From Owenia fusiformis (taxonomy: Eukaryota; Annelida; Polychaeta; Sabellida; Oweniidae), in assembly GCA_903813345.2 (NCBI GenBank), contig CAIIXF020000012.1, positions 599,318 through 663,317 of the forward strand: a DNA stretch of 64,000 bases, written 5' to 3'. Positions 1 through 64,000 of this stretch are shown here, piece after piece. Under the pieces are notes generated by a model that saw only the letters and a program-made list of their open reading frames with translations, did not search any database and was not told the origin of the DNA. A program made the position numbers and the translations under genes. Each line of letters starts with the position of its first letter. The first letter of the stretch is position 1.

Positions 1-1052
1 GACTTTTAGACAATTTGGTCAAATTATGCAACATGTGTAGCCTTCAAATATAACTTTATTCAAGTAGATGAGAGTATCTAGAACACTTTTGTTATAAGTT
101 CATAGTATTATTTTCTGTCATGTCTGTTCCACATTTTGGGCATCTAATTTCAGTCATAAACTATGTGGTCACTTGCTTCACATATTGAACTTTTCATGTG
201 TTTTTGAAAATATAGGACAGTAGTTTGAAAAGTAAACCACTGAATATTCTAGTTATTCATACATTCTAAAGAATTGTGAACCGTTAATAGGTACACTAAT
301 TTCTGGTAGTCAAAATTACTTCACTCATTTTGTCTACATTATTGAGGAAGGTTACTTCAAACTACATGAACTACCAGCAATATTTTCAGACTAATTCAAT
401 CAGATTGTATCTTTGATACTATATACATACACTTTTTGTGCTAACTAGTACGTGAAAATATACTGTTGAGACTAGATGTCATCAAAACCACCATAGCTAA
501 GGCAAAAAAAGTTGACCTAGAAATATCCTGTTACAGGAATATAAGCAATAATTCATTCTGAGCGTATGACTTACTGACATTCTGTTAAAGGCACGTGTAT
601 ATGGAAATATTTTGAAAATTTCTGGTACAAAATATAGTATGAAGGCATGTGTTTTATTTCTTTGTTTTTTTTCAGGAAATTATCTTTGCATTGCCTTCTT
701 TAAGTAACTGAGTAAGCCTGGTAATTATCTTGTGCCAAGAAAATCTCAGGTTATGCAGACCGAATCCAAAGAACATTATGTTATTTATCAAAAGACATAA
801 AAGTCGGTGCTAGCTATGTACATATTTCTTACTTCAATTTAATCTAAAGACCAGCCTAAGTGTTCTCTCAAAGCCCAAAAGTTGCGGCTGTCTCAAATCG
901 CAGACTTTTTAAATCGACCAGTATTTCAAAAGACAGCTGTAGCTTTGAGAGAATGTTCAAGCTACTGTATATAATCAATTGAGTAGACTACATCCTCTAG
1001 ACGGTATTTTTTGAAATTTAGTTGGAAATACTCAGACTGTAAACGGCCTATG
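1..1052. other. AT-rich sequence, no gene seen
   Basis: No frame with family resemblance, splice-bounded exon or RNA gene was recognised in this stretch. It is ordinary AT-rich sequence running up to the inverted-repeat element that starts at 1053. Confidence 0.6.
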
Positions 1053-2067
1053 TTAAGGCGACGCTATATTAAATAATAAGTACAAAAAATGACTGCCATA
1101 TTTTTTTGATAAAGACACATGTTTTTAAAATCTGTTTACCTTGTATATGAATTGTGTATCTTGACTAATGAAACATGTCAAAGTTAACATCACACATAAA
1201 CGCATTTTTCCAAACTATGAATTGGAGGTGCATGGATCCCCAAAGCTAGCATGAAGAGTGCGAAGTGAGGCTAATTTTTGAAAGTTTCAAGGAGTAGCCT
1301 TGCAACAGTCACACATTTGCAAGAGTCTAAAATTTCCACAAATCATCTTACCTTACCAAGGAACAACGAAGGAGCACGAAAATGTGTACTTCTTGCATTG
1401 TTAGAGTATAATAAAGCTCAAACCATTGTGAATTCTAAATATTTCATGTCCACCATTTTGTTTCCTGGAACTATTTTTTAGTCCAGAGTTATCTTCATTC
1501 ATGTTTCCATTGTTTATCATTCATAAAGCCTCTATCATGTATCTATCATGATAATTACACTGTAATAGATAAAACATACAAGTGATAATCCATGCCACTT
1601 GGTGTAGTCACAAAACTTGCATGAGGATTAATCAGGAAGTCTAGAAGTAGTTCCGGCAAACAAAATGTGGACATGAAATATTTGGAATTTACAATGGTTT
1701 GAGGTTTATTATACTCTAACAATGCAAGAAGTGCACATTTTCATGCTCCTTCGTTGTTCCTGGGAAAGGTAAGATGATTTGTGGAAATTTTAGACTCTTG
1801 CAAATGTGTGACTGTTGCAAGGCTACTCCTTGAAACTTTCAAAAATTAGCCTCACTTCGCACTCTTCATGCTAGCTTTGGGGATCCATGCACCTCCAATT
1901 CATAGTTTGGAAAAATGCGTTTATGTGTGATGTTAACTTTGACATGTTTCATTAGTCAAGATACACAATTCATATACAAGGTAAACAGATTTTAAAAACA
2001 TGTGTCTTTATCAAAAAAATATGGCAGTCATTTTTTGTACTTTTTATTTAATATAGTGTCGCCTTAA
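1053..2067. mobile_element. Long foldback element with TTAA ends
   Basis: Two arms of about 430 bp (roughly 1053-1482 and 1637-2067) are near-perfect reverse complements around a loop of about 150 bp. The outermost bases read TTAAGGCGAC at the left and GTCGCCTTAA at the right. The terminal TTAA could be a target-site duplication, as in piggyBac-type elements, or simply part of the inverted repeat. The short reading frame at 1278-1481 lies inside an arm and has no protein features, so this looks like a non-autonomous foldback element. Confidence 0.75.
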
Positions 2068-2580
2068 ATGTTGTTGTTCAAACATATCTTTTTAATGTAA
2101 ATTATAATTCAAAGTGACTGATGTAGTAAATTAATTTGCATATTTAAATTATCTTTAAGTTCCACTACATGTAGCTTTATCTCTTAGACTAGACAATATG
2201 CTGTGTTACTTTTTATGTCATTTAATTGTACCTTACTACCTAATTGAATTTTCATAATGTTTATTTTATTGAAGTAATGCTTCCTCTAATGAATTGATAA
2301 TTTTGTGCAATACAATTCACCACAATAACCACACGACAGAAAATAAGGAAAACAAACTGAGTTCCGGTCAGTCTGTTGGATACTAATCAATAATGAGGTA
2401 AGAAATATGTGCATAGCTGGTGCAGATATTTTTGGACTTGTGAAATATAACATGTGGTTCTATTGTATACACACCGATAACGTGGGTATTTCCATGAACA
2501 TGTGCCTTTAACACTAATTTGTAAATTCTGCAAACTGATTGCCTATTTCAATGGTAGGAGCAACTTATAACCTTTATATT
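2068..2580. other. Non-coding spacer
   Basis: AT-rich sequence between a foldback element and a G-rich tandem repeat. No gene or structured feature was recognised. Confidence 0.5.
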
Positions 2581-2585
2581 GTTTC

Positions 2586-2790
2586 TCAAGGGGGGATTTT
2601 GCGTGTTTCGGGGGGTATGGATGCAATTTTCCAGGGGAGAGGGGTATGGATGCAAATTTCTGGGGGGGGGGGGGGTATGGATGCAAATTTCCGGGGGGGG
2701 GGTGGTATGGATGCAATTTTCTGGGGGGGGGTAGCAAGAAAAAAAATTCTGGGGGGGGGGTGTCTCAGCCTGTGCATCCATACCCCCCGT
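2586..2790. repeat. G-run minisatellite
   Basis: About five copies of a unit containing TATGGATGCAAATTT are separated by runs of 7-12 G on the plus strand. The reading frames over it (Gly-rich on plus, Pro-rich on minus) are by-products of the repeat. The closely spaced G runs could form G-quadruplexes. Confidence 0.85.
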
Positions 2791-3001
2791 ACATTTTTTA
2801 AATGGAATGGCCCATTCTGTCATTGTTTTGGTTTGTTATTGTTTGTTCGCCTGGTGCACCTTTTTATTTATATGCATGTATAAGACCTCTACGTATGTAT
2901 TGAAGACCCCTGTGTATTCAAACGCTGACAGTAGTCTCTTACATGTACATTTTTATCACAGGAACCTGTATCAACACCTGACAGTGACATCTAGGGCGAA
3001 G

Positions 3002-3746
3002 TTATCCCGTTCCAGGACTATAGTCCTGTACGGAGCCAATACATTTGCCTGTACGATTACAACTTGGGAGAATTATCTACACCCCTTCCACTTAAGAAAC
3101 CTACCTCATACATTCTACAACTCAAAATGTAACTTCTAATATATTGGAACCGCCGATTGTCTGGGTTAGTTGGCAGAACGAGGTCTTTTTGTTTCTTATG
3201 GCTCTTTTGGTCGAAGTTCGATTAAGATGGCGGTTATAACGGAATTTCCCGAACTCTTCCGTAATAGCACGAACTTGGTTTTTCGTTACGTCACTTCCGT
3301 GTAAAATGGATTTGTTTCGGGTAAGAGGGAATTTCGAAAATTTCGGACAATATTTTCAATATTTACTGCCATGTCGACATCCTATGCTCTTAACTGTATA
3401 CCGAATGGTTAAACAATGTTTCTTACCGGAAACAAATCCATTCTACATGGAAGTGAAGTAACGAAAAACCAAGTTCGTGCTATTACGGAAGAGTTCGGGA
3501 AATTCCGTTATAACCGCCATCTTAATCGAACTTCGACCAAAAGAGCCATAAGAAACAAAAAGACCTCGTTCTGCCAACTAACCCAGACAATCGGCGGTTC
3601 CAATATATTAGAAGTTACATTTTGAGTTGTAGAATGCATTGAGGTAGGTTTCTTAAGTGGAAGGGGCGTAGATAATTCTCCCAAGTTGTAATCGTACAGG
3701 CAAATGTATTGGCTCCGTACAGGACTATAGTCCGGGAACAGGATAA
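3002..3746. mobile_element. TTATCCC foldback element, copy 1
   Basis: Near-complete palindrome with arms of about 330 bp. Its ends read TTATCCCGTTCC and GGAACAGGATAA. It is flanked by an exact 8-bp direct repeat GGGCGAAG (2994-3001 and 3747-3754). Two related copies in this window (4061-5095 and 58975-59517) also have duplicated flanks. No transposase is encoded. An 8-bp duplication fits hAT- or P-like enzymes, but the terminal sequence alone does not settle the superfamily. Confidence 0.88.
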
Positions 3747-3887
3747 GGGCGAAGGGGTGTAACGTCGACACCGTTTTGGGGTAACTTCGACATGTGGGGT
3801 AACTTCGACACCTTGTTGTTTATTTGCTCTAATTTCAGATCTAGGGGAAGCCATGTTTTTTTTCTCGCATGGATCGAGATCTCGCGA

Positions 3888-3950
3888 GATTTTAATTTTT
3901 CAAGAAATCAAACATGGCGGAAAACGGAAATTCTACTTCTAATACGTAAG
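3888..3950 (+). promoter_or_regulatory. Promoter-like motif and short exon-like piece in a transposon
   Basis: The centre of the TA-flanked element holds the palindrome TCTCGCGAGA, a known core motif of TATA-less animal promoters. It is followed by ATGGCGG at about 3914 and 11 codons running to a good donor, GTAAGT, at 3946. This looks like a captured promoter plus first exon of a host gene. The source gene is not identified from sequence. Confidence 0.4.
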
Positions 3951-4060
3951 TGTCGAAGTTACCCCGTCCATTATGTCGACATTACCCCACACGTCGACAT
4001 TACACCCCTTCGCCCTATTGGTGACTAGCCTTTCCCAATGGCCATGATGATATCATGGCC

Positions 4061-5095
4061 TTATCTCGTTCCAAGACTATCTCTACGTTCTAGTCTTGCG
4101 AACGTCTTATACTTTTGTCTGTACGATTACAACATGGGAGAATTTTCTACGCTACTTACACTTAAGATACCTATTTCAATAGATTCCTTGGTATTTTAGC
4201 ATTCTTTTTGTGTAGTTGAATCCACAATTGTACAGTTGGGGACAAAAATAAATGACAGGTCGATTTTCGATCACCATTTCCTAATTATGGTCGTCTGAAA
4301 GCCCATAATTTCCAATATTGTCTAGATATATATCCCTTAAAATTTGTATATTTCACATTTTGTATAATCTCATCCACTGATGTACAGTTGGGGACAAAAA
4401 TAAATGACAGGTCGATTTTCGATCACCATTTCCTAATTATGGTAGTCTGAAAGCCCATAATTACCAATATTGTCTAGATACATATCCCTTAAAATTTGTA
4501 TATTTTACATTTTGTATAATCTCATCCACTGATTTATGGCCTCTTGTAAATTCTCTTATTTTTAACATGGGAAATCCTCACTTCAGCAAATCCACCTGTC
4601 ATTTATTTATGTCCCCAACTGTATGGCCTCTTGTAAATTCTCTTATTTTTAACATGGGAAATTCTCACTTCAGCAAATCGACCTGTCATTTATTTATGTC
4701 CCGAACTGTATGGGTTTATCGGCAGAACGAAGAGGTTTTCGTTTTTGATAGCAATATTTGCGTGTAATATTTAACTTATTTCAACCGTCAAATTCCTCCA
4801 TTCAGTTCCCGGCATGCACCAGTCTAAGGGAAATCCCTGGGGAATTCCCCTTCCGACATTTTGAAAATTGCTGATATATTTCCGATGTAAAAACTAAAAT
4901 CTCTTCGTTCTGCCGATAAACCCATACACTTGGCGATCTAACAACATAAAAAGAATTCTAAAATACTCTGGAATGTATCGAGGTAGGTCATTTAATAGTG
5001 CAATGCGTAGTTCATTCTCCGACATTGTAGAAAGACAGGCTTACCAATGATACCGGCGTACGACCACAATCTAAAGGGGTCGTAGGATGCGATAA
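4061..5095. mobile_element. TTATCCC foldback element, copy 2 (diverged)
   Basis: It starts TTATCTCGTTCC and ends GCGATAA, with ATCATGGCC directly repeated on both sides (4052-4060 and 5096-5104). Internal blocks match the family, including the inverted TTCTGCCGATAAACCCA motif at about 4715 and 4908. It is more diverged than the other copies and is interrupted by a separate TA-inserted element (4231-4710). Confidence 0.8.
4231..4710. mobile_element. TA-inserted element with doubled ends
   Basis: Ends read ACAGTTGGGGACAAAAATAA and the inverted TTATTTATGTCCCGAACTGT, with TA at both junctions. The left part is tandemly doubled with a 151-bp offset (starts 4231 and 4382), and the right part with an 87-bp offset (4535 and 4622). 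Comparison with the copy at 58975-59517 shows that it interrupts otherwise continuous sequence. A Tc1/mariner-type non-autonomous element is the best reading. Confidence 0.8.
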
Positions 5096-5104
5096 ATCAT
5101 GGCC

Positions 5105-7260
5105 ATTACGCATACCTATATTTATAATGATGCAGCAGCAAACTGCGATAAACTATGCACCTACCCTATCTTTGAATGCTCCGAAATCACTCTGCTACGT
5201 TTTTAGTGAAGTAATTTGGTATTTCATGAGTAATTAAGAGATTTTTGTCAAAAATTTTGAACTAATTTTGAAACTAAAATCCTATTCATGCGCATGCGCG
5301 TTACTACATGTCAAACTTTTTAACTAACTAGTTTAATAACTTAAACGGACAATTAATTAATTAATTTATTTCTAAAAATGTTCGCGGCAAAACTTCTTTC
5401 TGAGCACGAAAGAATATGATATCTCGCTACACGTTTAGTAGCTTTAGCGAAATCTTATTATAATAATTTCGTTTCCTGGCAGCCTGGTGTTCATATTGAT
5501 TTGCATAACGACCAGAGGAACAAGAATTTCTAAGTTGAAATTGCTTTGACATTATACTTATAGAACGAAGGATTTACGATAATTAAGAAGTCAAGAATTA
5601 CAATTTCAACTGTATAAATGAGACAGGAATGAAGTGAGCTGGTCAAATAAAGGGTAGGTCTCCAACTAACATCATAATTCTAACATTTATGAGTGCCGGT
5701 TTCTGCGACAATCTATTCAATGGTATGCGAGATGTCCCTAGTAGGACGATTAGGGACATCTTGAAGTCTATTGGTGATAGAACCCTAGGAATATTACTCC
5801 TGGTTACATGTTAAAAAAAGCAAAAACTTAACTTCGACATATAAGTGTTACCTGATGAATGGGACCCTCACATGCCTTCCAAGTGGTAGTAAACGAACTC
5901 CAATGTAACTACATCAGCTTATCTTTCCGTCTGATCAACAATAAGTACAGTTATACAAAAATGTAAACGATCTGAAAAAATTCCCAAAAATTTTGCGACT
6001 GCCTTGTCATTTCTGGAAGTTATGATACGTTATATTACCGAACATGTATGAAAATGAAATGTTTGTTCGTTCATTTTACGAGAGCTTCAATAAAATGTGA
6101 ACATCCGAGCATCGAACAAACATTTCATCAGTGAATTCAACTACTTTGAATCTCCGATTATCTTTCTGATTATTCAATAGATTGGATCATATAACTATGC
6201 TTGAGGGCTGATGGAAGATCAGAAGTAGCTAATCAGAAGCTGAGAAACCTTCAGAGTATTCGACTCGTTCGGCGGGCCAATGAAATTTTATCCCTTCCAA
6301 AGCGATGCATCATGGGAGATATTTATGTAAATTACCACCTGAACTCTTATAGCGAATAGGAGTATTGAACCAATTGATTTTTAGCAGATTTAATATTTTC
6401 AAAGTATAGATGTGTTTCAGGCATTGATACATCGCCAGAAACACTTTTGGTGATATCGCGATGTATAGATTAATCTTTACACTAATGCATAGCATTGCAA
6501 TTTTACGTCGCTCAGCATTACAATTTAACATCGCACAGCATTGCCATCTTTTAAAGGCCGTCTCTGTATTCTGGCCTGACATCAAGTTTCCAGCTACTTT
6601 TGCATTTGTTGCTTGAACCTTACTTCTGTTAACCATTACTCCAGTCAGTAACTTGGCTAGACCTCATGGCATGTGAAATACTGTGTACTTAGGAAAAGTT
6701 TGATTCGAGAATTATTTAATTTAAATACTTAAGTATTATTTTCAAAATAATTATTAGAATATTGACATTTCTTATCATATTTAGAAACCATATGCACTTT
6801 TGTATTCCCTAATACTCTTCAAAGTACTTAATAACTCCCAAGGTTTAATGCGGGTCCCATTGCCACAACTTTTCTAAAGAGAGTAGATACACATGCATTA
6901 GATGTTAAAAGAGGGACTAGTAATCAGAATGCTCAGGGAGATTTAAATACAGTTTGTGTTTGATAGTCCTTGGAGACAAACAGAGCCTTGAGCGAATGAT
7001 CTTTTTGCACATTTCAATTTGACATAATAATAATCATTAAGTGATATGTGCCCTCAAGCAAGTTTGTTATCTTTTTTTATTATATACATAGACTGCCAGA
7101 TGATAAGAGGATTTGAGTAATAACAACGCATGTGATTGCACTATTGACTAGCTCATATGAGATTTTAATATTGGTTTTCTGTAAAACATTGTTTTTAAAT
7201 AACAGATTCTAATATCAGCATCTCCATAATATTGCACTTGTTAATGCATTAAGCCTTATA
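5105..7260. other. Long non-coding stretch
   Basis: No supported gene was found. One 14-15 bp inverted repeat (GAAATGTTTGTTCG at about 6057 and its complement at about 6114) could form a hairpin with a loop of about 45 bases. The minus-strand frame at 6310-6636 shows no domain, splice or family signal and is treated as chance. Confidence 0.5.
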
Positions 7261-7267
7261 ATGCAAT

Positions 7268-7360
7268 TGTTGTCAGGGAAGCAATGGTTGTCGGGAAAGC
7301 AATGGTTGTCAGAGAAGCACTGGTTGTCAGGGAAGCAATGGTTGTCAGGGAAACAATGTC
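7268..7360. repeat. 18-bp minisatellite
   Basis: Five imperfect copies of GTTGTCAGGGAAGCAATG in tandem. The unit length is a multiple of three, so frames stay open on both strands, which explains the apparent small proteins here. Confidence 0.88.
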
Positions 7361-8196
7361 TGTTTGTTTTGATAAAACTTAGTGTAATCATAGCAATGGA
7401 ATGCAAAATTGTAAAAAGAACCTTTTCTCCTATTATACAGCATTTAACACATTTGATCCAAAAATCAGTTTTTGAAATGGCGTTTATGTGTTATTTATCC
7501 ACATGCATTGTATTGTAACAATTATACTCCATAAAAAAATTCATGTAAAATCTCAAGAATTAAAAAATGAAAGCATTTGTTAACAAACTTTCTGATCAGG
7601 CCTCATAGTTCTGTTGAAGAATCATAATTTCTTATATCGTCATTGAAAATGAGCTTCATTATGAAGTATTCCCTCCACTTAAAATGTTGTTTTGAGATGT
7701 TGATTTTCTCAAAAATATCTTTTAAATATGAAACTAGCATTTCAAACAATTCAAACAATCAATATATTAAAGATAAGGCTTTAATCGACATTTTAAATAT
7801 TTATATTTTTATGTAAGATAGCTGACAGTAGCAGCAGCTGTACATTTCTCAGCAAATTCTATAACCAATCAACTTCACGCAATTTAATTTAATTGAATTT
7901 AACTACATGTATTTCAATGAAATTCATCTGCAACAAGCTTGAATATTTTCAACAGCTATTGCGATAACTTTGTACCAGTTTGAAATATCATCAACTCATT
8001 ATTCAATCCTGCATTGTGTTAAGTCTATTGCAGTTTTTTGCGAGGGAGTTGTATCTAAAGCACCTGGGGCAATGCATTACAGATAACAGTAAAACTATTG
8101 CCACATTCACTCATAAAGGGCAATAAATTTAAATTGCAAACAGTATTAAATTAAACAATGGTTGACTCAGTATGTTTTTCCGCTTTCTTGTTTCAG
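7361..8196. other. AT-rich sequence before AKAP1-like coding exon 1
   Basis: No separate gene is seen. The TTTCAG acceptor just before 8197 implies a non-coding 5' exon of the AKAP1-like gene somewhere upstream, but it could not be placed from sequence. Confidence 0.5.
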
Positions 8197-8197
8197 T

Positions 8198-11100
8198 ATG
8201 ACACTGAAGACTATTGCCGCATTGACTGGATCTGTCGTGATAGCGCTTGTTGGATTTCTATGGTATAGCAGGGGACGAAAGAAACGGGAAGACGAAGACG
8301 TACATGAACCTGATATAAATCAATCTGTCAATCACATCGTGAAACAGGAAATAAAGCAATCAGGGCCAGCAGAGGACAAGTCTATTGTTGGAAGTCCACA
8401 AGTTGAGGAGTTGATCCCAAAACCAGTTGAAGCTCCATTGTGTTGCAGTAAAGTTCCAAATATGGTCAAACCCGATGAACAGGTTTTGAAGTCAGAGATG
8501 GCCACTTCTCTTTCATCTGAGCCTAATGCAGAACAAGTAGCGCCATCTTTAATTGATGAACCAGCAAATGTTGAACCAGAAGAACCATCGAATGAAGAAG
8601 ATGTGACTGATGCACAAGAAGATATTGACACCGAACATAGATGCAGTGATGCGAATAAAAAAGACAATGAGAAAGACTGGGCAAGTCTAAGTGAAGCTAC
8701 AGAAGAACTGAGTGTTAATGATGACATTGATCAAACAACAAATGTAAGCCTACCAAGAACAAATCATGAAACTTTGGATACGGAATTACACGAACCTCAG
8801 AGCCCTATCCATAGTTCTCCTAATTTAGCATCACCATTAGAATTTGCCAAACGTGAACGCAATCTATCAGAGACTACCCAGAATTCTCAAGGTACCGATT
8901 CCCCTGGAGACCACATGATGACAAGTGTAAATAGCGATGCCGCAAGCGAGGTAAATATTTGAACTAATACTTAATCTTCACAATATTTTTAATGAATGGA
9001 AAATGATAAAGATAAATATGTAAAGCACAACAACCAGCTATAACAAACTAAGTTATCAGGGGAAAGATTATAAAGATAACCTAAAATTATTTTAGCTTAT
9101 AATAGCAATGATGATTTCACTAAATTTCTTAACTATTTTATAAGGTTAACTGAGGACAGATTAATGACAATAATCAAAAATTTAGATGTTATATTACACT
9201 CTTTCAGGAAGGAAAAAAAGATTGTGGTCGTGTTTTTGGTCTGAGTAGAAAATTATCTGACTTATATTAGGGATGGTAGGATGGACTATGAACATTTGTA
9301 TTTATGGTTTAACTCTCTTCCTCCCCCTATAATTAAATTTGAGAAATGTCCGGGTTCTCACTAGGCTTTTAGACTCCGAAGATTCTCCAGAGTCTAAATG
9401 TCTTAAACCTTCTTGCTCCAGAGTCTAATAGCTTTTCCCGAGTCTAAAGTGTTTTTTACGGAGTCTAATTTTACATTTTTGTCACATTATTAGCAGTAAA
9501 ACTCTTGAGAAAATACGTAAAACTGGATACAAACAAGGAATAGGAAGTCAGAAACCTTTCAGAAATAAATATTGGGATTAAAATAGCAAGATAGTCTTAA
9601 GAAGCATGTTGAAAAGTACACTTATAGGATATCTCTGATCTCACATGGGGGAGAAGTAGTCGCAATACCGCAAAAAAAGTAGTCACAATACCGCTAAAAA
9701 TCCGGGGCCTAAAAATTTCCTGGTGAGAACCCTGAATTTTGATTGTTATTACATTTTTATCTCTTTAATTCATTACTGACTATGAATGCATCTTTTATAA
9801 AAACAACTTGTTGCACTTTCATATGATTGTTATGTTTTGAGATGATTTGTAACAGCTGCAATACAGAAATAAATTATTAATAATATCCGAGATAATATTG
9901 AATTTTTCATTTTCACAGTCAAATTAGGTCAACTATAATATGTTGTATTATTATTATCTTGAAAAACAATGGCAAGTTGATCTGATAGGTTGAACAGTTC
10001 TTTTTACAAATAACATTGCTCGGTGTAAAACAGAAAAAATGTAACTTTATCAGAACAGAATGTCAGGTGACAGCTACTCTTTTGGGCCATTATCTGGTCA
10101 TTATAAGATCATATCTGCATAAAAACTGAAAATTTCTATCTTAATCAGACTTACTAGCCCTTGGGCTTTGGACATTTTTCTTGGATTTCTGCCAGCCTAG
10201 CACATTGAAGGCTCGGAGAAATAGTGAAAGTTCTATTTTGAAGAAGCAAACTACTTGAAAGGATATCAGAAAGCTTACATATGATGATAAACCATGACAT
10301 CTCATTTCTTCTCAGCCTTGAAACAGAAATGGCTATGAACATCAGAATGGAGAGCTTACGAGATTGTCTTATTTTATTAATATAACATAGAGTAACCATT
10401 TCAGGTTTCAAATGACAGTGGTAAGGGAGCCTCGATGCCAGATGCAAGCAATCTCCCGAATATATCAGAGAATGAACCAACCACTTTTGAGTTTGATATC
10501 CCGACAGACTTTTGTGGCATGCTGATTGGTCGTCAAGGGCGATCTGTGAAACAGCTCAAGTTTAAGTCTGGAGCGAATATTCTGGTCAGAAGCTGCCCTC
10601 TTACACCAGAGAAGCAAATAGTTACATTAGAAGGTAATATGATAATCTGCCCTCTACATTTAAAAAGGTTATCAATATTAGTTGTATTGGATTCTATGTT
10701 ATAGTTTCATCTCAAGGCCATGACCTTGGTTATAAATTCAGTTATTGATTCATCAGAAATTTCATAAGCAGTTCAGGTAATGCTTCATTTGCTCAAGTTA
10801 TTTTTACTTAAATCTCTTGTTTCCTGCTGCTATTTCTATATTTAAATTGCAAACACCAATAATAATTTTCCTGTTATAAGATTTTATATTGAAATTTAGG
10901 TGCCTGATTATATATAAGCGATATTAACATGTGTATATTTTTGTCACACTTTAAAACAGTACTATGTTGTCATTGTCTTGTGCTGCTGGGCATGGTGTGC
11001 ACATCGTGCAGTTTCCACATAAACCTCTTATCAAAAATTCCTGTTGAACTTGAAATCTTTATAAATGCAAGCGCAGACTAGTGCCAAGATCTGATTTGGA

Positions 11101-14100
11101 TTTTGACAAGCTGGGTAATTAACTTGGCAGCCTAAGGGGTATAATAGTGTAAAACTGTACAGTGTACACCCTAAACCAATCAGCCAAAAATATTGGCAGG
11201 CATTTTGAATAAAAAGTGTGATATTTATCACTGTGTTGTTTCTGTTATAGGATCACAGTCAGAGATCGACCACTGTTTGGATTTGATTCGTCAAAAGTTC
11301 CCACATCGCAGGTATCCAGAAGTAACGTTAGAGCCAACCAAACTGAGCACACAGCCTCAGGGTGTTGTGCTGCCCCCTGAAATGATGCAGGTACAGTTGT
11401 GTTATGAAACAGAACAACATTCCAGTCTCATGAATTTTGTCTCTGAATCCCAGACTGAGATCAAGATCCATATTATGGTATAAATCCTACATTCATGTTG
11501 TAATAATCTCTAGGATGCGTCGAAATTTGTTTGAGATTGGTCTTGAAACATTGGTTCTTTGTGCAAGTTAAGCGACATTCTTTGATGAATTATTCTTACA
11601 TTGGTCACATATGCAGTGTCATAACCTGCATGCTACTTTAAGCAGTGGGCAAGAGACATGATGTTCTGGATCTTGAAATACCTCTCTGAGGATGATTTTA
11701 TTTCATAAAAATTTGTCTTGTTTTGTTTTTAAAATTGCTAGTTTTGTTATCATAGAGAATTTCTCTGATATTCTTAATTTTGGAAATATCCTAATTTTCC
11801 CTTCTTTCTTCAATAATCTATTCCTCGGCATGTTCTGGCAATAGTATAGTGTCCATAAAGTCATTTATTTACAACTATAATGCAAAGTCAATATAAAGTG
11901 TATAGAGACTTTCTGGACACCGTCAGCTGGTATACTATGGTAGGGTATGCATGTTTTCTTCCAAAGATCAAAACTTTAAGCAACGCCATTTTATCAAGTA
12001 AAGAAAAAAAACAAATATGAATATCTTGTCGTAACAACATTTAACCTCCAATTTGACAGACATACACACCTCTAATAAGTTTTAATTGCACATTTTCTAA
12101 ATGTTGTGTATGTTCTTGCTAGTCTGCCAGCCCACCAGATCCAAACTCAAACCTGCAACAGGTAACCATAGTAACAAAAACATTAACATTACTGTGAGTA
12201 TTTGGTGTGGTGTGGTTTTTCTTTGAATTTTTGTATAGTTAATTGAATAATCCTTTAAGAAAAATTATTGGGGTGCTAGGTTTTCCCAAAAGTGAATTGT
12301 GTGAATACATCAGATTAACTTATTTGTGCCGCCTTTTGATGATAGAGTCATTGGTCAATTTACAAAGTTGCTATGGACACTAGACTCAATAATGCCATGG
12401 TGCTTGCCACATGGAGATCTCAGTGGCACAGCACACTCAGTGAGTTCCCAACACTTGCCTCTAATAATAATCAATCTCTGAGAAAGTTTCAAAAATTCTC
12501 AAATATTCACTCAAAAAGTCCTAAAGGAATGCTCAAAAATGATTCATTGAAAATTACAAAAATATCAAAGATGTACACGTGAAAAAATCCTTGTAAAATC
12601 ACTCAAAGGTGAATATCAAAGTTTTGTAGACTTGAATATGTGAGTGTGTAAAAGTCAACCAAAGATGTAAGAAAAGATAATAATTTCGCAACTGAAGAAA
12701 AATACTCATTGTTTGATAGTCCAACCAATTTTGTGATCTTTTACTATTTCCAACTAACATGATTGAGTGTTAGGAATTTGAATCTTTACGTTTTTGTCAA
12801 TGTAGCCAGAATTGACTCCAGTCAGTTACAAAAACTTGGTGATGGATTTTACCTATTTTGTATTTTTGTTTTGATGGTTTTAAATAATTTAGTTAAAGGT
12901 GGGTGGTTGTACTGTGTGCTGCTGTATTAGACTGAAATTCCATTGAATGTGTCCATTGTTAGGCTTAAAAAATATAAGTTGAAATACTTATATTGTGTAC
13001 TCCCCTGTAAGTGTAACCACCCTGTAAGTGTAACACTCCTGTAAGTGTAACACTCCTGTAGTGTAACACCACCATAAATGAAGTGTTTGCCTTAAATCAA
13101 TGTAAAATAAACCTGTTTTCGTGAAACCCCTACTTAGATGAACACTAGTTTGAGATATGAAAGTTGTTCCTCTTAAACAAATTTTACTGTTATTTAACCA
13201 TTTGTTTTGGCTATAGGCTGCTCGTTGTAATGCAACTTTGTTCATGTTGCGTCATTGTCAAGCATGGTCAAAGTTATTCACATTTTTTGTAATTGCTCAA
13301 AACACATCAGCATTCTGTGCATTGTTGTGCAATAGTAAGCATTGTCCATTTATAACATGTTTTTGCATTACCCACAATGCAACATTCATTGCAGATGTCA
13401 TTATGATCTGTGTCGACTTGAAGACATCACCTTGGATACAGTTGTCTAAAGCATTGTCCAAATAGGTTATTTGTTTGCATTACCCATGATGCAACATTCA
13501 TTGCAGACATCACTATGTTCCAAACGAGTCACCCTGAATGTGTCACCATGGAAACAGTCATCTCAAACAGGTTATTTGTTTGCATTACCCACAATGCAAC
13601 ATTCATTGCAGACATCATTTTGCTTTATGTTTCAGTTGGGTCTCCCTGAAGGTGTCACCGTGGATACAGTTGTCTCAAACATTGTCCAAGCAGGTCATGT
13701 ATTTCTCCAACAGCCAACTCATCCTACTTTCCCTTCATTGGAGCGTTTGAACCACTGTATGATTGCCTGTTACACACAAGATGGTATTGTGCCACAGCTC
13801 CCACGGCCAATAGAAGGTAAGTTGAAAAATATATCCACTTCCAAAGTTCAAAGGCTCTAAGGTTTTGTAGTTATGGATTCAAAGGTTGAATTCACATTTG
13901 GACAGCAATTAAAATCTGATTTGACTTATTTATAAACATGTAACTGTCTCTGTAATTTTAGTTGGTGTTATATGTGCTGCTCCCTTGTTTGATGGCTGGT
14001 TTAGATGTCAGGTTGTTGCATTCTATGAGGAGACTGATGACGTAGATATCAAATATGTCGACTATGGAGGATATGCCACTATGCCCAGTGCTTGCCTCAA

Positions 14101-17100
14101 GCAAATCAGGTAACTACTTCAATGTACTATCACTTAGTTTGTCTATTTATCCAGTGTATCATGGGCTCTCTTGAAACCCAATGAATGTACTTAAAGCTCA
14201 TGAGTCATGAACTTATTCCTCTGTTAAAGCAGTAGTTGACCATTTAAAAGAACAGGTAACAACAATTACTATCTGATTATGAAATGTCAAATCTTATGAT
14301 ACTGTGTATTGGTTGCTATTTGATTTAATTGAATAAAGGCATGTTGAAAAGTGGAAAAATATTAGGAGCCAAGGGTTTTTCAAGTCTCTTGCATATTTTC
14401 TGTCCTTTCCTTATATATATACAAATGGATTTAATGTATTGTTTTTGTTCCAGGAGTGATTTCACCACTTTACCCTTCCAGGCATCAGAGTGTTATATGG
14501 CCAACATCTGTCCCTTGGAAGGTCAGTAAACATTCTCAAATCATTTACCCATAATGCAATAGTTGTTGCAGACGTTCCATTGTTGATGTGACATCTGTAT
14601 CATTCATTCATTTTTTATCGTACCTAATAAAGGTACGATATTGTCGTCAGCTTGACGGGCGGGCGGGCGGCGTCTCACTTTTCAGCTTGTCTACAGGTTT
14701 CCAGCCAAACCATTTGTCAGATTCATCTGAAATTTTCAGGAATGTTTCTACGTATCAAAGTTAAGAACTGATTAGTTTTTGGGCATTCTGGGTAAATTTT
14801 AAGGTGGCCATTTTGGATTTTCCGTCCTAAAATCTTCACTTTCAAGACTTGACTACAGGTTTCCAGCCAAACCATTTGACGGATTCATCTGAAATTTTCA
14901 GGGATGTTTCTATGTATCAAAGTTAAGGACTGATTAGTTTTTTGGCATTCTGGGTAAATTTTAAGGTGGCCATTTTGGATTTTCCGTCCTAAAATCTTCA
15001 CTTTCAAGACTTGTCTACAGGTTTCCAGCCAAACCATTTGACGGATTCATCTGAAATTTTCAGGGATGTTTCTACGTATCAAAGTTAAGATCTGATTAGT
15101 TTTTTGGCATTCTGGGTAAAATTTAAGGTGGCCATTTTGGATTTTCCGTCCTAAAATCTTCACTTTCAAGACTTGTCTACAGGTTTCCAGCCAAACCATT
15201 TGATCATCTGAAATTTTCAGGGATGTTTCTACTAGGGGTCCCACGATACATTATGAAACGATACGATACGTATCTCGATACTCAGGTCACGATACGAGCA
15301 ACGATACGATACATAATAGTGTAGTTGAAGGGGGGGGTGCAAAACTGACGTAGCTGAGGTCGAGTTGAAAGTCTATCACTTGCTGTGACATTTGATTAAG
15401 ATGCAGCATAAAAATTATTGTCAAGTATCAAGCCTACCTGCTGTATAGTAGCCAGCTATGCATATTTTGCAATATTTTTTGAAGTCCGGCTGTGCTTTCC
15501 CTTTACTGAGGAATGTTACAAGTACTACAGTAGATTTTCTATTATATTATTATCTGTTATATTTCTATTCTATTTTCTACCCATGTTTGATATTTACACG
15601 GCCATAATTCTATCAATTGTTTTCAAAACTTTCAAAAATTTTCAATTTCTAAACTCCGGTCAACATTAATACTCCGAACGTAAATATTGTTCGTTTTTTA
15701 TGAGAGTTATCAATATTAGTAGGCAATTTTTTAACGCGGCGTTCTATCGAATAAAAAGTTCAAAGATTATATTTATTCATACTAAATTGTCAAAAAGTAT
15801 ATAGAATAATTATAAAACAAAGTATTTTGATATACGAAGACATAGAAGACAGTGTCTTCAAGACACGAGTTATTTGTTCACATTTTGACTGTCAATCCGC
15901 TAGGCATTCTGTTCGCATTTATACACCATTTTGGGCGTGTCATGTCCAGCGAGAAACCAAACAGAAAATATAAGAACAATTTCTCAAAAAAGTCAAATAT
16001 TCAGTAGATTTCGGCAAAATATGATGGACTTCAGGTATGTTAATAATATTTTTGGTGTATCGATATTTGAGTCTTCGTATCGATACGCTCGTATCGTCAC
16101 CAAACGAGCCGATGCATCGATATATCGATGAATCGCGGGACCCCTAGTTTCTACGTATCAAAGTTAAGAACTGATTAGTTTTTGGGCATTCTGGGTAAAT
16201 TTTAAGGTGGCCATTTTGATTTTCCGTCCTAAATTCTTCACTGTCACACTGCTGTGTTTTAGGTACGATATTGTTCACGTCTGTGCCTTGTTCTATAATG
16301 CATTGGTATTTGCAGATATTCAAATAAAAGTTGCTTCATACAAAAATTAGTCAGTTATGTTTTCATGCAATTATGGTGAAATATGTAATAATTCTAATCC
16401 AGTATTTTTTCTTATGTTATAAATTTATTTCATCATAAATAATTAAAAGTTCCTTATATGGTCAAATCTGCCCATGCTGCTTCAAACTGGCTGCCTTATG
16501 ATTACAATTCTCCTTTTTCACTACATGTTAAATTATCATTTTCCTTGTTAGGTGAGGAAGCATTCTCATTAGAGGCTGGTGCTGTCTTGGAGGAATTAAC
16601 AAGCAACAAATTACTTCAGTGCCAGATAATGGGTAGAGCTGAGGACTCAATACCCTACATACACCTGTACATAGTAGATGGGCACAAGGTGAGAACATTA
16701 CATAAATTTTGAGTGTGTGGAAAGGTAACTGAAGTTGAAAGTAACTAATGCCAAAACATCAAGTTTTTGAGTAATATGGGGACTGGCAAAATAAGTGAAA
16801 TGTCTGGTGAAAAAAATGACATGAATTTAACATTCAAGTGTTGTTTATGAACCAGTTCCACTAAAAAACATCTTGTTCGTCAATTAGGGATTGATTAATG
16901 CCTACCTTACTGAAACAAAAATTAGTTGTATGGGTCTATATCGTCTTGTGTGTTCAACTTAGTTTAGATTCTTACCAATATTTAAGATTATAATGTCAAC
17001 AAACAGGAGAACTTGATCCTTTGTGCATCCTTATTAAAATACAAGTTTTATGATCAAGCATGATGTTGGTATTCTCAGTTATTGTAAATGTAATCTTTTT

Positions 17101-17173
17101 CAAATTTCAGACACTATTTGTGAATCGTGAGCTGGTCAATAGGGGTGTGGCTAGATGGATTGAACAGCAATAG
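8198..17173 (+). CDS. AKAP1: AKAP1-like mitochondrial A-kinase anchor protein
   Basis: Coding exons: 8198-8950, 10405-10633, 11251-11390, 13636-13816, 13962-14109, 14454-14521, 16552-16688 and 17111-17173. All join in phase with GT/AG borders and give 572 residues. Residues about 5-22 form a membrane anchor followed by basic RGRKKR, like the outer-mitochondrial-membrane anchor of AKAP1. Residues 30-270 are acidic and disordered. A KH RNA-binding domain follows (about 279-345) with its GRQG loop at 293-296. An extended Tudor domain (about 375-570) contains YVDYGGY. The domain order and the LPEGVTV and DFTTLPFQ blocks are characteristic of AKAP1, which tethers PKA and mRNAs to mitochondria. No clear RII-binding helix is visible. 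The acceptor directly before the start codon implies an upstream non-coding exon. The C-terminus is altered by a tandem duplication. Confidence 0.9.
9352..9732. mobile_element. hAT-like non-autonomous element in AKAP1-like intron 1
   Basis: Ends read GGGTTCTCACTAGG and the inverted CCTGGTGAGAACCC, about 380 bp apart. Ends of the CAGGGTTCTCACCAGG kind are typical of hAT-related elements. No clean 8-bp target duplication could be read. Confidence 0.6.
11849..11930. mobile_element. Short mariner-end foldback
   Basis: GTGTCCATAAAGTC and the inverted GACTTTCTGGACAC lie about 55 bp apart. These resemble mariner terminal repeats. It is too short to encode anything. Confidence 0.5.
12123..12161 (+). 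CDS. AKAP1: Candidate 39-nt cassette microexon of the AKAP1-like gene
   Basis: A 39-nt stretch is bounded by TTGCTAG and CAG/GTAACC, and starts and ends in phase 0, matching the phase of the flanking exons. It would add 13 residues ([13 protein letters not shown]) to the flexible linker between the KH and Tudor domains. The main frame is intact with or without it, so it may be an alternative exon. The support is splice sites and phase only. Confidence 0.4.
12995..13070. repeat. 18-bp tandem repeat
   Basis: About four copies of a CCTGTAAGTGTAACACT-type unit in AKAP1-like intron 3. The following sequence resembles the AAGTGGAACACC/ACAGGTTTTACTGT repeat seen elsewhere in the window. Confidence 0.65.
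13363..13710 (+). repeat. Tandem copies of an intron end plus AKAP1-like exon 4 start
   Basis: Three copies of a unit of about 107 bp begin with TGCATTACCCACAATGCAAC at about 13363, 13474 and 13580. The third runs into real exon 4 (from 13636). The first two end in degraded copies of the exon start, with recognisable CACCTTGGATACAGTTGTCT and CACCATGGAAACAGTCATCT segments that match the real GTCACCGTGGATACAGTTGT. The duplication therefore spanned the intron-exon boundary. Confidence 0.8.
14617..16275. mobile_element. Tandem-core repeat element in AKAP1-like intron 6
   Basis: AGGTACGATATTGT occurs at both ends (about 14634 and 16261). The body has about four 162-bp tandem units (ACAGGTTTCCAGCC at 14693, 14855, 15017 and 15179). 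This build resembles the pearl or Helitron-associated elements known from bivalves. The array is split by a hAT-like insertion at 15233-16146. Confidence 0.7.
15233..16146. mobile_element. hAT-like non-autonomous element with 8-bp target duplication
   Basis: Ends TAGGGGTCCC and GGGACCCCTA are inverted repeats, flanked by the exact 8-bp direct repeat GTTTCTAC (15225-15232 and 16147-16154). Subterminal CGATACGATAC motifs occur at both ends. No transposase frame is present. It is 914 bp long and inserted inside a 162-bp unit of the host array. Confidence 0.85.
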
Positions 17174-17200
17174 GGGTGTGGCTAGATGGATTGAACAGCA
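17139..17200 (+). repeat. 31-bp tandem duplication at the AKAP1-like stop codon
   Basis: A 31-bp segment beginning ATAGGGGTGTGGC occurs twice back to back (17139-17169 and 17170-17200). The second copy puts TAG (17171-17173) in frame, ending the protein at ARWIEQQ. Confidence 0.92.
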
Positions 17201-19616
17201 GGGTGTGTTGCATCATAGCATGATTGACATATTACTGTACATAGTTGAAAACCCACATGCGAAACACAAAAAAAACAAACTAAAATAGGAGGAATTGTCA
17301 CTACAGATACTCGCAGCTTGAAATAAACTTGACCCAATAATTATTCATTTCCTTGTAGTAATTTAACACAAGAAGTAAGTCATTTTTATGAGAAACCATG
17401 CATTGGAACCTTTTACAATCAACTAAAACCATGAAGGGCCAGGCCAGTACACCATATTTCTACAATATATTGATAAAACTGATCAGAATTTGTGAACTCG
17501 TGACATCAATTGCTAGTGTGGCAGAACTCCCACTTGTCCACTTGAAATCAGCTTACATTCAATGTTATTTGTGGAATATGAAATTGGATGGTTCGTTATA
17601 TTACGGATTATAGCATAATCACTCTGCACAATACTTCATGTTGGAATGGGTTAGTACAAAAAGAGGATTGACTTGTAACTTTTAAACCTATACAAACAGA
17701 TAAAGTCAGATTGCATATCTAAATTGCAATATTTGGAAATGTAACCTTCTTTGATGAATCTCCAAGCTGTGTGTTCAGGTGAAATACTATTACCATATTT
17801 GGACTTATAGATTCAGGAACTAATCTCTTACAAAGCTGTGTTCATATAAAATAGAATACATTGAAACCTGGTAGGTGGAACACCTTTCAGAGTATCAAGA
17901 ACAACTGACTTAGTGTTAAATTAATCTTTAAGTTGAATACCTCCCTAAGTGGAACACTTTTAGAGGTACCAAAGGTGTTCCACTAAGACAGGGTTTTATT
18001 GCATATCATACTGGAACTTATCACCTAGAAAGCTGTAAATATGATATTATACAATACTGGATATCATAAACTGATCATAAACTGATCACTCACCTGCTGG
18101 ATTTCTACTATCTTTCATCATCTGTGTTTTGCATGGAGGTCACAACAAAATGTGTTATATGTAAATAGTTAGAGCATATATGTAGATAATGTATTATTTA
18201 GAGGTAATAGTTCTTTTGCCCTGTGTATATAGCTGGTTTGGATTCACACTCTAGTTAGATGTTTTGGTGGTTGTGTTGTTTCTACGTGTCTTAGTACTGG
18301 AAATATGAACACAAGAAAACATATCTGATGGAATACCTCTGTAAATAAGGAACATTTCTCTATTTTCGACATAATTTTCAAAAGAACCAAATCAAGTCCT
18401 GTGTTCATGAACTCTCTACAAGGAACAATTTTTGCCTTTACAGAGTGTGCTGTATATGTTCTAGTACACAGTATGGGGAAAATATGTTCCAGTACACAGT
18501 ATGGGGAATCGTATGTTCCAGTACACAGTATGGGGAATCGTATGTTCCAGTACACAGTTATGGAATCGTATGGGCAGATATAGTTCCCTGTACAGTACAG
18601 AGTACATAGAGTGTTCCATAGACCAGGTTTTGTACTGCAGTTGTAGTGGAATCATATGGGTAGAAATAGACACACATAACTAAAATGCTTTTTAGGGATG
18701 AATTACAAATTGGCTTCTTTAAAGCTTAGCTTCAGAACATGCATGCCATCATTGCATTTACCTCATGGTTTAACTGTTGAATTGTAGTTCATATAGGACA
18801 TAGATGTTATATAGTGATGTATTCTGTACAGTAAAGTTAATTATATAAACTAGCAAAATCATAGTAAGCCAGGTCAGTACCCATTCTCCCAGTCAGGTAC
18901 ATATGTCAGTCTGTACATAAAGATAGAGAACAGTCTGTATTAGAATTTATCTAGCATATTGAATGAATTAGAACATTTCCGATTACGATCTGTATTTTCC
19001 AATTTTGTACAAATTATATTGCAGTTTATGCTTCTCAGGGTTGACCCAAATTAATTAATTAATAACAATCATGAAAACAATTGAGAAACTATTGTAAGAG
19101 TATAAAATACTTCAAATTTTTATTGAAATCATGTGACACGTCTGGCATTTAGTAACTTCTTAAATTGACATTAAAGGAGGTTCAGGCTTCATATTCTAAG
19201 AGAACTTAATAAATGGAATTGTATTGGTTTTTCAAAGAACCTAATCACACAATTTCCCTTGCATTTTTATACTCAATTTGGCAAGTAAATCATATGAAGA
19301 ATTCTATACATTAACATACAATTTTCAAAAACAACTTACCTCCTTCTTAGTCATGGATAAGTTAAATGCAGGAAAAAATCTATACAAAAATTACCAATTG
19401 TTACAGTAAAGCTGTATGTACCTTAGTTTGATAGGCCTACTGTAAATATGCACTGCAATGTGTCATTTGAAGGTGGCACGCTGGTTTAATTAACCAGTTC
19501 ATATTGAATGGTCCGATTATACAAGTATTTTTTGAATATTCAGTCACTGATTTAGAGAACTGTAATTCTTAGATTTATACATTATATGTACAGTATATGA
19601 ATTTATTTGCATATAC
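17174..19616. other. AKAP1-like 3' UTR and intergenic repeats
   Basis: No coding exon was recognised. It contains a foldback repeat at 17861-18003 (AAGTGGAACAC family) and a 29-bp minisatellite at 18440-18570 with about four copies of a TATGTTCCAGTACACAG unit. The AKAP1-like transcript end was not pinned down. Confidence 0.5.
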
Positions 19617-20598
19617 AGGGTGTCTCAAAAAAATGTACCCAAAAGTATATCAACAGCACAGATAAACCAATCGATATTTTCAGACATTTTTCGCATGGTC
19701 ATGTAGCCAAAACATGAAAGTTTTCTCCCCAATACCATTTTTATTTCCGCCTTGCGTTTTTGATGCTTTAACCCTTTACCTTTTACACCACATAATCAAT
19801 GTAACCTCATATTTTGATGACAGCCTGTATCCTTACTGCTACATTGTTCATCACATTTGATAATAATTCTGAAGAAATGTTTTGAATTTCTCTTTGGATG
19901 TTGCCCTTAAGTTGTTCTAGGTCTTTTTGGTTGGAATGAGCATTAAAACATTCCTTTTAATAGCCACAGTGAAAGATGTTTGAGGATGATGATGGCAGAA
20001 CAAACACAGAGAATCTGGTCAATTATCTGTAAATGATTCAGGAGTGACCCTCCAGAGTTACGCAGGCTAGCCTGGAGACCAAATGATATCCAAATGAAAA
20101 CACAGTGGTTTCAAATTGATACACACTACAGAGGCTACACTAGAATCCCAACCAATGCAGATTCTTGAACGTCTGACCTCTCTGTATGGGGGGCTTTAAG
20201 ACATTGTGAGAGCCTCCCTATTCACCAGATTTGACGGTCCATACTTTTTTCTCTGCAGCTATTTGAAGAACCATTTTTATGCTAAACCCAAGCTAAGAGA
20301 CCTGGAACAAATTAAGACCAGCATCTGAACAGAAATCAAAACATTCCACCAGGAATATCAAATGTGATGAACAATGTAATAGTAAGGATGCAGACTGTCA
20401 TCGAATAATGAGGTTACATTGAATATGTGGTGTAAAAGGTAAGTATCAAAAAGGCAAAAGTGAATTAAAATATGTGCATAGGGAAAAAACGTTCATGTTT
20501 TGACTACAAGACCATGCAAAAAATGTCTGAAAATATTGATTGGTTTGTCTATGCTGTTGATTTACTTTTGGGTACATTTTTTGAGACACCCTATATTA
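19617..20598 (+). mobile_element. Decayed mariner/Tc1-type transposon
   Basis: Long inverted ends (about 250 bp) begin CAGGGTGTCTCAAAAAAATG at the left and are mirrored by TTTTTTGAGACACCCT at the right, with TA at both junctions. Between them, about 20190-20335 reads in two plus-strand frames as PPYSPDLT, then FFLCSYLKNHFYAKPK and LRDLEQIKTSI. This is the recognisable end of a mariner-type DDE transposase (PxSPDL...FFLWGYLK...), broken by a frameshift and a stop. The element cannot move by its own enzyme. Confidence 0.8.
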
Positions 20599-20599
20599 T

Positions 20600-22386
20600 A
20601 TTGATGTGTAAGACACTACTTTTTTTAAAATGGGTCGTATTTTTTCTGGGTGTAGTATAAGTAAAAACAAGTGACATTTCAGTAGTCATAGGTGATCTCC
20701 TCTTGTGGGGGGTGTACTTAGTTCATTGTAACTACAAATAAATTGACAAGAAAGGTGTGGTCTTCGTAAAAGCCTTTAAATTCAACGTACTCCTATTTAT
20801 GATTAGTTCAGAACTTGTTTTGTATCTCACGAAGATTCTATCCCCTTCAAAGCTATGAATGATTCTAACAGAAATGGCATCCTCAGACATCTTCTGTTTA
20901 TTTAGGCAAATGAACAGTGTGGACTGAAGGATTCTCTTCATTCCCATGAGGAGGCTAATGGAAGGACGCAACTTTAGTTATTGATCAGCCTTATCATGTT
21001 GCATAAGTACAATATAATACAGTATAATATATAAGTGTGTTTATAACATTTACTTATCTATTGAAAAGGTTTGCAAGTTTGATACCTATTTCCTGTTGAT
21101 TGATTAATAAACTTTATGTTTCTCTTAAGTGCCTGGTGACTGAGAATGGGAATAGTAGTATGTTCATTTGCTCTAAAACTTCAATTCAACTCATGATAAT
21201 TAAGCTATACACTAATTTCCTTGTAAATGATCTTATAATTTTTTCTTGTATTTTGCATGCTTGAATATGGCATATTATGGTACATGTCATAATATATGAC
21301 AGTGAGTGTTTAATATTTATATTTTGTCAAATAAACCCAATGTTGAACAAAACCAGTAATAATATTGTTGTGTTTTTTAAAAATTAAACAGTGTAGTCTC
21401 CTGGTATAATATTGGAAGGTAAGAAACTGACTGTCCAAATATCTGGTAAATGGCATGAAAGAAATCAAGAATTTTCCAAAAATGAATTGGGAGATATTTC
21501 TATAAAAACTGAGCTAGGTGATTTAAGCCCTGGACTCATATCGCTGCAATTTGGACTGAATCATTCCAATGAACGTGTTTTCAGAATCTTCGCGAGCAGT
21601 GGGAATGCAAAGTAAAGAAAACAACGCCTGAGTAGAATGAATCCTGCACAATGCATCAAGTCTTGGGTGACATTCTTGTCACACATTGCAAAATATTTTC
21701 TATGAAATTACCTAAAAGATACAAAATCACTAACAGAACATATATTTTCAATGAAACTTTCCAAGGGTCAAGTTGGAAAAGAATCAGTTTCAAGAGTCAA
21801 GATGTCACCTTGACAACCATTCAATGAATGACCTTGGTTGTGGTGATTGGTTATATAATGCACTGTAGTTATATGATATACTGTGTTCAGATTGGCTGGA
21901 ATCGGACACACCTTGCCTAGCTATATGTGTGAATTATTTTGTCGTAGAAGTGGGATGTGCTTTAAAAAATCAATAATTTTCATTAAAAAAATTAATTCAT
22001 GAATTTGAGATAAAAGGAAATCATACTTTTCAAGAAAATGTGAACCTAATCAAGTAAATAAAACGAACCACTGAAATAAGGGAAACTACCTGAGAATCCC
22101 CCTCCCTAAACAAGATCAGATTTGAAATTTGTCATATGAGACTGTGGTTTGAACCCTGGATACAATAAAGGTCACAATGACATCTGACTTCATTATAATC
22201 TAACACCAAAGGAAAATGTTTGCAGCACTTTAAAAAATCAATCTTTTTTATAAAGGCTAGAAAGTTCTTTGTGTAAGACCAATTCAATCAATATAACATT
22301 TCCTCATTACAAGCACCCTTTCATTTCTAAATGTCATTGTCCCCAAATGTCATTCATTTGATCAAAGGAATTAGGCTACTCTCAAG
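20600..22386. other. Intergenic sequence
   Basis: No gene is supported. The frame at 21412-21615 has no splice signals that would make it an exon. A possible poly(A) signal AATAAA lies near 21330. Confidence 0.45.
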
Positions 22387-22396
22387 TCTCGCGAGA
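22387..22396. promoter_or_regulatory. TCTCGCGAGA promoter motif
   Basis: A perfect copy of the palindromic motif associated with TATA-less, often bidirectional animal promoters lies about 650 bp upstream of the first coding exon of the FAM216A-like gene. Its use as a promoter is inferred from motif and position only. Confidence 0.4.
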
Positions 22397-23040
22397 TTGT
22401 GCGAGACTTTGTTGCATGGTGATTTATAAACTTTCTAAAAGTTTAATTGAAGTTTGCAGACTTTATATAACAGGATCAATGAAGTATTACACGATGTGTA
22501 TTGAACATGAATTGAGAATAGCTGTGTTGTATAAACATTGATACATACTTTGATTAGCCAGCAACATGATCTAGGAAACCAGGAATCTTTATAAACCAAC
22601 TTTGAAGTTTAGTTGAAATTAATTTTTATTTGTAAGAAATTACAAAAATAGGATAGGAGGAAGTAATTTGACTTCAGGAGACAGGGTAGACACTAAGAAA
22701 ATAAGGTATGGTAGTTTGGTTTCATTTATATCTTTTAATTGACAAAATGAATTATTTTACTTCATATGTAATTGTTATTAAATATAGACTGCAACTAATT
22801 GAATTCATTCGTCTTTATCAAGTTATAGATCATGAATGTCACGCTAATTATGTCACGCTATCACGTTATTTGATGCAGTATATTCAGGCTGTAATATTTT
22901 ATAATTCATTAAAGTTTCGGTTACTTTCAAAATACCTGCCAGATTCTTTATGAATCGGAAAATGTCTAAATTCATACATGTAGATAAAAATTATGTTTAA
23001 AAATCTTTTAGGCTTCAAGACTGAACTGCAGTGTTTAGAA

Positions 23041-26000
23041 ATGTCAACAGTGTTCGTGCACACAGGTCTGAATCGGACTTCAACCCCGATACAAGTGACA
23101 GACACTCCAGATGATATCAAGAAAAAATATAAGAGGTACGATTTAAAGAAATTCATATGCATGACATAAATATAAGGCATCGCCAAAAATATTGATCAGA
23201 TATTTTGTATTGCCTATAAGCGTGCCTTTACTGGTTCTAATGTTTACATTTGTACTGGAGTCGAGATATACATTTTGTTAACCCCTTGTAATTAATAAAT
23301 AGTCCGCTGCATGTAATTAATGATTTGAAAGTAAACAAAAGTAAGTGCTATGATAAATTGTTCGATAAACTTTATTGATATTTTTTAATGTAAACATTTG
23401 TTTTATTCAAGAGGAAATTGTGAACTATTTAATGATATCCTATCCTTAGTGCCTTAGGATATATTTATTTTACCTTCATCAGAAAGTTATCTTGATCTTT
23501 CATGACTTGCAACAATTTCAGAGCTAATGGTCTTAATTTTACAATAAATAAGAATGCTTTTATGACCTTCTGACCTTGATCAAAGAAAGTGGAATTACAC
23601 CTCCTAATACCCCATTGGTCTTTAATTTGGGAAAATACAGAATACATATACTGAACATCAATGTTTCACTTAACCTCAATCAACAAAAGTTATTTGATAC
23701 CAAACAATTTACTGATTTAACATAAGAAATTAAGTAATATAATTATGATTATTATTTCAACTCCAGTAAAACCTGTAAAGTGAAACACCTCTTTAAGTGG
23801 AACACATTCTGTGTGGAATACTATTTTGAGGTTCCACTTAAACAGGTTTTACTGTATCCTCCATGTTCTTACAGGATTTCTGGATATAGGCCAGTCAATT
23901 GGTGATTTCACATCTGACAAATTGCAATAGTTTTGAAACATGGTTTAATTGGTGAATTGATATATATGTAGCAACATATTAAAAATATAGGAAAATATAT
24001 GTAGTGGACAAATATGAAATTTCACTTCTTAAGTACCCCCACCCCAATTTTGACTAGGGGTAAGGGAAAAAATAATTTCTCCATATTTGAATAGTTTTTA
24101 CATGTTTTTATGTTGTATTAGTTCAGGGGAAAGATTCAGGGTGGATTTAAATCTACTTTTAATGCATTTTTGTGCCAACAATTGACAATTTACCTCCCAA
24201 ATACACCAAAATATGTTGTCATATGGCCAAAATATTTGATAATAATGTATATATTTCTTAATTGCTTTATCCAAGAGCCATGGAAAAATTCATGGTAATA
24301 CTTCTATATACAGGTAATACACATATGGAATGCCGACTTCTCAACTTGCATATTGTTGAAGAAAAAAATATTTAAAATTTCAATTTTTTGCCCCGCCCAC
24401 TTTTGGGGTGACCTTACTTTTGCAATATAACTTCCAATATATACCACTTTGTCCTCAAATTTGATATCAAAATACAGATATAACCCATTCTGTCTTGTAC
24501 ATAACTTTTTATTGGAGTTATTTCCCCTGTCTTGTTAAAAATCTCATAATATGTTGGATGCAAGATGAAATATTAGGGTCCAATTACCGTTACTTAATAA
24601 CAACTGAGATATCACATCTCTATAGCTTAAATCAACTCTCATTTGAGAATACAACATGGTTTCCTGACCCATAAACTCTTAGTTATTTAATCATTAAACA
24701 ATTTTAAAATGAAACTTAGAAACACTAGCGCCATCTAAAATCCAAGGGTCGACTTCAAAGTTGATTTCAAACGTCACTGATCTTATTAGCAAGATGAAAG
24801 AGTTCATAAATGACAGTGAAATTGAACCCTATAGCTTTAAATACATGAAGAAAGAGCTGAAAGCATTCTTTGGTGAGAACCTTATCATCAGTGATATCCA
24901 AGGAATACAAAATGTTGTTACCTTTCATGACAATGCTGCCAAAATACTGCATGCTTTTCATCAACACAAAGGAGACCAAGTAGATGAAAAAGAGAAAATT
25001 ATAGAAACTGCAGCAAGTTTGATAGAAAGTGCCATAAAGGAAAAAAGGCAATCTCCCCAAACTTATCCTGAATATGACACAATGTCCTCCATCATTGAGT
25101 CATTAGACTTTTTACCTGACATTGTGTCGATGTTTTTGAACAAGTTCTTTGTTGGTAAAGATGTAGGCCACTCGTCCAAATGCCCTTTTGGCCCCATTAC
25201 AGCTTGGTATAGGTGTGCAGCTCCATCATCATTTCCAGTCAAGATTTCTGATTGACACACTTGACAAACATGGGTTTACTTGCTCATATTCTGAGGTCCA
25301 GAAGTTTGAAAGGAGTGCAGCATTGATGCAAAACACAGACATATCTGACATTACTCCTAATCATGTTGCAGATAATGTAGATCACAACATTCAAACTCTC
25401 GATGGCAAGAACACGTTTCATTGAATGGGAATTATTGCAACAGTCACACCTAAAGTGAGAACAACTCGGCCAGTGATCAGACATGATGTGTCTTCAGAAG
25501 ACATAGGGGTAATTGGTCGCATCAATACTCACTACTATTCAAATGACAATGCTATGTTTAGTAGTTTGAGGTATGAAGAGCTTGTGAGACAATCATTTGA
25601 TAAACCTTTAACAGGCTTTGATCTTGTGTGGAAATCATCCTTGCTTTTTAAGACTCCTTGTCCACTTTGGTCAGGATTTATGCAGATGGTTTATAAGGGG
25701 GACATCCTGGTGAATCTTCAGTCATTTTTCTACCTATGATAGATATGGACCCAGGTGACATGTCATGTATCTACTCCACTTTGAAGTTTGTTGCATCTCA
25801 TGCTGGACGGTACAACTGCACTCCTGTCATCACATTTGATCAGCCACTTTGGTGGAAAGCAAACAAAATTGTAGAAAATGAGCTAGAAGACAGTGATTTT
25901 CACAAAATGGTTGTAAGACTAGGGGGGTTTCATACCGAGATGAGTTTTCTTGGCTGTGTAGGCCACATCATGGAGGGGTCAGGATTAAATGCTGTCCTAA

Positions 26001-29000
26001 GCTTGGTATATGCTGAAAATACAGTTGGTCATATGTTATCTGGTAAGGCAGTTTCTAGGGCAGTTAGAGGCCCCCTTCTGATTGATAGTGCATTGAATAC
26101 TATGTTAGCAGCTCATATATATGACATTGATCTTGATCAGGCCAATGAAGAACAAAATGATTCACAAGAACAACCATTTGTAGAAGTAGAGAATGATAGT
26201 ACCCATATTGACCTGAAGGAATTGCATCTTGTCCTTTATAAGATAATAAATCATGTAATTCATGACAGTGAAAAGCTTCAAGCTGAGAAGGACTCACTTC
26301 AAAATCTAAAAACAGCAAAGCTATGGTTGCAATATATGGATATGATCGACCTATTTAGGAACTTCATAAAAGGAGAAAGGATTGGGAGTTGGACACTTCG
26401 TCTCCAATGTTTGCATGATATGTTGCCATATTTTGCAACAGCAGGTCACAATCGATACCTAAAGTCTGTATATCTTTATCTCCAAAAAATGAATAACCTT
26501 GAAAAACAGAGCCCAGAGGTATATGCCCATTTTATGAATGGGCTACATGTCATTCGTTGATCAGATAGGTCACAGCAGCCCCAGCTAGTAAGATTTAGTT
26601 GTAGTGAGGTCAAGGGCAGGACTATCTGCAGATCTCATAATTGAGCAATGCCTAATGCGAAACATCAAGTCAACAGGAGGTCTCACGAGAGGCCGGGACA
26701 TGGCTGAAGTTCAGCGTCTGGTGTGGATTCTTTCCTCACCTGCATGTCGAGAGATAAGCAGTGCAATGCAAGAACTCACTGATATAACATATGCCACAAG
26801 TGAGCAGCATAAAGATGCAACACCAACAAGAATCACCAAAGATGTAACAGATGCTAAATGTATCCTGAAATACCTTGTTGAAAGAAATCCCTTTTTCCTG
26901 AACAATCATTACGTAACATCGCAACAGGAGTTGCAGCTTCTTCTGTCAATGCATATGATGCAAAATAATTAGGCAACGTGATTGTGGCATCTATGATTGG
27001 GAAAAGGGTATCTGAGTGTTCTTTCAAAAGAAAAAGCCAAGCTGTGACCATGGGATCAAAAACTGCAGTCAAGGTTAACAATGAAGAAATACACATAGAT
27101 CCTATTTTGCTTTTTCAACGCCTTACCATAGCTGGTACACGATCTTTTGATTTGTCAGAGGCTCTAGGTTATGAGCTTTGTTCCTTTCCACCGGCTTTGT
27201 TTGAATCAAAAGGTGTAATGAGACCAGCGGTAGAATCACAACTGGCAGAAGCATTGTGGACACCAAAAATATCTTCCTTACAAGGGCCAAGTGACAAAGA
27301 TGTTCAACATGTGATTGATGGAGGCGCCCTTCTTCATCACATTCCTTGGCAAAAAGGTTTTACATAGGAGAACATTTTAAGCCAATATGTATACTATGTG
27401 CAGTTGAGGTACCAAAATGCTAAAATAGTATCTGATGGGTTCCAAAAAATTGCCCTAGCACAAAAGATGCAACTCATCTTCGTAGAAATGGAGGGAACAC
27501 CAGGACTGTAATCCAATTCATTAACACAATGAAACTCCAATGTAAGAAAGAAGATTTCTTAATGAATCAAACAAACAAGCAGCATTTTATTTTTCTGCTG
27601 TCAGAGCGACTAGAATCCATTGGTTGAGGTTTTCCCTGCAGAGCAGATGCAGACCTTCTCATTGTAGAGACTGCAATTGAATGTGCTGCAACTTCTGAGA
27701 CCATTCTTGTTATCCCACCGAACGAAGTTCGAGGGGGATATAGAAAAGCCGTTCGTCCGTCCGTCCGTTCGTCCGTCCATTCGTCCGTCCGTTCGTCCGT
27801 CCATTCGTCCGTCCGTTCGTGTATCCGGGCAATAACTCAAATACCGGTTGACGGATTTCATTCAAATTTTATAGGCTTATGCCTTATGGGTGTAGGACCT
27901 CTGCTCGAGAAGGAATTTTCAATATGGCCGCTTAATTCAAAATGGCGGCCATTTTTCGGAAAAAATATAATCTTTAATAACTCAAATACTAGTGGATGAA
28001 TTTGGTTCAAATTTTATATGCTGTTGCCTTGGTACAAAGGAGCCTTGCTCAAGAAGACATTTTCAAGATGGCCACCAAATTTCAAAATGGTGGCCATTTT
28101 TCGTAAAAAACCGTTATCTTTGATAACTCAAAGACCATTGAATGGATTTGGTTCAAATTTTATATGCTGATGCCTAGGGACAGAGGAGCTCTGCTCGAGA
28201 AAGGATTTTCAAGATGGCAGCTAAATTTCAAAATGGCGGCAATTTTTCGTAAAAAAACGTTATCTTTGATAACTCAAATACCATTGAATGTATTAGGTTT
28301 AAATTTTAGATGCTGATGCCTAGGGACATAGGAGCTCTGCTCAAGAAAGGATTTTCAAGATGGCAGCTTAATTTCAAAATGGCGGCCATTTTTCATAAAA
28401 AAACATTATCTTTGATAACTCAATTACCATTGAATGGATTTGGTTCAAATTTTACATGATGATGCCTAGGGACATAGGAGCTCTGCTCGAGAAGGGATTT
28501 TCAAGGTGGTAGCTAAATTTCAAAATGGCCACCAATTTTCATAAAAGAACGTAACCTTTGATAACTCAAATACCAGTTGACGGATTTATTTTCAAATTCT
28601 ATATGCTGATGCCTAGAGACAAAGAAGTTCTGCTCAAAAATAAATTAGTGGATGGATTTGCTTCCAATTTTATATGCTGATGTTTAGGGAAAAGGGAGAT
28701 CTGCTTCAGAAGAAATTTCAAAGGCAATAGCTGAATTTCAAAATGGCTGCCATTTTTCATTAAAAAAGTAATCTTTGATAACCCAGATACCATTGGACGG
28801 ACATTCTCTGATAAAGAAGAAATCTAAAGATGACAGCTGAATTTCAAAATGGCAACCATGTTTCATAAAGACATAATCTTTGATAATTCAAATACCAGTG
28901 GATGAATTTGGCTCAATTTTTTTTATCAAAACATGTTTTGTTCGGTGGGATTTGCTACTCCGTGGAGTTGCTGTTTTTCTAGTTGGAGATGACACTGATC

Positions 29001-32000
29001 TCCTTGTGCTGCTTATTCATCGCGCCCACAACATTGAACACAACATATTCTTCAAGCCTGAACCAAAGCAATCCACACACAAAACCAAAATATGGAACAT
29101 CAAAGATACAAGACTATCTTTAGGTGACATAGTGTGCAGCAACATCCTATTCATTCATGCGTTTCTTGGCTGTGATACTACATCAAGGCTATTTGGAGTT
29201 GGGAAACGGGTCTCAGAAAGGCAGATAAAGAAATCTGATGTCTTTCAGAAAAGTGCTTGTACATTTAAATTGCATGATGCCACACAAAACATGATATCAA
29301 AAGAAGGAGAAGCTGCCTTTGTATCATTATTGGGAGGTAAGCTTGGGCAAACCTTAAACAAATTGAGATTACAAAAGTTTCATGAGAAAGCTGCCTCTAG
29401 TCAAGAGTCTGTTCATCCAAAAGTGCTTCCACCGACATCTGATGCTGCAAAGCACCACAGCCTAAGGGTATATCATCAAGTACAAGCATGGATGGGGGTA
29501 AATCTTCCACCAGAAGAATGGGGATGGGAAATGAACAATGGCCACTATCTCCCAGTTGCTACAACTTTACCGGCAGGACCTTCTTCACTCTTGAAGTGAT
29601 CAAATGTACATGTAATTGTAAGACAGGTTGCACAACAATGCATTGCACATGTCGAAAGAATGGAATGGACTGTTCCATGGCATGTGGTGAATGTAGAGGA
29701 ATATGTGCAAATATAAATAACGATGACTAATTGCCAACCGTAATCTCTCTTGAAGTCCAAAATCTGCAATGCCCTGTAGCAGTCTGAGATAATAGTATTT
29801 TAAGATTTCACAAATCTTTCTAAATCAGTGATTGTACTTCCATTTTAAACAAATACACTATTATACCTTCACATAAGCACATAAATAAGTGCAATGGCCC
29901 ATAATTGGCACATTTGATTTGGTTTGATATAAATATATGTCAAAACATACAGTATTAGCCTTACAAAATACCCCCCCCCCCCATTTTCCAGATTTTTCAA
30001 ATTGCAGTTATAATTTTGTCCAAAACAGGAGTCCCAAACTCTAATGAAAGTTAATATTGGATGAAATATGTCCAAATCATTCTTTAAGTTGTAGAATTGT
30101 TAGGAAATACTGCATAGTTTGAAAATTATTTAGCAAAAGTAAGGTCACCCCAAAAGTGGGTGGGGCGAAAATGTAAAACTTATATATTTTTTTTCTTCCC
30201 CAATATGCCATTGATGATACTGGTATCCCATATATGTTATGTCCATATATACATGTATCACCATGATTTTTTTAATCATTTTGGAATGCACCAGTCTAGA
30301 AATATAAGAAAAGATACATGAAATGTCAATCATTTAATGACTCATTTGGGGTCGTCGAGGGTGAAACAAAAAATTCTAAGCCTCAAATAAAAGTTTACTT
30401 AGGTAAAAATTTATGTTTTGTCATTCTATTATCATAATATAACAAGAAAACTTGAAAAAACTATTCAATTATAGATAAAAAAAATTTTTTAAACAAATAG
30501 TCAAATTTAAGGGTGGGTCGTAGGGGGTACCTATGAAGTAAAATTTGACATTTGTCCACTAATTATATTTTCCTATATTTTTGATATGATATAAGGTGAA
30601 TATTGATCGACAATTTAAACTAAGTTTGCAAACTATTGCAATTTGTCCTAGGTTAGGCTGTTTTTTTTCACCAATTGACTGGCCTAATATGGTTTATATT
30701 AACAGTTACAGTATAGTCCACAGACACTTGAATTTGAATCAAAATGATTTGAGGAACCAAATATGTTCCACTTAAACAGGTTTTACTGTATCCTCCATGT
30801 TCTTACAGGATTTCTGGATATGGTTTATATTAACAGTTACAGTATAGTCCACAGACACTTGAATTTGAATCAAAATGATTTGAGGAACCAAATATGTTCC
30901 ACTTAAACAGGTTTTACTGTATCCTCCATGTTCTAACAGGATTTCTGGATATGGTTTATATTAACAGTTACAGTATAGTCCACAGAAACTTTAATTTGAA
31001 TCAAACTAATTTTGTGGAGTATCCAACATGTGTAGAATATGTGAGATTCACACCACGATCAAGTCGGGTGCTTGTATATCGAGAGCGTATTCCTGAGCAA
31101 TGGTTGTGATGTGTCTTCAATATTGAACATGGATTTAATATATTCTTCTTCAGTCTCTTTTTGATGACATACATGAATAAGTTTTCAACTCCTGCCCTAT
31201 TGATGGGGAAGGTTAGAAAATTCAAACTCCAGTCATCAAAAGCTGTGTCCATGTAAAAGACATGAACATCATGGGATCCGTTGTATGGCTCTGCGCATAT
31301 AGCTTTTGCGGTATATGACTTGCAGTTTGCTAATAAAGTAGGATGTCTGGTCAAACAATAAGCCACCTTGCCTTCTGTTAAATATCTCATTTTTATCAGG
31401 TCAAAGCCGTTGCCAAGAGACACATCGGCATTCATAACTGCAATCGTCTTTTTCATTAGATTCTCATTGGTGTATTTTGCATAGTCGTTGTAGGTCGGGT
31501 AATGTGACAGTTTATGAAAGTGAACCATCTTTTTTATCTCAGACGTGTAGGGTTTCGTTAGATTGTGTGTCTTTATGTAATCTTCTACTGCCATGTTATC
31601 CACGAGTAAATGTATTCTTTCAACACACGGGTGCTGCATATTCAACAATAGACTTTGGACAAAGTCCATTTGACGCTTTTCAAACTGTACCAAAGATCGC
31701 CTAAAAAATCCACGTTCATTTAGGTCATCGTTCGAATTCAAAACAGGGAATGTTGTGATAATATTGAGCATGACATCACAAACAGTATCAACTTCAATCA
31801 GTTTTGTCATTCCAGTTTTTGCGTTTTTCTGGTCTAAAGATTTCTCATTTTTTACAGTTGTTTTTATTGTTGTTCGTTGTCTATTTTCTAACTTATTCCA
31901 TGTCAAAACCAACACTGTTGTCAGTAATATTGCAAAAAGTTCTTTCCTGAATTTCATGGTAACAGCTTTCAAAGGTGTTTATTCCGAATAACACAATACG

Positions 32001-35000
32001 CACGATTCTGCAGTTGTCAAGCCTATTGGCTCTCATGTATTTATAAACTTTTCTTCATTGTAAAACTCAGTGAGGTGTGAAGTCAATGAAGTGTGTATTT
32101 TAAAAAGATAATAAACTTCATTGCATATTATTCTTGCAAACTGAATGACTGTGAATTGAAGTGCATGTGTATTGAAAGAGAAAGTTTTTCTTCATTGTAA
32201 AACTGAGTGAGCTGTGAAGTCAATGAAGTGTGTATTTTAAAAAGATTATAAACTCTATTGACATATCCTTCAGGTAAATCTAGATGACTGTGAACTCAAT
32301 GATGCGTGTATTTAAAAAGATTAAAAAGTCTATAGCTGCTTCCTATAAAACTCAATATCTGCATGCATGTGAATGGTGTGTGTTTAAAAAATATTATTCA
32401 AGTCATACTATAAGACCCCACGGACTTGAAAGACAATATATTTTTCATGTATGTGAATATTCAAATCCTATACAGGGTGGTCTAAAAAAAGTACAGTTAT
32501 GGTCCATAAATAATTAGTCATGGATTTCCTGAAGTGAGGATTTTCAAGGACAAACATCAGTGGATGAGAGTCTACAAAATGTAAATAAAATATACAAATT
32601 TTAGGGGATATGTATCTGGATAATATTGGAAACTATGGCCTTCAAAACCACTATGATTTGGAATTATTTTTGGCCCAAACTGAACATTTATTGAACAAAT
32701 AAAAATTCTCTATAAGAATACATGTACATGTATGCCAAATATTTATTATGCATTATTCAAAAGAATTTACCTGAAATTTTATATAAACTTACATTTATAT
32801 CCCATTTTAAAAGAAATTTAATCCAATCTATAGCTATATTTACATAACACATAAAAATACAACTTGATGCATTACCTATTTTTGGGTTTAAGTACAAAAT
32901 ATAATGGTGCAATAATATATATATATATATTTATTTCAATAATTGTATTTTAATCATTTTTATAATTGAGACAAAAAGGGATTTAATTTTTTTAATATGC
33001 TTAAAGTGTAAAGCTCTGATCAAACTTTATCACAATTACTAAGTTTCATGATTTCTTGAATCTTAATTGCTAAAATGAAATTAATGTTGTCTGCTAAGTA
33101 CCATAGTGCATTATGGGTAATATGATTTATGGTTAATATGATTTCAGACAGTCACATGAAGAAGAATGGCCACCAGAGAGTCCAGTTGCAAGAGTCTATG
33201 ACTTACAAAACTCCTCAACTCGCATGATACTCATGAACAATAGATTTAGAAAGGTATGCATTGAATTTCCCATTGTACTCTATAACAGTATATGTGTAGT
33301 AAAACCTGTGTAATGCCTTGGTCACATTTGCTCCGATTTTCACTATGGCGCCCGGCCGATTGAGTATTTTGTTCAAAATTGAATACAATATTGAACAAAA
33401 CACTCAATCGGGCGGGCGCTGGCCGATGGATCTGAGCAAATGTGACCCAGGCATTAATTGGACACCTTTCAGGGGAGGATCTGGGAACCGACAAAGGGGG
33501 GACCCAAATTTCAGGTCAGAAAAAAAAACTTCCGTGCAAAATTTTGGGCCTTTAAAACCCAAATTTTGAAATTTGAGGCCCATTTTCTTCAAAATTTGGC
33601 CTGAAATTAAAAATAAGGCCTTATAAGGCCAAGTAATGACCAAAAAAGGCCCACTTTTTGGAGCCTTTTTCCCAAATTTTTTTGGGCCCAATTTTTTTTT
33701 CTGGGCCCACCCAAGGGGGGGGCCCAGATCCGCCAGTGCCTTTGGTACAACACAATAAAGTTCTACTTAGAAGGTGATTCACTTTTTGGTTCAATATACA
33801 TTAATTTGATGAGTAATGGGGAAGTGTTCCATTTATTGAGGTGTTCCACTTTCAGAGGTGTTCCACTTATTGAGTTGTTCGACTTATATAGGCGTTCCAC
33901 TTACATAAGTGTTCCACTTACATAGGCATCCCACTTATATAGCTTTTCCACTTCCATAGGTGTTCAACTTATATAAGTGTTTGACTTACATAGGTGTTCC
34001 ACTTACATAGGTGTTCCACTTACATAGATTTTCCACTTACAGAGGTGTTCCACTTACATAGGTGTTCCACATACATAGGTCAGGTGTTCCAATTGACAGG
34101 TTTTACTGTAGATAGTGCTACTAGGAATTTCTAAAATCATCTAGCCTTGCATTAGACACACTGTAATTTAAATATTGTTATTTTGATCTTTAGCCTACTA
34201 ACAGATTACGTGGACATGGAATCAAGCAAGATGAGGCTGAAAGTGGTCGATCTACACGCTCTAGCACTCCAGCTCCATCTATAAACACAGACAGGCACTT
34301 TCAAGGTATAATCTAAGGAGAATTATAGAAGAAATTGATATTATGTAAAAGAGATTTAAAGGGAGAAGGAATAGAAACATGATGGGAGAAAATTTCGAAA
34401 AAAATCAAATCTTTTATTATAGGTAATTTAACAACTTGCATACATGAAATGTGATAAAAAATAAGGTATTATAAATAATTTCAATAAAAGCAAAGACTCA
34501 ATGGGTCATATTTTGTAAGGGCACAAGATTGAATGGGTCATATTTTCCAAGGGCACATGATTCAATGGGTCATATTTTTCAAGAGCACAAGATTCAATTG
34601 GTCATATTTTGCAAGTGCCCAAGATTGAGTGGGTCATATTTTGCAGGGCACAAGATTCAATGGGTCATATTTTTCAAGAACACAAGATTCAATGGGTCAT
34701 ATTTTTCAAGAGCACAAGATTCAATGGGTCATATTTTGCAAGGGCACAAGATTCAATGGGTCATATTTTTCAAGAGCACAAGATTCAATGGGTCATATTT
34801 TTCAAGAGCACAAGATTCAATGGGTCATATTTTTCAAGAGCACAAGATTCAATGGGTCATATTTTTCAAGAGCACAAGATTCAATGGGTCATATTTTGCA
34901 AGGGCACAAGATCTTTGACCTTATCCTTGCCTTATCTCATAGCCTTTGCAACCTCTCTTACTTTACAATATTTCAGAATCCTGTCGAAATGATGCTCACC

Positions 35001-38000
35001 ATGAAATATGTCACAATTCAGACTCTCCACGGTTCAAACCTCGTCATAAGACATCCAAGATGTGGGTCAATTCCTCCCAGAGGCCTCCATGGAAACCAGG
35101 AGGTATACTCATATTTCAATTATTCAGATTTTATGCTCCTGATGCAAAGTCAGAACTTGGATAGTCCAAATGCACTATTAGGGCAGCACAATCAGCAATG
35201 GACATCCCATAGTTCTAATTGATGTCAGATTCAAATGAAAAACTTAAATATGTAGAATTGTAATTTCTAAATAGTTTTCTGAGATCATTGGGGTTACCTC
35301 ACTGTATCCTCACTGGCATTTATTTAGAGTTAGCCCTGATAATTTCTTAATTTACATACATAATCTGAATAATTTATCATTTTATTTCAGAGCGCTCATC
35401 CGTTGACCAATCACGTCATGTATCATGCCAGGTGCCTTCGCATCCTTCCTTCTACAGTCTCGAAAACACAAAACCAAAGCGACGTCGTCCCCACACTGTG
35501 CAGTTGACATCCAGCATGAGGGGTCGTTCACACAACTATTTACGTCACCCTGACTTCTCCAGTGGGCAGCGCCAATACTTATGGTCAATTGCAAATATAT
35601 ACTGTCAGCGGAATCTGAAGACATTGAAACAGAAGCAATATGGAGATATCTTGGATAAACAGTTCTATTTAGGTATGATATGTTTAAATAGTCCAGTAAC
35701 ATAGAAACTTTGAAAGGGATTAGGGCAACACAGTCATAGAGAAACATGAGGGTAACACAGGGAGAGATGAGGCAACAAAGGGTTAAAAAGAGATGAGGAC
35801 AACACAGGATTAAGAGAAAGATGAGGTTAAAACCAGTGTTTAGAGAAAGATGAGGTTAAAACCGGGGTTTAGAGAAAGATGAGGTTAAAACAGGGGTTGA
35901 GGAAAAGATGAGTTTAAAATAGGGGTTGAGGAAAAGAAGAGGGTAATTGGGGGGTTGAGTAAAAGATGAGGTTAAAACAGGGGTTGAGGAAAAGAAGAGG
36001 GTAATTGGGGGGTTGAGTAAAAGATGAGGTTAACACAGGAGTTTAGAGAAAGATGAGGTTGATACAGAATTGATAGTTTCTAGATTGGAAAAGATCTGAG
36101 TTTTGTTATGAAAAGAGATATTTGAGTATTTGTCTAAGGAACACAAGGTACAATTGATTTTACTGTATATATTACCTTTCCATTAATTATTCAAAAGAAT
36201 TCAATATTTAAGAGCTCTTGCATTGAGACACTAAGTTACCTCATGTAGTACATAACAATAAACTCGCATACACTCAATTGATTATCTATAATACCTACTG
36301 GTACTTACACTCCCCTCCAAAACTTTGGTATATGTTTTGAGCCTGTCTGGTTAGGCTTAATTTAAATTTTTTCCTAAAGATGTAACAATGGAACATAACT
36401 GCAATGAATTTGTTTGAAACTTGCCAAACATAACCAGACTTAAACATGTGGTTGAATAGGAGAATTGTTGTTATCATACTTTTTGTGGGGAGTGTAAGCT
36501 AGAATATCACTTAAGGACTTAGGGTAGATTCCAAGTTCATCTAAAATGTTGAATAAATCCAAATGGATGTGCAGCTCTTCCTTTTATCATAAATAGAGTC
36601 ATTCAAGGGCCCCTCAATTTTTAAAATTAATTTTTGAGAACCCCTTTTATGAACCACTTTAAAGACCCAGATTTTGTGCTAATATTTATATCTCTCGTCA
36701 TCAAATGAGTAGATATGAAGACATGGAGGGACTATGCTTTTGAAGCATCATTGCACCCCCCCCCATTAGACATGTTATGCAATACACAATCTTGTTTATC
36801 ATCAGGTTGGCACAAGGAAGGTGAATACCTGAAATATTACTCATATTTGAATGGAACTCGCAAGAAGCAATATGAGACAGAACAGGTGAAGACATCGCCA
36901 AGGTCACCACCTCAGTCACCACGACGACCAAAGACAGCATCTGGGAGACTACAGAGCCACACCCCCTCCCCAAGGTCAACTCCAAGGTCAACCCCAAGGT
37001 CATGGACCTCAATGTCAGATAGAAGTTCAACAACAGACATGTAAGATCATAACTTTGATTCTTCTGTATTATATTATTCAAAATCACTCAAGGATATATG
37101 GAAAATCAATATCTACAATTGTCGCTACAAATTAAAATTGACTCAATATAAGACAATTGCACCAATGATAAACACTTGTACATTGCCTTCAAGGTACTGA
37201 ACACAACATATTTAAAATGTGACTGGATTGCATGGATAGGCATGTTTGCACATAAATAACATTGATTAATCAATACCTCATAGACATTTTGTTTACTTTC
37301 ATGAACTGTATACAAAAAATAAGGGGCACCTAATTTGACCAAAAAAAATTTTAAGATTTGATTAACAGAAGATATTTAAAGTTTTGAAGTCAATGACCTA
37401 TGATTTTTATTGTTGAATATCTGATATTTGATCTTGAAAAAAATCTTTCTCTGAGAGACCCTTCAAACTAGATGTAAGCCTTAAACTATTGATATTTGAT
37501 GGTTGATACATGTACATAGATTTCATATTCCTATAGGTCGGAAAATTCAGATGAAGTGCCTCCTACGACTCCTAGAGGTCGCCCTAAAACTGGTAGGGAA
37601 CGTAAATATCGAAATGCCTCCAATATGAAGGTTGTAGAACGTAAAAACTCTACTCAGAAATCAAGATCTCCAACTAATGATACAAATTCTGAACAAACTC
37701 ACTACACTGTGGAGGTCAAAGAATCTGATGGTAAGTGACAAGGAAATTAGTCTTTTATTGTGAAATCAAGATAAACATGATCATTAATTACTCTGCCTTT
37801 ATATAAAGATTATGATCATCAAATTAAAATATGAATATCTACTTAAAGAGAAGGGATAGTGAGTGTGAAATATTGGAAATCTTCAAAATTCATGTCAATG
37901 CTTCCATCACAATCCTAATTTTATTTTCTAAAAATAAAATTGAGAAACATGTCCCTGATTAAATGTACAAGTCAGTTGTGACAATTTTTTCAAAACTTAC

Positions 38001-39689
38001 TTATCTCTATCTATCCTTCTTTATTTTGTTTGTCAGAATTTTACTCCATTGTTTTCAAATCTGTTAATGATTTTTGATGATATATCTTTAAAAAGTTATT
38101 TAAGGAAAATCGACTCCTCTACTATTTTGTCTGCGCAACTCTGATGTCACATAATCATTCATTTTGAATTTTCAGATGATGAAAAGCCTCCTGAAAGCAC
38201 CAACCAAGCTGATCCATCAAGTAAGGACAGTGACCACAATGATTCAGCATCTGATAAAGAAGATCCTAAAGCAAATGAACAAGATCCTAAAGCAAATGAA
38301 CAAGATTCAACTGCAAATGATCATGATTCAAAATCCAATCAACATGGTTCTACAAATGATCATGAGATTTCATCAAGAGAGAGTGATGATTCAAACTTGA
38401 ATGACAATGATTCAAACTTGAATAACAATGATTCAATATTGAAAGACCATGGTTCAAGATCAGATGACAGTGATTCAAACAGGGACTCAGAACTCAAATC
38501 AATCAAAAATGAAAAATCTGAAAAACAAAAGGTAAGACGCAATAAGAAGAAAAAGGCTAAATCAAAACCAGTTGAAACAGATATTCCAAATGAAGATGAT
38601 CCATCCCCTAATGAAACCATTAGGAATTACTCTAAAAGTGAACAAAATCCTGCAAATGATGACGATAGTCCAAAATTTCAAGATGATCATTCCCTGAAGG
38701 AAGAATACCTTCAACAAAATGACCAATCCACTCAAGAAAATGATCCATCTCCAAAACAAAATGATCAGTCCACAGAAGAAATTGATTCAGAGAATAACGA
38801 TGCATCAGAACCGGAGAATGACGATAATAAAAGTGACATAACTGAGTCTAATGATGAATATTCTAGGCAGATGAAGGAAAATTATGATAACACTAATCAA
38901 CAAAGAGAGAGTGACAATGATGATAAACATGACACCAATAATCAAGAACGTGATATGAAAGATGAGAATCAAGATTCCAATAGTGAAACAGAGGATACCA
39001 ATCATGAAAATCATGATACCAATGGTGCAAAGGAAGATACCAATGTCGAAAATCATAAAATCAATAGTGAGAATCATGAAACCAATGCTGAAAATCATGA
39101 TACACATGGTGAAAACTATGATACACATGGTGAAAACTATGATACACATGGTGAAAACAATATTGTGGATTCATCTGAGGATATTCAAAGAGATGCTACA
39201 GCTGACGACACCAACCAACCCACAAATGATGAAATTGAAAGACATTTTACACAAAAGGACAATGAAGATGAAATGATACAGAATCAAAATGAGAAATCCA
39301 AAAATAATGATACATTTGAACAAAATAATGTTTCAACTGAACAAAATTATGACCAAAATGAAAATGATAATGATTCAAATGAACAAAAGAATGATTCAAA
39401 TGAACAAAAGAATGATTCGAATGAACAAAATTATGACCCAAATGAACAAAATAATGTTTCAAATGAAAAAAATAATGACTCAAATGAAGAAAATGTTGGC
39501 CAAACTGATAGAAAAGAAACAAATCTTGAAAAAGAAGAAGTAAAACCTGGATCTGCTGCAGACTATAACAATATCGTAAAAATTGTCAAATTGAAAAGAA
39601 AAATGGCCGAACGATCCGACAGTCGGGTTTCAATCACATTTAGAAATAAGTATTACGATGGGGCAAAAGAAGACATGGAAGAGGATTAG
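23041..39689 (+). CDS. FAM216A: FAM216A-like protein with long acidic C-terminal tail
   Basis: Coding exons: 23041-23135, 33148-33253, 34194-34305, 34977-35102, 35391-35672, 36806-37040, 37537-37730 and 38176-39689. All join in phase and give 887 residues. Residues about 199-255 (HPDFSSGQRQYLWSIANIY, then LKTLKQKQYGDIL) match the conserved core of FAM216 proteins, whose function is not established. A Ser/Pro/Arg-rich section (about 270-320) follows. The last exon alone codes residues about 384-887, an almost uninterrupted Asp/Asn/Glu/Ser/Lys/Gln tract with short internal repeats (NDSNEQK, NHDTHGEN). That tail is far longer than I know for FAM216A. An acceptor at 23011 before the start implies a leader exon upstream. 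Poly(A) signals lie at about 40537 and 40566. The exon structure is more certain than the family name. Confidence 0.72.
23765..23862. repeat. Small foldback ending ACAGGTTTTACTGTA
   Basis: AGTAAAACCTGT and its complement bracket internal AAGTGGAACAC motifs. The same family appears at 17861-18003, 30760-30920 and 33298-34108. It is probably a non-autonomous DNA transposon. Confidence 0.65.
24761..29730 (+). pseudogene. Degraded transposon protein, nuclease-like and CXC domains
   Basis: Successive frame segments (24761-25255, 25188-25424, 25425-25739, 25736-26560, 26604-26972, 26978-27367, about 27560-27712, 28930-29599 and 29590-29730) read as one protein broken by frameshifts and stops. Examples are a TGA at 25422 and frame changes near 25190, 25736 and 29590. 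The order is an N-terminal helical region, SRFLIDTLDKHGF, PMIDMDPGDMSC, GLSADLIIEQ...GGLTRGRD, then ADADLLIVETAIE, VGDDTDLLVLLIHR and FLGCDTTSR, and finally nine cysteines in CTCNCKTGC...CRKNG...CGEC spacing. The DADLLIV/DDTDLLVLL pair resembles acidic residues of PIN/XPG-type nucleases. It is an inactive copy of a large multicopy element protein seen in many marine invertebrates. Confidence 0.72.
27711..28951. mobile_element. Tandem-core element inserted into the transposon gene
   Basis: Ends ATCCCACCGAAC and GTTCGGTGGGAT are inverted repeats. After a GTCCGTCC-rich microsatellite come about seven units of roughly 144 bp with a TTTGATAACTCAAATACC core and AAATGGCGGCCATTTTT blocks. It separates ADADLLIVETAIE from GDDTDLLVLL of the transposon nuclease domain. 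Its structure resembles the element at 14617-16275. Confidence 0.75.
30690..31010. repeat. 131-bp tandem repeat
   Basis: GGTTTATATTAACAGTTACA starts at 30691, 30822 and 30953, giving two full copies and a partial third. A further partial copy lies left of the Academ-like element (23830-23886), so the transposon landed inside this array. The partial third copy overlaps the 3' end of the minus-strand gene that ends at 31001. Confidence 0.88.
31001..31972 (-). CDS. Putative type II membrane protein, glycosyltransferase-like
   Basis: Single-exon frame of 323 residues, antisense inside intron 1 of the FAM216A-like gene. A short basic N-terminus (MKFRKE) precedes a hydrophobic anchor (LFAILLTTVLVLTW, about residues 12-25). 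The rest looks lumenal, with N-glycosylation sequons and several cysteines. The blocks HLLVDN, then TIAVMNADVSLG (about residues 177-188) resemble the nucleotide-sugar-binding core of GT-A fold enzymes, where N-[AS]-D motifs serve like DXD. No donor or acceptor specificity can be inferred. Met-6 (codon at 31957) is an alternative start. No intron and intact coding suggest a retrocopy or an intronless family. The function is inferred from architecture only. Confidence 0.6.
   Translation of the reverse strand: MKAVTMKFRKELFAILLTTVLVLTWNKLENRQRTTIKTTVKNEKSLDQKNAKTGMTKLIEVDTVCDVMLNIITTFPVLNSNDDLNERGFFRRSLVQFEKRQMDFVQSLLLNMQHPCVERIHLLVDNMAVEDYIKTHNLTKPYTSEIKKMVHFHKLSHYPTYNDYAKYTNENLMKKTIAVMNADVSLGNGFDLIKMRYLTEGKVAYCLTRHPTLLANCKSYTAKAICAEPYNGSHDVHVFYMDTAFDDWSLNFLTFPINRAGVENLFMYVIKKRLKKNILNPCSILKTHHNHCSGIRSRYTSTRLDRGVNLTYSTHVGYSTKLV
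32045..32300. repeat. Imperfect tandem duplication
   Basis: Segments containing TTCTTCATTGTAAAACT and GTGTATTTTAAAAAGAT recur two to three times with a period of about 140 bp. No coding signal is present. Confidence 0.7.
32490..32685. mobile_element. TA-inserted element related to the one at 4231-4710
   Basis: Ends ACAGTTATGGTCCATAAATA and the inverted TTTTTGGCCCAAACTG. Its interior (TACAAATTTTAGGGGATATG, TTGGAAACTATGGCCTT) is the reverse complement of the interior of the 4231-4710 element, so both belong to one family. Confidence 0.7.
33314..33453. mobile_element. Nested palindromic element
   Basis: TGCCTTGGTCACATTTGCTC and its near-complement GAGCAAATGTGACCCAGGCA bracket a strong hairpin (GATTGAGTATTTTGTTC and its complement). 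It lies inside the composite element at 33298-34108. Confidence 0.75.
33470..33738. mobile_element. hAT-like GGATCTGGG element
   Basis: Ends CAGGGGAGGATCTGGG and CCCAGATCCGCCAGTG match as inverted repeats of the widespread CAGTGGCGGATCTGGG type, usually assigned to hAT-related elements. CCTTT is repeated at both flanks, but a full 8-bp duplication is not clean. Confidence 0.65.
34496..34915. repeat. 32-bp minisatellite before a FAM216A-like exon
   Basis: About thirteen copies of a unit around ATTCAATGGGTCATATTTTT end about 60 bp upstream of the acceptor of the exon at 34977. All frames over it are open by repetition and are not genes. Confidence 0.92.
35720..36070. repeat. About 30-bp minisatellite after a FAM216A-like exon
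   Basis: Imperfect copies of a unit like GAGAAAGATGAGGTTAAAAC start about 50 bp downstream of the donor at 35672. Purine-rich on the plus strand. Confidence 0.88.
36306..36497. mobile_element. Small inverted-repeat element
   Basis: TTACACTCCCC and GGGGAGTGTAA bracket about 170 bp, with a second inner inverted pair (GTCTGGTTA and TAACCAGAC). It lies in the intron before the exon at 36806. Confidence 0.7.
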
Positions 39690-39749
39690 GGTTGAACTGA
39701 AATCTTGAAATGAGTGTTGTCATTAACTATAAGAATTTTATGTGTAATT

Positions 39750-39940
39750 ACTGTATAAGTGGTAATTTTGCCTCATCATTTAATTTGCCTATTTCCTAAT
39801 TTTTGCCAGGTTCGGAAAATTAAATGTCGGAAATATTGTCTTTATAATGTTATCCAATGGGAGGTTTCTTGTCATTAGGAAAATTAAAATTAGGAAAATG
39901 ATGAAATTTGATCATTCGGATTAAATACCACTTATACAGT
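39750..39940. mobile_element. TA-flanked element in the FAM216A-like 3' UTR
   Basis: ACTGTATAAGTGGTAATTT and the inverted ACCACTTATACAGT are flanked by TA. An inner pair (CCTAATTTT and AAAATTAGG) extends the hairpin. It starts about 60 bp after the stop codon and so is probably transcribed within the 3' UTR. Confidence 0.75.
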
Positions 39941-40536
39941 ATGTTCTCAATCTGATATTATGCCAAAATGATGATTAAACCATTTGACTTGTAATTTAAT
40001 TAACAAGAATATTATATTTGTATGTATTTTTCTCATTCTGATATTATGTCAAAGCATTAAATGAATATGCTTCTGCTGAAATTGGTGCCTTGTAAAATAG
40101 CATTTTGTATTTCAACAATTGAAAATGAAAATAAGGGAAAAGTCCAATTATTGATATGTTTTGAAAAATGTATTTCAACAGTTTATCACCCTGTTAACAT
40201 TGCAAAATCTAACATGAATATATTGTTTTAGGTATTTGGGGATAAAGAAAAACCAAATTAGATAAGCCTTGTTCATTGCAATTAAATGAAATCCCTTTTT
40301 GGTTGAGTTAGAAATAGAATGAACTTTGATTCAAAATGCTTGTGAACTTCAAATTGCAAATGAATGATTCAAAATGCATATGAACTTTAATTCAAAATTC
40401 ATAAAGAACACCTAACCTATCAAGAGTTAAAGACTTGATGCAAGATAACTCTTTTATATTGATATTAAACAAAGTGCCCTTAAATGTTACCTTATTGTAA
40501 ATTACTTTTACTCTTTGATAGTTTTTAGACTACTTT

Positions 40537-40571
40537 AATAAACTTTTTGTATTAATTAGTTTTTTAATAAA
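40537..40571 (+). terminator. Poly(A) signals of the FAM216A-like gene
   Basis: Two AATAAA hexamers (40537-40542 and 40566-40571) lie about 850 bp beyond the stop codon and before the minisatellite. They are the likeliest 3' end of the transcript. Confidence 0.5.
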
Positions 40572-40704
40572 ATTTATAAATAATTTTAAGAAAACTGAAC
40601 GCTCTTTGTTATTACTTAGCTCTCCTAGCTAATCATTCATAAAGTTATAAAACTGTTTAATTACTATAGGTGAATATGTTCTACAGTTAGTCTAATGTTA
40701 TTGT

Positions 40705-40828
40705 TTGATATCCAAATTTGAACTACCATGATATCCAAATATGGAACTGCCTTGATATCCAAATATGGAACTGCATTGATATCCAAATATGGAATTGCCA
40801 TGATATCCAAATATGGAACTGCCTTGAT
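40705..40828. repeat. 24-bp minisatellite, left part
   Basis: Five copies of GATATCCAAATATGGAACTG-type units. The same array continues at 44812-45118, on the other side of the LINE. Confidence 0.93.
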
Positions 40829-43800
40829 TAGACTAATAGGTCGCCTATAGAGTCAATTAACAATCAACAACCAAACAGTTTCAGATACAGAAGTAACATT
40901 AATAATCATGTATAGGAACCCGGCCAGTGCGGACTGAGAGTCGGTTACTGGAATACAGATGGCTTCACTTCAGGGAAATCAAACCCCAGAAGTGAGGAAA
41001 GCTTTGTTTTTAAACTTGAGACAATTCAGAACTTTAACTTTGATATTATTGGTATTTCAGAAACATGGTTGAAACATGAAGATGTACCTGAACTGCCTGC
41101 TGATTTTCCATATATTTGGTATGGTCAAAACAGAGGCACAACCCACGCAAGAGCAAATAGAGGCTCAGGTGGTATAGGTTTCTTAGTACATAAACGTTTG
41201 AAGAAATGCTTTAATGTGAAAATATTGAAAAATAACTTTGAAGGAATACTATGGATAGAATTAAAACATAAGGTTAAACATGACATGACAGTAAATGTAT
41301 GTGTATGTTATTTGCCCCCAGACAGATCTACACATTTATATGATTCTCAAACATTTTTTGAAACATTACACTCAAATATCTGTGACTTCCAAAATGATGG
41401 ATATGTAATAATTGGAGGTGATTTTAATGCCCGCTGTAATGATGACACTGACTACATAGAGGGTGTCGATGAAATATGTGAGCGTGAAATTATTGATCTG
41501 AATAGCAATAAGCATGGTACTAGTCTAATAGACTTCCTCATAGATACAAACTTCTGTATGCTAAATGGTCGAAATAATGGCAAAAATGACTACACTTTTA
41601 CTTCTATAAATGGAAAATCAGTTGTTGACTACATCATAGTACCTCATGAACATCTGTGTCTTTTTAACAATGTCAATATTTTATCTATGTCATCTTGTAT
41701 TAACATGTATAACAGTTCAATTCCATCTCATCTTCCAGGCCACTCTGTTCTTGAATGTACTCTGGGTATAAACTGGTCAATCAACTCTACTAAAAGGAAG
41801 AACAGCCAACACAGATTGACAGGCAGTGTGAAATATAAAGCAAACTCCACGCCCTCAGACTTTCTAATGACAGATGCCACCAAAGAACAGGTAGAACAGA
41901 CAATAGTCAAAATAGAGTCCGCAATAAAAGATCATAACAATATAAACCAAGCATATAATGAATTCATCTCTTTAATGATCTCAGAGATGGACAATAGACT
42001 TGAAAAAGTAAAAATAAATACAAATATCAAATTTAATAAAAGTAGATCGAAACCATGGTGGAATAATGATCTCAGCCAACAATGGGAAAAGGTCTGCCAG
42101 GTAGAACGTCAATGGAAAAAACCTACAACACATAAGCGACAAAAGCGAATATATCATGAACAATATAAAACTGAACGAAAATTCTTTGATATCGCCCTTA
42201 GAAGGGCAAAACGCCTCTATCAGAGAAGTATCCAAGATGAAATTCTTAGCGACTTAAATGATGACCAACCAACTTTCTGGAAGAAGATTGGTAGAATAGG
42301 CACAGGAACAAATAGAACAAGCAAAATTCCCATGGAAACTCTAAATGAACAAAATGAAGTCATCACAGACACACACGAGGTATTGGAAAAATGGAGGAAA
42401 GAATTTGCCAAGTTATTCAGTGATGCTAACAATAGTAAATTTGATGAAACACATTTGACAAAAATTAAGGACAATATAAATAGAATGGAACAAGAATATA
42501 ATGACATAACGAGCCAGAACACAACTACAGATACATCTGAATCAAATCTGCCTGATGCAACTCCACTTAATCTCGACATAACTAGAAAAGAAGTCAATGA
42601 TGCAGTGAAAAGAGCAAAATCCAACAAAGCAGCGGGATGCGACCTGATTCCACCCAATACTCTGAAAAATCCCAAATGTGTTGATATCCTACACAGAATC
42701 ATATCACATTGCTTCAGAACAGGCACAATACCAGATGACTGGACAAAAGGCATAATCAACCCCATCTATAAAACCTGCAACAATGACCAGCGTATCCCCC
42801 TCAACTATAGAGGCATAACACTACTATCTGTACCTAGCAAGATCTATAGTGGTGTTCTTAACAAAAGGCTTAGTCGCTGGCTGGAAGACAACAATATCCT
42901 AGCAGATGAACAAAATGGATTCAGGATACTCCGAAGCTGTATAGACCATATACACTCCCTGTATACAATAATTCACAACAGGAAGCTACAGAGGCTCGAT
43001 ACATTCGCATGTTTCGTGGACGCCAAGCAAGCCTTTGATCGGGTCAATCATGCCTGTTTGTTCTATAAATTACTTAGAATAGGCGTCCGAGGAAACATGT
43101 ATTATGCTATAAAATCACTGTATGCTAATGCAAAGTGCTCTGTGAGGGTGAATGAACATCAAACCAACTACTTCCCTATATTATCGGGCGTTCGGCAGGG
43201 GGACCAGATTTCTTCGACCCTCTTCAACATCTACATCAATGACATGGCCCAAGAAATCAAGGAGCTTAACATGGGAGTCCCCTGTAATGACGAAAATGTG
43301 TCAATCCTACTATATGCAGATGATGTGGTATTTATCTCGGATTCAGCCCAAAACCTTCAAACAATATTAGACAAGTTACAACAATGGTGCAATAAGTGGC
43401 GCTTCACTATTAATGATACAAAAACCAAAGTTATACACTTCAGAGCAAGTACAACACCTCAATCAGACCATGTTTTTATGCTTGAAGACACAGTGTTGAA
43501 GTACACAAGTGAATACAAATACCTAGGTCTCTGGTTCAACGAACACCTAGACATGACAAGTACAGTGAGACACCTGGCTAAATCAGCAGGAAGAGCACTT
43601 GGCTCAATCAACACCAAATTCAAAGAAACTGGAGGAATCCAGTATGATGTCTACACCAAGCTGTTTGACAGTATGGTTGCTCCAGTGCTACTATATGGAG
43701 CAGGTGTTTGGGGTACCAAACCATATGGTCTAATTAACACCATTCTCAACAGAGCCTGTCGTTTCTTCCTAGGAGTTAAAACAACAACACCAACTCTAGC

Positions 43801-44811
43801 CACCCGTGGAGACATGGGATGGCTATCAATGGAATCACGACAAGATATTGAAACAGTAAGACTATGGCAGAGGCTGGATAAAATGACAAATTCAAGGATA
43901 AACAAAAGAATATTCAACTGGTCAAATGAACAAGCTGATACCCATAGAATGAAAAATTGGACATTTTACGTCAAAAAATCAATATCAACAAAATATAGAA
44001 ATACTACTTTATCAACGCCAATGACAACCTTCAAAAAACAAGTCTCAAAGTTTGATGCAGAAAAATGGACACAAGAACTGAGTAAAATAGGACCAAATAA
44101 TAAACTAAGAACTTACAAAACAATCAAAAGTGAGTTTAAGCCTGAAAGCTATACAAAAATCAACCTCCCTAGATATCAAAGAAGTGCACTCTCCAAACTA
44201 AGATGTGGAGTTTTACCACTGAAAATAGAAACTGGGAGATTCACCAAACCCAAGACACCCCTTGAAGACAGGACATGTGAAATGTGTGATGATCATAAAA
44301 TTGAAAATGAACAACATTTCCTTGTAGAATGTCCGGCCTATGAGGATTTAAGAAGCATTATGATATCAGAAGCTCAAAGCAGCAACCCTGACTTCCTAAA
44401 CAAAAGTAAAAATGACCAGTTTATAACCCTGAGTACTTCTCCAGAGATGGCTTTTATTGTATCTAAAACTGTATTCCTTATGTACAAACACAGACAAACA
44501 AATATGTGATAAACAAAGATTATGTAGTTAGTAAATATTAATGTATTTATTTATTTTTTTTTAGAAACTACTACATTGTATCTTATGCTATATGGGCAAT
44601 GATTTAGCCTATGTGACAAATTATTGATCGACAGTCATTTGACATAACTATATGTGCAATACTTCTAATATACATGTATGAAACGTCTCTCATAAGCCGC
44701 ACTGGCTGGGGCAGTGTTTTTATTATGACATTTTAGTACTATTAGTATCTGTAAAATAAATCTGCTGTGAGACGAAAATAAATAAATAAATAATAAAAAT
44801 AATAATAATAA
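40829..44811 (+). mobile_element. Non-LTR retrotransposon (LINE) inside a minisatellite
   Basis: About 4.0 kb lies between two parts of one minisatellite, with GAT repeated at the junctions (40826-40828 and 44812-44814) as a probable short target duplication. The 3' end is an (AATAA)n/(AAT)n tract, typical of LINEs that end in a microsatellite. The first 87 bp before the frame may be a 5' UTR remnant. One open frame covers most of the element. No ORF1 or RNase H domain was recognised. Confidence 0.9.
40916..44509 (+). CDS. LINE endonuclease-reverse transcriptase polyprotein
   Basis: Open frame of about 1197 codons with no stop or frameshift. The N-terminal AP-type endonuclease begins LRVGYWNTDGF and carries GISETW, GGDFNAR, SVVDYI and LPGHS (the usual catalytic E, D, N and H motifs). 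The reverse transcriptase has LNYRGITLLS, FVDAKQAFDRV, GVRQGDQISSTLFNIYIND and the catalytic YADD (about residue 800). The C-terminus has a CEMC...H...C zinc-knuckle-like motif common in Jockey/I-type elements. No ATG precedes the endonuclease in this frame: TAG at 40913 is followed directly by the coding frame. The copy is either slightly 5'-truncated or uses re-initiation or a non-AUG start. The intact frame suggests recent insertion. Confidence 0.9.
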   Translation, partial: EPGQCGLRVGYWNTDGFTSGKSNPRSEESFVFKLETIQNFNFDIIGISETWLKHEDVPELPADFPYIWYGQNRGTTHARANRGSGGIGFLVHKRLKKCFNVKILKNNFEGILWIELKHKVKHDMTVNVCVCYLPPDRSTHLYDSQTFFETLHSNICDFQNDGYVIIGGDFNARCNDDTDYIEGVDEICEREIIDLNSNKHGTSLIDFLIDTNFCMLNGRNNGKNDYTFTSINGKSVVDYIIVPHEHLCLFNNVNILSMSSCINMYNSSIPSHLPGHSVLECTLGINWSINSTKRKNSQHRLTGSVKYKANSTPSDFLMTDATKEQVEQTIVKIESAIKDHNNINQAYNEFISLMISEMDNRLEKVKINTNIKFNKSRSKPWWNNDLSQQWEKVCQVERQWKKPTTHKRQKRIYHEQYKTERKFFDIALRRAKRLYQRSIQDEILSDLNDDQPTFWKKIGRIGTGTNRTSKIPMETLNEQNEVITDTHEVLEKWRKEFAKLFSDANNSKFDETHLTKIKDNINRMEQEYNDITSQNTTTDTSESNLPDATPLNLDITRKEVNDAVKRAKSNKAAGCDLIPPNTLKNPKCVDILHRIISHCFRTGTIPDDWTKGIINPIYKTCNNDQRIPLNYRGITLLSVPSKIYSGVLNKRLSRWLEDNNILADEQNGFRILRSCIDHIHSLYTIIHNRKLQRLDTFACFVDAKQAFDRVNHACLFYKLLRIGVRGNMYYAIKSLYANAKCSVRVNEHQTNYFPILSGVRQGDQISSTLFNIYINDMAQEIKELNMGVPCNDENVSILLYADDVVFISDSAQNLQTILDKLQQWCNKWRFTINDTKTKVIHFRASTTPQSDHVFMLEDTVLKYTSEYKYLGLWFNEHLDMTSTVRHLAKSAGRALGSINTKFKETGGIQYDVYTKLFDSMVAPVLLYGAGVWGTKPYGLINTILNRACRFFLGVKTTTPTLATRGDMGWLSMESRQDIETVRLWQRLDKMTNSRINKRIFNWSNEQADTHRMKNWTFYVKKSISTKYRNTTLSTPMTTFKKQVSKFDAEKWTQELSKIGPNNKLRTYKTIKSEFKPESYTKINLPRYQRSALSKLRCGVLPLKIETGRFTKPKTPLEDRTCEMCDDHKIENEQHFLVECPAYEDLRSIMISEAQSSNPDFLNKSKNDQFITLSTSPEMAFIVSKTVFLMYKHRQTNM

Positions 44812-45118
44812 GATATCCAAATATGGAACTGCCATGATATCCAAATATGGAACTGCCATGATATCCAAAATGGAACTACCATTATATCCAAATATGGAAC
44901 TACCATGATATCCAAATATGGAACTGCCATGATATCCAAATATGGAACTGCCATGATATCAAAATATGGAACTGCCTTGATATCCAAATATGGAACTGCC
45001 ATGATATCCAAATACGGAACTGCCTTGATATCCAAATATGGAACTGCCTTGATATCCAAATATGGAACTGCCATGATATCCAAATATGGAACTGCCATGA
45101 TATCCAAATATGGTACTG
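44812..45118. repeat. 24-bp minisatellite, right part
   Basis: About thirteen copies of a GATATCCAAATATGGAACTG unit. The unit is eight codons long without stops, so false frames such as repeated ISKYGTA appear on both strands. Confidence 0.93.
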
Positions 45119-45867
45119 ATCCCCTCAATAAACAGTGCAAAAAGGATGAAAATCAACATTATACTGTAGATGGGTTGCCCCAAATGCTGAATTTCAAGAG
45201 ACATTTTGTTAATCTTTACTTTTTCTGGAGATAACGGACTGCTCTAAAAGATTCAACCAATATAAACCAACTGAAATAGCTTGGTGAAGTAAATCACATG
45301 GACTTGGTCAAAATATCAGTTCTTCCATAAAAACTTTTTAACAAAAGCCCAGTTCCTGGTTGTTAACCCTTAGCAAATGCTGAACACTATAGAAATGTTC
45401 AAAGCTTTAATTTATTAACTAAACCTGACATGTGTTTTTTATGACAAAACCTTGTCTTCTTAAACAAATAGTTTCACCAAAAATAACACATTTATAACAA
45501 TTACCTTGCCCCTTAAAGTAGTAAAGTACATAAATTAAGAAATATTCATTTTTAAGTACTTTATTTTTACTTTTTATGTACTCAATCAATATGCAATGAG
45601 TATCAAAATTGTACATTTCATATAAACTGATAAAAGCCATATATAGTCAAGAACACTACATTATGTTGGTTTTGACTTTTCAAGCAAATTGTGGGTTTAT
45701 ACATACCATGGGCTCTATCAGAGTCAAAATACAAAATATTCATTAATGTGTGTTTACCCTTTTAATTACTTTCATAAAATCATGAACTCTATTCCAATAT
45801 TCATATGTAATAAGTCCAAAAATTGTGCGTTTCATACAGAAGCCATGTAAAACTGCATAACACTTCA
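45119..45867 (-). other. 3' region of the dehydrogenase gene
   Basis: No separate gene is seen. On the minus strand, AATAAA occurs near 45566, about 300 bases past the stop codon at 45868, and would suit the SDR transcript end. Confidence 0.45.
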
Positions 45868-58203
<12,336 letters not shown>

Positions 58204-58442
58204 GTCTGATTGACTTTGAAAACAACCTTTATTCAAAGAGGTCGCTGCCAGCTGTCAATCAATGAGATTGTTTCGAACTCATAGTTGTGACAAATATATT
58301 AGCATTTTTCTCTTTGATCAAATATATTTATATGATTCTTATGTTTTCTTTCTAGTTTTGATTTTTTGTCTTCAAGTTTCAATTTATAGATTGAAAACTA
58401 TCGTCAAATAAGATGCGAAACTTTATTTTTTCCAATTCAGTC

Positions 58443-58451
58443 AAGATGGCG
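58443..58451 (+). promoter_or_regulatory. YY1-type site between divergent genes
   Basis: AAGATGGCG matches the consensus bound by YY1, often just downstream of transcription starts. It lies 240 bp from the SDR start codon and 360 bp from the first coding base of the plus-strand gene. A donor-like CCAA/GTAAGT at 58514 could end a non-coding first exon of the latter. Confidence 0.35.
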
Positions 58452-58672
58452 AACAAAATTTTGGAAAGATAATTATCGACAACGTTTCCTAATATATTGA
58501 GTGATTTAGCCAAGTAAGTGCATTCGGGTCTATATTTTATAAATTTTGTACCTCTAACTCATTCTGTGGAATCAACAGACTCGTCAGAATAGCATAAATG
58601 AATGCAAAAATCCGATATGAAAATAAAAATTTGGCAAAAAAATTAAATCGTCTTGAGCCCGACTCAGCCGAG

Positions 58673-58744
58673 TCCTCGGTAGTATAGTGGTGAGTATCCC
58701 CGCCTGTCACGCGGGAGACCGGGGTTCGATTCCCCGCCGGGGAG
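58673..58744 (+). tRNA. tRNA-Asp (anticodon GTC)
   Basis: A 72-bp gene closely matching animal tRNA-Asp: A box TAGTATAGTGGT, anticodon loop CTGTCAC, T arm GGGGTTCGATTCCCC. The acceptor stem TCCTCGG pairs with CCGGGGA, and base 73 is G, the expected Asp discriminator. A run of five T at 58750-58754 serves as the RNA polymerase III terminator. There is no intron, and CCA is not encoded. Confidence 0.97.
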
Positions 58745-58811
58745 GTTTGTTTTTAAAAGAAACTATTTTTTGTAATTTTGTAACAGTTTTGCATTTTCTT
58801 TCAGGAGAAGA

Positions 58812-61800
58812 ATGAGTTTCCAAAGACCAACTGGGGGTATGCCGCAAGGTTAGCAGTTATATATTAATCTTAAAAATATTAACGTTAGATCTATTTGCAA
58901 TTGCTCGATGCACTGTATAATTGCTGGAAAATCACCTCTGGTCAAATATCCATGAATTGGTTCATTGATATTGATTATCCCGTGCTAGGACTATAGTCCT
59001 GTATCGAGCGCATTCTTTTGCCTGTACGATTACAACTCGGGAGAATTATCTACGCCCCCTTCACTTAAGATACCTACCCCAATGCATTGTAGAACTCAAA
59101 ATGTAACTTCTAATATATTTGAACCGCCGATTGTCTGGGTATATCGGCAGAACGGGAACATTTTTCTTTTTCATCGATAGAGATTCCATCACTTTTCAAG
59201 ATGGCAGTTGTATTTAAAAGGGGAATCCCCTGTTTGACTGTCCCGGATGTGGCCCGGAATTACCAATATGGAGGAATTTGACGGTTGAAATAAGTTAAAT
59301 GTTACACGCAAATATTGCGATCAAAAACGAAAATGTCTTCGTTCTGCCGATAAACCCAGACAATTGTGGATTTAACTACACGAAAAGAATGCTAAAATAC
59401 CAAGGAATCTATTAAAATAGGTATCTGAAGTGTAAGAAGCGTAAAATTCTCCCATGTTGTAATCGCACAGACAAAAGGTTGAGATGTTCACAGGACCTTA
59501 GTCCAGGCACGGGATAAGATATTGATATTTTGAATTGTTTGTATTTCTTCATGAGATTATTGTATTGTAACATTGTGTTTATATTGGTTATAGATCAAAC
59601 CAAAATCTATTGTATCGTGTGATCTCTAATGGTAACAGTCATTATCCAAGGACTAGGGCCTGGATCAGTTATTGGGAGTGACAAGTCGGGTGCAAAATGT
59701 AGCTGGGTTCAGTTACAGATTCTAATATCCTAAAATAATCACTAAAATTCTATGCCTGGGCATTGAGATTCTTAAAATGATGCAAGTATTCAAACGATTG
59801 AAACTGTTGAAACACAATTTACAGTGTATACAGGGCTCAAAAGACAGCAAGATAAAATGCTCTACATTGTACACGGTGTATTTATATGTATGCTTGTAGG
59901 ATAGTTATTACAAGATAATTGTATGAGATTTTCAAATGCATTCATGCTTTTAGGTTTCAGTATGATGCCAGGAACACAACCAATGATGCAACAACCTGGA
60001 ATGATGCCACAACCTCTGCAAGTTGGACAAATACAAGGTATGATGGGTGGCCAAATGCAAGGTGGCCCAATGCAAGGAAGACAAATGCAAGGTGGTCAGA
60101 TGCAACCTGGTCAAATGCAAGGGCAGGGAATGATGGGTGGACCAATGCAAGGAGGTCAAATGCAAGGAGGTCACATGCAAGTTGGACCGATGCAAGGTGC
60201 TCAGATGCAAGGTGGCCCCATGCAAGGTGGACCAATACAAACTGGCCAGATGCAACAGGGGACAATGGCAGGAGGCTTTCCGCCTCAGTTTGGAGCTTCT
60301 GGTCAAGTAAGTTAGACTCTGATATGTGCATGACTTCACACTTCCCAACTAATGGTACTTACTTAGGTATTATTTATTAATGTTCATTCTAATATCTTCG
60401 TTCTATATCTTCTGTTTCTTAGGGATCATTTCAAAATGTTAGTTAAAGAGTGTATGCATTAGTTAATATCTTTTCAATTAAATTGTGTTTAAAATAAGTT
60501 TTGTATTTTGTCAGATATTGATGTTTTGAAAAGATCCCTTGTTTAGTGAAGTGGTTTGTTTTATACTAAATGATATAGGTCTGTATCTCATACTTAAGTG
60601 GGTTTGGGGTAGATATCACTCGGGAATATATATCATATCTGAGGAGCGGGCAGGATATATTGTATATGTCCCGCTCCAGGCCAAATGCGGGCAGATATAA
60701 TATATCCATCCCGCTCCCGGGAATTTTTCAAAAGTTTAAAAAAGTTTAAATATCAAAAGTTTTAATTTTCTAATTTTAAAATTTAATTTTTTTTAAGTTT
60801 AAATGTTACAATTTCATTGTATTGAACAAAAAGAATATTACGAAAATGTTAAATATAAATATCTTGTCATTTGAAAAAGGTCGAAAAGGTTATATCTACC
60901 CTAAACCCACTCAAGTATGAGATACACCAGTTATGCACGGTCGGTTTGGATACATGGAATATCCCTGTATCCAAAACCTCCCAGTACATAACCCTTATAT
61001 ATTCTATATCTATGTCTATATTCTATATCTATCTTCTTATCTCGCACAGACTAACACATAATATAAGCTTTGATATGAATGCCATTATTTTTGTTAAATA
61101 ATTTGAATTGTTTATTTTCTCTAAATGAGAAAAAGAAGCAAATTTAAAAAGCAAGATTCTTGTTGCAAAAACTAACATGGGCTAAAGAATGGTGTTCAAC
61201 TTTCAACTAATATTGGATTAAAAATGTTGTCCAAATTTCAACTAATATGGGACAAAGAACGTTGTCCAAATTTCAACCAATGTGGGCTAAAGAATGGTGT
61301 CCAAATTTCAACTAATATGGGCCAAAGAATGGTGTCCAAATTTCAACTAATATGGACTAAAGAATGATGTCCAAATTTCAACTAATATGGGCTTAAGAAT
61401 GGTGTCCAAATTTCAACTAATATGGGCTAAAGAATGGTGTCCAAATTTCAACTAATATGGGCTAAAGAATGGTGTCCAAATTTCAACTGTTGTGGGAGAA
61501 CATAATTAATTTCTGGGTGGGATGAATGAACATTCATTAGTGAAAAATGTTATCTTTGAAAAATTCTTGTGAAAAGCAAATCAGCATTTTCAATTTTCCT
61601 TATATGGCTGGAAAGGGGGCAAATCACAATGATTTTGGACATCATTCATATAAGTTAGGGTGTCACCAAAAAGTTCTTTCCCTCTGGAATTTTACCTTTT
61701 GATGTGACTCTCCCCGAGTTATATGGAAAATCCATTTGGTCAAACTTCATTTCCTTTAGTTCTGTAGCACCCCTACTAATTATTATCAACCATAGCCAAG

Positions 61801-62936
61801 AGGGTTCCATTCTGAATATCTGATACTGTTTTTTGCACAGCTTTCAAGGCACTTTCAGTGTTGGTTGCATGCGTCAATCTAAATCAATTAGAAATGGAAC
61901 TGGTGCTGGTACCCAGTGATCTCTCCAGCATTAAAGCAAGAGGGTGCAGCACCCACCTGATTTTCAAAATAGGCTTGCACCCACCTGAAAATCCATTTGC
62001 CCCCACTTGAAAATAAGAAAAATCATGAAAAATTGGCATATTTTGCCAAATTTTGGACTGAATTGTAAAAATCAGAATTTTGCACCCACCTGAGAAAAAA
62101 TCCTGGGGAGATCACTGGTACCCCTATAAATGTAGTGCCATATTGGCTTTGGATCGGCCAACCATGTTAAAATAAAAATCTACATTTATGGGAGTAACAC
62201 CCAAATTTCTTCTTGGTGTTTACTTCTTATACTTACTAACTTCACTACTACTCTACACTTTTCTTTAGTTAATACCTAGCACCAGTTTGAGGTATAGCAT
62301 GATGTCTTCTGTACCTGTAGTAGGAGCAACACAGGTGAGGATTTATACAACAGAAGACCTTTTCTCAAATGGATCCAATGAATGTCCAACATGATGTATT
62401 GTGATTTTCAAATCTCAACATGGTATTTTGATGTGGTTTTCAACTGTCCCCATTGAATACTGATATCTTGCTGTTTTACTTTAAACTTTCTTAGAAATGT
62501 TACTATCAACTAGAAGTGATGCCATCACGGTTTCAGAAAACGCTTTTTCTTTTATTGTAAATATTTTATCTTTTATTGAAATGTAATGTATTTCAAAGTA
62601 ATTCCGACTTCAATTGAATAAAATGAATTGTATGCAATACTTAAATCAAGTCTTGAATTACTGTTGTAGAATTACCTGTTTTAAGAAAATCGTAATACAC
62701 AATATTTATTTTCATTAGATATTGAATGAGTGCCCTGAAAAGATTGGTAACTATAAAACATTATTACATTTCCAGCATAACTTTAGACATGGCATGCCCC
62801 AGATGATGCCTGCTGGTATGGGGGGACAGGCACCTGGTATGGGGGGACAGGCTCCTGGGTTGGGAATGGCACCCAGGAATGCACCCCCTGCATATACCCC
62901 ACAGATGGCGCAGAATTTCAGATCAAAGAAGAATTT
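58812..62936 (+). CDS. Met/Gln/Gly-rich protein, possibly synergin-gamma-like (5' part)
   Basis: Coding exons 58812-58848, 59954-60306, 62269-62334 and 62776-62936 join in phase with GT/AG borders. The gene continues outside the window. The first 190 residues are low complexity: MSFQRPTGGMPQ, then many MQGGQ/MQGGP hexapeptides from an 18-bp internal repeat, then MMPAGMGGQAPGMG and APPAYTPQMAQNF. The Met/Gln/Pro-rich start followed by a P-x-YTP-x-M motif recalls the N-terminus of synergin gamma, an AP-1 adaptor partner in clathrin traffic, but this is weak evidence for such biased sequence. The acceptor 8 bases before the ATG implies a leader exon upstream, so the tRNA gene may lie in its first intron. 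Confidence 0.5.
58975..59517. mobile_element. TTATCCC foldback element, copy 3
   Basis: Ends TTATCCCGTGCTAGGACTAT and the inverted GTCCAGGCACGGGATAA, flanked by an exact 8-bp duplication GATATTGA (58967-58974 and 59518-59525). Arms share GGGAGAATTATCTACGC and TCTGCCGATAAACCCAGA with the copies at 3002 and 4061. It is 543 bp long and sits in an intron of the plus-strand gene. Confidence 0.9.
60588..60925. mobile_element. Inverted-repeat element in an intron
   Basis: GTATCTCATACTTAAGTGGG and its complement at about 60903-60922 bracket inner palindromes rich in GATATATC and CCCGCTCC. No coding content. Confidence 0.7.
61160..61490. repeat. 35-bp minisatellite
   Basis: About nine copies of a unit containing GGGCTAAAGAATGGTGTCCA and AATTTCAACTAATAT in the intron before the exon at 62269. 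Confidence 0.92.
61914..62115. mobile_element. hAT-like CAGTGATCTC element
   Basis: CAGTGATCTCTCCAG and CTGGGGAGATCACTG are inverted ends, and GGTACC is repeated at the flanks. Internal GCACCCACCTGA blocks recur. This end type is usual for small hAT-related elements. Confidence 0.75.
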
Positions 62937-63003
62937 GTGAGTTTAATTTCATTTAATATGTATATGTACATGATCATGGTCATTTTATAACTTTATATAA
63001 GTA

Positions 63004-64000
63004 TAGGCTGTTCAATAAGTAATGACACTAAGGCTCTCATTTTGTCAAATTTTGCTTGTTTTATCTCAAATTTTCACCATATGTTGAAAATACATTTGTC
63101 TATTTATATGCGGAAAATCACCAGATATAACTAATAATAACCAGTAATTTGGTTGCCATAGCAACATGAGGATACAGCACTTGACTTGGATCCAAATCAA
63201 TAAGAATGATAAGAATGATGGCCCATCAGTACATGGTTTATACCCCTATCTTTCTTGAGTATAGTGGATTTCGAAGCATACTTTTTGTGTTTATGTTTTA
63301 TGTTTATGTTTTGTGTTTGTTTTGTGTGTATGTTGCTATGGTAACTAAATGGTATGACATCACAGTTAATTTCTCAAAAGTAGGGAATCCAATGAGTCAT
63401 AATGATCATAGACTCTCCAAAAAAGGGAAAAGTCCTGAAAACTGCAAAAACATGAGTTTGGCACTACAGCAAAGGAGTTCAATAAAAACATTTGTATTGC
63501 TTGGGAAACAAGCAAAAGATATAGTGCAGTATTTCCAGGAGGCTTATGGTAATGACTCTATGAGTAAGAGATCAATTTTCCGGTGGTGCAAAATGTTCAA
63601 AGAAGGAAGGAAAAGTGTGGATGATGATGATCTCAGTAGGAGGCCAAAGTATGAAAACAATGATGAAAAAATTGAAGAGGTTAAAGGCCTGGTTGACACA
63701 AACAAACTTCTTTGAACATTTTTAAACATAAACACAAAACATAAACATAAAACATAAACACAAAAAGTATGCTTAGAAATCCACTATACTCAAGAAAGAT
63801 AGGGGTATAAAACATGTACTGATGGGCCATCATTCTTATCATTCTTATTGATTTGGATCCAAGTCAAGTGCTGTATCCTCATGTTGCTATGGCAACCAAA
63901 TTACTGGTTATTATTAGTTATATCTGGTGATTTTCCCCATATAAATAGACAAATGTATTTTCAACATATGGTGAAAATTTGAGATAAAACAAGCAAAATT
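63004..64000. mobile_element. Mariner-type element with long inverted arms (runs off the window)
   Basis: The left end AGGCTGTTCAATAAGTAATG is a mariner-like terminus. About 320 bp of the left arm (to about 63330) is repeated in inverted orientation from about 63725 to the window end, with a block such as TTGGTTGCCATAGCAACATG at both sides. The terminal part of the right arm lies outside. Between the arms is a truncated transposase frame. Confidence 0.85.
63392..63715 (+). pseudogene. Mariner transposase fragment, DNA-binding domain only
   Basis: The open frame encodes about 107 residues from the ATG at 63392 (63452 is an alternative). QQRSSIKTFVLLGKQAKDIV, then YGNDSMSKRSIFRWCKMFKEGRKSVDDD is the helix-turn-helix region found at the start of mariner transposases. 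The frame ends at VDTNKLL, just where the inverted arm begins, so the second HTH and the whole DDE/D catalytic region are missing. It could still be translated and bind transposon ends, but it cannot catalyse movement. Confidence 0.85.

Follow-up and report, generated by a model that had tools for sequence, protein, structure and literature searches.

A degenerate DNA transposon, very probably of the AcademX type, interrupted by a nested HINE-like insert in Owenia fusiformis

The window, by which we mean the whole 64,000 nt stretch of DNA that was analyzed, contains an element of 6,800 nt (positions 23887-30686) that is set between two copies of ATA, carries a long inverted arm at either end, and is filled by a single broken gene on the plus strand. 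The features of the element and its target are as follows.

23884..23886, no strand: target site duplication ATA, left copy
23887..24461, plus strand: left terminal inverted arm, 575 nt, opening with the 18 nt TAGGCCAGTCAATTGGTG (local alignment)
24713..29730, plus strand: broken transposase gene (pseudogene), ending at TAA 29728 (open frames)
25697..26557, plus strand: longest open piece, 287 aa, which may belong to an RNase H-like (DDE) core
27311..27669, plus strand: XPG/FEN-like block, first half, with VIDGG at 27311, VSDGF at 27428 and ADADLLIVE at 27643 (comparison with FEN by eye)
27712..28984, plus strand: HINE-like insert (non-autonomous Helentron), 1,273 nt (subTIRs, inner IR, CCGT microsatellite, monomers and palindrome)
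28985..29206, plus strand: XPG/FEN-like block, second half, with GDDTD at 28985, LGCDTTS at 29165 and FGVGK at 29192
29599..29727, plus strand: CXC-like tail with ten cysteines (open frame; 13.0 bits against Pfam TCR, under the cut-off)
30095..30686, minus strand: right terminal inverted arm, 592 nt (local alignment)
30687..30689, no strand: target site duplication ATA, right copy
30687..31012, plus strand: 2.5 tandem copies of the 131-bp target repeat, with the site uninterrupted

The ends of the element are a perfect inverted pair of 18 nt, TAGGCCAGTCAATTGGTG, at 23887-23904 on the plus strand and 30669-30686 on the minus strand. With up to three mismatches allowed this sequence matches the window twice, both times at an element end; 100 shuffles gave a mean of 0.05 matches, and none of them had two. 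The best local alignment of the arms (23887-24461 against 30686-30095) contains 427 identical positions, 121 mismatches and 71 columns with gaps, and scores 226 against a maximum of 39 among 200 Markov-resampled control pairs. Identity is 78% over the aligned bases and is patchy, with exact runs of at least 12 nt starting at alignment columns 0 (18 nt), 39 (18 nt), 104 (19 nt), 125 (12 nt), 221 (13 nt) and 552 (28 nt). The last of these, CCCACTTTTGGGGTGACCTTACTTTTGC at 24396-24423 and 30133-30160, lies close to the inner ends of the arms and may be a second protein-binding site.

The insertion target is itself a 131-bp tandem repeat, which the element splits. The adjoining copies on the right-hand side carry GGATATGG unbroken, and because these neighboring copies are uninterrupted the ATA can be read as a target duplication; they are neighbors of the occupied copy and not an allelic empty site. 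A first-pass annotation of this DNA had described a bounded element at 23887-30686 with a 3-bp ATA duplication, arms of about 550 bp, and an empty-site copy of the target in the adjacent 131-bp repeats. The 18 nt ends and the flanking ATA copies confirm the boundaries, the arm alignment confirms the long arms, and the uninterrupted GGATATGG bears out the target, as neighboring repeat copies and not as an empty allele. A search of the window for a second copy of the element (blastn, E≤1e-3) found none. We note that a 17-bp array, GTGTTCCACTTATAGAG, at 33790-34112 has GTTCCACTTA in common with the 131-bp target repeat.

The pieces of the gene read as one protein from position 24713 to the TAA at 29728, interrupted by five premature stops (25422, 26558, 26966, 27365 and 27625), by about six changes of frame as judged by reading, and by the nested insert. 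This copy of the element is a dead fossil. The insert splits the gene between its ADAD and GDDTD motifs, and it has an architecture of its own. It is bounded by 12 nt subTIRs at 27712-27723 and 28940-28951, with a complementary IR placed 3 nt inside the left subTIR (hairpin of -11.8 kcal/mol), a CCGT microsatellite at 27749-27820 followed by 5.5 tandem monomers of 146 bp, and a palindrome after the right subTIR (28954-28971, -5.5 kcal/mol). Its right border is placed by inference, since GTT is common to both borders. HINEs of the oyster Crassostrea gigas are described as having subTIRs of 11-12 nt, the left one followed by a complementary IR, then a microsatellite, satellite-like monomers, and a palindrome after the right subTIR, and several of them have GTCC-type microsatellites (PMC7492417). 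The insert thus shares with these HINE or Pearl elements, the non-autonomous Helentrons of bivalves, the 12 nt subTIRs, a complementary IR set 3 nt in from the left subTIR, a tetranucleotide microsatellite of the CCGT/GTCC type, monomers of about 146 bp and the 3′ palindrome. It differs in having an extra palindrome (28927-28940) immediately before the right subTIR, and the likeness is one of plan. The presence of such an insert within the fossil helps to order the insertions at this locus.

The C-terminal third of the protein is where its most suggestive motifs lie: read by eye, the acidic motifs follow the order seen in FEN/XPG proteins, VIDGG, VSDG, ADAD, DDTD and GCD, and then GVGK. We expressed the last part of this series as a pattern (DxD, 40-70 aa, GxD, 7-9 aa, [IV]G, and K within one or two residues). 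Of 29 distinct archaeal FEN proteins, 25 carry this pattern and four do not. The element protein matches with a span of 72 aa, inside the FEN range of 65-83; the pattern arose by chance in 12 of 200,000 shuffles, and among the 211 window open reading frames of at least 60 aa it was found in the element protein alone. The pattern was written after seeing the element protein and therefore counts as support and not as proof. Profile comparisons were made with an archaeal FEN alignment whose 30 rows represent the 29 distinct proteins, with the query L032 present twice and the L035 protein absent. All six pieces compared with it by hhalign had probabilities under 0.5%; with 60 shuffles per piece none of four pieces (p8, p6, p7 and p7b) exceeded its best shuffle (13.3 versus 24.5 for p8), and the scores of p8, p6 and p7 fell under the shuffle mean. 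A search of five pieces with the FEN profile (hmmsearch) gave E values of 0.21 for p8, in the right register, and 0.22 for p6, in the wrong one. The acidic motifs and the GVGK turn of the element protein are thus ordered and spaced as in the FEN1/XPG nucleases, but its profile similarity to them is not significant.

In the tail, the open frame at 29599-29727 encodes ten cysteines, and not the nine reported at first pass, and its cysteine stretch aligns to positions 3-36 of the 38 in the Pfam model of the Tesmin/TSO1 CXC domain (TCR), but at 13.0 bits (E 0.14) it falls short of the curated cut-off of 23.5. The first-pass reading of an XPG-like block joined to a CXC tail therefore stands as a series of motifs and a CXC-like tail, while the profile searches do not reach significance. 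Going by the motifs themselves, the acidic residues together with the CXC-like tail would suit a protein that binds DNA and acts as a nuclease.

Searches of domain and structure libraries were likewise silent for the pieces submitted. Among nine pieces compared with Pfam none had a significant match, the weak ones being DUF7805 (E 0.086), DUF349 (E 0.18), TCR (E 0.73) and VESA1_N (E 2.2); a second set of five pieces gave none either, with TCR at E 0.14, and none of the pieces submitted to Pfam matched a helicase model. The profile search for XPG/PIN and CXC domains that the first-pass annotation had put forward as a check thus returned no significant match in the pieces searched. NCBIfam had no significant match to three transposon pieces, a PDB search with two pieces gave a best E of 0.092 for one (an arsenate reductase) and no match for the cysteine tail, and Rfam at gathering thresholds had no match in 23000-32000. 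AlphaFold models made without relatives were poor (pLDDT 39.7 and 44.1, the latter for the 287-aa piece), and no structure matched the latter model in Foldseek at E≤0.001. Residues 8-75 of this piece are predicted to form a beta-alpha-beta-alpha-beta series (block-mean pLDDT 49 to 79), an order that would suit a portion of an RNase H-like fold.

We also looked for relatives of the element elsewhere. No relative was recovered from viral contigs by protein-derived scans with the 28877-29599 and 25697-26560 pieces, by motif scans for GDDTDLLVL and TFDQPL, or by scans with two arm blocks, and tblastn of the 25697-26560 piece against phages had no match. A scan of genome contigs for GDDTDLLVL identified 29 prokaryote loci, against which four pieces (p3, p4, p6 and p8) were compared by tblastn. 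The lowest E value, 5.6e-5 for p3 at locus L029, falls in an open frame that reads as a sodium-symporter-like gene, and the motif at this locus is antisense to an open frame read as RNA polymerase alpha; both were taken as chance. At locus L027 the matches of p3 (E 0.054) and p4 (E 1.3) lie in the same symporter-like gene and the motif is antisense to a polymerase-like gene, and they too were attributed to chance. The viral, phage and prokaryote sequences searched thus yielded no relative of the element.

The AcademX lineage of the Academ superfamily is reportedly due to Kapitonov and Jurka in 2010 and Kojima in 2020. Its nuclease is XPG-like, and proteins of a similar kind occur widely among the gene sets of marine invertebrates. 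The element described here has terminal inverted repeats and a 3-bp duplication. AcademX elements are given duplications of 3 or 4 bp and AcademH elements 9 or 10, a difference that the author ties to nuclease versus helicase, AcademX being the one that codes for a nuclease (PMC10045372). Academ is listed as one of the DDD/E superfamilies (PMC9587614), and a specific amplification of Academ is described in bivalves, with 100 curated consensus elements of mean length 5,565 bp in one library (PMC10294476); the repeats tabulated for the Mercenaria genome also include Academ-1 (PMC8905726). Without its insert the element is 5,527 nt, close to that bivalve mean, which is a typical and not a defining length. 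Because the 3-bp duplication and the length fit the printed description, as the candidate nuclease block may do, we file the element as most likely AcademX, and it is very probably a degenerate full-length DNA transposon of this type, as judged from published descriptions. It shares with AcademX, as so described, the duplication, the terminal inverted repeats, the approximate length and, putatively, the nuclease-like block, and differs in being a pseudogene copy with a nested insert. The original Academ-like reading is thus partly supported, by a bounded element with inverted repeats and a duplication of the printed AcademX size, while no domain match to the pieces searched is significant.

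An intact element of this kind would have coded for one long protein, the middle of which is a candidate DDE transposase that would cut at the TAGG ends. The excised element would then be joined to a target across a 3-base stagger, which would account for the duplicated ATA, while the putative XPG/FEN-like nuclease in the C-terminal third might trim branched or flapped intermediates and the cysteine-rich tail would bind DNA. The ends and the duplication are footprints that can be seen; the DDE activity, a nuclease function, a tail that binds DNA, and the superfamily are what we infer.

Several other readings deserve consideration. The element could be a TIR transposon from a different known DDE superfamily that duplicates 3 bp of its target, such as Harbinger or EnSpm/CACTA, its likeness to XPG having arisen by chance. 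Harbinger and EnSpm/CACTA also make 3-bp duplications, so that the duplication is common to such superfamilies, and the XPG profile matches are not significant. However, the transposases of Harbinger and EnSpm have Pfam models, and no Pfam transposase model matched the pieces submitted even at E 10; moreover, the element ends in TAGG and not in the CACT of EnSpm/CACTA, and its target is ATA and not the TWA of Harbinger. We regard this explanation as unlikely. It is least probable of all that a host gene was simply caught between chance inverted repeats with no transposon involved. The gene is indeed broken and a second copy was not found in the window, but exact 18 nt ends abut an exact 3-bp duplication, and the uninterrupted neighboring target copies already contradict this account, leaving it a negligible chance.

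A superfamily without a name, in which mobility is due to the XPG/FEN-like nuclease or to a catalytic core not yet described, would agree with the failure of every library searched to name a domain significantly, and the DDE core of the protein is a candidate only. Yet the silence of the libraries says little, and the anatomy, length and duplication agree with AcademX as described in print, so that we consider a new superfamily very improbable. That the FEN/XPG-like nuclease moves the element without any DDE chemistry seems more doubtful still, although if true it would define a class of transposons with a flap-nuclease transposase.

Most likely, the element is a previously undescribed and inactive representative of a transposon type that is already known. 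The suggestion at first pass that it newly links a gene family to a DNA transposon finds no support, because Academ is already in print as a DDD/E superfamily (PMC9587614) amplified in bivalves (PMC10294476); the link of gene to transposon is probably not new. What the element adds is one further fossil, with a clean insertion site, of a superfamily reportedly expanded in bivalves, and on its own it opens no new question.

Other features of the window include high-identity inverted repeats with short spacers at 1053-2067 (413 nt, 97%), 3108-3639 (219 nt, 98%) and 48943-49165 (109 nt, 99%). A 514-aa open frame at 38145-39689 (plus strand) is rich in Asn, Asp and Glu, contains 21-nt repeats, and has no Pfam match at E≤0.01. 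At 40916-44509 (plus strand) a LINE-like open frame of 1,197 aa has RVT_1 (E 3.6e-38) and endonuclease domains. Finally, inverted arms of 276 nt that are 98% complementary lie at 63048-64000, the right arm running to the end of the window, and an open frame between their outer limits (63185-63715) matches the Mos1 HTH_48 domain (E 1.9e-5).
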